Source: an uncultured Poribacteria bacterium
GTDB taxonomy: Bacteria; Poribacteria; WGA-4E; WGA-3G
Assembly (NCBI GenBank): GCA_951828515.1
Contig: OX639992.1
Location: forward strand, 2,520,217-2,584,216
Direction of reading: 5' to 3'
Length of the DNA stretch: 64,000 nucleotides
Shown: positions 1-64,000 of the stretch, piece after piece
How the letters are laid out: each line of letters starts with the position of its first letter
Numbering within the stretch: the first letter of the stretch is position 1
Position numbers and translations under genes: made by a program
Notes under the pieces: model-generated
The model's input: only the letters and a program-made list of their open reading frames with translations
Databases searched by the model: none
What the model was told of the DNA's origin: nothing

Positions 1-2513
1 ACATTCGCTTTGATAAAGCGGCAAAGAAACCTAAAGGCTCCGATTTCACCACCTACCTTTTCGATAAAAACGATGAACTCATTGACGAAGGCATTCTGGA
101 GTTCGACGATTCTGACGATTCCAAATATATAAACGGAAGTAGAAAAAATTACACACTCACAATCCCATCAGATGATATAATCTACAACGATGCCACAGTC
201 ATTATCTTAAAACTAAACAAAAATGCAGTAGAGAGCGTGGAACGCGCAGATATTGAAGCCGAAATTGCTGGCAGAATCCGTTCAGTTCCAATGAATGAGG
301 AGGCGACGATAACCCTGAATCTCGTCAGAAAAGAGCCATCATTCCCAGACAACATACCCAAAGTCGTCTCTATGACGAGATATGACAGTCGAGGTTTTGT
401 AATCCCTAACGTCACAGGTCCCTTCACCGTCAAAATCGTCCTCACCGAAAAACCGAGAGCCTTCACACCCGAACACATTGCGGTTACCAACGGCAAAGCG
501 ACCGCTATCCTCGTGGGACCCCCTTTTGATAGTACACCCCCTATCTCTGAAGGAAACTACGCGAACGATATACCCGAACCCAGCGGCAGAGATGGCAAGT
601 ACTATCCATACTATGTCACGATCACCCCAGACTTCAGCAGCAGGGAGGACATCGTCGTAAAGGTGGATGTCTTCGAGGATACCGTCAAACCGCCAAACAG
701 ATATATCCCTTCTCAATTGATCGAAGGACGGACGAAACTCACCGTGCGGGTCTCACCTTCAGCCACACTCAAGCCCAAACCGCCTGGATTTTCGGTAGCA
801 CTGCCACACAATGACGGCGCAAGCATCCCCGCAAACGGATTCTACATCCTTACAAAGAACAGTGAGAACTCCGGTATCGACATCCCACCGCTTGAAGAGG
901 GAACCAGACACCGCAGACCCACGCAATTGTCCTACAACGTCCGGGAAAACAGCGAGCTCCCCAACCTCGAAAGTTTTCTCCTCAACGCTGGGACCATCGA
1001 CCTTGTCGGTCCAACGCATATCCCCGCAGGGAGTGTCGTCATCAGCGAAATCATGTGGGGGAATGATCACAGCCTCGCGGATGCCACAGAGAGTCAATGG
1101 ATTGAGTTATACAATACGACCGGTGCGAGGATCCCGATTGATAAAGACACATGGTCACTCTATTTTTATAGTGCCAATGAACCCGTGCCACACCCGAAGA
1201 AATACGGTATCATTGACCGGATCGGCACCGTGGAACCCGCAAGTTATGCGTATCCGGCGAGTAACTGGTGGTCGATCGCTGGAAAGGGGCAAAGTGGACG
1301 CACAGACACCGGAGCGATACAGCCGCTTATCTCGATGGAGCGGGTCATCTATATCACCGGCGAAATTGTTGATGGCACAAAAGCGGGGGGTTGGATGGCT
1401 GCTACCCGTCCCAGCTTTAACTTTGACTTCACAAAAGCGAGGGTCTCGATCGGCACCCCAGGTGCCCTCAGTTTAACGCCCATACCGGAACCCGTTAGCA
1501 CCTCCGACCCGACCCTCTTTCCTGCCGGCGAGCCGGACATTCTCATCAGTGAAATCATGTATACTGTCGGGAGAAGTCAGTTGCCCCAATGGATTGAACT
1601 CCACAACAGAAGCCGTCGAGAGGTGAACCTCTTAGGGTGGGAGGTCCGTATCGAAAATCCGTCGGCAGATAAGACCGTCCTCGAAACAACCCTCTCCGCT
1701 ACTTTTTTAGATGACATATTCCTGGAGGCGGGTGAGGCAGTCCTCCTCGTCACGAAGCAGGGACGGCACTCTGGAGTCGGAGACGGCATCGGCGATCTCC
1801 GTCGGGAACGGGTCATCGGGCTAAACCAACTCCTCGATATACGAGCGGTGCGTTACAAACTTCTGAGTAACACCGCTTTCAAAATCAGCCTCATTTCCCC
1901 GTCCGCCACGGCACCTGTAGATATTGTCGGGAACCTCGGTGCGAAGCCGGTATGGGAGTTGCCGACCATAGAAGAAGGCGCGTCTCGCAGCTCCATCATC
2001 CGCAGTTATAGAAAACCGAAGCGGTACGGCACGCGAGCGGACGGGTGGCTCCTCGCCTCAGAACAAGTTTTCCTATACGCGCAGCACGGCACCTACTATG
2101 GCCACAGTAGCGATCACGGCACGCCAGGCTACCGCGCCGGATACCCCTTACCCGTGCAGCTTTCAAGTTTCCGCCCGGCACGTGAAGTGTCCACCGGTGC
2201 AGTCGTCATCACGTGGGTAACTGAATCGGAATTAGACAACGCCGGCTTCAACATTCTGCGGAGCATGACCCGTGACGGGGTGTTCAGTCCTATCAACACC
2301 CCACTCATCCCCGGCGCAGGCACAACCGCTGAAAAGCGCACCTATAGTTTCACCGACACGACTGCCAAACCGAATACCGCCTACTACTATCGGATCGAGG
2401 ATGTCTCCTTGGCTGGAACGCATCGGACAGTAGCCACAGTTCGCCTGAAAGGCCAGGTGTCTGTAAGTGGCAAACTCACCACGACGTGGGGACTTTTGAA
2501 AACGCAAAACTAA
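1..2513 (+). CDS. Secreted lamin-tail-domain protein, 5' end outside window
   Basis: The reading frame is open from base 3, so the gene starts upstream; the GTG at 237 is only an internal codon. Two lamin-tail-like modules are visible, each opening with an ISEIM motif followed by QWIELYN or QWIELHN (about 1030-1350 and 1537-1900). They are followed by a fibronectin-type-III-like module (about 2150-2450) starting LPVQLSSF and containing ITWVTESELDNAGF, a pattern common in exported proteins of the FCB and related phyla. Lamin-tail domains in bacteria occur in exported or cell-surface proteins. The last residues, GKLTTTWGLLKTQN, match a C-terminal tag shared with five other exported proteins in this window. 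The substrate or partner is unknown. Export is inferred because the signal peptide is not in view. Confidence 0.85.
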   Translation, partial: IRFDKAAKKPKGSDFTTYLFDKNDELIDEGILEFDDSDDSKYINGSRKNYTLTIPSDDIIYNDATVIILKLNKNAVESVERADIEAEIAGRIRSVPMNEEATITLNLVRKEPSFPDNIPKVVSMTRYDSRGFVIPNVTGPFTVKIVLTEKPRAFTPEHIAVTNGKATAILVGPPFDSTPPISEGNYANDIPEPSGRDGKYYPYYVTITPDFSSREDIVVKVDVFEDTVKPPNRYIPSQLIEGRTKLTVRVSPSATLKPKPPGFSVALPHNDGASIPANGFYILTKNSENSGIDIPPLEEGTRHRRPTQLSYNVRENSELPNLESFLLNAGTIDLVGPTHIPAGSVVISEIMWGNDHSLADATESQWIELYNTTGARIPIDKDTWSLYFYSANEPVPHPKKYGIIDRIGTVEPASYAYPASNWWSIAGKGQSGRTDTGAIQPLISMERVIYITGEIVDGTKAGGWMAATRPSFNFDFTKARVSIGTPGALSLTPIPEPVSTSDPTLFPAGEPDILISEIMYTVGRSQLPQWIELHNRSRREVNLLGWEVRIENPSADKTVLETTLSATFLDDIFLEAGEAVLLVTKQGRHSGVGDGIGDLRRERVIGLNQLLDIRAVRYKLLSNTAFKISLISPSATAPVDIVGNLGAKPVWELPTIEEGASRSSIIRSYRKPKRYGTRADGWLLASEQVFLYAQHGTYYGHSSDHGTPGYRAGYPLPVQLSSFRPAREVSTGAVVITWVTESELDNAGFNILRSMTRDGVFSPINTPLIPGAGTTAEKRTYSFTDTTAKPNTAYYYRIEDVSLAGTHRTVATVRLKGQVSVSGKLTTTWGLLKTQN

Positions 2514-2516
2514 CAT

Positions 2517-2651
2517 AAATCGCGCCGTCTGTATACGGAGATTCTGCTTGCAATGGAACCTCTATACGATCCCCTTCCACACGTGAATCGTATATGGTTT
2601 TGCTGCCATCAGGGTGAATAATTGTTTTTCTGCCGTTGGTGCGACCACACC
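2517..2651 (-). pseudogene. Orphan C-terminal fragment of the 5213-6166 lipoprotein
   Basis: On the minus strand this stretch encodes RTNGRKTIIHPDGSKTIYDS and the following VEG...EVP.QAES.YTD, nearly identical to the C-terminus of the lipoprotein at 5213-6166. No lipoprotein N-terminus or duplicated domain is attached. The fragment runs straight into a transposon-like end at 2660. An open frame extends to 2799, but its upstream part is unrelated sequence. It is best read as a partial duplication left after rearrangement. Confidence 0.7.
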
Positions 2652-2659
2652 TACCGGGG

Positions 2660-2689
2660 GTGTGCAGATATTTTCGGGCTTTACTATAA
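2660..2689. repeat. Partial MITE (right end)
   Basis: The sequence GTGTGCAGATATTTTCGGGC followed by TTTACTATAA matches, with one substitution, the right end of the 139-bp repeats at 28553 and 53712. No left end is visible. It abuts the duplicated lipoprotein fragment and probably marks the junction. Confidence 0.75.
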
Positions 2690-3000
2690 TCCGCTTCGTC
2701 CGCACGACTTTTGAGGCGACCTGGAGCGTTTTTTGATAAACCTTGATTTTCTAATAGTGCTATGCTAAAATGCACGTCGGTTCGCCGAAGGTGCACCATT
2801 GCAGAACGTTGTTAATAAGGCGGCATGGTATTAGAAAATTTTTATTTTTTCGGCATCTGACTGCGCTCCACTTACAGCCAGGTTTCTGGTGGCGAATGAA
2901 ACATTAAACCAGATCAGGGGAGCAGGTTATTGGCCGTGGTTGATTATTGTAGTATAAACTGTAGGGGCGAGTTGGATTTCGGTTTCTTATCAAATCCATA
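2690..3000. other. Intergenic stretch, no gene recognised
   Basis: AT-rich sequence leading to the PhyH gene. I see no credible coding frame, RNA gene or terminator. The promoter of the downstream gene is presumably here but cannot be assigned. Confidence 0.5.
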
Positions 3001-3106
3001 GCCCGTAATGAAATGGAGGGCGGATTTAAGGAAGGGATGTCAAAGTTCAAATGCACGTCGTTCCTCCGCAAGGAAAATTAAAAAATCCGCAAGGAAAAAT
3101 TAAAAA
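3001..3106 (+). repeat. Dispersed hairpin + RBS-box element, copy 1
   Basis: The 5' box is GCCC (3001-3004), a 13-nt loop with GTAATGAAATGGA, then GGGC (3018-3021). The 3' box CCGCAAGGAAAATTAAAA occurs twice in tandem (3066 and 3087). Related copies lie at 6796, 43277 and 62058, and the 3' box alone at 7848 and 8623. Here the second half is translated as part of the PhyH frame (PQGKLKNPQGKIKN). Confidence 0.85.
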
Positions 3107-5024
3107 TCATCTTCTAAATGATGAACAGATTCGCCATTTTATTGTCAATGGGTACGTCAATGTCACCGCCGACGTGCCGACACATATCCACGAAACCATC
3201 TACGATAAAACCGATGAACTCTTCGCAGGCGCAACGGATTTCCGAAGCGATAGGCAACACAACCCACTCAATAACATTTTACCGGTGGTGCCAGAACTTC
3301 AGGTAGTCTTGGAGTCGCCAGAGGTGCGCGATGCGCTCACCAGCATTTTGGGGAACGGGTATGTCATGCACCCACATCGGCATTGCCACCCCAATTTTTT
3401 GGGAAGCACACCGAGCGGGAAGGAAGATGGCGAAGAGCGGTTGATGATGCCGCTGCATAAAGATGGACACGCCGGTGGAAAACGGCCACGGCATCGAACG
3501 CCTCGCTGGGCGATTCTCTTCTATTATCCGCAACCTTGTCTCGCAGATCAGGGACCGACCTGTATCATTCCGGGGACGCAATACATCCGAGAATTTATGT
3601 TGGATGGCGAACGTCAACGGCACGAGATACATGCAGAAGGTGGAAACGGGACACGACTGCTTTCTGAGGGTTTTCTGAATCGTAATCTGGTCCCGATGTC
3701 CGGTGAACTCGGCACGGTGTGGATTATGCACTTCGATATGGTGCATTCATTCTTGCAGAACTATATTCCTCTGAATCGCTACGGCATGAAATTCGTCTTT
3801 ATGCGCACTGAGCAGCCGACGGCACCTTCATGGAACAGTGAGACCTCTCTGTGGCAACCCCCTGAAGTCAACCACGTTCCTTACGATGCGGAGATCCTCT
3901 GGACGTATATCTGGAATTGGATGTACGGCAAAACCGATCTATATGAAACCGACCGTCCAGATACCGAGATGGATGTCGCATCAGCAGTTGCGGCATTGAA
4001 AACAGGTGATCCGAATGCGCGTATGAAAGCGGCGAACGAATTGGGTTTTGGGTGTAGCTTGCAAGCCAAAACTTGCTCTAAAAAAGTGCGCACGGACGGT
4101 GCCGAGGCTGTCCCTGCACTCGTAGATGCGCTTGCAGATAGTTATGAACCGGTACGTCGGAATGCCATCTATGCCCTGGGTGCGATCGGTGAACCCGCTG
4201 TTAAACCTCTCGTTGGCGCGCTTGATTCAGAAAAAGAGGCGTTTGATATGGAACCGATTCTCCATATCTGCGATGCGGCACACGGACTCGCGGCAACGGG
4301 TGCTTTGGAAACCGTGCCCGCGCTCATAGCGGCTTTGCAGGACGAACACGAGAATGTACGCGCTTCAGCAGCGTATGCATTAGGCGAGATGGGGACTGTC
4401 GCAGCAGAGGCAGTTGATGGACTTATTGCGTTATTAACGGATGAATCGGAAGAGGTGCGACGGCATGCAACCTCGGCGTTGGGGATGATTAAAGTGCCAG
4501 TGTCGAAAACAGTCCCGGCGTTGGTAGAGGTTCTGGAAGATCGCGAAGACACGGATTTAGCGTTCTTTGCGGCGCAAGCGTTGACGCGTATTGGGCCAGA
4601 TGCAACGGAAGCTATCCCGGCATTGCGGGAGGCATTGATGAGCGAGTCGGCGTATGTGCGTGGATTTTCTTCGGAGGCATTGGCTCGGATTGGCACTGCT
4701 GAAGCATTGCAGGCACTCGTGCCGTTTCTACGGACGGCGCGTTGGTTTAATTATGTCAAAAAAAGTGTGCCGGCTTTCAGCATTGCGTTGAAGGACGTAA
4801 AATCCGCACCCAGTGACGCGGATTCCCTCACGAAATTGATTCAGGAATGGGCGGAACAAAAAGACATTCCGTTACCGAAACCAGAGACGATCTCGCAGGA
4901 ATCCGATACACAATTTCAGGTGACCTTCAGCGATGGCAGACAGGCGACTGCCCGCGTTGAGGGTGATGTGCTAAACCTCTATCGTAAAACGCGTGTGGAG
5001 GCAGGATTTAAGACGTATCGTTAG
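3051..5024 (+). CDS. Phytanoyl-CoA dioxygenase family protein fused to HEAT repeats
   Basis: The N-terminal half is a PhyH-type Fe(II)/2-oxoglutarate dioxygenase. It has a metal-binding HxD at H136-D138 (LHKDGH) and a distal His in WIMHFDMVHSF near residues 228-233. From about residue 310 to 600 there are five or six HEAT/PBS-lyase-like helical repeats (AVPALVDAL, VRRNAIYALGAIGEPA, VRASAAYALGEMG, VRRHATSALGMI). PhyH enzymes hydroxylate small organic substrates, but this substrate is unknown. The HEAT part suggests a protein-binding scaffold. Family members typically begin near LxDEQIRHF; here about 20 extra residues come from the dispersed element. The ATG at 3051 is the only upstream ATG in frame. 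In sister copies the ATG follows the AATTAAAA box, and here that position reads ATC, so the true start is uncertain. Confidence 0.9.
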   Translation: MHVVPPQGKLKNPQGKIKNHLLNDEQIRHFIVNGYVNVTADVPTHIHETIYDKTDELFAGATDFRSDRQHNPLNNILPVVPELQVVLESPEVRDALTSILGNGYVMHPHRHCHPNFLGSTPSGKEDGEERLMMPLHKDGHAGGKRPRHRTPRWAILFYYPQPCLADQGPTCIIPGTQYIREFMLDGERQRHEIHAEGGNGTRLLSEGFLNRNLVPMSGELGTVWIMHFDMVHSFLQNYIPLNRYGMKFVFMRTEQPTAPSWNSETSLWQPPEVNHVPYDAEILWTYIWNWMYGKTDLYETDRPDTEMDVASAVAALKTGDPNARMKAANELGFGCSLQAKTCSKKVRTDGAEAVPALVDALADSYEPVRRNAIYALGAIGEPAVKPLVGALDSEKEAFDMEPILHICDAAHGLAATGALETVPALIAALQDEHENVRASAAYALGEMGTVAAEAVDGLIALLTDESEEVRRHATSALGMIKVPVSKTVPALVEVLEDREDTDLAFFAAQALTRIGPDATEAIPALREALMSESAYVRGFSSEALARIGTAEALQALVPFLRTARWFNYVKKSVPAFSIALKDVKSAPSDADSLTKLIQEWAEQKDIPLPKPETISQESDTQFQVTFSDGRQATARVEGDVLNLYRKTRVEAGFKTYR

Positions 5025-5068
5025 GATGTTGAAGTGAAATTAGGTTCCATTTTCCCGCTGGCGAGGCT

Positions 5069-5187
5069 TTATAGTAAATCCTAAAAATAAGTGCACACTT
5101 TAGAAACACAAGCACCGTTCCGCCGCTGGCGAGGTTTCTAACCTCGCCTTCCGGTGGGTGTATAGTTAATTGTTGACTTTACTATAA
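5069..5187. repeat. MITE, TTATAGTAAA ends, copy A
   Basis: A 119-bp element with terminal inverted repeats TTATAGTAAA and TTTACTATAA. It holds an internal hairpin GGCGAGGTTTCTAACCTCGCC-type (GGCGAGGTT / AACCTCGCC). Related to the copies at 21375, 28553 and 53712. It carries no coding capacity. It lies between the convergent PhyH and lipoprotein genes and fills most of that gap. Confidence 0.85.
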
Positions 5188-5212
5188 ACCTCGTCAACAA
5201 ATTTTTCATCTA

Positions 5213-6166
5213 TCAATTTTTTTTATCGCTTGCATCATCTGTGTACGCAGATTCTGCTTGCGGTGGGACCTCTATAACACCGCCTTCTACACGGGAATCG
5301 TATATGGTTTTGCTGCCATCGGGGTGAATAATCGTTTTCCTGCCGTTGGTGCGAGTGAAGTCGTGCGATGTTACCCCGGTGTACCTCAATACAGGTCCGT
5401 CCATTGAGATTCCCAGTCTTTCGTATCGTTCTTTGTCCTTTTTCCACCTTTTTAAGCTTGCTTTTGTGGCATCTGACGGATAGAGGTATGCTTCTGCAGT
5501 GTAGAGTTCTATTGCCTCATCAATGTTAAACCCGATGCCGCTGTAAAATTTTTGTTTGAGTCGCATATAGGTGCGGACTTCTGGGATATCCCCGAATTTC
5601 CTTATCAATGGATTGTGGGGACTTGGATTGTCTGGGTCGTCCGTGAACGGGTTAACGAGTACAAAATCTGGCGGCGGTAAGTTTTCTTTTGGCGGGGTGT
5701 CCGTCAATATAGGGGCATCTGCAGGGATCCCGAGTCTTTCGTATCGTTTTTTGTCGGCTTTCAGGTCTTTTAACATCTCCTTTGCGGCAGGCGTGGGATA
5801 GAGGTGGACTTCTGCAGTATAGAGTTCTATTGCCTCATCAATGTTAAGTCCGATGCCGCGTCCGAGTTTTTGCGTGAGTCGGATATAGGTACGAACTTCT
5901 GGAGTGTCCCCAAACTCCTTGATGAGTGGGTTATGCAGATGGGTGTTATCTGGATCGTCCTTGGACGGATTGGATCTGGTAGTGAAATCTTCTTTGGGAG
6001 GTTTCGTCTTTACGCTTTTATCTGTAGACAGATGAGCGGTTTTGCCATCTTCAGAGCGCGTTTCGGATGCCTCAGTCTTGATATGTTTACTGGTGCACCC
6101 TAAGAGGAGAAAACTGGCAAAAATACCGAACAGTGCTATGAGTGGAAGGGTGAAAGTCGGTTTCAT
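5213..6166 (-). CDS. Lipoprotein with duplicated ~85-residue domain
   Basis: The N-terminus MKPTFTLPLIALFGIF...LLLGC is a lipoprotein signal peptide with an LLGC lipobox, so the product should be membrane-anchored outside the cytoplasm. Two copies of a domain follow, each beginning DPDN..HNPLI..FGD.PEVRTY and containing G.NIDEAIELYTAE..LYP and KRYERLGI or KERYERLGI (about residues 70-160 and 175-265). The second reaches a C-terminal segment with RKTIIHPDGSKTIYDSRVEG. A GGAG sequence precedes the ATG at 6166. I do not recognise the family. The EAIELYTAE helices look TPR-like. Its C-terminus is duplicated as an orphan fragment at 2517-2651. Confidence 0.85.
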   Translation of the reverse strand: MKPTFTLPLIALFGIFASFLLLGCTSKHIKTEASETRSEDGKTAHLSTDKSVKTKPPKEDFTTRSNPSKDDPDNTHLHNPLIKEFGDTPEVRTYIRLTQKLGRGIGLNIDEAIELYTAEVHLYPTPAAKEMLKDLKADKKRYERLGIPADAPILTDTPPKENLPPPDFVLVNPFTDDPDNPSPHNPLIRKFGDIPEVRTYMRLKQKFYSGIGFNIDEAIELYTAEAYLYPSDATKASLKRWKKDKERYERLGISMDGPVLRYTGVTSHDFTRTNGRKTIIHPDGSKTIYDSRVEGGVIEVPPQAESAYTDDASDKKN

Positions 6167-6321
6167 TTTGATTCTCCTTTATTCTTATTTTTCAACATTT
6201 TCCTCGTCCTGCCGTAAACAGTATATCACATTTCTGCATTTTAGAGGATAAGTTTCGGGTTGATTTTCTGTGCCAAATTTGCTAAAATGTGTACCAAGAT
6301 TGAGTCTAAGGAAGCGACCTA

Positions 6322-6729
6322 ATGGATTGTATTTTTTGTGCGATTGTTGCTGGTGACATTCCAGCAGCCAAAATATATGAAGATGAACACGTTTTCGCAT
6401 TTATGGATATTGCCCCCGCAAACCCGGGACATACCCTCGTTATACCGAAGCAGCACTATCGGAATATCTTTGATATGCCCACAGAAGTGGGGGGTAAGAT
6501 CATGCAAGCCGCGATACCACTCGCAAAAGCGATCCGGACGGCGTTGAACCCTGATGGGCTTAACCTGTTTCAGTCGAATGAAGCCGCAGGATTTCAGACC
6601 GTTTTCCATTTTCATCTCCACCTGATTCCCCGGTGGGAAGGCGACCCGCTCCGGTTACCGTGGCGACCGAGCGAAGGGGATATGGAGGAAATCGGCAACA
6701 TTGCGGCAAAAATTCGAGAAGCCTTGTAG
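6322..6729 (+). CDS. HIT family protein (histidine triad nucleotide hydrolase)
   Basis: 135 residues, the usual length for a HIT protein. The triad motif is H96-F-H98-L-H100-L-I in FHFHLHLIPRW; the middle His forms the nucleotidyl intermediate in this family. The N-terminal CIFCAI supplies the Cys pair typical of zinc-binding members, and GHTLVIPKQH is the conserved strand before the active site. Likely a cytosolic nucleoside phosphoramidate or dinucleotide hydrolase. An AAGGAAG ribosome site lies just upstream of the ATG. Monocistronic as far as can be seen. Confidence 0.95.
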   Translation: MDCIFCAIVAGDIPAAKIYEDEHVFAFMDIAPANPGHTLVIPKQHYRNIFDMPTEVGGKIMQAAIPLAKAIRTALNPDGLNLFQSNEAAGFQTVFHFHLHLIPRWEGDPLRLPWRPSEGDMEEIGNIAAKIREAL

Positions 6730-6795
6730 AACTGATCGGACACATAGGGCTTTAAACTTTTAATCATTAGTCAAAAGTGTAGAACAAAATGCGTA

Positions 6796-6900
6796 GCTCG
6801 TAATGAAATGGAGAGCGGATATAAGAAAGGCATGCTAAAGTTCAAACCTACAGTGTTTAACCGCAAGGAAAAATTAAAAACCGAAAGGAATAATTAAAAA
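6796..6900 (+). repeat. Dispersed hairpin + RBS-box element, copy 2
   Basis: GCTC (6796-6799), a 13-nt loop GTAATGAAATGGA, then GAGC (6813-6816). Both arms differ from the GCCC/GGGC of other copies, and the change keeps the pairing. The 3' box CCGCAAGGAAAAATTAAAA is followed by a second, shorter box (GAAAGGAATAATTAAAAA) that ends directly at the ATG of the next gene, putting AAGGA 11 nt before the start. Confidence 0.85.
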
Positions 6901-7602
6901 ATGAATATCTTGATTACCTCCGCTGGTTCTCAGCTGGCACGCAACGTAGCGAGAGCAGTAGCGGAAGACCACACGCTCCGCTTAACAGAGTTATATCCTG
7001 TTGACACTGTTGAAGGAACGTTCGTTCAAAGCGAACTTGGGCACGATGAATCGACAAACGAACTGGTGCGCGGCATGGATACCATTATCCACATCGCTGA
7101 AATACCGCCTGATCTCCTCGCTGAGGCTGACCAACCCAACAATTACGCGATTGATTATCAGACGCGCTGCACTTATAACCTACTGATGGCGGCATCGGAG
7201 GAAGGCGTGAAACATGTTATTTATGCAAGCACGCTTCGTCTTTTTGAACAGCACGGCGAAGATTGGACGGTCACTGAGAGTTGGAGGCCCCGCCCCTCCG
7301 TCGACGGTTTCGTGCTTTCAAAGCATTTGGGTGAATTCACCTGTAGGGAATTCGCGCGCGAACGAAAACTCGACGTAACATGCCTCCGTCTCGGCAATCT
7401 CGTCACGGCTGAAGCCGCTGCGACGGCTGAATATGATTCAATGTGGTTGGAGATGAACGATGCAGTCACCGCCTTTCAAGGGGCACTTGAATCTGCCGCG
7501 CCGTGGCGAATCTTCCATATCCAGTCAGAGTTCCCCGGCTCCCGTTTTCCGATTGGGAAAGCCAAGGGACATCTGCAGTTCGATCCGCAATTCGTGCCGT
7601 AG
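6901..7602 (+). CDS. NAD(P)-dependent epimerase/dehydratase-like protein, altered motifs
   Basis: A short extended-SDR-like protein of 233 residues with N-terminal MNILITSAGSQLA in place of the usual GxxGxxG. The position of the catalytic YxxxK reads FVLSK (in VDGFVLSKHLGE), so the Tyr is replaced by Phe. HVIYASTLRLFE corresponds to the conserved Ser strand. It may bind NAD(P) without normal dehydrogenase chemistry, or act on an unusual substrate. The ribosome site comes from the dispersed element. It is followed by a better conserved paralogue at 7868. Function inferred from fold only. Confidence 0.85.
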   Translation: MNILITSAGSQLARNVARAVAEDHTLRLTELYPVDTVEGTFVQSELGHDESTNELVRGMDTIIHIAEIPPDLLAEADQPNNYAIDYQTRCTYNLLMAASEEGVKHVIYASTLRLFEQHGEDWTVTESWRPRPSVDGFVLSKHLGEFTCREFARERKLDVTCLRLGNLVTAEAAATAEYDSMWLEMNDAVTAFQGALESAAPWRIFHIQSEFPGSRFPIGKAKGHLQFDPQFVP

Positions 7603-7756
7603 CGGACAGGTAACCTTATCTGTCGTTCCTGAACTAAAATTATCGCCCGTAGTGAAAGTACGAAAGTTTGCAAGTGTATCTAAAGTTTCAAAAATACCTC
7701 TTTCAACTTCCGGACTTTACAGATTTTAGAACACTTTACAACTTTCTACCCGACAC

Positions 7757-7867
7757 GTAGCCTGCAACAACGGCGCAGGGTTTTTGCTTGGGCGTTTCCC
7801 CTAGATATACGTAAAGGAACTTTAAACCTGAAACCTACTTGACCGAACCGCAAGGAAAAATTAAAAT
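7757..7867 (+). repeat. Variant leader element ending in RBS box
   Basis: A hairpin CCTGC...GCAGG near 7757-7780 is followed by TTTTTGCTTGGGCGTTTC, which recurs near 27710 and 40341. At 7848-7867 lies CCGCAAGGAAAAATTAAAAT, which ends at the ATG of the next gene. It appears to be a second subtype of the leader element at 3001 and 6796. Confidence 0.6.
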
Positions 7868-8593
7868 ATGAAAGTTCTCATTTTAGGCGGCAACGGGTAT
7901 CTTGGACCGCATGTCGTCAAGGCGTTGGAACCCTACTACACATTACGCGTCACAGACATCAACGACCTTGAAACGAAACATGAATCGATGCACATTGATG
8001 TCGGTTCGCTCGATCAGGTGATGCGAGCGGCTGAGGGGATGGACGCGATTCTCAATTGCTCCGTCCTGCGACACGATCGACAGTTGGCTTTTGATGTGAG
8101 TACGCGTGGGTGTTATAATACGATGCGTGCCGCTGTCGAACACGGGATCCGTCGCGTTATCAACACGGGACCACATTTCACCATCCAAGGGGATGACTAT
8201 ACCACCTACGATTACGAGATTAACCCGGATGTTCCACCACACACAAGCACCGGACTCTATCCGTTAACCAAGGGATTGGGACAGGAAATCTGTAAAGTCT
8301 TCACTGAACATTACGACCTCTATGTCCTCTGCTATCTGTTCCTCAGTTTTCGGGAGCACGAGGATCAAGCGGAAGGCACCGATCTCAATCCCTTTTCTGT
8401 CAGTTGGCGTGACGCAGGAGAAGCCTTCCGACTCGGTTTGGAGATTGATTTGGAAGACCTCCCCTCACGCTGTGAGATTTTCAATATTTTCGCAGATTTA
8501 CCGCATCAGCAGTTCTCGAATGTCAAAACGAAGCGCATCTTAGGTTTTGCCCCCCAAGATAACTTTGAGCAAATGTGGCATAAAACGGAATAG
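7868..8593 (+). CDS. NAD-dependent epimerase/dehydratase family protein
   Basis: 241 residues. The Rossmann motif GGNGYLG sits at the N-terminus (MKVLILGGNGYLGPHVV), Asp residues end the second strand (VTDIND), and an intact YPLTK matches the catalytic YxxxK. It is shorter than typical sugar epimerases (about 310), as is the neighbouring paralogue, so the C-terminal substrate domain is reduced. Likely a cytosolic NAD(P)-linked sugar or nucleotide-sugar enzyme, with unknown substrate. The ATG follows the repeat-derived RBS box. Confidence 0.9.
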   Translation: MKVLILGGNGYLGPHVVKALEPYYTLRVTDINDLETKHESMHIDVGSLDQVMRAAEGMDAILNCSVLRHDRQLAFDVSTRGCYNTMRAAVEHGIRRVINTGPHFTIQGDDYTTYDYEINPDVPPHTSTGLYPLTKGLGQEICKVFTEHYDLYVLCYLFLSFREHEDQAEGTDLNPFSVSWRDAGEAFRLGLEIDLEDLPSRCEIFNIFADLPHQQFSNVKTKRILGFAPQDNFEQMWHKTE

Positions 8594-8622
8594 AACATCA
8601 ATACCCAATCCATCTGACCGAG

Positions 8623-8642
8623 CCGCAAGGAATAATTAAAAA
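8623..8642 (+). promoter_or_regulatory. Repeat-derived ribosome-binding box
   Basis: CCGCAAGGAATAATTAAAAA lies immediately before the ATG at 8643, with AAGGA 11 nt upstream of the start. It is the third consecutive gene in this cluster to use this box. Confidence 0.75.
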
Positions 8643-9410
8643 ATGGATATTCGACTTCTTGCACATCGAGGAGGCATGGGACGTGCTCCCGAAAACACCC
8701 TTGTTTCCTTCAGGCAGGCATTGGCGGACGGGGCGGATGGGTATGAGTGTGATGTCTGTCTCACCGAAGATAAGCAACCCGTTCTGATTCACGTTGGCTT
8801 CAACCGACACAGTATTCGGGAAGCTACAGGATGCTCCAAATCCCTCAGTGAACTTACTTGGCAAGAGGTACAGCAATTAACGATGGAGGCGTCTAATGAA
8901 CCTGTTGCCCATCTTGATGACGCGCTCCGTTTCGCACGCGAAAACCAGATGCCGTGCTTCGTTGAACCGAAGACGGACACACCAGAATTACTCCCAATCA
9001 TCGTGGAACGGATCCGTCACTTTGAAGTGGTTCACCTTGTCAATATTCTCACTTTTTATTTCCGAAGGCATCTGCTTGTAGAGGCGAAGCGTTTAGAACC
9101 AAAGTTGCAGACGAGCGCGATTCTCATTAATCCCACGGCGAATTTTCTCAAGGCAGCGACTACTATTGATGCAAACCGAATTATCTTAGGCTGGAGTGGG
9201 ATTAATCACTTCGGGCTCTATAACGCTTTCACGCGGACTGTTACGCGCCAAGTTAAGCGACTCCGAGAAAACAGCGTTGTTGTTGATGCCGGGTTTATTC
9301 AGACAGCGAAGGATGTGGCTTGGGCGGTCTCACCGCAGAAATCTGGGGGTATTGATGGTTTGTGGGTGGACGATGTGCCTTACATCAGACGGTGTCTCCA
9401 AGAGATTTAG
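8643..9410 (+). CDS. Glycerophosphodiester phosphodiesterase family protein
   Basis: 255 residues with the GDPD signature: H8-R9 (LLAHRGGMGRAPENT), E17, E35 and D37 (YECDVCLTED) and H50. GDPD enzymes hydrolyse glycerophosphodiesters to glycerol 3-phosphate and an alcohol, with a metal bound by the two acidic residues. The usual His-Asp at the second catalytic site reads H50-V51, a small deviation that may alter activity. WVDDVPYI near the C-terminus matches the end of the TIM barrel. No signal peptide, so probably cytosolic. Confidence 0.92.
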   Translation: MDIRLLAHRGGMGRAPENTLVSFRQALADGADGYECDVCLTEDKQPVLIHVGFNRHSIREATGCSKSLSELTWQEVQQLTMEASNEPVAHLDDALRFARENQMPCFVEPKTDTPELLPIIVERIRHFEVVHLVNILTFYFRRHLLVEAKRLEPKLQTSAILINPTANFLKAATTIDANRIILGWSGINHFGLYNAFTRTVTRQVKRLRENSVVVDAGFIQTAKDVAWAVSPQKSGGIDGLWVDDVPYIRRCLQEI

Positions 9411-9428
9411 CCGTGGTAGACACCTTAT

Positions 9429-9548
9429 TTGTCCCTTGAAGTTCGGCAGTGCCTGCCACGCCTTCAAGAACACTTCTTGGCAGAGGTCTTTTGCTGTCTC
9501 GCGATCACGAACCTTGCGGTAAATCAGATTGTAGATTTTTTGTTGTTC
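9429..9548 (-). pseudogene. Fragment of an ECF sigma factor (region 2)
   Basis: On the minus strand this encodes QKIYNLIYRKVRDRETAKDL followed by CQEVFLKAWQALPNFKG, a clear sigma-70 region 2 segment. Beyond it the frame continues without sigma similarity, and region 4 is absent. The preceding residues come from a heptad repeat. It is a dead remnant between the GDPD and TolC genes. Confidence 0.75.
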
Positions 9549-9552
9549 TCCT

Positions 9553-9684
9553 TGTTTATGGCTGTCGGCTGTCGGTGAAGAGGCTTTTCGTGGAATACGT
9601 CCCTCTTGCTGACTGCTGAAAGGGTTTTCGTAGAAAACCCGACCTGACGACTGACTGCTGATTGCTGATTGCTGATTGCTATTC
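9553..9684. repeat. Heptad-type repeat pair (CTGACTG / CGGCTGT)
   Basis: Tandem heptad-like units (GGCTGTCGGCTGTCGG on one side; GACTGACTGCTGATTGCTGA on the other) flank an unrelated spacer that contains GAAGAGG. Similar pairs occur at 11091, 33330, 41342, 44068, 44917, 47968, 58925 and 61758. The right end overlaps the last codons of the TolC gene. Confidence 0.75.
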
Positions 9685-11082
9685 GATCCATTGCATTGTT
9701 TCTCGGAGTTGTTCCTTTGCCTTGGCGTGATCTCGGCGTGTTTGATAAAAAACGCGTTGTGCTTCTGTAAATTGTGCTTGTGTTTGAAACGCATCGTTGT
9801 AAGTCAGATTTTGGTATCCCGGTATTTCAACCGTGACTTCATCAAGCACGCGTTCGATGGTTCGTAACCTTTGCTCAAAAATCCTGACGCGTGTCTCTTC
9901 GATCTCCATCCGTTCTTTCGCATTCGCCACCGCACGGTAATTGCGTCGTACCTCTACACGGATCGACTTCGTTATTTCGACGTACACCAACTGAAGCCTC
10001 TCAAATTCCGCGAGTTCTCGGGCACGGAGGTTCTTCGTCCTGTTTCCATCGTATAACGGAATGTTGAAGTTGAACCGCAGTTCCCAGCCATCTTGTGTTC
10101 GCGGATTTGTTTGAAAAATGCTTGACCTATCTCGCTCCCGGTCAAGTATCACCGGATCGTAGAATGCCTTTGCGTCCCATGTTTGTCCCCTGGCACCTGC
10201 ACTGGGGTTATGTTGTTCCAGCAGCACGTGAAGATCTTTGTAGCGCGCTTCAGCAGAGAGTTCAGGAAATCGGTTCCAGATTGTCTCTGCGGCGAGGCGT
10301 TCTTGACGGAGGATATCGCCAGTTAGGTCGCGTAAATCGAGGTTGTTTGAAAGTGCGAGTTCAACGGCAGTTTCGAGTGTCATATCATCGTCAGGCAGGG
10401 GTTGTGAGAGGGTAACTTCTACCAGCGGACCGAGTCCGATGAGACTGATGAGTTCCGCAGTGTCAACGTCAAGCCGTCGTTGAAGTTCGTTAATGGCAAG
10501 TTGCTGCTCCGACAACTCAAGTTCGGTATTGAGACGACTGAGGAAAGGTATCCGTTTTTCTGCGTGCTTAATTTGGGTGCCTTTCAGTTTTTTATTGAGT
10601 TCCATTTCAATCGCGCGACGTTCCTGAATTTCTTCCTGTGTGAGGATGATATTGTTCCAGAGATTCCGAACGGCGTGAACGCTTTGCTTTTTTGCGCGTT
10701 CATATTCAATTTCTGATTTGCGGACATCCTCCTGCGCGGTGTCGAGACTTTCGGGGATTTCGCCAAATTGTGCGAGGAGCATACTTGCCTGTGCGCGAGT
10801 GATATAGTCTCTGTCATCGATATCGCCATCTTTTTGGCGTTGATATTCGCCGGTGAGTCCGACCTGTGGTAGGTAAATGGCTTTGGACACACGGAGGTTT
10901 GCCTTGGTGCGTTCTACCACTTTTTCCGCTTGTTTCACCGCTTCGTTATTCTGTAGAGCCAGTTCGATGGCGCGTGCTGGCTGAAGTACTACCAGTCGCT
11001 GGGCTGAAATGGTGTTCCCGATAGTAAAAAATAGGCAGATCGCTAATATTTTTCTTAACCTCTTGTTCACTACAATCTCCAT
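9679..11082 (-). CDS. TolC family outer-membrane efflux protein
   Basis: 467 residues. The signal peptide (KRLRKILAICLFFTIGNTISAQ) is followed by LQPARAIELALQNN, the classic first helix of a TolC protomer. The architecture repeats at about residue 225 (ETAVELALSNNLDLRDL). Long coiled-coil helices (ETRVRIFEQRLRTIERVLDE) match the periplasmic channel. It should form an outer-membrane exit duct. It lies downstream of the NEW3-domain protein and ABC ATPase on the same strand, separated by a heptad repeat (11091-11205). A type I-like export or efflux set is plausible. Confidence 0.93.
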   Translation of the reverse strand: MEIVVNKRLRKILAICLFFTIGNTISAQRLVVLQPARAIELALQNNEAVKQAEKVVERTKANLRVSKAIYLPQVGLTGEYQRQKDGDIDDRDYITRAQASMLLAQFGEIPESLDTAQEDVRKSEIEYERAKKQSVHAVRNLWNNIILTQEEIQERRAIEMELNKKLKGTQIKHAEKRIPFLSRLNTELELSEQQLAINELQRRLDVDTAELISLIGLGPLVEVTLSQPLPDDDMTLETAVELALSNNLDLRDLTGDILRQERLAAETIWNRFPELSAEARYKDLHVLLEQHNPSAGARGQTWDAKAFYDPVILDRERDRSSIFQTNPRTQDGWELRFNFNIPLYDGNRTKNLRARELAEFERLQLVYVEITKSIRVEVRRNYRAVANAKERMEIEETRVRIFEQRLRTIERVLDEVTVEIPGYQNLTYNDAFQTQAQFTEAQRVFYQTRRDHAKAKEQLRETMQWIE

Positions 11083-11090
11083 TATGTTGG

Positions 11091-11205
11091 CAGTCAGCCG
11101 TCGGAAACCGTTAGCCGTCAGTAGGGCATGTAGCGATTACAATCGTTTTCCCTTCGCCACAATGCCCTCTTTACCGATCGCTGATAGCGAAGCGGGCTGA
11201 TTGCT
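11091..11205. repeat. Heptad-type repeat
   Basis: GCAGTCAGCCGTCGG and GTTAGCCGTCAGT on the left and CTGATTGCTGATAACC on the right flank a spacer. It fills the gap between the TolC gene and the upstream gene, so the two may still be cotranscribed. Confidence 0.65.
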
Positions 11206-11217
11206 GATAACCATTCC

Positions 11218-13623
11218 TCAACGTCGACTGATACGGATTGTAACGATAACAATCCCAATCATCAGGAGTATCAACGCACCGAACAGCAGCGTCGTCACCG
11301 ACATCTGCGTCTGAGACTCGACTTGCACCGTTATCGATCGGTCGCGTGCCTCAAACTTACGGTTATCGACGGTGACTTCGGCGTTCAACTTCGCTTGATA
11401 TTCTCCCACGCCGATGTCCGCAGGCGGACGCAACGTCAGTTGAATCTCCTTCTCTTCGTTCCGTTCCAATGCGCCAATGACTTCGGGGATAACCGTGTAT
11501 TTCCAATCCGTGTTGACATCGACCAGCATACGGATATCAACGAGGTCTCGGGTGCCGATGTTCCTTAGCGTCGCTGTCATGTGGACCTCTTCGCCGATTT
11601 TGATCGTCTGGAACGCGTTTGGCACGAATACCTCAATTTCCGGTACACCCTTCGGAATCAACTCAAACCGCTCGACACCGCCTTGTATACTCGCAATCCT
11701 ATCGGCAGATAAATCCAATCGATTGTTGACACCGCTGAGTTCATTTGCCTCTGCTTCATCAAGCACGGCGACGTAGAACTCAAGTGTGCTGTCGAGATAG
11801 GAGGCATCCAATTCCTCCGGTAGATAAACAATCAACGACAGATTCCGCTTTGACTGTTCCTGCGTAAACTTTACCTGAGACTGCCGGGATTTTGTCTCTG
11901 GGTCTTGAAATTCAAAGGAGAGGCGGTTCAGGAGGTTAATGACACGCAACTGAAATGTATTCTCGGTTTCTGCCAACCGATCCAGCGTCAAGTCATAAGT
12001 GACGCTGCTTCCGAGATTCCCTTCCTGCGAAAAGCGCAGCGAGCTGACGTTGACCACATCCAGCGCAGACTCTTTTTGCAGATAGATGAGCCGCGTGTCG
12101 GGTTCTGCAAGTTCGGGATAATCTAACGATACCTTCAGGCTCTCTACATCCTTCTGGAGTTGGAACGTCAAGTCCACGGTTTCATTGTAACCGAGCACTG
12201 GGATTTTCTCTTCGTAGGGTTTGACGATATTCGTGTCATCGGTAACATCAAGTAAGGAGACATAAATTCCGCGGATCTCATTTGCCGCGGCAATCTCTTC
12301 AGGCGTCGCGTTGACTGGCATCGCCTCGGTTGTGGACGTGTTTTTCAGTTGGATTGTCACCATCATCTGATTGTCAACGCGAAACTTCTTCGCACTCAGG
12401 ATAGAGATGTAGCGCGTGTCCTCCTCAAGATGGATTTTGTAGGAAATATCCTCATCGAGGTATTTGAGATTAACGATGAGACTGTCCACATTCCGCCGTA
12501 GTTCAAAGTCGAGGGTTTTCTCCTGTCCGTCTTTCAGCGTTGGAATGCGGGGCTCATAGGGGTAGCCGATGATAGATTCCGTATCGTCTTTGATAGAAAC
12601 ATAGACATTGTTGATTTCTTGTGATGTGTTAGCACCTGCTTCCTCTGTCTCACCTTCCAAGGCACCGTAGGTAAGAACAACTTCCAGACGCCGCCGGTCC
12701 CCCTGTTTATAACGCCTCGCCGATATGACAGAGATGTAGGGATCCTCCTGTTTGAGGTGGATATTCTTTTGCTCCTGACGCCCCGAGTACTTCAACTCGA
12801 CGACAACATCTCGGACGTTCTCTTTTATCAGTTCAAACTCCAAAGTGACAGATTCACCCTCTCTGAGCGTCTCGATCCGTTGTTCGTAAGGTTCGGTGAT
12901 GGTCGCACCGCTTGTGCCAAAACCTTCTTGCTCTTTAATCTCGACGAAGATGTCGTCAATCTGTGCACTGATGATAATCTCTCGTCCCAGCACTTTCGAG
13001 CTTTCAACGAGCGTGACGGGCGATGAACTGTTCCGCAAGGTAATCGAGAATAATTCCCGACCATCGGCAGATTCGTAGAGTCTCGTCGTTTCAACGGTGA
13101 TGTGCCACTCATCTTGTAGCGACTCAAGCTCTACCCGTTGCAGCTCGAGTTTTGCCTGTTCATATTCATCAACAGCGCGTTCGTAAGCCTCCTCGGCTTT
13201 GTTCACTTCGGAAACGGTGACGATGTTGTCTTCTTCCATCATCATCGCCCTGAGATTTTCGAGGTCGACCTGTTTCTTGTTCATCAGCTTTTCTGCCAAT
13301 TCCATCTTCAGACGTTCGACTTCTATCAGGATTTGACGGTTCTGTTCCTCTTTCGTTTTTGGGGCGTTATCGTTAGCAGGTAGAGCCTCTTCGGATTCCG
13401 CTGCCAGTCGAATGGGCAGCAATATCCCTATCACACTCATAAAAACCAGCGCGAGCCTCAAAGACTGAAAGCGGGAATGGAAGGATGGATGGAGTATGGA
13501 TGGGAGGAGGGAAGGGAGGCAGGATGACCCCCCACCTTTCCAGTCTTCCACCCTTCCAACCAAGAATCTTCCACTCTTCCAGTCTTCCACTCTTCTCTTC
13601 CGTCTTTTCTTCCATCCATCCAT
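11218..13623 (-). CDS. Membrane-anchored extracytoplasmic protein with NEW3-like domain
   Basis: About 740-800 residues. It has a hydrophobic signal segment (LRLALVFMSVIGILLPIRLAA), a coiled coil rich in Glu/Lys/Arg (about residues 90-165), and four beta-rich modules of about 110 residues each opening with a pattern like ISVISARRY or ISILSAKKF. Near the C-terminus is a NEW3/COG1361-type module (VPNAFQTIKIGEEVHMTATL...NIGTRDL), then one transmembrane helix with an RISRR tail. Such proteins often sit beside ABC exporters; here the ATPase gene lies 29 nt upstream and TolC downstream. The start at 13623 is uncertain: the first ~45 codons are encoded by a low-complexity GGATGGA-rich repeat that may be an insertion. 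Confidence 0.85.
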   Translation of the reverse strand: MDGWKKRRKRRVEDWKSGRFLVGRVEDWKGGGSSCLPSLLPSILHPSFHSRFQSLRLALVFMSVIGILLPIRLAAESEEALPANDNAPKTKEEQNRQILIEVERLKMELAEKLMNKKQVDLENLRAMMMEEDNIVTVSEVNKAEEAYERAVDEYEQAKLELQRVELESLQDEWHITVETTRLYESADGRELFSITLRNSSSPVTLVESSKVLGREIIISAQIDDIFVEIKEQEGFGTSGATITEPYEQRIETLREGESVTLEFELIKENVRDVVVELKYSGRQEQKNIHLKQEDPYISVISARRYKQGDRRRLEVVLTYGALEGETEEAGANTSQEINNVYVSIKDDTESIIGYPYEPRIPTLKDGQEKTLDFELRRNVDSLIVNLKYLDEDISYKIHLEEDTRYISILSAKKFRVDNQMMVTIQLKNTSTTEAMPVNATPEEIAAANEIRGIYVSLLDVTDDTNIVKPYEEKIPVLGYNETVDLTFQLQKDVESLKVSLDYPELAEPDTRLIYLQKESALDVVNVSSLRFSQEGNLGSSVTYDLTLDRLAETENTFQLRVINLLNRLSFEFQDPETKSRQSQVKFTQEQSKRNLSLIVYLPEELDASYLDSTLEFYVAVLDEAEANELSGVNNRLDLSADRIASIQGGVERFELIPKGVPEIEVFVPNAFQTIKIGEEVHMTATLRNIGTRDLVDIRMLVDVNTDWKYTVIPEVIGALERNEEKEIQLTLRPPADIGVGEYQAKLNAEVTVDNRKFEARDRSITVQVESQTQMSVTTLLFGALILLMIGIVIVTIRISRR

Positions 13624-13640
13624 ATTTCTTCACCCTTCTA
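13470..13640. repeat. Strand-asymmetric purine/pyrimidine repeat block
   Basis: On the plus strand a purine-rich stretch (GGAAGGATGGATGGAG, then GGGAGGAGGGAAGGGAGG, 13477-13527) is followed by a pyrimidine-rich stretch with repeated TCTTCCACTCTTCC units up to about 13640. A similar short block occurs at 22035-22092. It lies over the N-terminal codons of the gene ending at 11218. Confidence 0.75.
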
Positions 13641-13652
13641 ACCCAGTTCGGT

Positions 13653-14378
13653 TTAGACTTCTTCAGGTTCGTATCCAGCAACATAGTGCAGGTACAACGC
13701 TTCGAGGTCTTCTGCTTGAATCTCGTCGCGTGTGAGTTCACGCTCAAGATTACCTTCCACCAGAATCCCGATCCTGTCGGCGATCTCTTTCGCGCGGAAG
13801 ATGTCGTGCGTAGACATGAAGATGGATTTGCCTTCCTCCTTTAGTTCACGGAGTAGGTGCAGGAAATCGGCACCCCCTTTCGGATCCAAACCTGATGTCG
13901 GTTCGTCAAGCAGAACAGCTTGTGCGTTCTTCATAATTGCAATGGCGATACCCAAGCGTTGACGCATCCCTTTGGAGAAGGTCTTGACGCGCCGTGTAAA
14001 GGCTTCCTCCGGTAAACCGACGCGTCCAAGCGTGGCATCGAGTTCCTCGTTGGATACCTTTTTACGTCCCCCGAGTTTTGCGAAAAAGGAGAGATTTTGC
14101 CGTGCCGTGAAGTTGCGGTAGAGTTCGACGTTCTCAGAAACGTAAGCGAGATGCTTCTTCGCTTCGAGTGGGAACTTCGGAATCTCAATGTCACCTATCA
14201 AAGCGGTGCCACTTGTGGGTTCGATAAAATTCAGCAGCATGGAGATGGTTGTGCTTTTCCCGGCACCGTTCGCGCCAAGGACAACATAGATTTCACCATC
14301 ATCTACCTTTAGGTTCAATTTGTTGACGGCTAAGACGCTGTCATTGTAAACTTTCGTGAGTTCGCGGGTTTCTAACAT
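13653..14378 (-). CDS. ABC transporter ATP-binding protein
   Basis: 241 residues, a complete ABC ATPase. Walker A is GANGAGKST (35-43), the signature FSKGMRQRLGIA, Walker B AVLLDEPTSGLD, and the switch His is in STHDI. The short length and LNLKVDDGEIYVVLG start are typical of ABC-2 type exporters and CcmA/NatA-like ATPases. It probably powers one of the nearby ABC-2 permease pairs (15086-18145 or 23276-26302), which have no ATPase of their own. An AGGAGAAC ribosome site precedes the ATG. It precedes the NEW3-domain gene closely, so they are probably one operon. Confidence 0.95.
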   Translation of the reverse strand: MLETRELTKVYNDSVLAVNKLNLKVDDGEIYVVLGANGAGKSTTISMLLNFIEPTSGTALIGDIEIPKFPLEAKKHLAYVSENVELYRNFTARQNLSFFAKLGGRKKVSNEELDATLGRVGLPEEAFTRRVKTFSKGMRQRLGIAIAIMKNAQAVLLDEPTSGLDPKGGADFLHLLRELKEEGKSIFMSTHDIFRAKEIADRIGILVEGNLERELTRDEIQAEDLEALYLHYVAGYEPEEV

Positions 14379-14454
14379 TGCTGTTCTCCTATCGTTGATT
14401 TACTTCTAAATCTATGATACCGGAAATTTAAGTCGATTTCAAGGAAACCCCTTA

Positions 14455-14676
14455 TCAGTTTCCGCTTGTGCCGGTGTGAAAGTTCTCAATAATATTGACG
14501 GAGCGGAAGGGTCCGTCCTCGCTGTGACGAAAATGTTCTGTCGTTTTCAGAAGCTTGATGCGGTCATTTACCAACTTATCAATATAAGCAGCTTTGTAAA
14601 TTTCCCAATCCTCTGTCGGTGGAATATCGAAAATGCCTGACTGCCACAGATTCGGATTGTCTTCGAGAAGTGCCAA
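14455..14676 (-). CDS. Small hypothetical ORF, possibly a remnant
   Basis: 73 codons from a TTG. Residues such as IPPTEDWEIYKAAYIDKLVNDRIKLL look protein-like and acidic/basic balanced, but no family is recognised and the start is weak. It lies between the ABC ATPase and a duplicated promoter region at 14740-14829 whose sister copy drives an intact permease gene at 26302. It may be all that is left of a gene once expressed from that promoter. Confidence 0.35.
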   Translation of the reverse strand: MALLEDNPNLWQSGIFDIPPTEDWEIYKAAYIDKLVNDRIKLLKTTEHFRHSEDGPFRSVNIIENFHTGTSGN

Positions 14677-14799
14677 AGTGTGCCGTTTTGATAGGTAGCG
14701 TGAATAATCACCGATATTCTTTTAACCTGAGAGGGATTGTATCCCTTCATTCTATTTTTTCATGTCGAGCCATCAAAAGGGATTTGCTTATATCATAGT

Positions 14800-14827
14800 G
14801 ACGCAATTTAGGGGTAGAAAGGTTGCA
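14800..14827 (-). promoter_or_regulatory. Putative ECF-type promoter P1
   Basis: On the minus strand, -35-like TGCAACC (14827-14821), a 17-nt spacer, and -10-like CGTC (14803-14800). The surrounding ~85 bp matches the region before the permease gene at 26302 (P4). Assignment to an ECF sigma factor is inference from motif form. Confidence 0.55.
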
Positions 14828-14989
14828 TAATTTTTCTTTCGTTCGCTTGTGCTTTTGTACACACTATTTATGTGGAGAAGTTTCTCAAATCGGCACACTC
14901 AGATCGGAATGGCAAGTGGCGGTTCAATCCGGGTCCTATTATTGTTTCGAAAGCGTATTAGACAATCACTATCCTTTTGTAATTATAAA

Positions 14990-15017
14990 GAGGCGGGTCA
15001 GTAGCAGAAAGGGTGCA
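14990..15017 (-). promoter_or_regulatory. Weak ECF-type promoter-like site P2
   Basis: Minus-strand TGCACCC (15017-15011), 17-nt spacer, then CCTC (14993-14990). It shares the TTATGCA...CCTTTCT context of P1, P3 and P4 but with a weaker -10. It sits just downstream of the permease gene stop, so it may be a decayed duplicate. The remaining intergenic sequence 14830-15085 shows nothing else. Confidence 0.35.
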
Positions 15018-15085
15018 TAATATAAAAAATTCAGCTTTCACTGATGGTTGATGATTTCCAACGGCTGGTGACTATTTTTTTGTGT

Positions 15086-16645
15086 TCACACCTCTGAACG
15101 GAGAAAAACCAAGAATGCTCCGCAAATGAACACGCAGAGCAGTAAAGCGAGTAACAGCATATCCACCATCCCTGCATTGAATGTGTCGCTAAAGGTAATC
15201 TTATCCTCAAAGCTTGGAAGTGCCCTCGGCGAAATCGGCTTTTCAGACATTCCCTCAGGGATGCCAATGATGTGAAGGCTCTCTGTATCAGTGCTATCGG
15301 TTTCAGTGATGAAGTTCTGGAACTGTCTGATATGGAGATGCATGCCTTCCAGGAATTGCAAGTGACGGTTCAATCCGGTGCCAGCCATCGATTCAAGAGC
15401 GTATTGGACGATTGCCGCCGGCGAGAACCGGGTCACCATCCTTGCACTCTGGACCTGCGCGAGTTGTGCTGTTAGATGCTCGCGGTTCAATCGTTCCCGA
15501 ATCTCTGCATCTTTGTTGATGAACTCAGCCTTGATGCGCAATTCCTCCGTATCTGCCTCTTGGGACTCTGCCTTCGCTATTGCTAATTTGAGCTCTTCTT
15601 CTCTCGCCTTCGCCAATGCTTCTGCCTCTTTAGGTGATGTTTTTGAGAGTTCCATGAGTTGATTAAGAAGTTGAAGTCCTTCCGATTGTTTCGCTTGTTT
15701 GTCCATGATTCGCTCGTCAAAATCTGCGTTAATCTGTGCAAGCGCGCTCCGTTTTGCCATTTCTCGTTGGTGAGCGGTCTGGACAGGGGACATCCATTTT
15801 GTGGCAAGCGTGCCGAGAGTGGAGGGCATGAAGACGACAAGTGCCACCCAGACAATCAATAGCACAACAAGACTGATCCTGCTATCTCGCGTGCCGGCGG
15901 ACACCATCAGCCCGACTGCGATGAAAATGCCAGCGTAGCCTGAAGCAATTAGCACGATCATCCCCAAACGTCCCCAGTCTGCTGCACCGAGGTGCGTCCA
16001 ACTATCAACGGAAATCACCGCCAGATTCAGCAGCACCGCAAAATAGAATGGGATGAGGACGGCTATAAGCGCACCCAAGAACTTCCCGATTAACAGCACA
16101 GGGCGCGAAATCGGATTCGCTAGACATAGTCGGAGTGTACCCCTTTCTTTTTCGCCGGAGAGCGCGTCAAACGTAAATAAAAGCGGGATGAAAGAGAGTA
16201 GATAGGTGATGATAAATACCCAGTCTATCTTTGCCGCCTGAGGACGGAGATCCCGCGCATTCGGGTTAGCGGTGGGATAGTCCAACGACCAGATGCTTTT
16301 TACCTGTCCGCTAAATCCTGCAGTTCTACTCCAAGACCCCCAATTTTTTACGCCCGACCCCGGCAGAAAATCCTCGCCACCGTCTGCGATGAAGGTTAGT
16401 GGGGACGGACGTTTGTAAAGTCTACCGGGACCTTTTTTCAGCAGTTGATAGAGTTCCGTCTCGGACTGAAATTTGTTTTGGTCGGTGGTGACTTTCTCAG
16501 AATACCGTCGGACCTTGTCTGGGTGGCTCTGAAGATGCACCACGGCGTTGGTTACCATGAGTGCCGCCAGAATAAGGGCAGTTAAGGCAAATCGCAGACT
16601 GTTGAGATGGTCAAAGAATTCCCTTTTAACAATATGTAAAATCAT
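15086..16645 (-). CDS. ABC-2 type permease (DUF3526-like), copy 1b
   Basis: 519 residues. One transmembrane helix lies at residues 20-38 (LRFALTALILAALMVTNAVVHL), then an extracytoplasmic loop and a helix block from about 145 to 290 with FDALSGEKERGTLRLCLANP, the hallmark after TM2 of ABC-2 permeases. A second long loop with a Glu/Lys-rich coiled coil follows, and a final helix ends in FLRSEV. It follows a sister permease by 24 nt, so the two probably form a heterodimeric channel. Paralogue of 23276-24802. AAGGA precedes the ATG. Uses a TGA stop. Confidence 0.92.
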   Translation of the reverse strand: MILHIVKREFFDHLNSLRFALTALILAALMVTNAVVHLQSHPDKVRRYSEKVTTDQNKFQSETELYQLLKKGPGRLYKRPSPLTFIADGGEDFLPGSGVKNWGSWSRTAGFSGQVKSIWSLDYPTANPNARDLRPQAAKIDWVFIITYLLSFIPLLFTFDALSGEKERGTLRLCLANPISRPVLLIGKFLGALIAVLIPFYFAVLLNLAVISVDSWTHLGAADWGRLGMIVLIASGYAGIFIAVGLMVSAGTRDSRISLVVLLIVWVALVVFMPSTLGTLATKWMSPVQTAHQREMAKRSALAQINADFDERIMDKQAKQSEGLQLLNQLMELSKTSPKEAEALAKAREEELKLAIAKAESQEADTEELRIKAEFINKDAEIRERLNREHLTAQLAQVQSARMVTRFSPAAIVQYALESMAGTGLNRHLQFLEGMHLHIRQFQNFITETDSTDTESLHIIGIPEGMSEKPISPRALPSFEDKITFSDTFNAGMVDMLLLALLLCVFICGAFLVFLRSEV

Positions 16646-16669
16646 TTTTTTATGTTCCTTACAACCATT

Positions 16670-18145
16670 CTATACTTCAATTTTGACAAAAATCAGAAAT
16701 GTCACCATAAACAGTACCAGATTCATGAGGAAAAGGAGTGACATATCCGCTAAGGCGCGTTGCGCGTTTTCCGAGACATCTGACCGATCAAAGCGAAACC
16801 GTGGTAAATCCCTCCACTCTACAGTGCCTTGGTCAGAAGCGAACCAGAGTCGGCTGGCGAACGCATCTTTATCGTGTAAATAATTAATAAATGTCTGTCG
16901 GTAGTTCTGTGTGGCACGACTAAAATCTAACATGCCATTCAGATCCGTGCCTGCCCAAGCGGCAGTGGCAAAGGTATAGAGGCTCGCAGGACTGAATTTC
17001 ATCAATCGTCCATCCCATGTTGCTTGTCGGAGTGTAGTCCGTGCCAAACGTTGTTCGCGTATCAACCCTACCTTTTCTGCGGCGCGGATATGCGTCGCCC
17101 TCATGAACGCCTGATAGTTTTGGAAATGTGGGAGGAGTGGTTCTGAATCCGAGTTCACTGTGGTCATATTAAACCCATATCTTCTGTCGCTACGGGAGCT
17201 TGACCCTGAGTATCCTATGTTAAACCTCGGTGGTTCTCCTGTAAGCGGACTGTTGGCTAAGAATCGCTGTTCTTCCCTGTCGGCTTCTTCCCAAATCTGA
17301 TCAATCTGTTGACTCGCGGATTGTCTTTCTGCGCGCATGTCGCCTACCGGGTTGAAGGAGAACCGGCTCCAGTTCGGATAGACAAGCACTAAAACGACCC
17401 ATAAGAACATACAGAGCATCAGGGAGGTAGCCGTGCGGCGGGTTGTTGTGGAGATCAGCAAGCCTATTAGATAGAAAACAGACAGGTAAATGGTTGTGGT
17501 GGCGACTATCCCGCCAATTCGGAGAAAATTTGCCGTGCTGAGTTGGATTGAACTCGTCAGGGAGAGCTGAATCATTACCATCAGCAGGCTCATCAACACT
17601 GGGAGTAGCAGACATACCATGGCGGCGAGATATTTGGCGAATAGGATTGCGCCGCGCCGTACCGGGTGAGAGATAACCAAACGTAAGGTGCCGCTTTCCC
17701 AGTCTCCTGCAATCGCATCGTAAGCGAAGAGCAGTGCCAGGAGGCTCAGTACCACTTGAAAGATAGAGACCAGGTCTATCTGCGAAAAGAGGTTCAGGTA
17801 CGGGTTCTCCAGATTTCGCGCCGAGACGCTTGAAATCGTCGGCACGGTGTCATGATGAATTTCAACCGTAGTTCCGAGTCGTTTGTCTAACCCGGCACTA
17901 AAGAGGCTGAGGGGGTTCGGAGGTCGCTCAACAAACAATTTTAATGTCGAATAGGTTTGTGCCTCCACCGCTTTTTCATGATGAACCTTTTCTTGCTGGC
18001 TGTAGTTCGCCACTCGGTTTTCATGATCGTTAATTAACACAATCGTATTGGCAACAACGAGCAGGAGCGTGATGACGACAGCGGCGAGAAATCGCGCACT
18101 CATCAGATGCGTGAGGATTTCTTGACGTATCAGTGTGTGTAACAT
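16670..18145 (-). CDS. ABC-2 type permease (DUF3526-like), copy 1a
   Basis: 491 residues. N-terminal helix (SARFLAAVVITLLLVVANTIVLI), an extracytoplasmic loop, then the core with FAYDAIAGDWESGTLRLVISHPVRRG, several helices up to about 260 and a last helix ending in FVKIEV. The DUF3526/ABC-2 arrangement fits a half of an exporter channel. It lies 70 nt after the selenoprotein gene and 24 nt before its partner, so an operon sigma-selenoprotein-permease-permease is likely. Paralogue of 24815-26302. Confidence 0.92.
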   Translation of the reverse strand: MLHTLIRQEILTHLMSARFLAAVVITLLLVVANTIVLINDHENRVANYSQQEKVHHEKAVEAQTYSTLKLFVERPPNPLSLFSAGLDKRLGTTVEIHHDTVPTISSVSARNLENPYLNLFSQIDLVSIFQVVLSLLALLFAYDAIAGDWESGTLRLVISHPVRRGAILFAKYLAAMVCLLLPVLMSLLMVMIQLSLTSSIQLSTANFLRIGGIVATTTIYLSVFYLIGLLISTTTRRTATSLMLCMFLWVVLVLVYPNWSRFSFNPVGDMRAERQSASQQIDQIWEEADREEQRFLANSPLTGEPPRFNIGYSGSSSRSDRRYGFNMTTVNSDSEPLLPHFQNYQAFMRATHIRAAEKVGLIREQRLARTTLRQATWDGRLMKFSPASLYTFATAAWAGTDLNGMLDFSRATQNYRQTFINYLHDKDAFASRLWFASDQGTVEWRDLPRFRFDRSDVSENAQRALADMSLLFLMNLVLFMVTFLIFVKIEV

Positions 18146-18215
18146 GTTTCAACCTCAATTTAATTAAGAAACCTTTCCTTGTAAATGTACGTAACTATTT
18201 AATTTGATTGATGGA

Positions 18216-19889
18216 TTACCGAATGGAGATTCGCGCTCGAAAAGCGTTGATACTCCCTTTCTCACCGACCCAACCGCCGGTAGCCCTCAGTCGAAAAACT
18301 TGTCCCTTATCGAACCGATATATAATTGTCCCAGTTTCACCGGGTTGAATCCCCCATGCGTGTGCAAGTGCGCTCTCAGGCATTCCTTCTGTAGAAGATT
18401 TGTTATTATCATCTAAAAGATCAAACGAACCTACTGGAGCTGTCCTGCCGACTTGAATATCAATAATCAGTGTCCCGCCGTCTTCAAACGCTGTGGCATC
18501 AATTTCTACGACAGTATAATCTTGAGAGCCTGCCTCAGGTATCTGAAAAGTGTCTAATATCTCTATTGACGGTTGCATAGGATTAAGAGAAATATTGCGG
18601 CTGCTTGCCAGACGGATCGGGTCTTTCTCACCCAATCCCGGACGTTTTCCTGCTAACGATTCTATAAGGAACAACCGATAGTGTTCTGCCCTCTTGTGTC
18701 TGTTGTGCCGCGAGAGTTCATTGATGGGTTGCCTGCCCATGAGTTCAAGAGTCGGCGAGATAACCAAAGAATCTACAGGTGAGAGCCTCTTCCACGCCCC
18801 GACGATTGTTTGGGTCAAAGGCGGCATTTCGTCAATACTTTTTGCATCGCGCAAACGTTTCATATCAATATTAAGCACCCATGTGTTGACAAAATTTTCG
18901 TTCAAGAATTTGATGTTCCCATCATCAGAGAGAGCAACTGCCCTCAAATTTTTGCCGCTCCCTCAGCATACTTCGTCATCAAGCGGACCATCTGTTGAAA
19001 CAACATGAATCTGTTTCTGTTGTGTCCTTGCTATTTCCAATGCTTCGTCTACCGATACCCAATTGATTTGTTGTGATTTGTAAAAGTGTAGTATCAGGGC
19101 ACGTTCGGCTTCTGCTAAGGTTATTGATTCAGAAAACTGAGTGTCTTGAACTATATCTTCTGCGCCAGTATGGAGTTCGATTTGTGGACAAAAGCCAGTA
19201 TCTGCCCCAAAAGAGGGACCGTCCCCATGGTATCGGTTGACATCGAAGTTGAGTGTCCCTTCAGGAACGTACATCCGAAAGAACGCGACTTTCTCTTCGA
19301 CGCGATTGATGATAAAATGCCCAGTAAACTGTGAGGGTGTAAACCAGCCGTTTTTTAACTTAAACTCTGCATGAATGCGGAATACGATATCCGCAAATTC
19401 GGCATTGTAAGCGCGCAGGCACGCCCACGCCCCGCGGGAATCTCCCGGATTGAGGTGCATATCCAGATTGGGATTAGGGTGAAGCTGTCTCAGCAATTCC
19501 AGTAATCCGTCCTCTTCAATCTGCCAGACTTCGCCGACAGAAACACTATTTCCTTTTCTTGTAGGATTTTCGTGAAGCAGTCCCTCCAATTCCTGCAAAA
19601 ACGATTTTTCTCTTGCCTTCTGCAGCCGCGCTTCAGTCGGGAGAAATGCCTGAAACACTGAAGCAGAATGGAACTTTTCAGGCTCAGCGACTCGTAGATT
19701 CGCCAGTGCATCCCACGTCACATGGAAGTTGTCTCGGGTGTACTCGATTGGGGCAATGAAACCTTTAACCAACACTTTGGCGTTATTGTCAAGCGTGAGT
19801 ACAATGCTGTCACGAATAGGGGTCTCATCCGAGAATCCATATTGCAAAGATAGGGCAAAAACCAGATAGCCGATGCCTAACGTTTTCAT
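18216..19889 (-). CDS. Selenoprotein N (SelN)-like protein with in-frame UGA (Sec309)
   Basis: Two adjacent open frames are one gene joined by an in-frame TGA at 18965-18963. The peptide around it, DGPLDDEVC-U-GSGKNLR, matches the vertebrate selenoprotein N redox motif (LDDxSCUGSGRTLR), and the downstream NENFVNTW matches SelN NESFISTW. Upstream, FRIHAEF, WFTPSQFTGH, LNFDV and CPQIEL also match the SelN core. Translation with Sec gives 557 residues: a signal segment (MKTLGIGYLVFALSLQYGFS), a SelN-like domain, a thioredoxin-like redox domain around Sec309, and a C-terminal module of about 115 residues also present on the neighbouring sigma factor. Start at 19889 because AGGAG lies 8 nt before that ATG. 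Export is inferred. It follows the ECF gene by 53 nt. An ordinary nonsense mutation is the alternative, but flanking conservation argues against it. Confidence 0.93.
18928..18965 (-). promoter_or_regulatory. SECIS-like hairpin at the UGA codon
   Basis: On the minus strand the UGA itself begins a stem: GAGGGAGC (starting at the G of UGA) pairs with GCTCTCTC 27-35 nt downstream, with one G-U pair. It extends by a further C-G and two G-U pairs, leaving a 15-nt G-containing loop. Bacterial Sec insertion needs such a hairpin just after UGA. No folding was computed. Confidence 0.55.
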
Positions 19890-19942
19890 TTTGAAATCTC
19901 CTGACAAAAATTGAAGGGATTGAGGAACTAAGTGTTACGTTA

Positions 19943-21286
19943 TCAAGGCGTAACTACGGAGAGTTCCCGAATAGAAATTCGCGCATGAAAAGCGTTAACG
20001 CTCCCCTTTTCGCCGAACCAGTCACCGGTAGCACCTAATTGAAAGACTTGGCCTTGATCGAACCGATAGGCGATTATTGCTGTTTCACCGGGTGAAATTC
20101 CCCACTCATGTGCAAGGGTGTTGTCCGGTGTTCCTTCTGTAGGAAGCTGACTGTTTCCATGGAACAAATCAAACGAACCTGCCGCTTTGCCACTACCGAC
20201 CCGGAGCTCAATGGTTAGCATGCCACCGTTTTCAAACGCTGTGGCATCGATTTTTACAACAGTATAATCCTGATGCCCTCTCTCCGGTGTCCGAAAAAAG
20301 TCCAAAATCTCTGTTTGAATCTGCTGTGTTTCCTCTATTGGGGGGACTATCTCCTGAGTTTGGGTGCCTGTTACTGGGAGGATATCCTCTTGTGAATTGG
20401 ATTGGCTGTTCTTACCCGACATGTTCATTTTACCGAGTTGTGTTCTCACAGCAGGTTTATCCTTGATGATTGGTTTCTCGGTTACCTCCACAATGTCAAC
20501 CTTTATAGCACGGATCGCCTCTAAACTATAGGGTTGATGGAAACGAGATAAATATTCATTGCTTACGCCAAGGGTGAGTGTAGCCAAAATAACGATTGAC
20601 GCGGCTATCGCCCATGGCACTACGGGTTTGCCACTTGTAGGAGGAACAGGTTTGATGCGGTTGGCTTCTCGTATAATGTTCTCGGTTAAATTGCTGGGCA
20701 ATTGTACGCTACTGAGCACGTCACTCACCAAAAGTTCTTCGCCTTGTGCCTGTAAACGCTTTCGCGCACGGCTAAGCCGACTCTTAATTGTGTTCGCCGA
20801 TACACCCAAAAATTTGCTAATATCCTTCACTTTCATTTCGCCAAGGTAGTGAAGCGTCACGACCGTACGTTCGCTCTCTGGCAACCTTTGTAGAAGTCTT
20901 TTGACGATTTTATGCCGTTGTTCAGTCGTTTCCAGGTCGAGTTGTTCCGATACATGATGTGTATAAGAGGCTTCTTCTATTTCTTCCATGGGTAGGTCCT
21001 CCAGTGATTGCATCACGTATCTGTTCCTTTGAATCCAATTAATGCAAAGTCGATCTACAATGACATAAAGCCATCCAGCAAACTGATTGGGATTTTTTAG
21101 TGTTGAGAGGCTTTTATGTACTCGAAGGAAGGCATCTTGCGTAATTTCTTCGGCAAGGTGAAAGTCCCCAAGCTTGCGCCATGCCAGCGCGTGAACACTC
21201 TTCTGATGTTTTCGGACTAATGCACTGAATGCCTCATCGTCTCCTGACAAAATTTTATGAATCAGTTGAACATCGTTTTCTTCCAT
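19943..21286 (-). CDS. ECF sigma factor with transmembrane helix and extracytoplasmic domain
   Basis: 447 residues. Region 2 spans about residues 8-88 (HLAEEITQDAFLRVHKSL, FAGWLYVIVDRLC). Region 4 spans about 135-185 (LPESERTVVTLHYLGEMKVK, then SKFLGVSANTIKSRLSRARK). After this comes one transmembrane helix (VPWAIAASIVILATLTLGVS, about 225-245), a low-complexity linker, and a C-terminal module of about 115 residues (DYTVVKIDATAFENGG to NAFHARISIREL) nearly duplicated at the end of the SelN-like protein. Linking a sigma factor to the membrane could replace a separate anti-sigma factor. First gene of the sigma-selN-permease run; AGGAAG precedes the ATG. Confidence 0.93.
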   Translation of the reverse strand: MEENDVQLIHKILSGDDEAFSALVRKHQKSVHALAWRKLGDFHLAEEITQDAFLRVHKSLSTLKNPNQFAGWLYVIVDRLCINWIQRNRYVMQSLEDLPMEEIEEASYTHHVSEQLDLETTEQRHKIVKRLLQRLPESERTVVTLHYLGEMKVKDISKFLGVSANTIKSRLSRARKRLQAQGEELLVSDVLSSVQLPSNLTENIIREANRIKPVPPTSGKPVVPWAIAASIVILATLTLGVSNEYLSRFHQPYSLEAIRAIKVDIVEVTEKPIIKDKPAVRTQLGKMNMSGKNSQSNSQEDILPVTGTQTQEIVPPIEETQQIQTEILDFFRTPERGHQDYTVVKIDATAFENGGMLTIELRVGSGKAAGSFDLFHGNSQLPTEGTPDNTLAHEWGISPGETAIIAYRFDQGQVFQLGATGDWFGEKGSVNAFHARISIRELSVVTP

Positions 21287-21374
21287 TGGAATACTTCCTT
21301 GGTGGATGAATTAACTTATTCGCCTGCTGCATCCTTTTAGACGGAGAGGGTCTAACAGGATAGCAGCGGGCAAG

Positions 21375-21492
21375 TTATAGTAAAATCTGAAAATATGTGG
21401 ACAGTTGGTCAGTGAACAAAACCCCCAATGCCGCTGGCGAGGATTGTATCCTCGCCTCCCACAATGTCCAGGAATTATAGGTTTTACTATAA
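21375..21492. repeat. MITE, TTATAGTAAA ends, copy B
   Basis: A 118-bp element with TTATAGTAAAA and TTTTACTATAA ends and an internal hairpin GGCGAGGATTGTATCCTCGCC-type (GGCGAGGAT / ATCCTCGCC). It lies between the sigma-factor gene and the next upstream ORF. The stretch 21287-21374 shows CGTCTAAAAGG opposite CCTGTTAGAC, a hairpin that could be an operator or promoter of the sigma gene. Confidence 0.85.
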
Positions 21493-21507
21493 ATTCCGAA
21501 ATTTGAA

Positions 21508-22002
21508 TCACTTGGCATCATAAATGAGCCAGATGCCTTCCACTTTTCGCATCTTAACAGGTACCTCCGGTGGCTGCGCCATCGGCACTCTTAATCGGAA
21601 ATGGAATTCATCACCCACATATTGGCTGCTCAAAACCTCCATCTGACGCAACATTTGACGTATCTGAGGACGTATATCCTCTGGCATCTCCTCAAAATCA
21701 CTTTCAAATGTTTCTCTGGCATCTCCTGTAAGCATCGAGCGTATCGTCTCTTCTTCTGTAGTAGCAGACTCCCATACAATATCACTTTGATCATCTGCGT
21801 TCTTCCCGATAAGTTCCATGCGTGGGACGAAAACCATATCTGCTCCATTAAAGGCATTGATGTCAACATTGGTATTGCGGGAAGGGAGATAGAGCCAAAG
21901 CTCTCGAATTGTCCCACTATTCCGATATCTCACCCCTTTATAATTAAAGACCCAGTTTTTGGCAAAAAGGTTGCATAAGGTCAAAAAATGGGAAAAATTC
22001 AA
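21508..22002 (-). CDS. Hypothetical protein, N-terminus doubtful
   Basis: The frame holds up to 164 codons. The C-terminal ~120 residues look genuine: acidic helices (TTEEETIRSMLTGDARETFE, MPEDIRPQIRQMLRQMEVLS) and a final strand FHFRLRVPM...VEGIWLIYDAK, which resembles a DUF4878/NTF2-like end. The first ~20 codons overlap a promoter-like motif (P3) shared with other sites, so they are unlikely to be coding. The gene may be 5'-truncated. No family assigned. Confidence 0.5.
   Translation of the reverse strand: MNFSHFLTLCNLFAKNWVFNYKGVRYRNSGTIRELWLYLPSRNTNVDINAFNGADMVFVPRMELIGKNADDQSDIVWESATTEEETIRSMLTGDARETFESDFEEMPEDIRPQIRQMLRQMEVLSSQYVGDEFHFRLRVPMAQPPEVPVKMRKVEGIWLIYDAK
21948..21975 (-). 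promoter_or_regulatory. Putative ECF-type promoter P3
   Basis: Minus-strand TGCAACC (21975-21969) with TTATGCAACCTTTTT context like P1 and P4. A GGTC/GTCT lies 16-17 nt further on. It sits inside the extreme 5' end of the 21508-22002 frame. Confidence 0.4.
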
Positions 22003-22104
22003 TTTTAACAGGACTTACGCACAACGCAGATATTGATGGATGAAAGGATAGGAGGAAGGGAAGAATGGGTGCCTCCCTCCACGCTTCCAATCTCCTTATT
22101 TGTT

Positions 22105-22223
22105 AGGACTTACGCAGTTGACCCGTTTTCGGCAGTCTTTGGTTCGTAGTAGCGCAATTTATTGCGCTTTCTTCGGGAATATTCGCTCAATTTTGGCATG
22201 AGAGCCAATTTTGCGTAAGTCCT
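22105..22223. repeat. MITE-like element with AGGACTTACGCA ends
   Basis: A 119-bp segment bounded by AGGACTTACGCA (22105) and TGCGTAAGTCCT (22212-22223). A solo half-end lies at 22010-22022. The same arrangement, solo end plus paired ends, is seen at 28697 and 28723-28844 with a different interior. The gap 22023-22104 holds a short purine/pyrimidine-biased block (22035-22092). Confidence 0.75.
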
Positions 22224-22258
22224 GATTTGTGTTGGGTTCACCAATGGGGAACCGAGTG

Positions 22259-23134
22259 TTATTCGGCACCCGAATCAACAGATTTGACTTCATACCTCTT
22301 TAATTCAAGAGTTTTGACCGTGGTTGAAACCTTAAATAGAGGGAGTGGAGGCGGAGGAATAGTTTTCAGAACGGTATCCTCCCTTTTTTGGTGAAATTTG
22401 ACGATTCCGACGTTGGGTGCTACCCACAGCGTCGTAACGGATTCGCCGGGCGGATTTGGTGCCTGGTCAGAAGGAGATGTTTCCACTTTTGTCTCCGTCT
22501 GGTATTCAATCTTCAAACAGTTTTCAAAAGTGCCGGCAGGTGTCTCGACATTTTCCGTGCCTAACACCTTGCCTGTTTCAACAATAGTAAGGTCAAATAT
22601 GATTTCTTCAGGAGCTTGTGGTGGATCAGATCGCATCGTAATTTTGGCTGTTATCTGCATTGCCTCCCACGCTTTGTTGAAAGTGACAGGCGTTGGAAAC
22701 ACATAGAAAGAGTCTTCTGTCTCTGCTTCAATATCGTAGAGGAGATCAAATCCTTCCATAAGCACCCGGAGGGTCGTCCGGAAGATTTCCATCTCTTTGT
22801 TAAGGCGTGCCTTGACGGCTTTCTGTGCCGCATCCCCGACCAAGAACGTAACCCGCTCTTCACCAATCTGGTAGAAATTCGGATGGATGTGATAGTCATA
22901 ATCTATCCAATTCTCCAAAGTGGGTTCATAGGTGAAACTACTATACATTTCACCTTCAATTTCTTTTTTCTCTACAGCCGACCGTGTTAATTCATTTCCA
23001 TCCTGATCCTCGTAAACCCAGTAGCTCCCAGGCACGTGTGGGAAATAGATATCTTTCCTTTCCTGCCCTAACAGTGTAGCATTGGCGCCAAAAATGAGCA
23101 ATAGACTCAAAACGACACAAGATCTTTTCAACAT
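22259..23134 (-). CDS. Secreted hypothetical protein
   Basis: 291 residues with a signal peptide (MLKRSCVVLSLLLIFGANATLLGQ). The mature part is beta-rich, with SYWVYEDQDGNELTRS, VETPAGTFENCLKIEYQTET and TLWVAPNVGIVKF. The ETPAGTFENCLKI...YAPNVGIVK-type pattern is common in exported DUF3108/TapB-like proteins of unknown function. It lies 141 nt downstream of the second permease pair on the same strand and may be cotranscribed. No catalytic residues are recognised. GAAAGGAATC precedes the ATG. Confidence 0.85.
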   Translation of the reverse strand: MLKRSCVVLSLLLIFGANATLLGQERKDIYFPHVPGSYWVYEDQDGNELTRSAVEKKEIEGEMYSSFTYEPTLENWIDYDYHIHPNFYQIGEERVTFLVGDAAQKAVKARLNKEMEIFRTTLRVLMEGFDLLYDIEAETEDSFYVFPTPVTFNKAWEAMQITAKITMRSDPPQAPEEIIFDLTIVETGKVLGTENVETPAGTFENCLKIEYQTETKVETSPSDQAPNPPGESVTTLWVAPNVGIVKFHQKREDTVLKTIPPPPLPLFKVSTTVKTLELKRYEVKSVDSGAE

Positions 23135-23275
23135 GATAGATTCCTTTCTGTTCGTAAGAATGATTTGTGATAACGACCTTCAATGAGAGGTGTTGTTATC
23201 TTCATATCAGTGATAGGTTGTTGATAATTCGGGATTACAAATCCCTTCCACACTCTCAGTGTGAGACATGGGCAT

Positions 23276-24802
23276 TTATACCTCTGAACGTAAAAAAATA
23301 AGAAATGCCCCCGAAAAAAATACGCCAAGTAGTAGAACGAGTAGCAGCAGATCCAAAGTCGCGGTGTTGAACGTATCGCTGAAGGCGATCTTATCCTCAA
23401 ATTTCGGAATCGCCTCACTTGAGAACGGCTTCTCGGACATACCCTCAGGGATGCCGATAAGGTGGCGACTTTCGGTGTCTGCTCTATCGGTGTCGACGAT
23501 GAATTGTCGAAATTGTTTTGTGTAATCATGGACATGTTCTAAGTATTGCAGGTGGCGATTGAAACCGGTGCCAGCCATCGATTCAAGGGCGTATTGAACA
23601 ATCGCCGCTGGTGAAAACCGGGTCACCCCCCGTGCGCGTTGGACCTGTGCGATTTGTGCCTCTAAATACTGGCGGTTAAAACGTTCTCGGGTTTCTACAT
23701 CTCTATTGACGAGTTCCGCCTTGAGTGCCAGTTCTTCATCACCTTCGGTTTCGTACGCTGCCATGAACTTTTCTGCGGCGGCTCTGGCAGTTTCAGGTGA
23801 CGTTTCAAAAAGTTTCTGAAGATCACTGAGACTGAGAAGGTTAGGGTTCTTTTTTTCTTTGATAGCGTTCAATCGGTCATTATAGTCTGTGTCAATCTGC
23901 TTAAGGGCGGCATCTCTTGCGGCATGAAATTGATCGATCGTTTGGAGGGGTGGCATCCATTTTGTGGAGAGGGTGCCGAGGGTCGATGGCATAAAAACCA
24001 CAGTGGCTACCCAAATCAGTAGCAAAATGACCAGACTCACCCGAGGCTCTCGTGTGCCAGCGGAGATCATCAGCCCCAATCCAACAAAGATACCCGCGTA
24101 ACTGAAAGCAATTAGCAGAACCAACCCTAAACGTCCCCAATCGGCTGCGTTGAGTTGTGTCCAACTGTCAGCGGAGATCACCGCCAAATTCAGTAACACT
24201 GCAAAAACAAAGGGAATGAGGACGGTTATTAAGGTGCCTAAGAATTTTCCGATTAACAGAAGGTGACGCGAAATCGGATTCGCGAGACACAATCGCAGGG
24301 TCCCCTGTTCTCGTTCGCCGGAAAGCGCATCAAAGGTGAATAGGAGCGGGATGAAGGAGAGCAGGTAGGTGATGATAAATACCCAATCTATCTTTGTCGC
24401 CTGAGGAAGAAAATCTTTCGCATCTGGATTCACGGTTCCGTAGTTTAGCCACCAGTTGCTTTTTACCTTCCACCCCGGACCGCTTTTCGACCAAGATTCC
24501 CCATTCGATATACGTCCCGGCAAATAAGCGTTGCCGCCGTCTGCGATGAAAGCAAGCGAAGATGGACTTTTATAGAGATTCCCTGGTCCTTTTTCTGCCA
24601 GAGAGTACAACTGCGTCCGAGATTTTATCTTGTTAAAGGATTTGGTAACGTTTTCAGAATAATTACGAACACTTTCCGTGTGGGTCCGAAGATGCACCGC
24701 GGCGTTGGTGACCATTAAGGCGGAAAGTATCACAACCGTTAGGATGAAGCGGAGACTATTGATATGGTCAAAAAGTTCTCGTTTAATGATATGCCAGATC
24801 AT
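23276..24802 (-). CDS. ABC-2 type permease (DUF3526-like), copy 2b
   Basis: 508 residues, closely matching 15086-16645 along its length: the same first helix (SLRFILTVVILSALMVTNAAVHL), the FDALSGEREQGTLRLCLANP core and the ending FLIFLRSEV. The central coiled-coil loop differs most (KKNPNLLSLSDLQKLFETSP here), as expected for diverging duplicates. It follows copy 2a by 12 nt. AAAGGAGCG precedes the ATG. The pair has no adjacent ATPase and may share the one at 13653. Confidence 0.92.
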   Translation of the reverse strand: MIWHIIKRELFDHINSLRFILTVVILSALMVTNAAVHLRTHTESVRNYSENVTKSFNKIKSRTQLYSLAEKGPGNLYKSPSSLAFIADGGNAYLPGRISNGESWSKSGPGWKVKSNWWLNYGTVNPDAKDFLPQATKIDWVFIITYLLSFIPLLFTFDALSGEREQGTLRLCLANPISRHLLLIGKFLGTLITVLIPFVFAVLLNLAVISADSWTQLNAADWGRLGLVLLIAFSYAGIFVGLGLMISAGTREPRVSLVILLLIWVATVVFMPSTLGTLSTKWMPPLQTIDQFHAARDAALKQIDTDYNDRLNAIKEKKNPNLLSLSDLQKLFETSPETARAAAEKFMAAYETEGDEELALKAELVNRDVETRERFNRQYLEAQIAQVQRARGVTRFSPAAIVQYALESMAGTGFNRHLQYLEHVHDYTKQFRQFIVDTDRADTESRHLIGIPEGMSEKPFSSEAIPKFEDKIAFSDTFNTATLDLLLLVLLLGVFFSGAFLIFLRSEV

Positions 24803-24814
24803 TGGGACGCTCCT

Positions 24815-26302
24815 TTAAACTTCAATTTTGGTAAAAAACAGAAATGTTGTCGTGAACAGAACCACATTGATTAATAAGAGCAAAAACAATTCAGGGAGTA
24901 CCCGCGTTGCGTTGTCCCAAACACCCGCTTGTGTGAAGCGGAACTGGGGCAAATCCCACCAGTCTACCGCACCTTTGTCGGAAGCGAACCATTGCCTACT
25001 GGCGAACGCGTCTTTATCGTGGAAATAATCAATAACGGTACGGCGGTAAGCCTGAGCGGCTTGGACAAAATCAGACATGCCCTCCAGATCCGTGCCTGCC
25101 CAAGTAGACGTGGCAAACGTATACAGGCTTGCAGGACTGAGTTTCATGAGACGTTCATGCCATATTGCTTTTCGGAGAGAGGTACTGTCCAAACTCTGTT
25201 TTCGTACTAAAGCGATCTGTTCCGCTGAACGGATGTACAACGCGCCCATGGTGGCATGATACTTTTGAACATGCGGTACTAATGGATCTGATTGATTGCT
25301 CACTTTCATGTCCACTCCATACCGTCTACTGAGGTTCCCCTTTGAGTTGAAACTACTTGACTGCGGAACATCCAGATTAAATTTTTGAGGTTTGCCTTCA
25401 AGCGGACTGTTCGCTAAAAACCGACGTTCTTCTCTGTCTACCTCTTCCCAAATCTGTTCAACCTGTTGACTCGTTGATGAATGTATTGCGCGCGTATCAC
25501 CAACCGGGGTGAGAGCAAACCTACTCCAGTTTGGATAGACGAGCACCAAAGCTACCCATAGAAACATACAGAGCATGAGTGATGTAGCAGTGCGACGCGT
25601 TGTTGTGGAAATTAACAGTCCAATCAGATAAAATACGGACAAGTAGATGGTTGTTGTCAAAACTATCCCACCAATCCGGAGAAAATCTGCCCCACTTAAT
25701 TGGATCGAACTGGCAGTGGATAGCAGGATCATGACCAGCAGCAGGCTCATCAGAACTGGGATCAACAGGCAGACCATTGCACCAATGTATTTGGCGAGTA
25801 AAACAGTGCCACGCCGCACTGGATGGGAGATGACCAGACGTAAGGTGCCGTTTTCCCAATCGCCTGCAATCGCATCGTAAGCGAAAAGCAGTGCCATCAA
25901 GCTCAGAACGACTTGAAAAATAAGGGCGAGATCAATCTTTGAAAAGAGATTGAGAAACGCGTTATCCAGACTTCGCGCTGAACCGTCCGAAATCATTGGG
26001 ACGAGACCATGGTAAATTTCAAAGGTGCTTCCAAGCCGCTTATCCAATCCTGTACTAAAGAGACTCAAAGGATTCGGCGGGCGTTCAATAGACAACTTTA
26101 AAGTAGAGTAGGTTTTCGCTTCCTGAACTTTTTGGCGATGAATATTTTCTTGATGGCTGTGTCTTGCTAATCGCCGTTCGTAGTCTTCAAGTAGCACAAT
26201 GCTATTGGCAACGACGAGTAGAAGGGTAATCACAACGGCAGCGAAAAACCGAGCACTCATCAGATGGTTCAGGAGTTCTTGACGGATAAGATTTCGGAAC
26301 AT
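24815..26302 (-). CDS. ABC-2 type permease (DUF3526-like), copy 2a
   Basis: 495 residues, paralogue of 16670-18145 (SARFFAAVVITLLLVVANSIVL; FAYDAIAGDWENGTLRLVIS; end FFTKIEV). It is the first gene of the second permease cassette and has a strong AAGGAG site before the ATG. About 100 nt upstream lies the best ECF-like promoter (P4). A half of a heterodimeric exporter channel is the likely role. Substrate unknown. Confidence 0.92.
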   Translation of the reverse strand: MFRNLIRQELLNHLMSARFFAAVVITLLLVVANSIVLLEDYERRLARHSHQENIHRQKVQEAKTYSTLKLSIERPPNPLSLFSTGLDKRLGSTFEIYHGLVPMISDGSARSLDNAFLNLFSKIDLALIFQVVLSLMALLFAYDAIAGDWENGTLRLVISHPVRRGTVLLAKYIGAMVCLLIPVLMSLLLVMILLSTASSIQLSGADFLRIGGIVLTTTIYLSVFYLIGLLISTTTRRTATSLMLCMFLWVALVLVYPNWSRFALTPVGDTRAIHSSTSQQVEQIWEEVDREERRFLANSPLEGKPQKFNLDVPQSSSFNSKGNLSRRYGVDMKVSNQSDPLVPHVQKYHATMGALYIRSAEQIALVRKQSLDSTSLRKAIWHERLMKLSPASLYTFATSTWAGTDLEGMSDFVQAAQAYRRTVIDYFHDKDAFASRQWFASDKGAVDWWDLPQFRFTQAGVWDNATRVLPELFLLLLINVVLFTTTFLFFTKIEV

Positions 26303-26393
26303 GGTATCTCCTTAAAAGTTTAGAGACGTTCTATCCCTTCGTTCTATTTTTTCAGGTCGAGCCATCAAACGACATTTTGGCTTATATCATAGT

Positions 26394-26421
26394 GTCGCGT
26401 TTTAAAGGCAGAAAGGTTGCA
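26394..26421 (-). promoter_or_regulatory. Putative ECF-type promoter P4
   Basis: Minus-strand TGCAACC (26421-26415), 17-nt spacer, CGAC (26397-26394), then ACTATGATATAAGCC. It lies about 92-95 nt upstream of the ATG at 26302. The flanks are shared with P1. Confidence 0.55.
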
Positions 26422-26546
26422 TAATTTAAAAAAATCATGAAAAATCTGAATTTCGATTTAAAAATTGCAGGTTTTGGGGATTTGTCTATTAGAGACACTT
26501 TATATAAAAAAGGATAGTAATACCATTTCTGATTTTGGTTATACCC

Positions 26547-26568
26547 GGTGCGGTTAGGAAACCGCACC
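26547..26568. repeat. Short hairpin repeat
   Basis: GGTGCGGTT and AACCGCACC, 9-bp perfect arms around a 4-nt loop, followed by TACCGG. It lies between the second permease cassette and the truncated third permease. Could act as a terminator for the latter or be a dispersed repeat. Nothing else is recognised in 26430-26690. Confidence 0.5.
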
Positions 26569-26691
26569 TACCGGATCCGGGCGGACAGTGAGGCTAATGC
26601 GATATAAACTTTTAGAGATGGTATAAAAACTGTGAAGGACAGGGAAATGGGCGGATTTTTCTCTCTATAGTCCGGACAGTAGGAAGGAAAG

Positions 26692-27131
26692 TTAAATATC
26701 GGAACGAAAGAATTTCAGGAATGCCACGGTCGTCAACATGACTGCGAAGAAACAGAGCAGCAGCACGTCCACGGCTGATTGGCGGAAGGTCTCTTCTAAG
26801 GTTATTATTTCCAAAGGTGGTGGCTGTGTAATTTTGACAATATCAGTCGCTGGGTTCCACATTCTTGCGGAGGCATGATCTATAATTTTACTGAACAGAT
26901 CCCTATAGAGTTCATTATAGTAACGCTCACCTGCTTGAAAGTAATTGTGTCTGTGTCGCTTCCCGGTCTGTGTCAGGTTCGTGGCGAGATAGATGAGCGA
27001 AGATGTTGGCGTGATGCGTGAAAGTGTTTCCCCTACCTGTTCTTGCCGTTCTATTTCACGCTTATAGTTCCGGTCGAGTTTGTTAGCCTGATCTTGGAAT
27101 TTCTGTCGGTATTCTTCTTCAAAGGGTTTTA
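26692..27131 (-). pseudogene. 3' fragment of a third ABC-2 type permease
   Basis: An open minus-strand frame without a proper start ends at TAA 26694-26692. It encodes KPFEEEYRQKFQDQANKLDR, a loop with LIYLATNLTQTG, ITQPPPLEIITLEETFRQSA, and a last helix VDVLLLCFFAVMLTTVAFLK ending FFRSDI, the same layout as the ends of 15086 and 23276. A TGA and unrelated sequence precede it. The 5' two thirds of the gene are missing. Confidence 0.75.
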
Positions 27132-27192
27132 TGCGTTCATCTCATTGGATTACACACCCCCTTTCCAGAAAAGTTCCTGAGAAATTATGGTG

Positions 27193-27603
27193 TCACATGC
27201 CTAAAAGTTCAGCCTTATATTCCTCAACAATTGCCTCTAAAATAGATTCAGGAATATCTTCTAACTGTGAGGCTAATTCCTCTTCAACGTTAACCATGAG
27301 GCTATGGTCGAACGTTTCGCGTTCGGCAGAGGGATCGAAGTATTCACCCTGCGCTTCCAGCAAAACAGCCAAGCGTGCTGGTGTCAACCCCTCAGAAATA
27401 CCGTGTAGACTCCATGCTGTGCCTCGGTAGCCTTTCTCATAATCGGTACCGAGGTATTTCTGTAGGATCTCTTCTCTTTCAGTGCCTTGTGCCCCGCTAT
27501 TTTCAAGGTCTTCCGATGCCGCGATCGCACGCGGATCCAGTTCCACTTGAAAGGCAGTTGATGCGTCTGCCGCTGGAACAGGATAAATTTTGTAAGTTTC
27601 CAT
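27193..27603 (-). CDS. Conserved small acidic protein of unknown function
   Basis: 136 residues from the ATG at 27603, chosen because GGAGAAC lies 5 nt before it; the two ATGs upstream lack such a site. Features are METYKIYPVPAADAS, a Glu-rich middle (EREEILQKYLGTDYEKGYRG), HGISEGLTPARLAVLLEAQG and an acidic C-terminal helix (EEELASQLEDIPESILEAIV). Cytosolic, no cysteines. I do not recognise the family. Confidence 0.75.
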   Translation of the reverse strand: METYKIYPVPAADASTAFQVELDPRAIAASEDLENSGAQGTEREEILQKYLGTDYEKGYRGTAWSLHGISEGLTPARLAVLLEAQGEYFDPSAERETFDHSLMVNVEEELASQLEDIPESILEAIVEEYKAELLGM

Positions 27604-27758
27604 GTTGTTCTCCATGCGTTGCAACTTTTGTATAGCAAGTTTTAGCTTGCAAGCTGCGCTAAAAAGGGCGGTCTAAGGGATAAGAGCCGCCCAGTTTTGT
27701 AGGAGCGAGTGTTTTTGCTTGGGTGTTTCTTCACGCTCGCGATCTTATGAGAAATTTT

Positions 27759-28538
27759 CTATACCACCGCGGAAAGTCCGCCATCAATATTGATCGCAGT
27801 ACCTGTAATAAACGATGCGCACTCCGAAACAAGGAATGCGACGAGGTTACCCACCTCGTTCGGTTCACCTAAACGTCCGAGCGGATGCTCCGCGCCCTGT
27901 TCTTCCCAATATTCCTCAAGCGTCCCGGGTGAACCTGCGGCTTTCCATGCACGTTCTCCTTGTGCGCTTTTAATCGAGGTTAGGCAGACCGTGTTAACCA
28001 AGATTTTGTGAGGTAGGAGTTCTTTGGAAAGTGCCTTTGTCAAAGCAATACCAGCTGCCCGGCTTACTGAGGTCGGACAGGAACCTGCACTCGGCTGTTT
28101 GCCTCCCGGATGCGTGATGTTGATAATCCTGCCACTACCATTGTTTTTCATGTGTGGGATTACCAGTCTTGCACAGCGGATAGCGCCCATTAACTTAAGG
28201 TCGAGGTCATCGTACCACGCTTCGTCGCTCATGGTTTCAAAGTCACCACCTGCTGAACGGCCCGCGTTATTGATTAAAATGTCGATCTTTCCGAAGTGGC
28301 TTGCGGTCTGTGCAATAAAATTCTCTAATGTCTCCGGTTGCGTTACATCTGCGGGGGTTGCGAGGACTTCGCCGTCTGTTTGCGTCCGAATTTCCTCGGC
28401 GGTGCTCGCTAAAACATCTTCACGTCTCCCACAAATTGAGACTTTCGCGCCCTCTTCACACAAACGGAGCGCAATACCTTTACCGATCCCCTCACTACCA
28501 CCCGTAATAACAGCAACTTTTCCAGTTAATCCGAGTTC
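27759..28538 (-). CDS. SDR family oxidoreductase, YxxxK missing
   Basis: 259 residues from the ATG at 28538, which has AAAGGAGG just upstream; the longer frame to 28568 runs into a MITE. TGGSEGIG is the cofactor loop and NNAG is present (INNAGRSAGG). The usual catalytic Tyr-x-x-x-Lys is absent: the region reads PTSVSRAAGIALTKALSKEL. A known SDR subgroup shows this pattern together with the following VNTVCLTSIKSAQ. Likely an NAD(P)-linked reductase of unknown substrate, possibly with modified chemistry. Confidence 0.92.
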   Translation of the reverse strand, partial: ELGLTGKVAVITGGSEGIGKGIALRLCEEGAKVSICGRREDVLASTAEEIRTQTDGEVLATPADVTQPETLENFIAQTASHFGKIDILINNAGRSAGGDFETMSDEAWYDDLDLKLMGAIRCARLVIPHMKNNGSGRIINITHPGGKQPSAGSCPTSVSRAAGIALTKALSKELLPHKILVNTVCLTSIKSAQGERAWKAAGSPGTLEEYWEEQGAEHPLGRLGEPNEVGNLVAFLVSECASFITGTAINIDGGLSAVV

Positions 28539-28552
28539 CATGATTCCTCCTT

Positions 28553-28691
28553 TTATAGTAAAACCCATAATTAAGTTTACACTCTGTAATGCGGCGAGGT
28601 TAGGGGGAAACGCCCTATCAAAAACACCTCGCCAGCAATGTGGGGTTTTGTGTTTTCGAGAGTGTGCAAGTATTTTCGGGCTTTACTATAT
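28553..28691. repeat. MITE, TTATAGTAAA ends, copy C
   Basis: 139 bp, apparently identical base for base to the copy at 53712-53850 over the element, which implies recent movement. Ends TTATAGTAAAA and TTTACTATA; inner arms ACACTC/GAGTGT and GGCGAGG/CCTCGCC. Inserted just upstream of the SDR ribosome site. Confidence 0.9.
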
Positions 28692-28722
28692 TATTTAGGA
28701 CTTACGTATGCGCAATGAATTT

Positions 28723-28844
28723 AGGACTTACGCACTTCCCCGGTAGTTGCGGTTTTGCGGCGTACTCGCCCAAATGCGATCTGCATTCTCAACCGCACCG
28801 AATGCGTCCGAATAGATGAAATTTAGTGATTTTGCGTAAGTCCC
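28723..28844. repeat. MITE-like element with AGGACTTACGCA ends
   Basis: Bounded by AGGACTTACGCA (28723) and TGCGTAAGTCCC (28833-28844). The right end supplies the last codons (TGLTQN) of the nnr gene. A solo end is at 28697-28708. Confidence 0.75.
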
Positions 28845-30445
28845 GTTAAAGAAGATATTGCTTGCGGGACTGTCTTCAGCACGTCGCTTGCAATGAGACC
28901 ATGCATCCCTGATGTCTCAGTGGCGATGTCTCCCGCTAAGCCGTGTAAGTAGACCCCAAGTGCAGCTGCGCTTTCGCTTGATATGCCTTGTGCCATTAAC
29001 CCCGCGATGATGCCTGTCAGCACATCGCCCATACCCCCTGTTGCCATGCCCGGATTACCCGTTGAATTGACCCATAGGTTACCGTTTGGCGTGCCGGTAA
29101 CGGTGGGTGCCCCTTTAAATACAAGTGTTACACCGTGTTCGCTTGCAAACTGCTGAACGGTGCGGATCCTATCTTTCTCTAATGTAGGGACTGCGGTATT
29201 CGTTAACCGCGCCATCTCGCCGGGATGTGGTGTGAGCACCGTCTCACTCTTGAGTAATGAGAGGGTTTCTCTATCTTGCGCGAGGGCATTCAATCCATCC
29301 GCATCAATAACCATCCGTAAGTCGAGTCCGTGTTCCCGGTTCTCGCGTATCAGGTGATGGACGAATGACACTGTTTCGGGGTGTTGAGAAAGCCCTGGAC
29401 CGATTGCCAGAATAGATTTCGTTTTTTCTGCGAATTCGAGGAGGGTTGAGGTTGCGGATACTGCCAAACTCCCCGCGTCCGTTTCTGGTAACGGTAGCGT
29501 CATCACTTCAGGTAAGAGACCTTCTAAAATTGGGTTGAGGTGTTTCGGTGTTGCGAGTGTCACCAACCCTGCTCCGGCCCGCAAAGCCGCTTCGCTTGCG
29601 AGTGCAGCCGCCCCTGTCATACCTGTCGAACCAGCAACGACGAGGACTCGTCCATAACTCCCTTTGTGAGAGGATAACGGACGTGGTGGCATCCATTGTG
29701 CCGCTTGCGTCGCTGATGTCCAGTTTACCTTGATGTCTTGTGCGTCTACAACTTGTGCTGGGAAACCGATGTCGGCAATTTCCAGTTTTCCGGTGAGTTC
29801 GGCACCCGGATGCATCAACAATCCTCTTTTGGGCAAGCCTATTGTTACCGTTCGATCCGCTTGTATACAGGTGCCTAACGGGTGTCCCGTGTCTGCATCC
29901 AGACCGGAGGGTAGATCGACGGAAAGGACGGGTGTGGGAAGCCTATTGATAGCATTGATTATGGTGGCGATTGGATCGCGCACAGCACCACGCAACCCTG
30001 TGCCGAGGATCGCATCTATAAGGAGTTCGCAACTCGCTAAGGTAGTAGGCACAGTCCCTGTGCCGTAAAACCCTGTCCCCGTCAGGATTTCTTCAATTTG
30101 CAACCCACTTTTTGGCGCAGCTTGCAAGCCGAAACTTGCTGTTAAACGTTTCGCAATTTGGAGATTGGTCTGCGCCTCGCCGGTAAAACTTTCTTGCGGG
30201 GAAACCAGAAAAAGATGCACATCGCGCCCTATGTGGGCGAGTTGGCGGGCGATAACGATGCCATCGCCGCCATTGTTGCCCTTACCAGCAAAAATGCCGA
30301 TCCGTTGACATGTCGGGTAGTGCCGTTCAATCGCGCGGACAATGGCACTCCCAGCGGTTTCCATAAGAACGATGCCGGGAATGCCAATACCTTCAATAGT
30401 GTCCTGATCAATCTGGCGCATTTCCGTCGCGGTCACGACTTTCAT
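28823..30445 (-). CDS. nnr: Bifunctional NAD(P)HX epimerase/dehydratase
   Basis: 540 residues. The N-terminal YjeF_N epimerase domain (MKVVTATEMRQIDQDTIEGI, GKGNNGGDGIVIARQL) is followed by the ADP-dependent dehydratase domain (VVAGSTGMTGAAALASEAAL, VIDADGLNAL, TPHPGEMARL, and GGMGDVLTGIIAGL at the active site). It repairs hydrated NADH and NADPH in the cytosol. Start at 30445 because AAGGACA precedes it; the longer frame to 30544 is unrelated. The last codons and stop come from a MITE end, so the original C-terminus may have been slightly different. Confidence 0.96.
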   Translation of the reverse strand: MKVVTATEMRQIDQDTIEGIGIPGIVLMETAGSAIVRAIERHYPTCQRIGIFAGKGNNGGDGIVIARQLAHIGRDVHLFLVSPQESFTGEAQTNLQIAKRLTASFGLQAAPKSGLQIEEILTGTGFYGTGTVPTTLASCELLIDAILGTGLRGAVRDPIATIINAINRLPTPVLSVDLPSGLDADTGHPLGTCIQADRTVTIGLPKRGLLMHPGAELTGKLEIADIGFPAQVVDAQDIKVNWTSATQAAQWMPPRPLSSHKGSYGRVLVVAGSTGMTGAAALASEAALRAGAGLVTLATPKHLNPILEGLLPEVMTLPLPETDAGSLAVSATSTLLEFAEKTKSILAIGPGLSQHPETVSFVHHLIRENREHGLDLRMVIDADGLNALAQDRETLSLLKSETVLTPHPGEMARLTNTAVPTLEKDRIRTVQQFASEHGVTLVFKGAPTVTGTPNGNLWVNSTGNPGMATGGMGDVLTGIIAGLMAQGISSESAAALGVYLHGLAGDIATETSGMHGLIASDVLKTVPQAISSLTGLTQNH

Positions 30446-30559
30446 GTTTTCTGTCCTTGCGCCAAGCGAGAAACAACGGAATTGGTTCAACCGCGGTTTT
30501 AGCATAAGTTCCGCAAGCCTCCGTTGTTGGCGTGCGGTTTGCATTCTTCATCCGATATT

Positions 30560-30955
30560 CTACTGCAGTTTTTCAGCAAGCACTAACAGGTGTGCTTCCA
30601 TTTGCGGGATTGCCTGTTCTAAAATTTCCTGCTCTATTTGTAACTCTTGAACCCTTTCATCTTGATGGGTTTGGAGACAGAAGTTCAAATTTGTGCGGAG
30701 ATCGAACAGGCTCTGCTGAATGTGGTCTTGGAAAGAGCCGTCCGGGTACATCCACCGTCTACCGCGTGTCTGTCGTAAATTGAAGTGGCAATGTCCATTA
30801 TCACCACCGAAACAGTCGAAACGCATAATTTCATCGTCATAAACAAATAACGAAGCCGCGGGACCGCGTCCACCGGCATCGTCACGCCAGTATGATTCTA
30901 ACCGGACGTTGTCTTGAATTGGATATTCAACCAGGTCGTGTTTTTCGTTCGCCAT
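30560..30955 (-). CDS. Conserved hypothetical protein
   Basis: 131 residues from the ATG at 30955, which has AAGGAGGGAC upstream. The core is VRLESYWRDDAGGRGPAASL, VYDDEIMRFDCFGGDNGHCH, and GRRWMYPDG, with a helical C-terminal half (QIEQEILEQAIPQMEAHLL). The clustered Cys and His (FDCFGGDNGHCHFN) might bind a metal. I recognise the conserved pattern but no function. It lies 114 nt upstream of nnr on the same strand. Confidence 0.8.
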   Translation of the reverse strand: MANEKHDLVEYPIQDNVRLESYWRDDAGGRGPAASLFVYDDEIMRFDCFGGDNGHCHFNLRQTRGRRWMYPDGSFQDHIQQSLFDLRTNLNFCLQTHQDERVQELQIEQEILEQAIPQMEAHLLVLAEKLQ

Positions 30956-31106
30956 CTGTAGTCCCTCCTTGGGTGTTTTGCGTGGTTGAAAGAACCACAC
31001 CTACAGTACGAGTTAAAAAGTGACTTGAATTTGAACCAGATTTGCGCTAAAGTATAGCAAACCCAAAAATACAAGTCAATAAGCAATTTATAGATGGAGC
31101 GACAAC

Positions 31107-32072
31107 GTGCATATTTCCATCACTGATGCGCGGCAGATCGCGGAAACTTTCTTGCAAAAGGGGGGCATCGCACCAACGGATGCCGTTATTATTGCAGATA
31201 TCCTATTGGAAGCAGAACTCCGCGGACGAAAAACGCACGGCTTTATCCGATTAACCGGAATTAAAAGCCGCTATGAACAGGGTGAACGGACTGACATCCG
31301 GATTGACGAGGAGAACGGACCGTGCGTGCGGATTGATGGCGGAAATCAACCCGGTTACCTCGTCGCTTATCGCGCAATGGAGCTTGCCATTGAACGCGCA
31401 AAAGGGAACGGGGCAAGCATCGTCGGCGTTTACAATACATCGCATTGTGGGATGGCAGGATACTATGTTGATATGGCGCGAAAGGCGGATGTCATAGGAC
31501 TGCTTTTTGCTGACTGTTTGCCCCGAATTACGCCTGAAGGCGGAACCGAAGCCATTTTAGGTACCAATCCAATCGCTGTTGGAATCCCATCCAACACAGT
31601 CCCACTCCTATTTGATATGTCTACCGCTGCGATTACCAATGGAGATCTGCTCGTCGCTATGCAGGAAGGCACTCCAATTGCTGAAGGGATCGCCTTTGAT
31701 CCTGAGGGTGAGCCAACCACAGATGCTGATGCAGCCTTGAAGGGAAGTGTGCGTCCATTTGGTGGATATAAAGGGTTTGGACTTGCACTCATCACACAAA
31801 TCCTTGCAGGTGCCTTGGTCAACGCCGCTACAATCCCGCCTCCCGGTAAAAACTACGGCTTACTCATTGTTGCGATAGACCCAACAAGTTTTGTTCCATT
31901 AGCACAATTTAAGAAGGAAGTCGATACCCTTATTGCGTGTGTCAAAGAGAATCGACGGGAGGCAGGGGTTGCAGAAATCCTTATCCCCGGCGAACGCGCG
32001 TATCGTCAAAGGGAGGCACACCTCGCTAACGGTATCCACTTAGAGGACACACTCGTAAATCAATTAACCTAA
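31107..32072 (+). CDS. Ldh family malate/L-lactate-type dehydrogenase
   Basis: 321 residues beginning at a GTG with GGAGCGAC upstream. Ldh_2-family features: ELRGRKTHGFIRL near residue 45, with the conserved His; NTSHCGMAGYYVDMA near 115; GTNPIAVGIP, and FGGYKGFGLAL. The family includes NAD(P)-dependent malate, L-sulfolactate, ureidoglycolate and delta1-piperideine reductases, so the substrate is open. The Gfo/Idh/MocA gene follows 53 nt later and could belong to the same catabolic unit. Confidence 0.94.
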   Translation: MHISITDARQIAETFLQKGGIAPTDAVIIADILLEAELRGRKTHGFIRLTGIKSRYEQGERTDIRIDEENGPCVRIDGGNQPGYLVAYRAMELAIERAKGNGASIVGVYNTSHCGMAGYYVDMARKADVIGLLFADCLPRITPEGGTEAILGTNPIAVGIPSNTVPLLFDMSTAAITNGDLLVAMQEGTPIAEGIAFDPEGEPTTDADAALKGSVRPFGGYKGFGLALITQILAGALVNAATIPPPGKNYGLLIVAIDPTSFVPLAQFKKEVDTLIACVKENRREAGVAEILIPGERAYRQREAHLANGIHLEDTLVNQLT

Positions 32073-32081
32073 ACGCGTTGA

Positions 32082-32104
32082 TAGGAGCGATCTCGCGATC
32101 GCGA
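32082..32104. repeat. Short palindromic repeat (GGAGCGATC type)
   Basis: TAGGAGCGATCTCGCGATCG followed by CGA. Related units are at 45934-45960 (inside a coding region) and near 27700-27745. It fills the gap between two same-strand genes. Confidence 0.5.
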
Positions 32105-32124
32105 TGAAAGAAAGGAAGATTTAT

Positions 32125-33132
32125 ATGTCAACTTTTAAAGCAGGAGTTATCGGTTGTGGCGGACGTGGACGCTCGCATGCACGCGGGTATCATGCCTCAC
32201 CAGATGTGGACATCGTCGCCTGTTCTGATCCGGTTGAAGATGCCCGAAACGCCTTCGCTGAGGAATTTGAGGTGCCTAACACCTACGAAAATTATCAAGA
32301 GATGCTGGATACAGAATCCCTTGATTTCGTTAGCGTCTGCACTTGGATTGAACTCCATAAGGACATGGTAATCGCCGCCGCCAATAGTGGAATTAGAGCC
32401 ATCCATTGTGAGAAACCGATGGCACCCACCTGGGGCGATGCTAAAGAACTTTATCAAGCGTGTGTTGATAACAACGTGGTGATAACGTTCTGTCATCAAC
32501 GCCGTTTCGGTGCGCAGTTCGTCAAAGCGAAACGCTTAGCAAATGAAGGGGCAATCGGTGAATTGCGTCGACTTGAAGGTGCCTGCCCGAATTTACTTGA
32601 CTGGGGAACGCACTGGTTCGATATGTTCCTTTTCTATAATAATGACGAACCTGTTGACTGGGTTATCGGTCAAATAGATGTAGCCGAAGAAAAGACTGTC
32701 TTCGGTGTTCAGGTTGAAACGAGTGGGGTCTCGTGGATTCGCTGGAAGAACGGTGTTGAAGGTCTGCTCGCGACGGGTGATACGTCTTTGGGGGGTTTCG
32801 GCAATCGTCTCATCGGTACGAAAGGCATCATTGATGTCGGGGGTCGTGGGACACCGTTACGGATGCTCCGTGAGGGCGGAGACGGATGGGAAGAGCCTGA
32901 CTTAACCGGTTTGGTTGCTGAGCGCGACGCAACAACGCTCTCTGTGCTTGACCTTATTCACGGTGTAAAAACCGGACGTGAGCCGGAACTCAGTGGTCGG
33001 AAGGCACTTCAGGCGACTGAACTCATTTTTGCAACGTATCAGTCGAGCCGACAGCGTGCGAAGATTAATTTGCCGCTTACAGTGGACGATTCCGCGTTGC
33101 TGACCATGGTCGCCAATGGGGACATTGGTTAG
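32125..33132 (+). CDS. Gfo/Idh/MocA family oxidoreductase
   Basis: 335 residues from the ATG at 32125, chosen because GAAAGGAAG lies just upstream; the ATG at 32104 lies at the end of a repeat. GVIGCGGRGRSH is the dinucleotide loop and HCEKPMA is the EKP motif with the catalytic Lys. GTHWFDMF carries the conserved His. Such enzymes oxidise or reduce sugars and inositols with NAD(P). Cytosolic. Substrate unknown. A strong hairpin follows the stop. Confidence 0.95.
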   Translation: MSTFKAGVIGCGGRGRSHARGYHASPDVDIVACSDPVEDARNAFAEEFEVPNTYENYQEMLDTESLDFVSVCTWIELHKDMVIAAANSGIRAIHCEKPMAPTWGDAKELYQACVDNNVVITFCHQRRFGAQFVKAKRLANEGAIGELRRLEGACPNLLDWGTHWFDMFLFYNNDEPVDWVIGQIDVAEEKTVFGVQVETSGVSWIRWKNGVEGLLATGDTSLGGFGNRLIGTKGIIDVGGRGTPLRMLREGGDGWEEPDLTGLVAERDATTLSVLDLIHGVKTGREPELSGRKALQATELIFATYQSSRQRAKINLPLTVDDSALLTMVANGDIG

Positions 33133-33148
33133 GACTTATTTCTATCAA

Positions 33149-33187
33149 GCTACAATGCGCGGTTTACAATTAACCGCGCATTGTAGC
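33149..33187 (+). terminator. Strong hairpin after the Gfo/Idh/MocA gene
   Basis: GCTACAATGCGCGGTT and AACCGCGCATTGTAGC form perfect 16-bp arms around a 7-nt loop, 16 nt past the stop. No T-run follows, so it may act as an RNA-stabilising or dispersed hairpin rather than a classic intrinsic terminator. Confidence 0.6.
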
Positions 33188-33329
33188 AGTGTTATGTTCC
33201 TCTGGTGTTCTATTATTTTATCAACCTAATTGAAATTTTTGCGTCTAATCAAAGTAAAGGGGATTCTTACACATCTGTTCCCCAAGAACGTGAAATCAAA
33301 TAATCGGAAGCAGTCAATAGATACAAAAT

Positions 33330-33415
33330 AGTTATCAGTTAACAGCCGTCAGTTAAGGGATGATCCTGTTGAAACAGAGTTCTCTTTAATGAATAACTGG
33401 CAACTGACGACTGTA
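33330..33415. repeat. Heptad-type repeat
   Basis: GTTATCAGTTAACAGCCGTC on the left and GGCAACTGACGACTGT on the right flank AGTTCTCTTTAATG. An ATG within it (33389) opens the longest form of the next frame, which argues against that start. The remainder of 33188-33529 shows no other feature. Confidence 0.6.
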
Positions 33416-33529
33416 AAAGTAGGGCACGGAACCTGTCTGGAAAACTTGTGCCTTCACGCGAATCGCCGAAATTTAGTTATCTTCGGACTCGCGACAAGCA
33501 GGGAGAAGCGAGTGTCAAAAAATAAAGAT

Positions 33530-36500
33530 ATGCACGATGTAACTTGCAAGCCGATACACAAAAGTCGAGATCGACGTGATAGTGGAAGTTATCCTCCCAC
33601 CCGATTCCCAATCCGCTCCGGTTTGGCGAATTTTCTCTTTTTTCAGATTTTTATTTCTCTGGTCATCTTAGCGATGCCTACGACCCTTTGGGCGGATCTC
33701 GTCAGTCTGACAGTTGATTCAGGCGGGGATACCGTTTTCAGAGGCGGCGTAGATAGGTTGCGTATTATTTTTACGGTTGATGATAGTGACGACGAGGATC
33801 CGTATATCGTTGAAGTGGGAGATTTCACCGGAGGTGACAATCCAAGATTCGACAGTCGGGGTGTCATCGATCGAGGAACTGTGTCGGCAGATGAGACGGT
33901 GAATGTGTTTTGGGATGGCACCATTGATGGCGCAAAACTTCCAGACGGGACCTATACGATCCGTGTTACTGTTGATGAAGACGAAGCGGATGCTTTGAGA
34001 GCAACAGCGACTTTAGATTCGAGCGCGCCGCGTGTTTCCGGGGTTTTTGCAAACGATCCGAATGAAAATGTGCCGATTACCGATGGCAGTTTTATCAAGG
34101 TTCCACTCCGTTCAATTGTGGTAACAGGTGCAGATGACGGTGGGGCAGATAACGCGAGCGAGCTTGATCTCGCCAACAGGCGAAACACTGTTTTTCTGAG
34201 AAATGCCCAGCAGGCTGTAGTGCAGGGGACCCTTAATTACGAGGGAACCGCCCTCACCTTTACTTTAGTAGATCCCTTAGACATCCCTTCTGAAAATGGA
34301 ACGTATACCCTTATTCTTATCTTAATAGATAAAGCCGGGAATGTGGTCCAAAGTCTGAGAGAATTTACCTTTGATAACGTCGAACCCCGCTTGAGAAGAG
34401 TCTCCACCAACAGGGGCGGACTCATTCCAGGTGGTGGTGTGAGCCAACGCCTCAATTATGTTGAAGCGGTACTCACGGATAACCTCGAAGACGGTATCGA
34501 TCTCTTTGCATCTACCATCTATCTTAATCGCATCGGAACTGATGGGTCTACGAGAATACCGGGAGAAAAAGTAGAGGATCCTGAAAATAACAAGATCCGG
34601 TGGGAACTCTTCACCCCCTTATTAGGCAGAGACGCTTCCGACGATGGTGAATATACCATTGAGGTCACCGCCGTTGATAAAGCGGGTAACCGAGCTGCTG
34701 TGCCGGTTGAGATATCGTTTCGCTACGATAACCGGGCCCCGAGCCCCGTGTCAGTAAGCCCTATGGGCAGCACCGAAGAATTTACTCCCTTTCCCAATAC
34801 CAATTATTACAATTCCCCCATCACCGGATTTGTCGTTGACTTTGGTGATACGGAAACGGACGTGGACCTTGCCGGCAGGCGGCAATCAACGCAGATTGTG
34901 TTTGGGACTCCGAAAGAATCTGGGGAGGGTGTGAATGTCCTTGAAGGACAAGTCGTCACAGATACCGATAATGGAACATTAACTTACATCCTAAATCAGC
35001 CGATCATCAGTCGGGATGGCACCCAAGATGGACACTATCTACTCAACCTTCAAGCAACAGATACCGCCGGCAATACCAAGATTTACGATTACCAGATTGT
35101 CTACGATACGCAGCCACCAACACTTGTTTCTACAACGCCAGCCTCCAACGAGACCGTCTCAGCGTTATCACAGGTTGAAGTCAAACTCGATGAGAAAACC
35201 AGCGGCATCAATTTCGTTCAGAGCAACGACTTTCAACTCTGGAAAGGGAGAGCGACAGATGTTCTCCAAGACGAGCCGCCTGAAGCAAGAGCGGTACCTG
35301 TGAATATCACGAGTAACGGCATGGATACAGTTACGCTGACCCTCTTGAAACCGATTGCTTTGGACGGTTCAGATGATGGTACCTACACAATTAAAGTCAC
35401 TCCCACCGACCGCGCGGGCAATATAGGTGGGGCTGCCGTGCGCGAGTTCTACCTCGTCAGTCAGAAACATGAACCTGAAGTCCACTTGACGCTCCCCGAA
35501 ATGACAACCGTCAACACTTTACCGACGATAGCCGTGGAACTCGTGGGTTATGTCGGCGCGGGCATCGATATCGATGCCTCAACGGTGACCCTCAAAAACC
35601 CGCAAGGTACGCTCGTGCCACAGGAAGCCCTCGAACGCAATATAGAAGGGATTTCCAACCCCGATTCCTTGACATGGACTCCCACCACACGCGTCGCCCG
35701 AGATGGGAGCGAAGACGGTCAATACATCGTGACTGCCATGTTTGTAGACTTTACAGACAGACAATTCACGCAGGAATTCCCGATCGTTTTAGATACACAA
35801 ATTCCCGCGCTCGTTTCTACTGCGCCAGCCGCGAATGAAATTGTCTCCAGTCTATCGCAGATTGAGGTCAAACTCAGCGAGTTAACGAGTGGCATCGATT
35901 TCCTTCAGAGTACCTTCCAACTCACTCACGGTGATGCGGAGGTTCCTGTAAATATCACAAGTAACGGCACGGATACAGTCACCCTGACACTCGCGAAACC
36001 GATTGCGTTAGATGGTTCGGACGATGGTACCTACGCAATTAAAATAGCACCTATTGACCGTGCGGGCAACACGGGGGTCCCTGTTGTGCGGGAGTTTTAT
36101 CTCGTCAGCCAGAAGCACGAACCTGAAGTCCGATTGGTGACGCCTGAAACGTCAGTCGTCAACGGTTTACCGACGGTTGTTGTTGAACTGGTTGATTATG
36201 TCGGTGCGGGTATTGATTTTGATGGATCGACAGTGACCCTCAGAAACTCCCAAGGTGTTCTGGTTCCAGAAGAAGACCTCGAACACGACGAAGCAAGCAA
36301 CCAGTTAACGTGGACGACTGAAGTGTCTGTTCCACGCGATGGAAGTATAGATGGTGAATACACCATAACGGCGACGTTTGTAGACTTTACAAGCAGGCAA
36401 TTTACACAGGAATTTACATTCGTTTTAGATACCCGATTTCCTACGGTTAAAGATGTCCAAGTGGCAACAGGGTCCCAAACACCTCTTATTGAAGATCGCA

Positions 36501-39500
36501 CTGTATATATTACCGAACCCATTGTTCAGGTGACCGTTGTGTTTGATGAGACATCTAACGATGTTGATTTTGAAGCAACCCTCATATCACTGATGGGATC
36601 GGATGGAGCCAGTATTTCTATCACCAAAGTTAATGATGGGCAGACCGTTTTGACGGTCAGTTCCGATGCGTTGACCGAAGACGGTGAATACGTTCTCACG
36701 ATTACACCGCGAGATCGGGCAGGCAACGAAGGTGGTATCATCTATCGTAAATTCATTTACGACACGGAAGAACCTCAAATCACTGCGCCGACACCCTTAG
36801 TGTTCAACCAACGACCTGTTACTTATCTTGGTAGGGCTTTAAGTCAATTTCAGTTTGCGTTTACTGTTGCGGATGTGGGTCCAGCTGGTCTGTATTTGGA
36901 AGAACAAGCCATTGAGATAATGGATGCCTCTGGTGCGAATATTCCGGTCGCTGTGACGTATGACGAGTTAACAAGCCAAATCTATTTGGCACTTCCCGCC
37001 TCGTTTCCTCGAGATGGAAGTGCGGACGGTGAATACACAGCAAAAATATCACTCGTCGACAAAGCAGGAAATCGTTCGGATTCGGAATATACCGTCGTCT
37101 ATGACTCCAAAGCACCTGAATTAGGTTCGGTTATGGTGAATACCGAAACACCGGTGGAACTTGTCCCGAATCGGATTGCCGAGATTGTGGAATCCATAAA
37201 CAGTATCACCATCCAATTTGAAGAAGCAACGTACATTAATTTTGCCAATACCCAGATTACGTTGATGGGACCTGAATCAACCAATGCAGAAGGTGCGTCT
37301 ACAACACCCACAATCCCCCTCACACTGGAAGATGATGGTGTATCTCAGATGACCCTCAGTTTCTTGGATTTGGAACAGATCGGTTCGTATACCTTATCTA
37401 TCACACCACAAGATGTAGCGGGTAATACCGCAGCGGGTGCCATTGATTATAGATTCATTTTGGAGATACCACTGCCGCGTGTCGGTTCTGTTGTGATTGG
37501 AGGGATAGAAACAGAGACGAGTAGTGATGTCGTTTATGTCAACGCAAGCAATACGGTTATTGGAGCGTTCCTCCTTGATCCGACGGAGACAGGCTTATCC
37601 TTTGGGAGTGAAGGATCGGATATCACTGTGGTGGATTCTGCTGACGCAGTCGTCCCTGGTGGAATAGGTTCTGATGGAGAAAACCTGATCGTTTGGGAAC
37701 CGATAACCCTTACCTCAGATGGAACCACGGATGGAAGATACAGCGTATACATCACACCCGTTGATAAAGCTGGACGACAGGGAAGTACGGTGTATCGTGA
37801 GTTTATTTACGACACACAAGAGCCAGAGATAATAGCGGCTGCTCCAATGGATTTGAGTCAGCCCGTTTCCTATATCAGCCAGAGTTTAACACAATTCAGT
37901 TTCACTATCGCGGATATCGGTCCCGCAGACCTCGAATTGTCGGATCAGAAAGTCACGCTTCGAGATGCTGTAGGGGCAGGTCTTGTGCCTGCCCAACTCA
38001 CTAACGATACTGAAAACCAGCTCTTCCTCACATTGGACCAACCCTTACCGCTTGATGGGAGTATGGATGGCGAATACACGCTCCTTATTGAATTGGCGGA
38101 TAAGGCGAGAAATCCATATACAGTCGAACACTTGATTGTCTACGATACTCAAGCACCCACATTGGTGAGTACAGTACCAGCCGATGGTGCTTTACTTACA
38201 GAGGATGTTACAGAGATACAAGTGAAACTCAACGATGAGGGCGGTAGTGGTATTGATTGGGCGGTGACTACGGTAACATTGATTGATCCGAATGGTGCTG
38301 AAATATCAGGTGAACTCGTTAGCGATGGCGAAGCGGCGTTAACCCTCACTACCAGTCAACTTATTGAAGATGGTCGATATATTATCCGTGTGCAAGCTGT
38401 TGACCGAGCAGGCAATGGAGACGCTACCGACTTTAGACAGAGTTTTATCTTGTCAAGACGCTTACCTGCCATCGTTTCAACAGAACCCATTACAGCACCC
38501 GCGGATGAAGCGTTTATGAATGAGGAGCTTGAGCTGATAGAAGTAACGCTTGAAACGGATGACGAAAATCATCTGTCAACACTTCGATTACTAAATCCAG
38601 CCACTCAGGTGGTCGCGGGACAACTGGAACGGGCAAATGATCGGTTAATCTATAACCTCGTACGTCCACTCGCTACTGATGGCTCCGAAGATGGTGTTTA
38701 TACCATTGAGTTCACCCCTATTAGTGCTTCTGGACGGAGCGGTGAAGTTCAACGATTAACCTTCACCTACGACACACAGGCACCCGAAATTGAGCCTGAC
38801 GAGGCGATTAGCCTTGTTGTTGCAGAACCTGAGGTGAATAATTCCCTGACAGAGATTCATGTCAATCTTACCGATGAAACGTCCGGAATCGATTGGAAAA
38901 ACCTTGATGAGAAATGGTTAACTTTTGAACGCCTCTCACCGAATCCAGCTAAAATTTCGGGACGGGTATCTGACGATGGAGAGGACAATCTTACTTTTCG
39001 GCTTACTGTGCCACTCGCAGACAACGGTTCCGCAGATGGTGAATATCGAATCACCCTTAACCCCAAAGATCGGGCAGGTAACGACGATGAGCCGTATGAA
39101 AAGGTCTTTGTCTACGATACCAGTCCGCCGATGATTGACGCAACCACGTTACTTATCAATGACGCACCCCTTCTTGTTGACATCAATGCCGAAAATTATC
39201 CGACAGCCGTTTCGACAACGGGTGGCGTTGTCATACAAGCAAATATCTTTGACACGGGGTTAGGGGTCAACTTGGCGCAATCGAAGATTATTGTAACGAG
39301 CCCCGATGGATCGGACATCTCAGGCAGTACTCAGCAAAACGGCGTGGACACTCTCATTTTCAAATCCGATGGACTTAGAATCCAAGGTGTTTATAACGTC
39401 ACGGTTGTGAGCATCGGGAATGACTCCGAACTGCTCGGATTCGCACCAACGGATTCGCTGACGACTGAATTTCTGTATGAAACGACCGTGCCGACTGCCG

Positions 39501-40174
39501 CTATAACGAGTGATGGGGGTGAAACCGAACTCACCGATAAGGCATTGCCATTAGAAGGCACAGCCTCCGACCCAAGTGGCACACAGCGGCTCGGTGAAGG
39601 TGAAATTCAAGTCCCGGCATCTGGTGTGTGGCTCGTTGAGATCGTCGGCATTGGACCCGACAAACAATCCATAGATCCTGTTGCTGCTGTTGATGATAGC
39701 GATGCAGAACAGGAACCGTGGAGTGTTTGGTCCATTGACTATCTGCCGACACGTTCCGGTGAGTATGACTTGGATGTCCGGGTCACTGACAATGCCGGAA
39801 ACTACGAGGTTTATGACATTGGTGAGTATACTATGTCTGTGTCTCTCACCTTCCGAGGCACGACCTTTGGATGGCCAAACCCGCTCCGACTTTCAAAACG
39901 GGATGTTGCCTTCTTCTCCTTTGATGTCAATGTGCCACGCGGAGAGACGATTGAACTCACACTGAGTATCTACGATTGGAGTGGTGACATGGTACTCTCC
40001 GAAACGTATCCCGATGTTGTATCAGGGCAGCGCAATGATCAGTTGGTGAAATGGAATTTAGAGAATCAAGCGGGCACCCCTGTCGCACGAGGACTCTATG
40101 TCTTCCGATTGGAAGCTGTCAATGTGGCCGGAAATCACGCGAACGTTGTCGGCAAAGTGCTGGTCGTGGAATAG
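33530..40174 (+). CDS. Giant secreted protein of repeated Ig-like modules
   Basis: About 2215 residues from the ATG at 33530 (an earlier ATG at 33389 lies in a repeat). A signal peptide (FLFFQIFISLVILAMPTTLW) is followed by roughly 18 Ig-like modules of ~110 residues. Most end with a motif such as DGSDDGTYTIKVTPTDRAGN followed by a strand and YDTQPP. Two neighbouring pairs (35100-35780 and 35790-36430) are recent tandem copies. The C-terminal ~75 residues (LSIYDWSGDMVL, WNLENQAGTPVARGLYVFRL) resemble the FlgD/type-IX sorting-domain fold. Probably a surface or extracellular adhesin or structural protein. The PorV-like gene next door may serve its export. Many Asp residues suggest calcium binding. 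Confidence 0.9.
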   Translation: MHDVTCKPIHKSRDRRDSGSYPPTRFPIRSGLANFLFFQIFISLVILAMPTTLWADLVSLTVDSGGDTVFRGGVDRLRIIFTVDDSDDEDPYIVEVGDFTGGDNPRFDSRGVIDRGTVSADETVNVFWDGTIDGAKLPDGTYTIRVTVDEDEADALRATATLDSSAPRVSGVFANDPNENVPITDGSFIKVPLRSIVVTGADDGGADNASELDLANRRNTVFLRNAQQAVVQGTLNYEGTALTFTLVDPLDIPSENGTYTLILILIDKAGNVVQSLREFTFDNVEPRLRRVSTNRGGLIPGGGVSQRLNYVEAVLTDNLEDGIDLFASTIYLNRIGTDGSTRIPGEKVEDPENNKIRWELFTPLLGRDASDDGEYTIEVTAVDKAGNRAAVPVEISFRYDNRAPSPVSVSPMGSTEEFTPFPNTNYYNSPITGFVVDFGDTETDVDLAGRRQSTQIVFGTPKESGEGVNVLEGQVVTDTDNGTLTYILNQPIISRDGTQDGHYLLNLQATDTAGNTKIYDYQIVYDTQPPTLVSTTPASNETVSALSQVEVKLDEKTSGINFVQSNDFQLWKGRATDVLQDEPPEARAVPVNITSNGMDTVTLTLLKPIALDGSDDGTYTIKVTPTDRAGNIGGAAVREFYLVSQKHEPEVHLTLPEMTTVNTLPTIAVELVGYVGAGIDIDASTVTLKNPQGTLVPQEALERNIEGISNPDSLTWTPTTRVARDGSEDGQYIVTAMFVDFTDRQFTQEFPIVLDTQIPALVSTAPAANEIVSSLSQIEVKLSELTSGIDFLQSTFQLTHGDAEVPVNITSNGTDTVTLTLAKPIALDGSDDGTYAIKIAPIDRAGNTGVPVVREFYLVSQKHEPEVRLVTPETSVVNGLPTVVVELVDYVGAGIDFDGSTVTLRNSQGVLVPEEDLEHDEASNQLTWTTEVSVPRDGSIDGEYTITATFVDFTSRQFTQEFTFVLDTRFPTVKDVQVATGSQTPLIEDRTVYITEPIVQVTVVFDETSNDVDFEATLISLMGSDGASISITKVNDGQTVLTVSSDALTEDGEYVLTITPRDRAGNEGGIIYRKFIYDTEEPQITAPTPLVFNQRPVTYLGRALSQFQFAFTVADVGPAGLYLEEQAIEIMDASGANIPVAVTYDELTSQIYLALPASFPRDGSADGEYTAKISLVDKAGNRSDSEYTVVYDSKAPELGSVMVNTETPVELVPNRIAEIVESINSITIQFEEATYINFANTQITLMGPESTNAEGASTTPTIPLTLEDDGVSQMTLSFLDLEQIGSYTLSITPQDVAGNTAAGAIDYRFILEIPLPRVGSVVIGGIETETSSDVVYVNASNTVIGAFLLDPTETGLSFGSEGSDITVVDSADAVVPGGIGSDGENLIVWEPITLTSDGTTDGRYSVYITPVDKAGRQGSTVYREFIYDTQEPEIIAAAPMDLSQPVSYISQSLTQFSFTIADIGPADLELSDQKVTLRDAVGAGLVPAQLTNDTENQLFLTLDQPLPLDGSMDGEYTLLIELADKARNPYTVEHLIVYDTQAPTLVSTVPADGALLTEDVTEIQVKLNDEGGSGIDWAVTTVTLIDPNGAEISGELVSDGEAALTLTTSQLIEDGRYIIRVQAVDRAGNGDATDFRQSFILSRRLPAIVSTEPITAPADEAFMNEELELIEVTLETDDENHLSTLRLLNPATQVVAGQLERANDRLIYNLVRPLATDGSEDGVYTIEFTPISASGRSGEVQRLTFTYDTQAPEIEPDEAISLVVAEPEVNNSLTEIHVNLTDETSGIDWKNLDEKWLTFERLSPNPAKISGRVSDDGEDNLTFRLTVPLADNGSADGEYRITLNPKDRAGNDDEPYEKVFVYDTSPPMIDATTLLINDAPLLVDINAENYPTAVSTTGGVVIQANIFDTGLGVNLAQSKIIVTSPDGSDISGSTQQNGVDTLIFKSDGLRIQGVYNVTVVSIGNDSELLGFAPTDSLTTEFLYETTVPTAAITSDGGETELTDKALPLEGTASDPSGTQRLGEGEIQVPASGVWLVEIVGIGPDKQSIDPVAAVDDSDAEQEPWSVWSIDYLPTRSGEYDLDVRVTDNAGNYEVYDIGEYTMSVSLTFRGTTFGWPNPLRLSKRDVAFFSFDVNVPRGETIELTLSIYDWSGDMVLSETYPDVVSGQRNDQLVKWNLENQAGTPVARGLYVFRLEAVNVAGNHANVVGKVLVVE

Positions 40175-40198
40175 TTTTAACTATCTACGTGTGCCTTT

Positions 40199-40230
40199 GG
40201 TGTATATATAATTGTGGATTTTACTATAAA
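40199..40230. repeat. Partial MITE (right end)
   Basis: GGTGTATATATAATTGTGGA then TTTTACTATAAA resembles the right end of the MITE at 5069-5187. No left end found. Confidence 0.5.
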
Positions 40231-40267
40231 AGAATGGATACTCTACCAGGAGACCATAATAAAAAAA

Positions 40268-41341
40268 ATGGAAATAAACTGCTCACCTTTAAGAAACTTG
40301 TATAGGATGATCGGAAACCTACCTGTAATCAAATGGAGGGGTTTTTGCTTGGGTGTTCCTTTAGTCCATGGGACCATAATTAAAAAAATCGCAATAGTGC
40401 TTCTCATAGTAACCGCTGTCGTCCCAAGCGCACAGGCAGTTAGTATCCACGATGGAGCGGGAACAGCCGGTGCCGCTTTCCTAAAAATTGAAGGTGGAAG
40501 TCGGCCCGTTGGAATGGGTGGTGCCTTCGCTGGACTTGCTAATGACGTTAACACTATCTTTTGGAATCCAGCAGGACTAACGGCTGTCCATGATCAGGAA
40601 CTGACCGCAATGCAACACTTCTCATTCGCGGACATTAACAATCAAACCATCGGATACGCACAGCGGATAGACCGGCTCGTCTGGGGTGCGAGTTTCCTTG
40701 GAAGTTTTACAGAAATTGAACGCCGACAAGGACCAACGGAAGACCCGGATAGTACTGTGACAGTCGGAGGTTTCGCTACAGGGTTGTCCGTCGCCTACCC
40801 ACTTGGCACAGCGATGTCAGTTGGTGGTACAGCAAAGGTAATTTCACAACAATTGGACATTCAGAATGCCTATGGTGTCGCGGCAGATGTCGGGGTGATC
40901 TTGCGTTTGCTTGACAATCACCTTGGAATCGGGGTTGCTGTCCAGAATGCTGGGGTCTTAGATGGTGGGGAAAATCTGCCGATGGCACTCCGCGCAGGAC
41001 TGGCTTATAGAACGTGGAAACAACCGGCGGCAGAAGCGGACGAAACAATGCCTCCCAGTGAAGTGTGGGCATTCGTTGCGGATGCCAACCTTCCCCTCAT
41101 TGATGCAAATCCGAGTTTTCATATCGGGGCAGAACGGTGGTTTTATGAGAGCATTGCTGCGCGTATCGGATACCGGATTGGGATGAACGAGAATCCCAGC
41201 GATGGGTTAGCACTCGGTATCGGTGTGCGACGCAGTGGTGAAGATGCGTTAGCAAACATTGACTTCCAGTTTGACTACGCTTTCGTACCCGACGCTTATG
41301 TCGGCAATGCGCATCGGGTCTCTATCATCACACGATTTTAA
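40268..41341 (+). CDS. PorV/PorQ-like outer-membrane beta-barrel protein
   Basis: About 357 residues. After a signal peptide (KKIAIVLLIVTAVVPSAQA) comes GTAGAAFLKI, then SRPVGMGGAFAGLANDVNTI and FWNPAGLTA, the hallmark of the PorV/PorQ/UPF0164 family of FadL-like barrels. It ends in a strand closing ITRF. PorV takes part in type IX secretion in Bacteroidetes. Start at 40268 (AGGAG upstream) is the most plausible; 20-25 codons between it and the signal core derive from a dispersed element (40321-40395). It lies 93 nt after the giant Ig-like gene. Confidence 0.88.
   Translation: MEINCSPLRNLYRMIGNLPVIKWRGFCLGVPLVHGTIIKKIAIVLLIVTAVVPSAQAVSIHDGAGTAGAAFLKIEGGSRPVGMGGAFAGLANDVNTIFWNPAGLTAVHDQELTAMQHFSFADINNQTIGYAQRIDRLVWGASFLGSFTEIERRQGPTEDPDSTVTVGGFATGLSVAYPLGTAMSVGGTAKVISQQLDIQNAYGVAADVGVILRLLDNHLGIGVAVQNAGVLDGGENLPMALRAGLAYRTWKQPAAEADETMPPSEVWAFVADANLPLIDANPSFHIGAERWFYESIAARIGYRIGMNENPSDGLALGIGVRRSGEDALANIDFQFDYAFVPDAYVGNAHRVSIITRF
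40321..40395 (+). repeat. Variant dispersed leader element inside coding N-terminus
   Basis: CCTGTAATCAAATGGAGGGG resembles the 5' box of the element at 3001, followed by TTTTTGCTTGGGTGTT (as at 7785 and 27710) and CCATAATTAAAAAAA in place of the RBS box. It is translated in frame ahead of the signal-peptide core. Confidence 0.5.
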
Positions 41342-41432
41342 TGGCTTTCGGCTGTCGGCTATCAGCCATCGGTCACAAGAGATTTTGATTCACCTCTTAA
41401 CTGACAGCCGACGGCTGATGGCTGACGGCTAA
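41342..41432. repeat. Heptad-type repeat between convergent genes
   Basis: GGCTGTCGGCTATCAGCC on the left and GACAGCCGACGGCTGATGGC on the right can pair, with a loop containing CACCTCTTAA. It fills the whole gap between two convergent stops and could act as a bidirectional terminator. Confidence 0.7.
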
Positions 41433-42560
41433 TTACACACTCGCTTCAAGCATTCGCTTGATAGGCGTGCGCGCTTTGTCAATAATTTCAGGACTCAATG
41501 TAACCTCGTATTCACCGAGGTCCGCATTCTGATCGATCGCTTCCAGAATGTTCGCTATTTTCCCCAAACTTACCTGCGCCATGTGTGAGCATCGGACCGA
41601 GCAGGCTGTCCAGAACTGAACTTCTGGAAACTCCTGTGCCAGATTTGAGGTTAATTCACACTCCGAAGCAACGAAAGCGCGTTCAAGTTGGTTCGCTGCA
41701 ACGCGTTCCCCTATGTCCTTCATAATTTGACTCGTACTGCCGTAAAAATCTGCTTCCTGTAAAACATTTGGACGGCATTCCCAGTGCGCGTATAATTTGC
41801 GACGAGGATGACCTTTCGGGATTTCAAACGATTCGCGGATCCCGAGAAGATCATCAAGTGTGAACCTTTCATGAACTTCACAGACGGCGCCGCGCGCTGT
41901 GTTGTCTTTGCCGGGGTAGACGACATTTTTTTCGCCCTTCAATTCTTCTTCTAAATTCTGGGCAAAGAAGATGTCGGGCACAAAGATCACAGTATCCCCT
42001 GGCATTGTTTTCGCGATGTGTGCCGCATTTGCCGACGTACAGCAGATATCCGATTCTGCTTTCGCGTCGGCGTAACTATTGACGTAAATCATCACTGGCG
42101 CACCTGGATACAAAGCTTTCAACTCTTTGACATCCTCGGCACCGAAGTTATCGGCGAGTGAGCATCCTGCTGTTTTATCTGCGACCAGCACTGTTTTGCT
42201 CGGATTCAAAATTTTCGCTGTTTCTGCCATGAATGGGACGCCGTTAAAGATGAGATAAGGTGCTTCTGTGTTTGCAGCGTACATGCTCAGCCCGAGCGAA
42301 TCACCCTGTTCCTCTTTTTCAGAAAGTCCAAAAACCAGTGGCTCCATGTAGTTGTGACCGAGCATCACGACGTTGTGCTTCTGTTTCAGGGCCCGTATCT
42401 TGTGGATCGTCTTTGCATGGGCTTCTATATCGAGAAACGTTAAACTTGGATGGTGACGGTTGTACAATTCTTGTTTAACGTCCTCAAGACTCAATTCTGT
42501 CGTACAATTCGGTGCATCTGTTGTGTCGGGAGTTTCTCCCTTAGAATGCATGACAGTCAT
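41433..42560 (-). CDS. nadA: Quinolinate synthase A
   Basis: 375 residues. NadA condenses iminoaspartate and dihydroxyacetone phosphate to quinolinate with a [4Fe-4S] cluster, the first NAD ring-forming step. Visible motifs: LGHNYMEP, DSLGLSMYA, GVPFMAETAKIL, the cluster cysteines in DICCTSANA, HWECRPNV and ACSVRCSHM, and GRYV-type C-terminal helices. No nadB or nadC lies nearby. The C-terminal Cys motif differs from the commonest form but keeps a Cys in the right place. Cytosolic. Confidence 0.93.
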   Translation of the reverse strand: MTVMHSKGETPDTTDAPNCTTELSLEDVKQELYNRHHPSLTFLDIEAHAKTIHKIRALKQKHNVVMLGHNYMEPLVFGLSEKEEQGDSLGLSMYAANTEAPYLIFNGVPFMAETAKILNPSKTVLVADKTAGCSLADNFGAEDVKELKALYPGAPVMIYVNSYADAKAESDICCTSANAAHIAKTMPGDTVIFVPDIFFAQNLEEELKGEKNVVYPGKDNTARGAVCEVHERFTLDDLLGIRESFEIPKGHPRRKLYAHWECRPNVLQEADFYGSTSQIMKDIGERVAANQLERAFVASECELTSNLAQEFPEVQFWTACSVRCSHMAQVSLGKIANILEAIDQNADLGEYEVTLSPEIIDKARTPIKRMLEASV

Positions 42561-42632
42561 TTTTACACGCTCCGAGTAGATCGCTAATTAAGTTTTTAAT
42601 TGATTGCTCCTGGGCTGCTTTCCACTATAGGA

Positions 42633-42692
42633 GGGGTTTGTAACCCCGATTCTTCCGACTGAGATTGAAAATTTGTACAGGTTTTCAATCTC
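42633..42692. repeat. Two hairpins between divergent genes
   Basis: GGGGTT/AACCCC (42633-42647), then GAGATTGAAAA/TTTTCAATCTC with 11-bp perfect arms (42661-42692). Located upstream of nadA (minus) and the 42794 gene (plus). They may be dispersed hairpins or leader structures; no known riboswitch is recognised. Confidence 0.5.
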
Positions 42693-42793
42693 CTCGATAT
42701 GGGCTGGCAATCTGTACCCTAAGTAGCGACTCTTTTTTAATCGTTCCAATTAGGATACACGCAAAATGTTTTTTTGTCAAGGTTAACGCACCT

Positions 42794-43639
42794 ATGAAAA
42801 ATTTATGTCAAATTTTCTGTAGAAAAACAAAAAAAATATGTGCTTTTGTGCTTATTCTATGCCTAATTTCGGGATTAACACCAACTGCGGAGGGTATTTC
42901 GGTCAAATTAAGAGGGAAAATAGCCTTGGGAGGGATTCTTTCGGGGTTAGCGTATACGACGTATGCGCTTGTAACGCGCGACAAGCGGGCAACGGAGAAG
43001 TTAAAACTTCACCTCGGCCCGCCTGATCGTGTTGTCCAGTTTGAACGTGGCTTTGATCGATGGCGCATCGGCTATTACAAAGAACAGTGCTATCTGTTTC
43101 GCAATAACCTGCTTATAAAAACTGGACCCTGCGCCAATCTGATTTTCAAGCTTACCTTGCGGAGTAACGACATGCGTTTGGACTTTGACGTGCGTTCCTT
43201 AAATCTGAAGAAATACCCTATCAAAAACCCTGCACGGGTGTTGCAGGCTACTCTCTTGGGTAAACTTAAACCTGTAGCCCGTAATGTAATGGAGGGCGGT
43301 TCTACGGAGAAGTACTTCATCCATCAAACCGACCTGACCGAACCGCAAGGTAAGCTTAAAAGTCCATTTCTTATTGATACGCCTGTTTCAGGGAGCCCCA
43401 AGTGGTTGCGGCTTTACCTTTCGCGTCCACAGCGAGTCCCTCAACCTGTATCTTCCTATCTTTATCGGTTGGAAGACGAACGTTTGCTTGATCCGCAGCT
43501 GTTGCTTTCACGTTGGTCGTCACGAAAATTGCGTCCAGCATCGTGGCATCTTCCCGCACTCCGATACGTAGGAGCGTTTCACCGGCTTTATCAAACTTCC
43601 ATTCCCGGTCGAAGGTTCCACCATCTAACCAGTGATTGA
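42794..43639 (+). CDS. Hypothetical exported protein extended by a repeat and antisense overlap
   Basis: Start at 42794, where MKNLCQIF...KKICAFVLILCLISGLTPTA is a signal peptide; the frame to 42665 adds an unlikely leader. The middle part (KLHLGPPDRVVQFERGFDRW, RIGYYKEQCYLFRNNLLIKT) looks genuine but is not assigned. From about residue 162 on, the frame passes through a copy of the dispersed element (43277-43361) and then 269 bp of the opposite-strand gene ending at 43371. The native stop was probably lost when the element inserted, so the last ~120 residues are likely non-native. Confidence 0.6.
   Translation: MKNLCQIFCRKTKKICAFVLILCLISGLTPTAEGISVKLRGKIALGGILSGLAYTTYALVTRDKRATEKLKLHLGPPDRVVQFERGFDRWRIGYYKEQCYLFRNNLLIKTGPCANLIFKLTLRSNDMRLDFDVRSLNLKKYPIKNPARVLQATLLGKLKPVARNVMEGGSTEKYFIHQTDLTEPQGKLKSPFLIDTPVSGSPKWLRLYLSRPQRVPQPVSSYLYRLEDERLLDPQLLLSRWSSRKLRPASWHLPALRYVGAFHRLYQTSIPGRRFHHLTSD
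43277..43361 (+). repeat. Dispersed hairpin + RBS-box element, copy 3
   Basis: GCCC (43277-43280), 13-nt loop GTAATGTAATGGA, GGGC (43294-43297). The 3' box is CCGCAAGGTAAGCTTAAAA (43343-43361). It is translated as ARNVMEGG...EPQGKLK inside the 42794 frame. Confidence 0.85.
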
Positions 43640-44045
43640 TGCGATCCCAATGCCACGCGGCACCTTGACCAACGCCCCAGCGGAACTGTGTATTCTGAGT
43701 TGCTTGTGCATCTTCCTTTGGATCGGCGGGTTCCCATGTTACCCAGAAGGAATCGCTGTTGCCATCCCATGCGATAACGTGTCCCCAGAGTGCGTACTTC
43801 CCAGGTTCAGGGATGTTGATAATAAAGTCGGCGTGTCCTGTACCACCGCCACCAGCTACCGGCTCACCTTCCATCCAGATGAACTTTTTATCAGATGCAT
43901 CTTTATCGTCTGCAATAATCATCGGTTCTACAATTTCGTTTGCGAGTTCTGCTTCGACGGCAATTTCTACTTCAGCACTGAGTCCCACGATACCGCATAA
44001 AAACGCTGTCAGCATAATCAGTGGGAAAATTATTCCATACTTCAC
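43371..44045 (-). CDS. Secreted CBM-like protein with C-terminal Trp tag, paralogue 1
   Basis: 224 residues from a GTG at 44045 with AAAGGAG 7 nt upstream. A signal segment (YGIIFPLIMLTAFLCGIVGL) is followed by a galactose-binding-like beta sandwich of about 140 residues: IEAE-type start, FIWMEGEPVAGGGGTGHADF, GKYALWGHVIAWDGNSDSFW and WHWDRINHWLDGG. The acidic and aromatic residues fit carbohydrate binding. The last residues KGKAATTWGSLKQAYQ are the shared C-terminal tag. Tandem paralogue of 44243-44896. Probably exported or surface attached. Confidence 0.88.
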   Translation of the reverse strand: MKYGIIFPLIMLTAFLCGIVGLSAEVEIAVEAELANEIVEPMIIADDKDASDKKFIWMEGEPVAGGGGTGHADFIINIPEPGKYALWGHVIAWDGNSDSFWVTWEPADPKEDAQATQNTQFRWGVGQGAAWHWDRINHWLDGGTFDREWKFDKAGETLLRIGVREDATMLDAIFVTTNVKATAADQANVRLPTDKDRKIQVEGLAVDAKGKAATTWGSLKQAYQ

Positions 44046-44067
44046 CAAGATACTCCTTTCTTTATAG

Positions 44068-44240
44068 CAGTCAGCATTGTCCCGCAAGCCCACACGCGGC
44101 TTGCGTCGCGGTCAGCAATCAGTAAAGAGGGTGTTTTTAGCCGTAAAACCTCTTACTGACAGCTTTAACCATCGACTCGACTCCGATACAAGACAACAAA
44201 GCACGAGTCGATGGTTAAAGCCGATAACCGACAGCCATTC
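44068..44240. repeat. Heptad repeat with a nested 17-bp inverted repeat
   Basis: Heptad-like ends (GCAGTCAGCATTG; CGGTCAGCAATCAGTAAAGA; ACCGACAGCC) surround perfect arms CTTTAACCATCGACTCG (44163-44179) and CGAGTCGATGGTTAAAG (44204-44220). The inner element recurs at 53682-53869, where a MITE sits in its loop. Confidence 0.75.
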
Positions 44241-44242
44241 TT

Positions 44243-44896
44243 CTATCTACCCGCTTTGAGTTGACCCCACATTGTAGCGAGTTTATCTTGCGGTTCAACA
44301 GGCGTTAAGGAATCTTCAGGAATCGGATCCCGCGGACTTGCTTCCGCTTCGTCTTCAGAGAGATTGTCAGTGATATAGATCACATCCAGCATCGTAGCAT
44401 CTTCCCGAACGCCGATACGCAGTGTGGTGTCTCCAGCTGCTTCTATCTCCCATTCCCGTTCAAATGTGCCGCCATCTAACCAGTGGTTGATCCGATCCCA
44501 ATGCCAATCGTTGCCTTGAGCAACGCCCCAGCGGAACTCAGTATTCTGAGTTGCTTGTGCATCTTCGTCCGGATCGGCGGGTTGCCATGTCACCCAGAAG
44601 GAATCGCTATTACCGTCCCATGCGATGACTTTGCCCCAGAGTGCGTAAGTACCGGGTGCCGGGATATGCAGCGTGTATTCCGCCCAACCTTCACCACCGC
44701 CACCCGCAACGGGCTCACCCTCCATCCATATAAACTGGCCGCCGGAAGCATCCGCATCGTCGGCGACTACCATCGGTGCTTCAATCACATCCGCCATTTC
44801 TGCCTCGATCGCCCGCTCATAGCCGTAACTTATACCGCTTATTAGCAGTAAACCAAACATGAAAAACATACCTAATACTAACGTTTTGAAACGCAT
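44243..44896 (-). CDS. Secreted CBM-like protein with C-terminal Trp tag, paralogue 2
   Basis: 217 residues with a signal peptide (FKTLVLGMFFMFGLLLISGI). The sandwich domain closely matches 43371-44045 (QFIWMEGEPVAGGGGEGWAE, WGKVIAWDGNSDSFWVTWQP, WHWDRINHWLDGGTFEREWE). It ends EPQDKLATMWGQLKAGR, the common tag. The two genes are separated by repeats rather than a simple intergenic gap. The binding ligand is unknown; a polysaccharide is likely from the fold. Confidence 0.9.
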   Translation of the reverse strand: MRFKTLVLGMFFMFGLLLISGISYGYERAIEAEMADVIEAPMVVADDADASGGQFIWMEGEPVAGGGGEGWAEYTLHIPAPGTYALWGKVIAWDGNSDSFWVTWQPADPDEDAQATQNTEFRWGVAQGNDWHWDRINHWLDGGTFEREWEIEAAGDTTLRIGVREDATMLDVIYITDNLSEDEAEASPRDPIPEDSLTPVEPQDKLATMWGQLKAGR

Positions 44897-44916
44897 AAAA
44901 TGTCTCCTTTTTTAGA

Positions 44917-44985
44917 GGCTATCGGCTATCAGTTGTCAGCAGTCGGTAAAGAGGGGCTCTTGCTGACTGCTGATGGAAACCGACA
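44917..44985. repeat. Heptad-type repeat
   Basis: GGCTATCGGCTATCAGTTGTC and CAGTCGGTAAAGAGG face CTCTTGCTGACTGCTGA and AACCGACAGC. Lies between two same-strand genes for secreted proteins. Confidence 0.65.
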
Positions 44986-44994
44986 GCTATTTTG

Positions 44995-45981
44995 CTATGG
45001 GATTCGAATTTTGCCCCATTGCTGAATCTGTAATGTTGACGGTTCTATAGGCAGGACATCCGAACCGCTGAACCATTTCGGTTGTGCCGCCCATGCCCCA
45101 TTGTTAATCAATTCACGTCGCTCGGTTCCATCGGCATGCATCAGGTGGATAATCCATCTGCCGTCCTTTTCAAATTGAAAAGCAAGCGTTTTACCATCAG
45201 GTGCCCAAGCAGGAACTGCTTCATCCGTCGGTGTATTGGTGAGTGCCTGTTTGTTCGCACCATCAACTGCGTCCATAAGGTACAAGTCAAAATCAGCGAG
45301 TTCTAACTCTTGATGCATAGACGCATATACAATCCGTGTGCCATCGGGTGACCAAGCGGGATAAGTGTCCATTAGCGGTTGATGTGTCAATCGCCGTTCC
45401 ACCCGACTGGCTACATCAATCACGTAGATATCCCAGTTGAGTTCCCGTTTTGAGTGGAAAACTAAGGCGTTTCCATCGGGCGCCCACGAAGGGGCTTCAT
45501 CTTCAAATGGATTTTCGGTGAGGTGGGTCACCTCGCCGTTATCGAGATGGAGCAAGTAAACGTTGAAATGCCCATCGCGATTTGATGTGAAAGCAAGACG
45601 CTTACCATCGGGTGCCCAAGCAGGAGCCTTATCTGTCGCTGGGTGATGTGTTAAGCGTCGCTGATGGGTACCATCAGCCTGCATCACATAGATTTCGTGA
45701 TTCCCATCGCGCCGAGAGAAGAAAGCGATCTGAACGCCATCGGGTGCCCACGTCGGATAATAATCCGCAGCCGGATTTTGTGTAAGATTTACCGGTTGTT
45801 TACCCGTCGTATCTGTCAGGTAAATTTCCCAATCACCGCTTACATCCGAAGCAAAAGCGAGGGTCACCGGTGGATGCGGTTGGCACAAAGCACTACTGAT
45901 TAAAAGGGCAAACGTCAAAAAAATACAGCCGAAGGTCGCGATTCGGAGATCGCTCCTACCGTATGCTAACAGAATTCGCAT
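44995..45981 (-). CDS. Exported TolB-like PD40 beta-propeller protein
   Basis: 328 residues. About five PD40 blades repeat a motif like YYPTWAPDG, KAPAWAPDG, EAPSWAPDG, TYPAWSPDG. Each is followed by IAF or LAF and a DxxIY.M segment, as in TolB. The signal segment (FGCIFLTFALLISSALC) is preceded by GRSDLRIAT, encoded by a short dispersed repeat (45934-45960). The ending IEPSTLQIQQWGKIRIP resembles a degenerate form of the shared C-terminal tag. Binding partner unknown; likely periplasmic or extracellular. Confidence 0.9.
   Translation of the reverse strand: MRILLAYGRSDLRIATFGCIFLTFALLISSALCQPHPPVTLAFASDVSGDWEIYLTDTTGKQPVNLTQNPAADYYPTWAPDGVQIAFFSRRDGNHEIYVMQADGTHQRRLTHHPATDKAPAWAPDGKRLAFTSNRDGHFNVYLLHLDNGEVTHLTENPFEDEAPSWAPDGNALVFHSKRELNWDIYVIDVASRVERRLTHQPLMDTYPAWSPDGTRIVYASMHQELELADFDLYLMDAVDGANKQALTNTPTDEAVPAWAPDGKTLAFQFEKDGRWIIHLMHADGTERRELINNGAWAAQPKWFSGSDVLPIEPSTLQIQQWGKIRIP
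45934..45960. repeat. Palindromic repeat inside a signal-peptide n-region
   Basis: On the minus strand GGTAGGAGCGATCTCCGAAT then CGCGACC. A related unit lies at 32082. It adds nine in-frame codons ahead of the hydrophobic core of the PD40 protein. Confidence 0.6.
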
Positions 45982-46019
45982 TTTTTATCTATATTGTTTT
46001 TACAGTCTGGGACAAAATA

Positions 46020-47039
46020 TCAAAATTTTCCGTCACGTACCTCGAAATGCGTCGGTTTACGGAGTGTTGTGCCGCCTATCCGAACCCATTCTGCTGTCCA
46101 CTCGATCATTTGCTCCAGAGAGACACGTGGGTATCCAAATAGGCGATGACACCGAGATGCATTACTTAGCAGTGCGGTTTCTGCCTCTTCACCCTCGAAC
46201 CGCGGCGGTTTGTTGAAAAGCGCGCCGAAACGTGAAGCGAGATATCGGACAGAAACAGTCTCCGGTCCCGTCACATTGAGGATCAATGGAGGGCTTTGGC
46301 AGTGTGCGAAAACTCGCAAAGCCGCAGCATTGGCGTCTCCTTGCCATATCACGTTCACAGTGCCCATCTCAAGTGAAATCGGTTGTTCTGTGTAAACTTT
46401 TTCGGCGATATCCAGCAGTATCCCGTAGCGGAGATCGATCGCGTAATTTAAGCGCAAAATCGCCATCTGTATACCGAATTGCGATGAGAAGTAGGTACAT
46501 ATCCGCTCACGACTCAGACACGATTGCGCGTATTCACCGATTGGGACAGGCGGTAAACATTCTGTCGCACCACCGTGGGAGACTGGGGTCAGCGGATAGA
46601 CGTTCCCTGTTGAAAAAACGACTAACTGAGAATCTCTGAACTTATCTGCCACGCGTCCTGGCATGTAACTGTTCATTGCCCAAGTTAGACTTTCATTATC
46701 TGTGGAACCGAACTTCCTACCTGCCATCAAAATCACGTTTTGAATGTTAGGCAGGTTTTGCAAACAATCTTCTGATAGTAGATCCGCGGCAATCGTTTCA
46801 ATACCGGCTTCGTGTAAATTTTCTTTCACATCCGGTGTCGAAAAACGGGACACACCGATAACTTTTTTGGTAATTCCTGCGAGATCAATGGCACGTTTCG
46901 CCTGTTTGGCGAGCGTCGGTCCCATCTTCCCACCAACACCGAGGATGAGGATATCCCCCTCCAGCGCAGCCATAGACGCTGTCACCTCATCTGTCGGTTC
47001 AGATAAATATGATTCTAACTGGGCTTCTGTTTTTATCAA
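46020..47039 (-). CDS. NAD-dependent epimerase/dehydratase family protein
   Basis: 339 residues. An N-terminal extension of about 28 residues precedes GDILILGVGGKMGPTLA, the Rossmann motif. VVFSTGNVYP matches the conserved Ser strand, and EYAQSCLSRE occupies the YxxxK region with Cys replacing Lys. GDANAAALR and LNVTGPETVSVRYLA are typical of the substrate half. A sugar-nucleotide or uronate-type substrate is possible, but none is assigned. Cytosolic. The deviation at Lys is also seen in some related families, so it may be natural. Confidence 0.9.
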   Translation of the reverse strand: MIKTEAQLESYLSEPTDEVTASMAALEGDILILGVGGKMGPTLAKQAKRAIDLAGITKKVIGVSRFSTPDVKENLHEAGIETIAADLLSEDCLQNLPNIQNVILMAGRKFGSTDNESLTWAMNSYMPGRVADKFRDSQLVVFSTGNVYPLTPVSHGGATECLPPVPIGEYAQSCLSRERICTYFSSQFGIQMAILRLNYAIDLRYGILLDIAEKVYTEQPISLEMGTVNVIWQGDANAAALRVFAHCQSPPLILNVTGPETVSVRYLASRFGALFNKPPRFEGEEAETALLSNASRCHRLFGYPRVSLEQMIEWTAEWVRIGGTTLRKPTHFEVRDGKF

Positions 47040-47123
47040 GGGGAAGGTCCTGTAGACCTAAGCGGTTAAAACTTGGCGACGATGGGGGAATTATTATTGT
47101 CTTCACTAAAACAGGTATGTTTA

Positions 47124-47147
47124 GGGGAAGGCTCTGAAGCCTGCCCC
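47124..47147. terminator. Hairpin downstream of the LamG gene
   Basis: GGGGAAGGCT and AGCCTGCCCC pair with one mismatch around CTGA, just past the stop of the minus-strand LamG gene. A plausible terminator for it. Confidence 0.5.
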
Positions 47148-47156
47148 ATGGCTTTT

Positions 47157-47939
47157 CTAATACTCAGCCTTGATACCTGCCCACGTAGTGCTCAATTTTT
47201 CCGCAGGATCAACAGCAAACAGAACGCCGTTGTTCATATCAGCATTAATCTCATCCTCACTCAGTGCGCGTGTATAGAAGGCGAACTCGTCGATGAAACC
47301 GTTGAGGTATTGGATATCTGCTTCATTGTCTTTACCGAGGACGATGGCACCCGTAGGCGCGGCGAAGATCGTAAATTTACCGCTCCAATCCGTTTCACTC
47401 ACCACTTTGCCATTAAAATAGGATTTCTGAACTTTGCCGTCATACGTACCAGCAATATGCACCCACTTTTTAACTGGGAGTTCTGGAATCGGGGTCCGAT
47501 GTTCCGTATTTTTGGTATCATAGATATAGAACACCATGTCCGCAGTTCCTTCAATAAAGGTTTCTGCGGGCCACGCGCCTGCGGCATTCAATGCTTCCCA
47601 AACTTGCTGTGTGTCGCCGGTGATTGCACTCAGCATCACCCAATGCTCTACTGTCATCGCTGTGAGTTCGGTATCAGTAAAGCCAGGGATTTCTTGTGGG
47701 CTTTTGATGGCACTGCCGCCGTCAAATTCCATCGCGCCACCGTGTTTGCCCTCCTTGCTCCAGTCCGCGCCTGAGACTTCTCCGTCAAACCCGTTGCCGC
47801 TGTCATCTGCAACCTCTTTTCCATCTTTGTCGAAGGAATAGTAGATTACCAGGTCTGCGTCATTCCGAATTGCTTCAACGTTCATAGAAAGCGCGAAAAT
47901 CACGCCAAAGGAAACCAAGCAAAATAACAATGTTTTCAT
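47157..47939 (-). CDS. Secreted LamG-domain protein with C-terminal Trp tag (1)
   Basis: 260 residues. Signal peptide MKTLLFCLVSFGVIFALSMN, then a LamG/concanavalin-like sandwich: LVIYYSFDKDGKEVADDSGN, AMEFDGGSAI, TVEHWVML, KKWVHIAGTYDG and NGFIDEFAFYTRALSEDEIN, all standard for LamG_3. It should bind glycans or proteins outside the cell. The C-terminus VDPAEKLSTTWAGIKAEY carries the shared tag. AAGGAGG precedes the ATG. Confidence 0.93.
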   Translation of the reverse strand: MKTLLFCLVSFGVIFALSMNVEAIRNDADLVIYYSFDKDGKEVADDSGNGFDGEVSGADWSKEGKHGGAMEFDGGSAIKSPQEIPGFTDTELTAMTVEHWVMLSAITGDTQQVWEALNAAGAWPAETFIEGTADMVFYIYDTKNTEHRTPIPELPVKKWVHIAGTYDGKVQKSYFNGKVVSETDWSGKFTIFAAPTGAIVLGKDNEADIQYLNGFIDEFAFYTRALSEDEINADMNNGVLFAVDPAEKLSTTWAGIKAEY

Positions 47940-47967
47940 GATGACCTCCTTGTTCGTATATCAGCAT

Positions 47968-48112
47968 TTTTAGCCGTCAGCCGTCAGCGGAATAGCCATG
48001 AGCGATCAGCCATCGGCAGTCAGTAAAGAGGGTTTTGTTAAACGAAAACCTCTTCACCGATGCCCGAGAGTGGAGCGTAGCGGAACGCCCCGACAGCCGA
48101 CAGCCAATACAG
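47968..48112. repeat. Heptad-type repeat
   Basis: AGCCGTCAGCCGTCAGC and GATCAGCCATCGGCAGTC then TAAAGAGG face CCTCTTCACCGATG and CCGACAGCCGACAGCC. Fills the gap between two LamG genes. Confidence 0.7.
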
Positions 48113-48113
48113 T

Positions 48114-48899
48114 TTATCTATTTGACTTAATGTTCGCCCAAGTCGTGGCGAGTTTGCCTTGTGGTTCGACAGGGGTCAGGAATGATTCAGCATTTTGATC
48201 CATGCTCGCTTTGATTTCGTCAGCCGAGAGGGCACGATCCCAAAGTCGAACCTCATCAACGCTCCCAGTCCACGCTTCACCGCCCCAGGTACCGATAGTC
48301 ACAGCACTCGTATTTTGGGCAGGCGCAACAGGATTTCCCGATTCCTCCGAGTACGTTACCTCGCCATCTACATAAATTTCCACTAAGCCGTTGCTATCGT
48401 CTGTGTGGGTGTAGGCGAGATAATACCACTTGCCCGTTTCCAGTTCTGTTTCATTGTCATTGATGTCTTTGAATCCACCGGCTGCACCATTGGTCCAAAC
48501 TTTGAGGCCGTTCGCTGGATTCATACCGAACCCGAAACCGATGTGCCGAGTCGCACCGCTCTGCCGAGTACCGAAAATAATGGCGTGCGCGCTTGGAAGT
48601 TTGTCCAACTGAACCCAGGCAGCTTGCGTAATTGCACCCTCAAGATGAAAGGCAGCATCGTCTTCAATGAGGACGTGATCTGCTGCAGCCGCAAATTGAA
48701 GTGCCTTCCCGAACTGTCCGTCAATCCATTTCGCGCCACCCTGCACTTCGCCTTCAAAACCGTTTGCGGAGAAGTCTTGTGTTGCGGTTCCAGAGCCTTC
48801 ATCAAGAGGCATGTATAGGACGAGCCCGTCCATTAAGTTGGCGTGCGAAAATGCCGCACATAAAAGCAGACAGAACGTGATTACTGAAAAGATTTTCAT
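48114..48899 (-). CDS. Secreted LamG-domain protein with C-terminal Trp tag (2)
   Basis: 261 residues from the ATG at 48899 with GAAGGAGACG upstream. Signal peptide MKIFSVITFCLLLCAAFSHA; LamG core GLVLYMPLDEGSGTATQDFS, ALQFAAAADHVLIED, TQAAWVQLDKL, KWYYLAYTHTDDSNGLVEIY, SVDEVRLWDRALSADEI. It ends VEPQGKLATTWANIKSNR, the clearest copy of the tag. Related to 47157-47939 in domain but not a close duplicate. Confidence 0.93.
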   Translation of the reverse strand: MKIFSVITFCLLLCAAFSHANLMDGLVLYMPLDEGSGTATQDFSANGFEGEVQGGAKWIDGQFGKALQFAAAADHVLIEDDAAFHLEGAITQAAWVQLDKLPSAHAIIFGTRQSGATRHIGFGFGMNPANGLKVWTNGAAGGFKDINDNETELETGKWYYLAYTHTDDSNGLVEIYVDGEVTYSEESGNPVAPAQNTSAVTIGTWGGEAWTGSVDEVRLWDRALSADEIKASMDQNAESFLTPVEPQGKLATTWANIKSNR

Positions 48900-49059
48900 T
48901 GCGTCTCCTTCGCTGAAAAGTGAAAATAGCTTAAGGTTATACAAAATACAAAAAGCAGAAAATAGCAGGTGTCCTTTTCTACTTAATCTACATTCTAACA
49001 GATTTTCGTTTTTCTCTCAACACACAAAATTTTGTGTCGTGCATCGGGTTGGATATGTA

Positions 49060-50217
49060 CTAAGGTGATGTGGATTTCGCACAACGGAATCCAAGGGCAC
49101 CAATACCGGCGTATGCTGGACTCGTCCCGTGACGGTTCGCCGCGCGTAGCCACTCAGGTTCGCTGTTCCACCCACCTCCGCGTAACACGCGAAAATCCGC
49201 AATGTTCTCGAAATCGTTAACGATCTCTTCGACATTATTCGCGCCTGCAGTCGGATTCTGACGGGGAGAGTTCGCGTAGAAATCAATCTCGTATCCATCG
49301 AGACACCATTCCCAGACGTTTCCCGCAATATCATATATACCGTAGTCGTTCGGAGGATAATCGCCGACACGAGTTGTCTCGCCAAGACGCTTGCCGTAGT
49401 TTGCTCTGTTGAAATTAATGCCATTGCCCCACGGGTACTGCTTTTTGTCCAATCCACCGCGTGCGGCTTTCTCCCATTCCGCTTCTGTCGGTAAGCGTTT
49501 GTCTACCCACACCGCGTAAGCCATCGCTGCATACCAACTCACATAGCGGACTGGATGATCCCGTTCTCCGAGAGGATGGTTATTCCCATTCCAATCTTCC
49601 AGATAGTTGTCGTCGTGGAACTTTGCATTAATACGATCTTTTTGCCATCCCGGATTCGCGAGAACGAAATCCTTAAATTCTCCATTGGTTACCTCGTTTG
49701 CGTCTATATAGAACGCATCAAGGTGAACGGTATGCACCGGTTGTTCATCGTCGTCGGCACCGCCATCGTTACTACCCATCTTAAACTCGCCTTCTGGAAT
49801 CAATACCATCCCATCTGGAATGATGGGTTCGGGTTCAAGGATAGGTTCCTGTTCAACTTCAAGAATTGGTTCAGTTGGCACAGATTTACGTGCTGTGACG
49901 GTGTAAGTGAGTGTTTGCGCGCCATCCTCCCAAGTCATTGTAAGTGTAAGGGGACCCTGGGTGAACGGTCCAGCGATTGTAACCGTTGTTCCTGCTCTTT
50001 TAACAATACCTACACTCACTGATACGTTTTCGGGAATATCATCAAAAGTAAAAGTAATAATTCCGTTTACGTCAATAGTACTTCCATCTGCTGGCTCTGC
50101 ACTCACCAGTCCAACTGGCGTAATCTCGTCATCATCTTCGCTCTGTCCACAACTAACGATATAAATAACGGACAGACATATAAGGACAAAGCCGAGCAGT
50201 TTAAATGATTTTTTCAC
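49060..50217 (-). CDS. SUMF (formylglycine-generating-enzyme-like) domain lipoprotein
   Basis: 385 residues from a GTG at 50217 with AAGGAAAG upstream; the longer frame overlaps a repeat. The lipobox is IVSC. An Ig-like module of about 100 residues (SAEPADGSTIDVNGIITFTF) is followed by a SUMF/FGE-sulfatase domain: MVLIPEGEFKMGSNDGG, YIDANEVTNGEFKDF, RLPTEAEWEKAARGG, YDIAGNVWEWCLDG, RVLRGGGWN. The Cys pair of true formylglycine enzymes is absent; the site reads GGGWNSEPEW. It is probably a binding or structural member rather than a sulfatase activator. Confidence 0.92.
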   Translation of the reverse strand: MKKSFKLLGFVLICLSVIYIVSCGQSEDDDEITPVGLVSAEPADGSTIDVNGIITFTFDDIPENVSVSVGIVKRAGTTVTIAGPFTQGPLTLTMTWEDGAQTLTYTVTARKSVPTEPILEVEQEPILEPEPIIPDGMVLIPEGEFKMGSNDGGADDDEQPVHTVHLDAFYIDANEVTNGEFKDFVLANPGWQKDRINAKFHDDNYLEDWNGNNHPLGERDHPVRYVSWYAAMAYAVWVDKRLPTEAEWEKAARGGLDKKQYPWGNGINFNRANYGKRLGETTRVGDYPPNDYGIYDIAGNVWEWCLDGYEIDFYANSPRQNPTAGANNVEEIVNDFENIADFRVLRGGGWNSEPEWLRAANRHGTSPAYAGIGALGFRCAKSTSP

Positions 50218-50247
50218 CAATTCTTTCCTTTTGTTTTTCAATTTCTT

Positions 50248-50466
50248 GTAGGTTGGGTTGAACGGAACTTCACCAGAACCCCTCAATTCCCCGATAGCCT
50301 CGGACATACAAAAATGCATCCGTGTTCCAACGCCGTAGTGAAACCCAACGAAAGCATCGATAAAGTTGGGTTTCGCTGCCTTTCTCTGATACGGTATGGC
50401 TCATCCAAGATTAAAAGTTTCTTGGGTATATCCCGATCTTAGTCGATTCCGCTCAACCCAACCTAC
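50248..50466. repeat. 219-bp element with GTAGGTTGGGTTGA ends
   Basis: GTAGGTTGGGTTGAACGGAA and TTCCGCTCAACCCAACCTAC are inverted ends with one mismatch. Inside, GAAACCCAAC/GTTGGGTTTC (50340-50374) forms a 10-bp hairpin. It lies between the SUMF and GlnT-type genes and may end transcription of the latter. Similar TAGGTTGGGTT repeats are widespread in bacteria. Confidence 0.7.
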
Positions 50467-50495
50467 GTCTATCTTTGCAAAATCTTTATACACCT

Positions 50496-51830
50496 TTAAT
50501 AGACCTCCAAGTAGTTATCGGTCTCCCATTGGCTGACGTTCCAATGGTAGTTACGCCATTCCTCACGTTTAACCTGAATGTAATAGTCGGCATACTCGAT
50601 TCCGAGCGCATTCTTGATGACTTCATCTTTTTCGAGGGCATCTGTCGCGTCGCCGAGTGTTGCCGGTAGAGAACCAATACCTCGCTGTTGCAATTCGTCC
50701 TCCGGCACTTCATAAAGGTTATCCTCGTTCTGGACCCCCGGATCGATCTGATTTTCAATACCATCCAGACCGGCGGCAAGTAGAACTGTCGCCGCGAGAT
50801 AAGGATTTGCCGCGCCATCGCCTAATCGGTTCTCGATTCGTCCGGGTGCGGGAATCCGAATCATCTGTGTCCGATTGTTTGCTCCGTATGTGACGTAGAC
50901 CGGTGCCCATGACGAACCGGAACGCGGGGGTCTACGAACTAAACGTTTGTAACTGTTCACGAGCGGATTCGTAACCGCCGTTACTGCTTGCGCATGTTTG
51001 AGGATACCGCCTGTAAAATAGTAAGCAAGTTGAGATAAGCCGTTTCTATCGTCCGCATTCAGGAACAAATTCGTTTGATTTCCCTCATCCCAGAGACTCA
51101 TGTGGAAATGGGCACCGTTGCCCGTCAAATTGGTGAACGGTTTCGGCATAAACGTTGCCAGCAGCCCGCGTTCCTCTGCAAGCGTTTTGACCATCCACTT
51201 GAAGAAGGTATGTCTATCCGCTGTCGTAAGTGCATCTGAATAGGTCCAGTTTGCCTCGAACTGACACGTTCCATCTTCATGATCGTTTGCGTAGGGCTCC
51301 CATTCCAATGCTTGCATGTATTTAATCAAAGTGGTCATCGTGTCAAGGTTGCGATGGAGTGCCCTTAGATCGTAGCACGGTTTATCCAACGTATCAAGTT
51401 TGTCCCATGGGGCATAGGCACCCGTCTCATCCTGTTTCAACAGCATGAATTCTGCTTCTATGCCGACGTTGAAGATATAACCGTTCTCCTTCGCTTTTTC
51501 CAATTGCCGCCGCAGAATGGTTCTCGGGCAGTAGTGCCACGCTTCGCCTTCGACATACATGTCTCCTGCTACCCACGCTATATTTTTCCGCCACGGCACA
51601 ATTGTCAGCGAGTTAAAGTCAGGGATACTTGCCATCTCTGGATCGTGCGGATATTGTCCGATCTCACCTGCCGCGAAGCCACCGAACCCCGCACCTTCTT
51701 CTGCCATATCTTCAAGGTGTGTTGATGGGATAACCTTTGCCTTCGGGGCACCGCTCATCTCTACGAAAGAGCAGAGAAAAAACTCAATGCTCTTCTCTTC
51801 AACGAAACGTTTGATGTCATCTCGATTCAT
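50496..51830 (-). CDS. glnT: Type III-like (GlnT) glutamine synthetase family protein
   Basis: 444 residues from the ATG at 51830 with GGAGAAC upstream. The N-terminal beta-grasp (FFLCSFVEMSGAPKAKVIP) and catalytic domain (GIEAEFMLL, YANDHEDGTCQFEANW, GNGAHFHMSLWDEG, and SYKRLVRRP...NRTQMIRIP, GAANPYLAATVLLAAG) match the GlnT class found in rhizobia. Members form glutamine or gamma-glutamyl amides from glutamate, ATP and an amine. The substrate amine is not determined. Cytosolic. No amidotransferase or transporter is adjacent. Confidence 0.94.
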   Translation of the reverse strand: MNRDDIKRFVEEKSIEFFLCSFVEMSGAPKAKVIPSTHLEDMAEEGAGFGGFAAGEIGQYPHDPEMASIPDFNSLTIVPWRKNIAWVAGDMYVEGEAWHYCPRTILRRQLEKAKENGYIFNVGIEAEFMLLKQDETGAYAPWDKLDTLDKPCYDLRALHRNLDTMTTLIKYMQALEWEPYANDHEDGTCQFEANWTYSDALTTADRHTFFKWMVKTLAEERGLLATFMPKPFTNLTGNGAHFHMSLWDEGNQTNLFLNADDRNGLSQLAYYFTGGILKHAQAVTAVTNPLVNSYKRLVRRPPRSGSSWAPVYVTYGANNRTQMIRIPAPGRIENRLGDGAANPYLAATVLLAAGLDGIENQIDPGVQNEDNLYEVPEDELQQRGIGSLPATLGDATDALEKDEVIKNALGIEYADYYIQVKREEWRNYHWNVSQWETDNYLEVY

Positions 51831-52025
51831 GGAATTGTTCTCCAAAAATTTATAGTAGAAAATCGTGTCTTGAAGATAAAACTGAATACTCCTAAAAAAT
51901 TACTTCTACAATAGTATGATGTAGCGAATAGAAAAGTGCTAACTCCAAAATACGGAAACATGATAACATTATAACTGAAGTCCTGAAAATTTCAATGCCT
52001 AAAGTTTGGAGTGAAAGGTAAAACG

Positions 52026-53567
52026 ATGACATTCTTTTCTCGCTTCTGCACACTTCTATACAACAGGGAATCGCTTTTGATGGGCGCGCTAATTGTCGTC
52101 TATTTACTACCGATCTGGTTATTCCCCTATTTTCCAACACAAGACGGAGTGAGCCACGTCTATAACTCGCAGATTTTGACCGAATATAACAACACAGAAT
52201 ATCAGTTTCGCGACTATTACGAGATTAACTGGTACCCTTTCCCGAATTGGCTTTCCCACTTTTCGTTAGCGGTGTTGATGTTCGTCTTCCCGCCTCTTGT
52301 CGCTGAGAAAATATTTCTGAGTCTCTATGTTATCCTGTTCCCTCTTGCAATCCGTTATTTTCTTGATGCTGTCCAACGTGGACGGCATGCGCTCGTGATA
52401 CTCAGTTTTACCTTTATCTACAATTACCTCCTTCTCATGGGCTTCTATAATTTTGCCGTCAGCGTACCACTCTTTTTTCTTGCACTCGGTTACTGGTGGA
52501 GACACAAGGATGAAATGAGTAGGACACGAATTATTCTGCTCAATTTGCTTATCATTATTACCTATTTTGCGCACCTCATCTCTTACGCTTTTATTCTGTT
52601 CTCTATCGCCTTGCTGGCACTATTCCATTTCAGACGGAACCTCAAGCAGATCTTGATTACGGGATGTTATCTGCTACCTGCGGCTGTACTCATCCTTGTC
52701 TACCTTCCTACCTCTGATCTCCTTGCAGGGGAATCTCCGGAATTTGGGATCGGACGGGTCGGGGAGTTATTCAATAACTTAATCGGTATGCATGTGCTTG
52801 TTGCCTATACCGATCCTCCGAATTGGATTTCCAGCACCGTCTCTGTCCTCTTGCTCTTTCTGACTATTGTAACAATCTGGCAAAATAGAAAAACCACCGA
52901 AAACGGATACCTCGGACAGAGGGCATTTCTCTACCTTGCGGGGGTACTTTTCGGACTCTATTTTATTTTGCCAAACTCTATAGGTCCCGGTGGCTGGGTT
53001 AATGATAGGCTCGCTATCTTGGCTGTCCTCGCCATATTTGCATGGTTTCGTGTTTTCGATTCTCTCCCGTGGAGACGCGTGTTCACAGCGGTCGTCACAC
53101 TGCTCGCGCTTCTTAACATCCTCTATGTGGGTATTCTCTTCAAGAATCTCAACGCCGAGATACGCGAGTTTAACGCTTTTGTAGAGCGAGTTGGAAAGAA
53201 CAAGATTATCCTTCCGCTCCACTTTGATCCGAGAGGCAGTTCTAAACGCGTCGGCATCTTTGTCAACGCTGCCAATTACTACTGCCTTGACAATGGATGT
53301 ATCAATCTCGGCAACTATGAAGTACAGTTCGACTACTTTCCAATCCGATTCAACACCGATTTTGAGACGCCGTTGGACGAGAAGGAGTGGGTACAAATCG
53401 TTCACTGGGAGCCCGAAAGGATTGGTCTCTGCGACTATGCTGACAATGTAGATTATCTATTGCTATGGGGTATCCCAGACAACCCTATTGTTGCCGAGGC
53501 AATTGAGACCTGTTATACATTGGTCGCAGTTGAGGGGAAATTGAAGCTTTTTAAGGGGAAGCGGTAA
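52026..53567 (+). CDS. Polytopic membrane protein of unknown function
   Basis: 513 residues from the ATG at 52026 with GAAAGGT upstream. Ten to twelve hydrophobic helices are visible (SLLMGALIVVYLLPIWLF, LVILSFTFIYNYLLLMGFY, IILLNLLIIITYFAHLISY, LAGVLFGLYFILP). The loop FPTQDGVSHVYNSQILTEYN after TM1 holds an Asp, as in GT-C-type glycosyltransferases, and a C-terminal extracytoplasmic domain of about 140 residues follows (HFDPRGSSKRVGIFVNAANY). A lipid-linked glycosyltransferase is possible but unproven. Isolated on the plus strand. Confidence 0.85.
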   Translation: MTFFSRFCTLLYNRESLLMGALIVVYLLPIWLFPYFPTQDGVSHVYNSQILTEYNNTEYQFRDYYEINWYPFPNWLSHFSLAVLMFVFPPLVAEKIFLSLYVILFPLAIRYFLDAVQRGRHALVILSFTFIYNYLLLMGFYNFAVSVPLFFLALGYWWRHKDEMSRTRIILLNLLIIITYFAHLISYAFILFSIALLALFHFRRNLKQILITGCYLLPAAVLILVYLPTSDLLAGESPEFGIGRVGELFNNLIGMHVLVAYTDPPNWISSTVSVLLLFLTIVTIWQNRKTTENGYLGQRAFLYLAGVLFGLYFILPNSIGPGGWVNDRLAILAVLAIFAWFRVFDSLPWRRVFTAVVTLLALLNILYVGILFKNLNAEIREFNAFVERVGKNKIILPLHFDPRGSSKRVGIFVNAANYYCLDNGCINLGNYEVQFDYFPIRFNTDFETPLDEKEWVQIVHWEPERIGLCDYADNVDYLLLWGIPDNPIVAEAIETCYTLVAVEGKLKLFKGKR

Positions 53568-53681
53568 CAACGGTCTGCATTGAGGTTCGCGTTAACTGGC
53601 ACCCTATGTATTTTAATGAGATGCCATGGAAAAATAAGGTTGAAGCACATCAAGGACCATCGTGAAATGAAGTGGAACGAT

Positions 53682-53869
53682 TTAACCATCAACTCGCCTC
53701 CGTTATAAATGTTATAGTAAAACCCATAATTAAGTTTACACTCTGTAATGCGGCGAGGTTAGGGGGAAACGCCCTATCAAAAACACCTCGCCAGCAATGT
53801 GGGGTTTTGTGTTTTCGAGAGTGTGCAAGTATTTTCGGGCTTTACTATAAAGCACGAGTTGATGGTTAA
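53682..53869. repeat. 15-bp inverted repeat interrupted by a MITE
   Basis: Arms TTAACCATCAACTCG (53682-53696) and CGAGTTGATGGTTAA (53855-53869) match the element at 44163-44220 apart from a compensated base pair. Its loop is split by the 139-bp MITE at 53712-53850. The rest of 53568-53890 holds nothing else recognised. Confidence 0.8.
53712..53850. repeat. MITE, TTATAGTAAA ends, copy D
   Basis: 139 bp apparently identical to 28553-28691. Ends TTATAGTAAAA and TTTACTATAA. A flanking TA on each side is consistent with a TA target duplication. Confidence 0.9.
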
Positions 53870-53890
53870 CAAGTGCCCATAATTAAAAAA

Positions 53891-55117
53891 TCAATACTGA
53901 CCGCGGAGCGTAAGCGTCGCGATGGTATGCGTGTAGTTGAGAAAATCGAGCAGTGGATCCGCCTCATTCGTACGGTTTTGGTTGACCTGATAATCGGCGT
54001 TAAGTGTTAGATATGGATTAAATTGCCAGTTCAACTGCACGTTCGCCCCTATCTGTGTGTCCCGACGGTTTGGAGCGTTTTCCGTTACGAATCCCGTCTC
54101 GTCCAATATCTGTCTACCTTCAAACTGTACCCACAGTCTGGAGAGTCGAAACCGCATCCACCGTCCCGTCTCAAGGCGGTAAAAGGTGCTCGCGGCAACT
54201 TCGGTGCTAACGAAGTTAAAGAAATCGACGTTGGAACGGTTCAAAAATAGGTTAACCTCTTCTTGGAACACGAGCCTATCCATTGCTACCTGTATCAGTT
54301 TCACGGAACCGATGTGTCGCCAATCGTTTCGACGTTCATCATCGTCAAGTCCTGTTATACCTAAGATAAGATTGTTCAGATTGGTTTGGTAACTACTCTG
54401 CTCTATTCGATATTCCAGTTTGCTAAGGATCTGTTTAAGAATCCCAAATTGCAAGCGTCCAGTCATGGTATGATTGGTAGAGCCGATAAGTAGGAAGTCC
54501 TCCCTTCGCGTTTCTTCATCGTCGAATCGGTGTAACCGCAGGTTGTATTCCAAGATGCGTCCAAAGCGGAGACCGAATTGTCGGTCAGTGTTATTATAGA
54601 CGTTTGAAGTTCGGACGAAACGTTGCAGTTGATGTGAGGTAACGAGAGGCGGTAAATTCGCAACGGGTTGGAAACTAAGCGCTGTTAGGAATATATCGCT
54701 GAACGCATCGAATTCGTTGAGTTTTCCGTCAGCACCAGTGTAATTTTCAACTTGTGGCGCGTATTGCAATTTGAGCCGGAGTTTGTCACTTACCGGTAAA
54801 TCCCCGAGCAGATCAATGCCGAAGCGGTTAATCATACCTTCGAGTTGTGGGTCTTCCTGACCGGCGAGGCCACTGGTGTAAGGATCTACACTCAGCCCGA
54901 GTTCAATGTGGTTGTTAAATGTGTTAGAGAAGTGGGAGTTAATTGTAAGTTCTGCAGGATCGTTTTCAGAGGTTTCGGATTCTCTGTTGAGAAGACTCTG
55001 TCCGAATTCGCCCTGGAGTTGTGCAAAAGCACTTTGCATCTCGGATAAAAGAACGCTACTTACTAATTGCGTAGAAATAATCAGACATATCCAGAAAAAG
55101 TGGGATATTCTTTTCAC
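53891..55117 (-). CDS. Probable outer-membrane beta-barrel protein
   Basis: 408 residues with a signal peptide (SHFFWICLIISTQLVSSVLL...AFAQ). The mature part consists of alternating amphipathic strands with many paired aromatic and polar residues (LRLKLQYAPQVENY, FGLRFGRILEYNLRLHRFDD, LTLNADYQVNQNRTN). It ends LTLRGQY, a terminal aromatic typical of BAM substrates. No family is recognised. The strands resemble surface-layer or transport barrels of unknown function. It lies 15 nt after the small duplicated gene upstream, on the same strand. Confidence 0.75.
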   Translation of the reverse strand: MKRISHFFWICLIISTQLVSSVLLSEMQSAFAQLQGEFGQSLLNRESETSENDPAELTINSHFSNTFNNHIELGLSVDPYTSGLAGQEDPQLEGMINRFGIDLLGDLPVSDKLRLKLQYAPQVENYTGADGKLNEFDAFSDIFLTALSFQPVANLPPLVTSHQLQRFVRTSNVYNNTDRQFGLRFGRILEYNLRLHRFDDEETRREDFLLIGSTNHTMTGRLQFGILKQILSKLEYRIEQSSYQTNLNNLILGITGLDDDERRNDWRHIGSVKLIQVAMDRLVFQEEVNLFLNRSNVDFFNFVSTEVAASTFYRLETGRWMRFRLSRLWVQFEGRQILDETGFVTENAPNRRDTQIGANVQLNWQFNPYLTLNADYQVNQNRTNEADPLLDFLNYTHTIATLTLRGQY

Positions 55118-55132
55118 GCACCGACTCCAATT

Positions 55133-55651
55133 CTATAGCGAGATAGCAAATATGCTGTCTCTATGAGGCTTGTTTTTTTCTCCCTCGCGTGCTCGTTCAA
55201 TTTTATTTATTTCCTTATCTAATTCGGGGTGTTTGTACCTATCTACAGCATAAGCCCCTGTCCCCGGTTCACATACTCTCAAGAAATGGGACATTCCACC
55301 GAGTCCAAGCGTATCTATCAGTAATTCGAGCCCAAGCCTGTAAAGGTCTTCATCTGGAATTTCTCGAATGCACGCTACCTGTGGTTTTTCATTTCTGCCA
55401 ATATAGATTTTCAGTTTGGCTATACGCTTATTCTCTGCTTCTACTTCCTCATTAACTTGTCGAATCTGTTTGATGAGAGTATCAATATCTGGCAGGTTAT
55501 CTAACCATTTTTGCCGTTCAAGTGTGTAATTACCTGTGCGTTGTTCGATCTGATTAAGAAACCGGGAAGTGCCAAGGGGACCAAAGTTAGTAATAAGGGC
55601 ATCAATACCGAGGCGATAAACTTCACTGTCTGTTCTTTTAGGGATGTTCAT
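55133..55651 (-). CDS. Small protein with two copies of a ~40-residue motif
   Basis: 172 residues. The motif SEVYRLGIDALITNFGPLGTSRFLNQIEQRTGNYTLERQ recurs in weaker form near residue 100 as EDLYRLGLELLIDTLGLGGM followed by SHFLRVCEPGTGAYAVDR. A helical linker (QVNEEVEAENKRIAKLKI) separates them. The pattern is seen in small, uncharacterised bacterial proteins. No function or export signal. It lies 83 nt downstream of thiG. Confidence 0.7.
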   Translation of the reverse strand: MNIPKRTDSEVYRLGIDALITNFGPLGTSRFLNQIEQRTGNYTLERQKWLDNLPDIDTLIKQIRQVNEEVEAENKRIAKLKIYIGRNEKPQVACIREIPDEDLYRLGLELLIDTLGLGGMSHFLRVCEPGTGAYAVDRYKHPELDKEINKIERAREGEKNKPHRDSIFAISL

Positions 55652-55734
55652 TGAGGCGGCTTAAACAGCATGTATCAAGATAAATCTTCAAGTTGTGGAT
55701 TTGTGTGCTCGCTCGGTTTACTCGGGTCTTGCTG

Positions 55735-56505
55735 CTATTCAATCATGCCAACTTGTGGACTTGAAGCGGTGGCGTAAAGTTTTCGCGGGATGCGTCCAGC
55801 TAAAAATGCCGCTCTACCCGCTTCAACTGCTTTTTTCATCGCTTCCGCCATCAGCACCGGACGGTGTGCTTTCGCTACCGCTGTGTTGAGCAGAACACCG
55901 TCACAACCTAACTCCATCGCTATGGCTGCGTCCGATGCCGTACCAACGCCGGCATCCACAATAAGTGGCACCTGCACAAGGTCTCGGATAATCTGAATAT
56001 TATACGGATTACGGATCCCCATCCCTGAACCGATCGGGGCACCTAATGGCATCACTGCCGCGCAGCCGATGTCTTCCAATTTCTTACAGGTGATCGGATC
56101 GTCGTTACAATATGGGAGTACAGTAAAGTCGTCTTTTACGAGTGTTTCCGCTGCACTGAGCAGCTGCTCCACATCCGGAAATAGTGTTTCCTCGTCTCCG
56201 ATAACTTCGAGTTTAATGAGCGATGTGTCAAGTGCCTCTCTTGCGAGGTTCGCTGTTAAAATCGCGTCTTTGGCAGTGAAGCAACCTGCGGTATTAGGGA
56301 GGATCGTCATACCGCGTTCGCGTAGGAGCGCGAACAGATTCTCACCGGATGTATCTGTAAATTTCACGCGACGCATCGACACCGTCGCAATTTCGGCACC
56401 GCTCGCGGCGATGGACTCCGTCATTATGTGGAAATTCGGATACCCTGATGTTCCGATAAGAAGTCTTGATGTATATGTCTGGTCAGCGATTTTGAATTCT
56501 TGCAT
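55735..56505 (-). CDS. thiG: Thiazole synthase
   Basis: 256 residues from the ATG at 56505; the longer frame to 56568 lacks support. ThiG joins DXP, dehydroglycine and ThiS-thiocarboxylate into the thiazole ring. Motifs: [49 protein letters not shown] (with the Schiff-base Lys), [46 protein letters not shown]. Last recognisable gene of the thi operon. The preceding gene is thiS. Confidence 0.97.
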
Positions 56506-56650
56506 TTCTTGTTTTTTCCAGTGCTGGTTTCTTTTTTCATAGAGTGCTACACGTCTCTGAGTTTCCAATTTAGTATAACACCTTCAAAACCTCTTTATCA
56601 AGTGTTAAACCGGTACCCTTATTTCCACTATAGTTTGTTGTGTGAGGATG

Positions 56651-56857
56651 TTACCCGCCTTGGACGGCGCGGATGATCTCAACTTCACTGTTCTCGCGAA
56701 TTTCTATCGTTTGCCACTCCGTTTTCGGAATAACCTCCCGATCCACTGCAACAGCGATACCTGCCTGCGTTGGATCCATTTCTAAAACCGTGAGTAGATC
56801 GTGGATATTTAAATCCGGGCTAACCGTTTTTTCTTCGCCATTGACGCTTATGTTCAT
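56651..56857 (-). CDS. thiS: Sulfur carrier protein
   Basis: 68 residues, the standard ThiS length, ending in the required Gly-Gly (IIRAVQGG) whose C-terminus is thiocarboxylated. MNISVNGEEKTV and GIAVAVDREVIPKTEW match the ubiquitin-like fold. It lies 12 nt after thiO and 145 nt before thiG. Its adenylating enzyme ThiF is not in the window. Confidence 0.96.
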   Translation of the reverse strand: MNISVNGEEKTVSPDLNIHDLLTVLEMDPTQAGIAVAVDREVIPKTEWQTIEIRENSEVEIIRAVQGG

Positions 56858-56869
56858 TCTTGACTCCCG

Positions 56870-58009
56870 TTATGCCGAAAACCTGTCTAACCGGAACGGG
56901 GCAATTGTCTCCGAAGTCTCACCGGTCAGAATCAGTTTGGATATCTCGTAAGCCGTGATGGGTGTGAGTAAGATGCCGTTACGGTAATGCCCTGTGGCGT
57001 ATATCAGATTCTCAACGGGTGTTTCCCCAAGTATGGGGGCATTGTCTCTGCTACCGGGACGTAAACCTGTCCATGTTTCCAGAAGCGGCAGTTCATAAAT
57101 ACCCGGCACCGCTTCCCATGCGCCGCGAAGCAGTTCAAATATACCGCCAGCAGTCAAACGCGTGTCAAATCCCATTTCCTCGCTTGTCGCACCGACGATG
57201 AGCCTGCCATCGGTTCTCGGTACCAAATATACCGACATCGGGTACCTCGCTCTGACGGTACGGATGACGTTTTTAACTGTGATGCCATCTTCCATTTGCA
57301 ACGCCAACATCTGTCCTTTCACGGGGCGTACTGGCGGACGGATAGCATCTGGAAGTCCCTGGATTTGGGCAGATTCACATCCTGCCGAAAGCATAATAAC
57401 ATCCGCGTTGTATTTCTCGCCGTCTTGGGTCTTTATTCCAGTTGCGATTCCATTCCCGATTTGGATACTTTCGACTGCGTTGTTTTCGTGCAACGCACCA
57501 CCGTATCTCTGATAGGCGCGCTGGAGTGCTTTTACCATGAGTCGGTTATCGACCTGGTGATCGGTCTCGCAGTGGATGGCTGCCGTCACGCGAGGCGAAA
57601 GTGCAGGTTCGATTTCACGCGCCGCTCGTCCTGTCAACCATTCGACATTCAGCCCTAAATCTTGTTGTGAGGCGTAAAGATGCCGAAGTTGATGTGTATC
57701 ATCAGGCTCTAATCCGACGATCAGGGTACCTTCCACTCGATACCCGATAGGCATCTCGGCATCCGCCTCTAATTCCCGAACCCATTGCGGATAAAGTGCT
57801 AAACTTTGGCATCCTAATTTCAGCAGTTCAGGTTCTTCGGTATGTGCTTCGGCGAGTGGCGCGAGCATCCCAGCAGCTGCCCAAGAGGCAGCGCGCCCCG
57901 CTTCAGCTTGTTCGTAGATGGTAACGGAAGCACCCGATTTCGCCAATTGCCACCCGATACCGAGGCCAATCACACCGCCACCGATGATGAGAATCTTTTT
58001 GTTTTTCAT
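56870..58009 (-). CDS. thiO: Glycine oxidase
   Basis: 379 residues. An FAD-binding DAO-family enzyme oxidising glycine to the imine used by ThiG. IIGGGVIGLGIGWQLA is the FAD loop, with GRAASWAAAGMLAPLAEAH and LMVKALQRAY next. WTGLRPGSRDNAPILGE and YATGHYRNGILLTPITA are the conserved C-terminal signatures of ThiO. It sits 21 nt downstream of thiY. Presence of ThiO rather than ThiH suggests an aerobic route to dehydroglycine. Confidence 0.96.
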   Translation of the reverse strand: MKNKKILIIGGGVIGLGIGWQLAKSGASVTIYEQAEAGRAASWAAAGMLAPLAEAHTEEPELLKLGCQSLALYPQWVRELEADAEMPIGYRVEGTLIVGLEPDDTHQLRHLYASQQDLGLNVEWLTGRAAREIEPALSPRVTAAIHCETDHQVDNRLMVKALQRAYQRYGGALHENNAVESIQIGNGIATGIKTQDGEKYNADVIMLSAGCESAQIQGLPDAIRPPVRPVKGQMLALQMEDGITVKNVIRTVRARYPMSVYLVPRTDGRLIVGATSEEMGFDTRLTAGGIFELLRGAWEAVPGIYELPLLETWTGLRPGSRDNAPILGETPVENLIYATGHYRNGILLTPITAYEISKLILTGETSETIAPFRLDRFSA

Positions 58010-58030
58010 TAATGTTGTCGGGTAAGACTG

Positions 58031-59089
58031 TTATTCTTCCAACACATTGATAAAACAGTCTGTTGCCTCAACTGTTTTGGAAATCAAGCCTTTTTCATAG
58101 GCGAATTTTGCGAAAGCTGCCCATTTTTCTGCGGATTGCACCTGTGTTGTCGCGAACACATCCAACGTATCCTGAAACGCCAGTTCTTCTAATTCTTTGT
58201 TGGCATCAGGGTTTGCCCTAAAAAAGAGTTGGAGCGCATCATCAGGATTCTCTTTCGTAAATTCAATCGCTTCCTGAATTGCCGTCATCAGTTTTTTAGC
58301 GGTTTCAGGATGGTTTTCCACATAAGCATCGTTCGTGATGATTACTAATTCATAATAGTCTGGAATACCGTGTTTCTCAAGTGCAAAATAATCGGCGTTT
58401 GCCCCTTCAAGTTTCAACAGGTTAATCTCGTAATTCCGAAAGGGTCCGATCACTGCATCGATTTGACCACTCAAGAGGGGTCCCACAATATTCGTGCCAA
58501 CGTTTATCAATTCGTAATCCTCTTCCGTGAGTCCAGCGTTCGCAGCGATTGCGTTAAACAGAAGTACATCCAAGGGTGCGACTGTGTACCCTATTTTTTT
58601 CCCTTTGAAGTCTGCAGGCGTTTTGATGCCGGTCTTCTGCAGGAAACTAATCGTGTTAAGCGGGTGTTCCACGAGTAATCCGATTGATTTAACCGGCAAG
58701 ACCTCCTCGCCTGCACGGGCAATTGTCACGCTCTGTTGATAACTGACAGCAAACGGATATTTGCCTGCTGCCACGAGTTTGAGTGGGGCATCTGGGTCGC
58801 CACCCCAGAGTAATTCGACTTTCAATCCGTGTTTAGTAAAAATCTTATTCTCTTGGGCAACATAAAGTGGCGCGTGATCCACGTTGGGTGCCCAATCGAG
58901 GAGCAGCGTAACCTTTTCCAGAGTGGTTGTCGGTTGTCGGTTGTCGGCTGTCGGTAACTCGCTATGGCGTTCATCCGCGTTCGCAGCTGCCACAAACGCC
59001 TCTTTACCGACTGCTGACTGCTGACTGCTGATTGCTATTAAAAGTATACCGCAACTGATGAGAAACATTAAGCAAATTACTGTTTTCAT
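58031..59089 (-). CDS. thiY: Thiamin-precursor (HMP-type) ABC transporter substrate-binding protein
   Basis: 352 residues from the ATG at 59089, which has AAAGGAAA upstream. NMT1/THI5 fold: VTLLLDWAPNVDHAPLYVAQ, WGGDPDAPLKLVAAG, SIGLLVEHPLNTI, GKKIGYTVAPLDVLLFNAI, QIDAVIGPFRNYEINLLKLE. These bind a pyrimidine precursor of thiamin in the periplasm. Between the signal peptide (MKTVICLMFLISCGILLIA) and the mature domain are about 37 residues encoded by a heptad repeat, absent from normal family members. Ordered thiX-thiY-thiO with its permease immediately upstream. Confidence 0.93.
   Translation of the reverse strand: MKTVICLMFLISCGILLIAISSQQSAVGKEAFVAAANADERHSELPTADNRQPTTTLEKVTLLLDWAPNVDHAPLYVAQENKIFTKHGLKVELLWGGDPDAPLKLVAAGKYPFAVSYQQSVTIARAGEEVLPVKSIGLLVEHPLNTISFLQKTGIKTPADFKGKKIGYTVAPLDVLLFNAIAANAGLTEEDYELINVGTNIVGPLLSGQIDAVIGPFRNYEINLLKLEGANADYFALEKHGIPDYYELVIITNDAYVENHPETAKKLMTAIQEAIEFTKENPDDALQLFFRANPDANKELEELAFQDTLDVFATTQVQSAEKWAAFAKFAYEKGLISKTVEATDCFINVLEE
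58925..59036. repeat. Heptad-type repeat inside the thiY coding region
   Basis: GTTGTCGGTTGTCGGCTGTC on the left and GACTGCTGACTGCTGATTGC on the right. On the minus strand it is read in frame as ISSQQSAVGKEAF through ELPTADNRQPTTT. Confidence 0.8.
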
Positions 59090-59129
59090 GAGAATTTCCT
59101 TTTTTTTGTCCGGTGCGCGAGTGGCACGC

Positions 59130-59903
59130 TTATCGGACATCTAACTTTTCGTATTGATGCTGCCGCCACGGCATTGCGTACCGCTCCAACAGTGTCATCA
59201 ATCCGAAGAGACTTAAACCTAAAATCGTTAAACAGAAAATAGCCGCAAATACGAGTGAGATTTGGAGTGTTCCGTTCGCATACAGCATAAGGTACCCGAG
59301 TCCCGCCTTGGCGCCGACCCATTCACCGATAACCGCGCCAATCGTAGAGATGGAAATGCCTATCTTTGCGCCTGAGAAAATAAACGGCAATGCCGACGGG
59401 ATGCGTACTTTCCAAAGGATCTGCCAGCGCGTTGCCCGCAAAATTCGGAACAGGTTTACTGTATCTGGATCGGTGGATTTCAATCCATCGAGTGTGTTCA
59501 GCACAATTGCAAAGAATACAATCAGTGCTGCCATGATGACTTTTGAGGCAATACCGAAGCCGAACCATAGCACCAGCAGTGGAGCGATAGCAAATACTGG
59601 AACCGTTTGTGAACCGATAACATACGGATAAAAGGCTTTCTCTAATACCGGGAACTCGAACATCAATACGGCTAACGGGATACCAATGCTAACCGCGAGG
59701 AGAAAACCAAGCAGCATCTCTTGTAGTGTCACGAGCGTGTGTTTCAGTAATTGCGCGTGTTCCGCAAATAGCGTCACCACAATTTTTGAAGGGGCTGGCA
59801 GAATATAGCGCGGCATCTCAAAAAGATGAACGACCCCTTCCCATATTCCCAATACTATCAGTAGGATAGCCACAGGCACCGCAAATTTGCTGAACATTGG
59901 CAT
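59130..59903 (-). CDS. thiX: Thiamin-precursor ABC transporter permease
   Basis: 257 residues from the ATG at 59903 with AAGGAAC upstream; the longer frame to 59996 overlaps leader sequence. Six hydrophobic helices and the BPD_transp_1 EAA-type loop (RATRWQILWKVRIPSALPFI followed by FSGAKIGISI). It should pair with ThiY to import HMP-like pyrimidine. No ATPase (thiZ) lies in this operon, so an ATPase from elsewhere must serve it. First gene after the TPP riboswitch. Confidence 0.94.
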   Translation of the reverse strand: MPMFSKFAVPVAILLIVLGIWEGVVHLFEMPRYILPAPSKIVVTLFAEHAQLLKHTLVTLQEMLLGFLLAVSIGIPLAVLMFEFPVLEKAFYPYVIGSQTVPVFAIAPLLVLWFGFGIASKVIMAALIVFFAIVLNTLDGLKSTDPDTVNLFRILRATRWQILWKVRIPSALPFIFSGAKIGISISTIGAVIGEWVGAKAGLGYLMLYANGTLQISLVFAAIFCLTILGLSLFGLMTLLERYAMPWRQHQYEKLDVR

Positions 59904-60125
59904 CTGTTCCTTAACAGCAAAAAGCCGTCTTCCATCTTGGATATGGGAAACATGCCCGTCCGCCAGTGGCTCTGTGAAAAACCGTGGCGACACCAAAAAG
60001 GAAGCGGCTCTACGTTTTCATAGTTTTCAGCTTTTAGGAACTCGTTTGTGGTAGTGTTCTCACTGCAAGGCAGTTTGAAATTGCCACACATTCTACTGAC
60101 AGCCGACGGCTAACAACCCTAACAT

Positions 60126-60205
60126 ATTTCCCTACGCTGGTATGATCCAGATCAGGTTCAATGGGTGTTTTCTCAGTTCTCAAGCAGATAAGAGCACCGT
60201 TGTGT
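60126..60205 (-). promoter_or_regulatory. TPP riboswitch (THI element)
   Basis: On the minus strand: GGTGCTC, then CTGAGA, ACCC, TTGAACCTGATCTGGAT, then ATACCAGCGTAGGGAAA. These are the conserved cores of the thiamin-pyrophosphate riboswitch. It lies about 220 nt before thiX and should repress the thi operon when TPP is plentiful. A heptad repeat fragment (60095-60112) lies between switch and gene. Confidence 0.95.
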
Positions 60206-60261
60206 AGGACCTATACAAATCTCACAAATATAGTAAAATCTATCTACTATAGCGACGGTCA

Positions 60262-60420
60262 CCGTCTGGTTGTGAAACATTGCTGCCGTACTTCCTGTTT
60301 CAACGTCCACTGCCTCCCCATGAGGTCTTACACGGACTCCGCAGGCGTTTTACATCTCCTCGCAACTCGTGGCGATGTGGGTGACAACCTATTTAGAAAT
60401 TGCTTCGCAGTGAGAACAGT
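60262..60420 (-). pseudogene. Remnant of a TnpB (IS200/IS605-type) 3' end
   Basis: On the minus strand CSHCEAISK-stop-VVTHIATSC-EEM-stop-NACGVRVRPHGEAVDVETGS resembles the C-terminal zinc finger and tail of TnpB. Two stops and a deletion remove the DxNAARNI motif. A GACGGT/ACCGTC palindrome follows at 60256-60268. No transposase TnpA or intact end is present. The remaining sequence 60421-60669 shows no gene. Confidence 0.65.
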
Positions 60421-60669
60421 CGTTTTTTACCTCATGTTAATAAAAGGTGTGCAGGACACTTACTAAGATTGCAAGCGTAACGCTCCTGTCATGACGACTG
60501 CTATAATTATACCACAATTTTAGGCAAAATTCAAGTTAAATTGATTTTCATTTACCCCACTTTTTTAGTAGGTATGTGTTGAAAGATGATTCGTGGAAAA
60601 TGAGGTAAATGAGACCATGTTCTCCATTTTTAAAGCAAAGTTTGAGGTGATAAGGCGATAACAGTTTCC

Positions 60670-61728
60670 TTAATCGACCGGCATCGCGTGCGCTGGAATG
60701 TCCACACCCTGTTCACTCCAGAATTTGTATGCCCCGCGGTGTAGCGGAATTACAAAGGCTTTTGGTCCATTCTCTATCGTCATGTCCGCTGCGGCTTGAT
60801 TCATTTGAAGCATCGCCTGATGTCCCTCTGAGGCGTAAACATGCTTTAGAAGTTTGTAGATAGTTTCCTCGCTCACCGCTTTGTTCGAGATGAGTACCGT
60901 TGGCATCAGAATCGTATTCACCGGTTCCACTTTGCCTTCATACGCCCCTTCCGGTAGAGATCCGGGGAGATAAAACGGATACTTTTCGTAGAACCCATAC
61001 TTCTTCGCAGTTACGTCAAGATCGATCATCCGAATAGATTTAATCGCCGTCAACTGGATAACAGCACTGTTCGGCACACTGACGAGCCATTGAAAAGCAG
61101 CGACCTGTCCATCTTGAAGAGCCTCGGCGGCGGCACTCCCGCCTTTGTAGATCGGCGTAAACTTCCCCCAGATACCCGCCAGTTTTGACAAGCGTTCCAA
61201 CGTTTGTGCGGTGCCGGACCCGCTCGCGCCAGAGGCGATTTTTTTTCCAACAATGTCTTCAAAGTGATGAATATCGCTGTTCGCCAGCGTTGAAAATTGG
61301 TCGTAAGCGATGAAAAGCAACGTTACCATGCGGATATTGGTTTTCGGTCCCTCTTCTGCGAAGATTTCTTCACCGTGATAGCCGAGGTAGCTTTCAGCAG
61401 CAAAGACGACACCAAGGGATTCCGGGTCGTTATTTACACGTCTTGTATTTTCGACTGAGCCTGCGGAAGCATCGACTGATATTTTTAGATGTGGTTCCTT
61501 ATGCGTCAAAACACGGCTAACGCCCCCCGCGAATTGTGAAAAACTACCCCCTATTACACCACCCAAAATCGAGAGCCATTCCTTTTGCTGGGGTGAGGTG
61601 TCCCCCGTTTTCGCTTTTTCACCCGATTGCTTGTCGCTACACCCATAGAATACAATTAGCACAACCAAAGCGGCGGATATTAATATATGTGGTAAATTAG
61701 GGTACGCGAATCTGTTTCTTGTAAACAT
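60670..61728 (-). CDS. TAXI-family TRAP transporter solute-binding lipoprotein
   Basis: 352 residues. Lipobox FYGC after a hydrophobic segment. TAXI-family motifs: GGVIGGSFSQFAGGVSRVLT, SVDASAGSVENTRRVNNDPE, GKKIASGASGSGTAQTLERL, YKGGSAAAEALQDGQVAAFQ, LISNKAVSEETIYKLLKHVY, IPLHRGAYKFWSEQG. Binds small acids or amino acids and hands them to a TRAP permease, which is not in this window. Monocistronic here. Confidence 0.93.
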   Translation of the reverse strand: MFTRNRFAYPNLPHILISAALVVLIVFYGCSDKQSGEKAKTGDTSPQQKEWLSILGGVIGGSFSQFAGGVSRVLTHKEPHLKISVDASAGSVENTRRVNNDPESLGVVFAAESYLGYHGEEIFAEEGPKTNIRMVTLLFIAYDQFSTLANSDIHHFEDIVGKKIASGASGSGTAQTLERLSKLAGIWGKFTPIYKGGSAAAEALQDGQVAAFQWLVSVPNSAVIQLTAIKSIRMIDLDVTAKKYGFYEKYPFYLPGSLPEGAYEGKVEPVNTILMPTVLISNKAVSEETIYKLLKHVYASEGHQAMLQMNQAAADMTIENGPKAFVIPLHRGAYKFWSEQGVDIPAHAMPVD

Positions 61729-61757
61729 AGCGTTTCCTTTTTCGTTTGTATGTTGAA

Positions 61758-61875
61758 TAGTTGTCGGTTATCGGTTAAGAGGTTCATGTAACAATTTACC
61801 TGGTCCTAAAGTCTCCAAGTTGGTGGTATTCGGACAAAACGCTTCTTTAACCGCAAACCGATAACTATAAGCATA
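61758..61875. repeat. Heptad-type repeat, degenerate
   Basis: GTTGTCGGTTATCGGTTAAG on the left and TTAACCGCAAACCGATAACT on the right form loose inverted arms with a ~70-nt spacer. Lies in the 61729-62015 gap, in which nothing else is seen except the ribosome site AAAAGGAGG at 61997-62005. Confidence 0.5.
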
Positions 61876-62015
61876 CCAGATATTTTCTCGTGTTTCAAGT
61901 GATTTCTTGTTAAGGAAACGATCTCTCAAAAACTTAAATTTCCTTGCTAAATCTTCGCAGGACTGCTAAACTATAGGCGTGAAGGTAAATGAAAAGAAAA
62001 GGAGGATGAAAAAGG

Positions 62016-63398
62016 GTGAAACGTTTTTTTTCTTGTCTTAATAACAACAAAAACCAAGCCCGTAATGTAATGGAGGGCGACTCTGAAGAGATACACGTCA
62101 AAGCACAAACCCCGTCGTTCCTCCGCAAGGTAAAATTAAAAGGTCTGTTCGTGATAGGGTTCAGTTTGTGTTTCATGATTGGCGCTATTGCTGTTAGCGA
62201 TGCGGCTCCAAAGAAACGCATTGCTGTTCTCTATTTTCAGGATCACAGTCGCTTTGATTCTCCCACCGGATGTGGTTGTGTCCCTACCTTCATCGGCAAC
62301 CTGTTCAGCACAAAGAAACGTTGGGATTTGGAGGCAGGATTTGCCAAAATGCTCAATCGGAAACTCGTCGAAACGGATGTGTATGAACCTGTTAGTAAAG
62401 ATGAACTCCTCGATGCTATGGCACTTATGACGCTCTCACGGCAGAACCTGAAAAAACTCGATGAAGCGCAACTCTCAACGCTTGCGAAGCATCTCAATGC
62501 AGACATAATTGTGGTGGGCGATATCCGAAAATTTAATCAAGAGCGGTTGAGAACTAACGCTTCGCGCACGCTGCGGGAAGGTGGACGTGAGGCACAACGA
62601 GGCTCTGCAAGCGCAAGTTACCTTGCTCCCGTTATTCTGCGCGGATCTCTACACCGTGCCACGATTAATCTGAACATGAAATTTTACAATGCCTCCGGCA
62701 ATTCCGTGGCTGAACCTCGAATTTCCGCCAGTCGAGACCACGGGTACCTTGGCACAAAATTCGCTTCCCTTGAAGCGAGTGCGACGGAGGAAGGAACAAA
62801 TCTCTCTTTCGGTCAAACGAGGGACGCTCAGCGAAAGAATCCACGCCCGATTGTCAGACCAACTGAACTTAATCAGATACAGTTTGCGAGTGCCGAATAC
62901 GACAGAACCCTTTTCGGAGTGGTAACCCATGAGGCGTTAATCAAAGTAGTTTTAGCACTTCGAGATAGCGTCGGACCCAATTTCATTACGCCTTGGGAAC
63001 CGAAGACCGCAACCGCCAAAGAAGGACAGGAAGCTTCGACAATGGCATCTGGGGAACCTGTCAAAGGCAAAATTCAGTACGTGGACAACGAGCATCCAGA
63101 TAAGATTTATGTCAATATCGGTTCCGGTAGGGGGATAGCTATCAACCAAGAGTTCGCTGTCTATACCAAAGGCAAGCCGGTACGCGATTTAGATACCGGT
63201 GAAATCCTTACATACGTACCGAAGCAGATCGGACTCATGGCGGTTTCTGAAATCCTGAATGATAAGGTTTCTATCTTCCGGGTTATTGAAACGACGGAAC
63301 CCCTCAAAATCGGTGATGCTGTTCGTGAGATTACATCCGATTCTGCCCCATCCGAGGAATCTACTTCAGAGTCAGACGCGTCTGAAGAACAACAATGA
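62016..63398 (+). CDS. CsgG/FlgT-like exported protein, N-terminus interrupted by a repeat
   Basis: 460 residues from a GTG with AAAAGGAGG 11 nt upstream. Residues 15-42 are encoded by the dispersed element (62058-62141), followed by LFVIGFSLCFMIGAIAVSDA, the signal core. The mature N-terminal domain (RIAVLYFQDHSRF, GFAKMLNRKLVETDVYEPVS, LAKHLNADIIVVGDIRKF) resembles CsgG/LpoB-type alpha-beta folds. The C-terminal part (VKGKIQYVDNEHPDKIYVNI, GIAINQEFAVYTKGKPV) resembles the FlgT C-terminal domain. Function unknown; periplasmic location inferred. Ends at a TGA stop 20 nt before the next gene, so they may be cotranscribed. Confidence 0.85.
   Translation: MKRFFSCLNNNKNQARNVMEGDSEEIHVKAQTPSFLRKVKLKGLFVIGFSLCFMIGAIAVSDAAPKKRIAVLYFQDHSRFDSPTGCGCVPTFIGNLFSTKKRWDLEAGFAKMLNRKLVETDVYEPVSKDELLDAMALMTLSRQNLKKLDEAQLSTLAKHLNADIIVVGDIRKFNQERLRTNASRTLREGGREAQRGSASASYLAPVILRGSLHRATINLNMKFYNASGNSVAEPRISASRDHGYLGTKFASLEASATEEGTNLSFGQTRDAQRKNPRPIVRPTELNQIQFASAEYDRTLFGVVTHEALIKVVLALRDSVGPNFITPWEPKTATAKEGQEASTMASGEPVKGKIQYVDNEHPDKIYVNIGSGRGIAINQEFAVYTKGKPVRDLDTGEILTYVPKQIGLMAVSEILNDKVSIFRVIETTEPLKIGDAVREITSDSAPSEESTSESDASEEQQ
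62058..62141 (+). repeat. Dispersed hairpin + RBS-box element, copy 4 (in frame)
   Basis: GCCC (62058-62061), 13-nt loop GTAATGTAATGGA, GGGC (62075-62078). The 3' box CCGCAAGGTAAAATTAAAA ends at 62141. Length 84 nt, a multiple of three, so it keeps the frame of the host gene. Confidence 0.85.
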
Positions 63399-63418
63399 AT
63401 CTCAAAAGGAGTGATACG

Positions 63419-64000
63419 ATGCGCCTTCCGACTTTTAACGGTAACTTTGGGCTCCCGAGTGTTCCCAAAAACAAAGTTTGTGTGAAGATTACATCGCTTT
63501 TCTGCGTTTTAACGGCGTGTCTCGTAATGCTGTTTGGATGTGCTGACCCCGGCTCACGAAAGGAGAGCGAAAAGGCGGATGCTACTGCCACGAAGAAAAT
63601 CAAGATCGGCTTGTCCATGGATTCGTTGCGTGTGGAACGGTGGCAGAAGGACCGAGATATTTTCACGGCTGAAGCCGAGAGACTCGGTGCCGAAGTTATC
63701 GTCCAATCTGCTGATGGAGATGAACGTCGACAGAACGAGCAAGCCGAAAACATGATTACCCAGGGTGTGGATGTTCTCGTTGTTATTCCGAAGGATAGCG
63801 TCGCTGCCGCCCAAATTGTCCAAGTCGCCCACGCAGAGGACATCAAAGTCATCGCCTATGATCGGCTCATCCGCGAGAGTTCACCCGATCTCTATATCTC
63901 TTTCGACAACGAACAGGTTGGATATTTGCAAGCCGAGTACCTACTGCGTCAGAAGCCAGAGGGTGCTTACTTCCTGCTCGGTGGTGCACCAACTGACAAT
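63419..64000 (+). CDS. Sugar ABC transporter substrate-binding lipoprotein, 3' end outside window
   Basis: 194 codons to the window edge, starting at an ATG with AAAGGAG upstream. After a long n-region (MRLPTFNGNFGLPSVPKNKV) comes a lipobox LFGC, then a periplasmic-binding-protein type 1 fold: KIKIGLSMDSLRVERWQKDR, AEVIVQSADGDERRQNEQAE, GVDVLVVIPKDSVAAAQIVQ, VIAYDRLI, YISFDNEQVGYLQAEYLL. This closely follows XylF-type D-xylose-binding proteins. The permease and ATPase would lie beyond the window. Confidence 0.93.
   Translation, partial: MRLPTFNGNFGLPSVPKNKVCVKITSLFCVLTACLVMLFGCADPGSRKESEKADATATKKIKIGLSMDSLRVERWQKDRDIFTAEAERLGAEVIVQSADGDERRQNEQAENMITQGVDVLVVIPKDSVAAAQIVQVAHAEDIKVIAYDRLIRESSPDLYISFDNEQVGYLQAEYLLRQKPEGAYFLLGGAPTDN

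Follow-up and report, generated by a model that had tools for sequence, protein, structure and literature searches.

The locus and its reading frame

The window, a stretch of 64,000 nucleotides from an uncultured Poribacteria bacterium, contains a gene resembling that of selenoprotein N (SelN). The gene sits among bacterial genes in a single contig of 5,849,392 bases (5.85 Mb). The features of the locus are as follows:

18216–19889, minus strand: SelN-like selenoprotein gene, 557 aa, with Sec309 (translation with TGA = U, and homologues)
18963–18965, minus strand: UGA codon for Sec309 (codon 309)
19898–19902, minus strand: Shine-Dalgarno-like AGGAG, 8 nt upstream of the ATG (read from the sequence)
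19830–19889, minus strand: probable signal peptide, residues 1–20 (hydrophobic N-terminus read by eye; low pLDDT at residues 1–22)
19086–19808, minus strand: SelN N-terminal domain, residues 28–268, carrying FRIHAEF, FTGH, LNFDV and PQIEL (homology to human SELENON)
18645–19079, minus strand: predicted thioredoxin-like Sec domain, residues 271–415 (structure matches, and profile alignment to thioredoxin proteins)
18219–18617, minus strand: predicted C-terminal PPC/collagen-binding-like β-sandwich, residues 425–557 (PliG 4dzg, Z 12.6; PPC 5sv5, Z 11.3)
18930–18945, minus strand: predicted bacterial SECIS hairpin GAGGGC-AGUU-GCUCUC (conserved in homologues; 23 nt from the UGA to the start of the apical loop)
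19943–21286, minus strand: ECF sigma factor with a PPC-like C-terminal domain and what appears to be a TM segment (TIGR02937, 4.8e-29; Pfam)
21508–22002, minus strand: remnant of another SelN gene, an internal piece lacking the Sec site (core profile positions 146–212, E 2e-12)

The SelN-like gene starts with the ATG at 19889 and ends with the TAA at 18218–18216. An earlier note on this DNA had given its coordinates and the residue number 309 exactly, without the strand, which is minus, and had read two adjacent frames parted by one TGA as a single protein. That reading holds: the TGA at codon 309 is the sole in-frame TGA of the joined frame, which has no other stops, and 175 of 180 distinct homologous loci of the Poribacteria carry TGA at this codon, so that its presence is not due to chance. 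The note was also right that TGA is not globally reassigned, since it ends 11 of the 44 long open reading frames of the window (TAA ends 17 and TAG 16) and is thus a normal stop. The motif around the site is DDEVC-U-GSGKNLR.

Homology to human SELENON

The human query consisted of SELENON residues 253–590, a reconstructed sequence that agreed at 15 of the 15 residues tested. Residues G273, H293 and N340, which we take to be reported SELENON variant positions, agree with it. Residues R262, R268, R291, H389, U462, R466 and R469 of the query, as well as I362-P363 with an inserted GYI, fit variants described in PMC8639696 and PMC8967691; G315 is consistent with c.943G>A, and the last residue of the query is number 590, which is the published length.

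By blastp, this sequence aligned with the eight SelN-like paralogues of the window's genome at 27–34% identity over 239–314 aa (E 9e-45 to 4e-26), and the alignments cross the Sec site and cover both sides of it. A profile made from the eight paralogues scored human SELENON with E 1.2e-58, compared to E 56 for the best of 1000 shuffles. The match to SelN that the earlier note had seen in FRIHAEF, FTGH, LNFDV, PQIEL and the Sec region was thus recovered by both methods, on both sides of Sec. The note had also proposed a search with public profiles; neither Pfam nor NCBIfam holds a matching model. Sequence searches of Pfam, NCBIfam and the PDB with the window protein gave zero relatives.

In the alignment, EVC-U-GSGKNLR of the window protein is placed on SC-U-GSGRTLR of the human protein, and Sec309 on human Sec 462. 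When patient variants of SELENON (PMC8967691, PMC8639696, PMC12839072) were compared, the affected residues R291, G315, U462 and R469 were identical in the aligned window protein. By sequence, the window gene is a bacterial member of the SelN core family. It shares with animal and algal SelN a collinear N-terminal domain and Sec domain core, the active-site motif C-U-G-S-G-[KR]-x-L-R and, as described for algal SelN (PMC7539508), the near-constant use of Sec. Unlike animal SelN, which has a SECIS in the 3′UTR and is a type II ER membrane protein, the poribacterial forms carry an in-frame bacterial hairpin and appear either to be secreted or to lack an export signal, with no ER anchor; they also add a PPC-like or TlpA domain, and a single genome can hold as many as about 17 of them. 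No EF-hand was found among the Pfam matches of 59 members, and the core begins at about residue 28, straight after the signal segment, which leaves no space for an EF-hand ahead of it. Because the EF-hand is missing, the family is not filed in the vertebrate calcium-sensing (ER calcium sensor) SelN subfamily, whose members are type II ER membrane glycoproteins that act on SERCA.

Domain organization and predicted structure

The AlphaFold2 model of the window protein (pLDDT 83.8) has three folded parts. The N-terminal domain, modeled alone as residues 23–268, reached a pLDDT of 89.5 and a pTM of 0.86. A comparison of this model with the PDB gave no clear match (lowest Foldseek E 0.13, highest Z 5.2), which does not prove that the predicted fold is new.

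The model of the second part, the Sec domain, resembles DsbH (2ju5; Z 12.6, 125 aligned residues, rmsd 4.1), human AGR3 (3ph9; Z 11.2) and Thioredox_DsbH (7tkv; Z 11.1). In a profile alignment with two thioredoxin-type proteins, Sec309 falls on the first Cys of CxxC, with Cys308 just before it, while Gly312 falls on the second Cys. Residues 271–415 would therefore share the fold of DsbH- and AGR-type proteins, with Sec at the first Cys of CxxC, but the window protein has C-U at the site and Gly at the position of the second Cys, adds the SelN N-terminal domain, and gives Pfam matches that remain below threshold.

The third part is the predicted β-sandwich. Viral and toxin β-sandwiches also appeared among the Foldseek matches and were set aside, since they touch only this generic C-terminal domain. 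One paralogue, at L032:3456–5126 (minus strand), has a C-terminal AhpC-TSA/TlpA-like domain (E 4.4e-20) in place of the PPC-like one, and the CxxC of this fused domain is degenerate (WNGFC).

A conserved hairpin downstream of the UGA codon

In the window gene, the predicted hairpin has a 6-bp stem, the loop AGUU and a spacing of 23 nt. Across loci, the hairpin has the form GAGGGC-AGKU-GYYCUC, or a register-shifted version of it, with the loop starting 23–24 nt after the UGA. The stem was perfect in one of three registers in 152 of 158 loci, and its variable pairs retain pairing as GC, GU or AU. Published constraints for bacterial SECIS elements (PMC13188914) comprise a loop of 3–9 nt with a G in the first two positions, a stem of 4–16 bp, a spacing of 16–37 nt and an MFE of at most −7.5 kcal/mol. 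They were satisfied by 135 of the 158 loci, whereas 40 rounds of synonymous-codon resampling gave 6.1 on average and 11 at most. Of the six stem pairs, 5.63 were formed, against 3.83. In the same region, the codon for Arg(+7) is AGG or AGA in 157 of 159 loci, whereas these codons make up about one quarter of the Arg codons elsewhere in these genes.

The window copy agrees with the published constraints in loop, G, stem and spacing; its hairpin alone has an energy of −7.4 kcal/mol, slightly short of the cut-off of −7.5. A longer competing stem that uses the 3′ arm of the hairpin is predicted in this copy and is the more stable of the two when folded in isolation (−16.2 for a 42-nt region, z −2.9). 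A search of Rfam with the hairpin gave zero matches and, compared to the published bacterial SECIS consensus, the poribacterial hairpin forms its own sequence class outside Rfam.

The selenocysteine machinery

The earlier note had suggested looking for selA, selB, selC and selD in the same genome, and all four are present. The selA, selB and selD genes scored 594, 348 and 359 bits, respectively, and the tRNA-Sec (78 bits, anticodon TCA) lies about 160–180 nt after selB. Of the 85 genomes of the phylum, 72 have a selA that scores above the cut-off. The co-occurrence of SelA and SelB in most sponge-symbiont bins had already been noted in a metagenomic study (PMC5649159). The selD gene itself (G000:C1:4977731–4978654, L028) has one in-frame TGA.

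The family in the Poribacteria

All eight SelN-like genes in the window's genome have a single in-frame TGA, at the same site, and four of them cluster at 3.615–3.625 Mb of the contig (C1). The paralogues most similar to the human protein, L007 and L032, both lack a signal segment. Matches to the family were found in 65 of the 85 genomes of the phylum; among the matches listed, the per-genome maximum was 17–18, some of which are possibly pieces. A scan of genome contigs with peptide patterns gave 52 loci, all from Candidatus Poribacteria, an outcome that is weak when taken alone because one of the two patterns, which contains CC, is unable to match C-TGA. When about 300 genomes from outside the phylum were searched with the profile, only two weak, thioredoxin-like matches were found, and a search of a plasmid collection gave no matches. 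The number of copies, the multi-copy family across the phylum, the SECIS hairpin, the lack of an EF-hand and the extra C-terminal domains all go beyond the earlier note.

SelN was absent from the phylum's other classes and, within the same order, from some genera, although selA is present in most of them (the genomes without SelN in the phylum search are G001–G012, G015, G017, G019, G020 and G023–G026). This pattern may track the division of the Poribacteria into sponge-living and free-living groups.

The note had called for a comparison of U or C in homologues at position 309, and the result was U throughout, with few exceptions: among the 180 distinct loci, apart from the 175 with TGA, four have GGA or GGC and one has TGT, and the frame of the TGT copy is broken just after the Sec site. 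No intact Cys form was found among the 180. In the 159 loci inspected for this, the domain contains no further in-frame TGA. Across these 159 TGA loci, C(−1), G(+3) and L(+11) never vary, and K/R(+4), R(+7) and E(−3) almost never do.

Including L147, which is a near-duplicate of L146 and hence not among the 180 distinct loci, Gly (GGA or GGC) replaces Sec in five fetched loci (L047, L129, L132, L146 and L147). These comprise at least three sequence types, all of them orthologues of the window gene, a group in which the replacement is never Cys; the apical-loop G of the hairpin is also lost in L129 and L132. The Gly codons in these relatives of the window gene indicate that Sec is dispensable in part of the group. 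A change from Sec to Gly is an unusual route of Sec loss.

Proposed function and alternatives

We consider with high confidence that the locus encodes a bacterial SelN-core protein in which UGA309 is decoded as Sec, and that the product is probably exported and most likely acts as a Sec-dependent oxidoreductase of the envelope. The UGA would be decoded by SelB and tRNA-Sec(UCA), as directed by the hairpin just downstream within the coding region. In the predicted active site, Sec309 would replace the nucleophilic first Cys of CxxC and carry out the attack. The adjacent Cys308 would be the likely resolving partner, forming a Cys308-Sec309 selenenylsulfide, and Gly312 would stand in for the second Cys. 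The SelN N-terminal domain and the PPC-like domain may provide binding to substrates or to a surface. An envelope location is suggested by the hydrophobic N-terminus of the window copy, which would make the protein a periplasmic thiol-disulfide oxidoreductase, and the two paralogues that start at the domain itself would be cytosolic. The AhpC-TSA/TlpA-like domain on one paralogue supports a redox role.

We considered the possibility that the TGA is an ordinary stop, reflecting a pseudogene, an assembly error or two separate proteins. TGA does serve as a stop elsewhere in the window, and the hairpin of the window copy is marginal in energy. However, TGA occupies this same codon in nearly all distinct loci, from many assemblies, with no other stops in the domain; the protein is conserved on both sides of it, and the hairpin is kept beyond what coding would need, which makes an ordinary stop very improbable. 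We regard it as just as improbable that the UGA specifies an amino acid other than Sec, through a suppressor tRNA or programmed read-through. Recoding of the TGA as such is deduced from sequence, but the machinery for Sec is complete and includes tRNA-Sec(UCA), the hairpin is of SECIS type, correctly spaced and with a G in its apical loop, and Sec also occupies the corresponding position, 462, of the human homologue.

The relationship to SelN might also be limited to the thioredoxin-like Sec domain of an otherwise different selenoprotein, as ordinary thioredoxin-like proteins from other phyla give weak matches to the profile. This appears less probable still, since the alignments with SELENON cover 240–295 residues, at about 31–34% identity, and include the N-terminal region with FRIHAEF, QFTGH, LNxDV and MEL, a domain without a clear match in the PDB. 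Finally, Poribacteria inhabit sponges, and sponges have SelN (PMC3473315), which raises the question of host DNA in the assembly. The single 5.85 Mb contig, the bacterial neighbors, the uninterrupted frame, the Shine-Dalgarno-like site, the in-frame hairpin of bacterial type and the occurrence of the family in 65 genomes render a eukaryotic source exceedingly improbable. A bacterial SelN with Sec at position 309 is thus the reading that we adopt.

Origin of SelN

SelN was described as animal-specific in a 2007 survey (PMC2375036) and was found in some algae as well in a 2020 survey (PMC7539508); a metazoan survey reported it in the sponge Amphimedon (PMC3473315). A 2026 review of prokaryotic selenoproteomes names no prokaryotic SelN, and none was found in the open-access journal literature that we searched, so that earlier reports are possible. 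Two papers in that literature mention both Poribacteria and selenocysteine, and neither of them concerns SelN. We tentatively suggest, as a possibility rather than a probability, that the eukaryotic and poribacterial forms are connected by gene transfer between symbionts of sponges and either early eukaryotes or animals. The gene may well have moved from the bacterium to the eukaryote, in which case a 3′UTR SECIS would have replaced the in-frame one. In an unrooted tree, human SelN sits on a long branch (1.77) between two poribacterial clades; because the tree is unrooted and the human branch is long, it does not give the direction of transfer. If the suggestion is true, the bacterial ancestor of a disease protein, SelN, would be recoverable.

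Human SELENON is a muscle-disease protein that is awkward to study, and a large bacterial family is now available for this purpose, whose proteins may be easier to make. The many divergent copies within one phylum provide a deep alignment and, through it, a confident model of the SelN fold. The family also shows which of the positions mutated in patients are conserved between the human and the bacterial proteins, and raises the question of the origin of SelN. It is a rare family in swapping Sec for Gly and, in this sample, not for Cys.

Neighboring genes

The ECF sigma factor gene lies 53 nt upstream of the SelN gene, and the C-terminal domains of the two proteins are 64% identical. Of 56 SelN loci, 12 have such a sigma factor in the flanking sequence retrieved, and a regulatory link between the sigma factor and the SelN gene is possible. 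Farther along the same strand, the SelN remnant at 21508–22002 is joined to a tail, MLTGDARETF.., that also ends another SelN paralogue.
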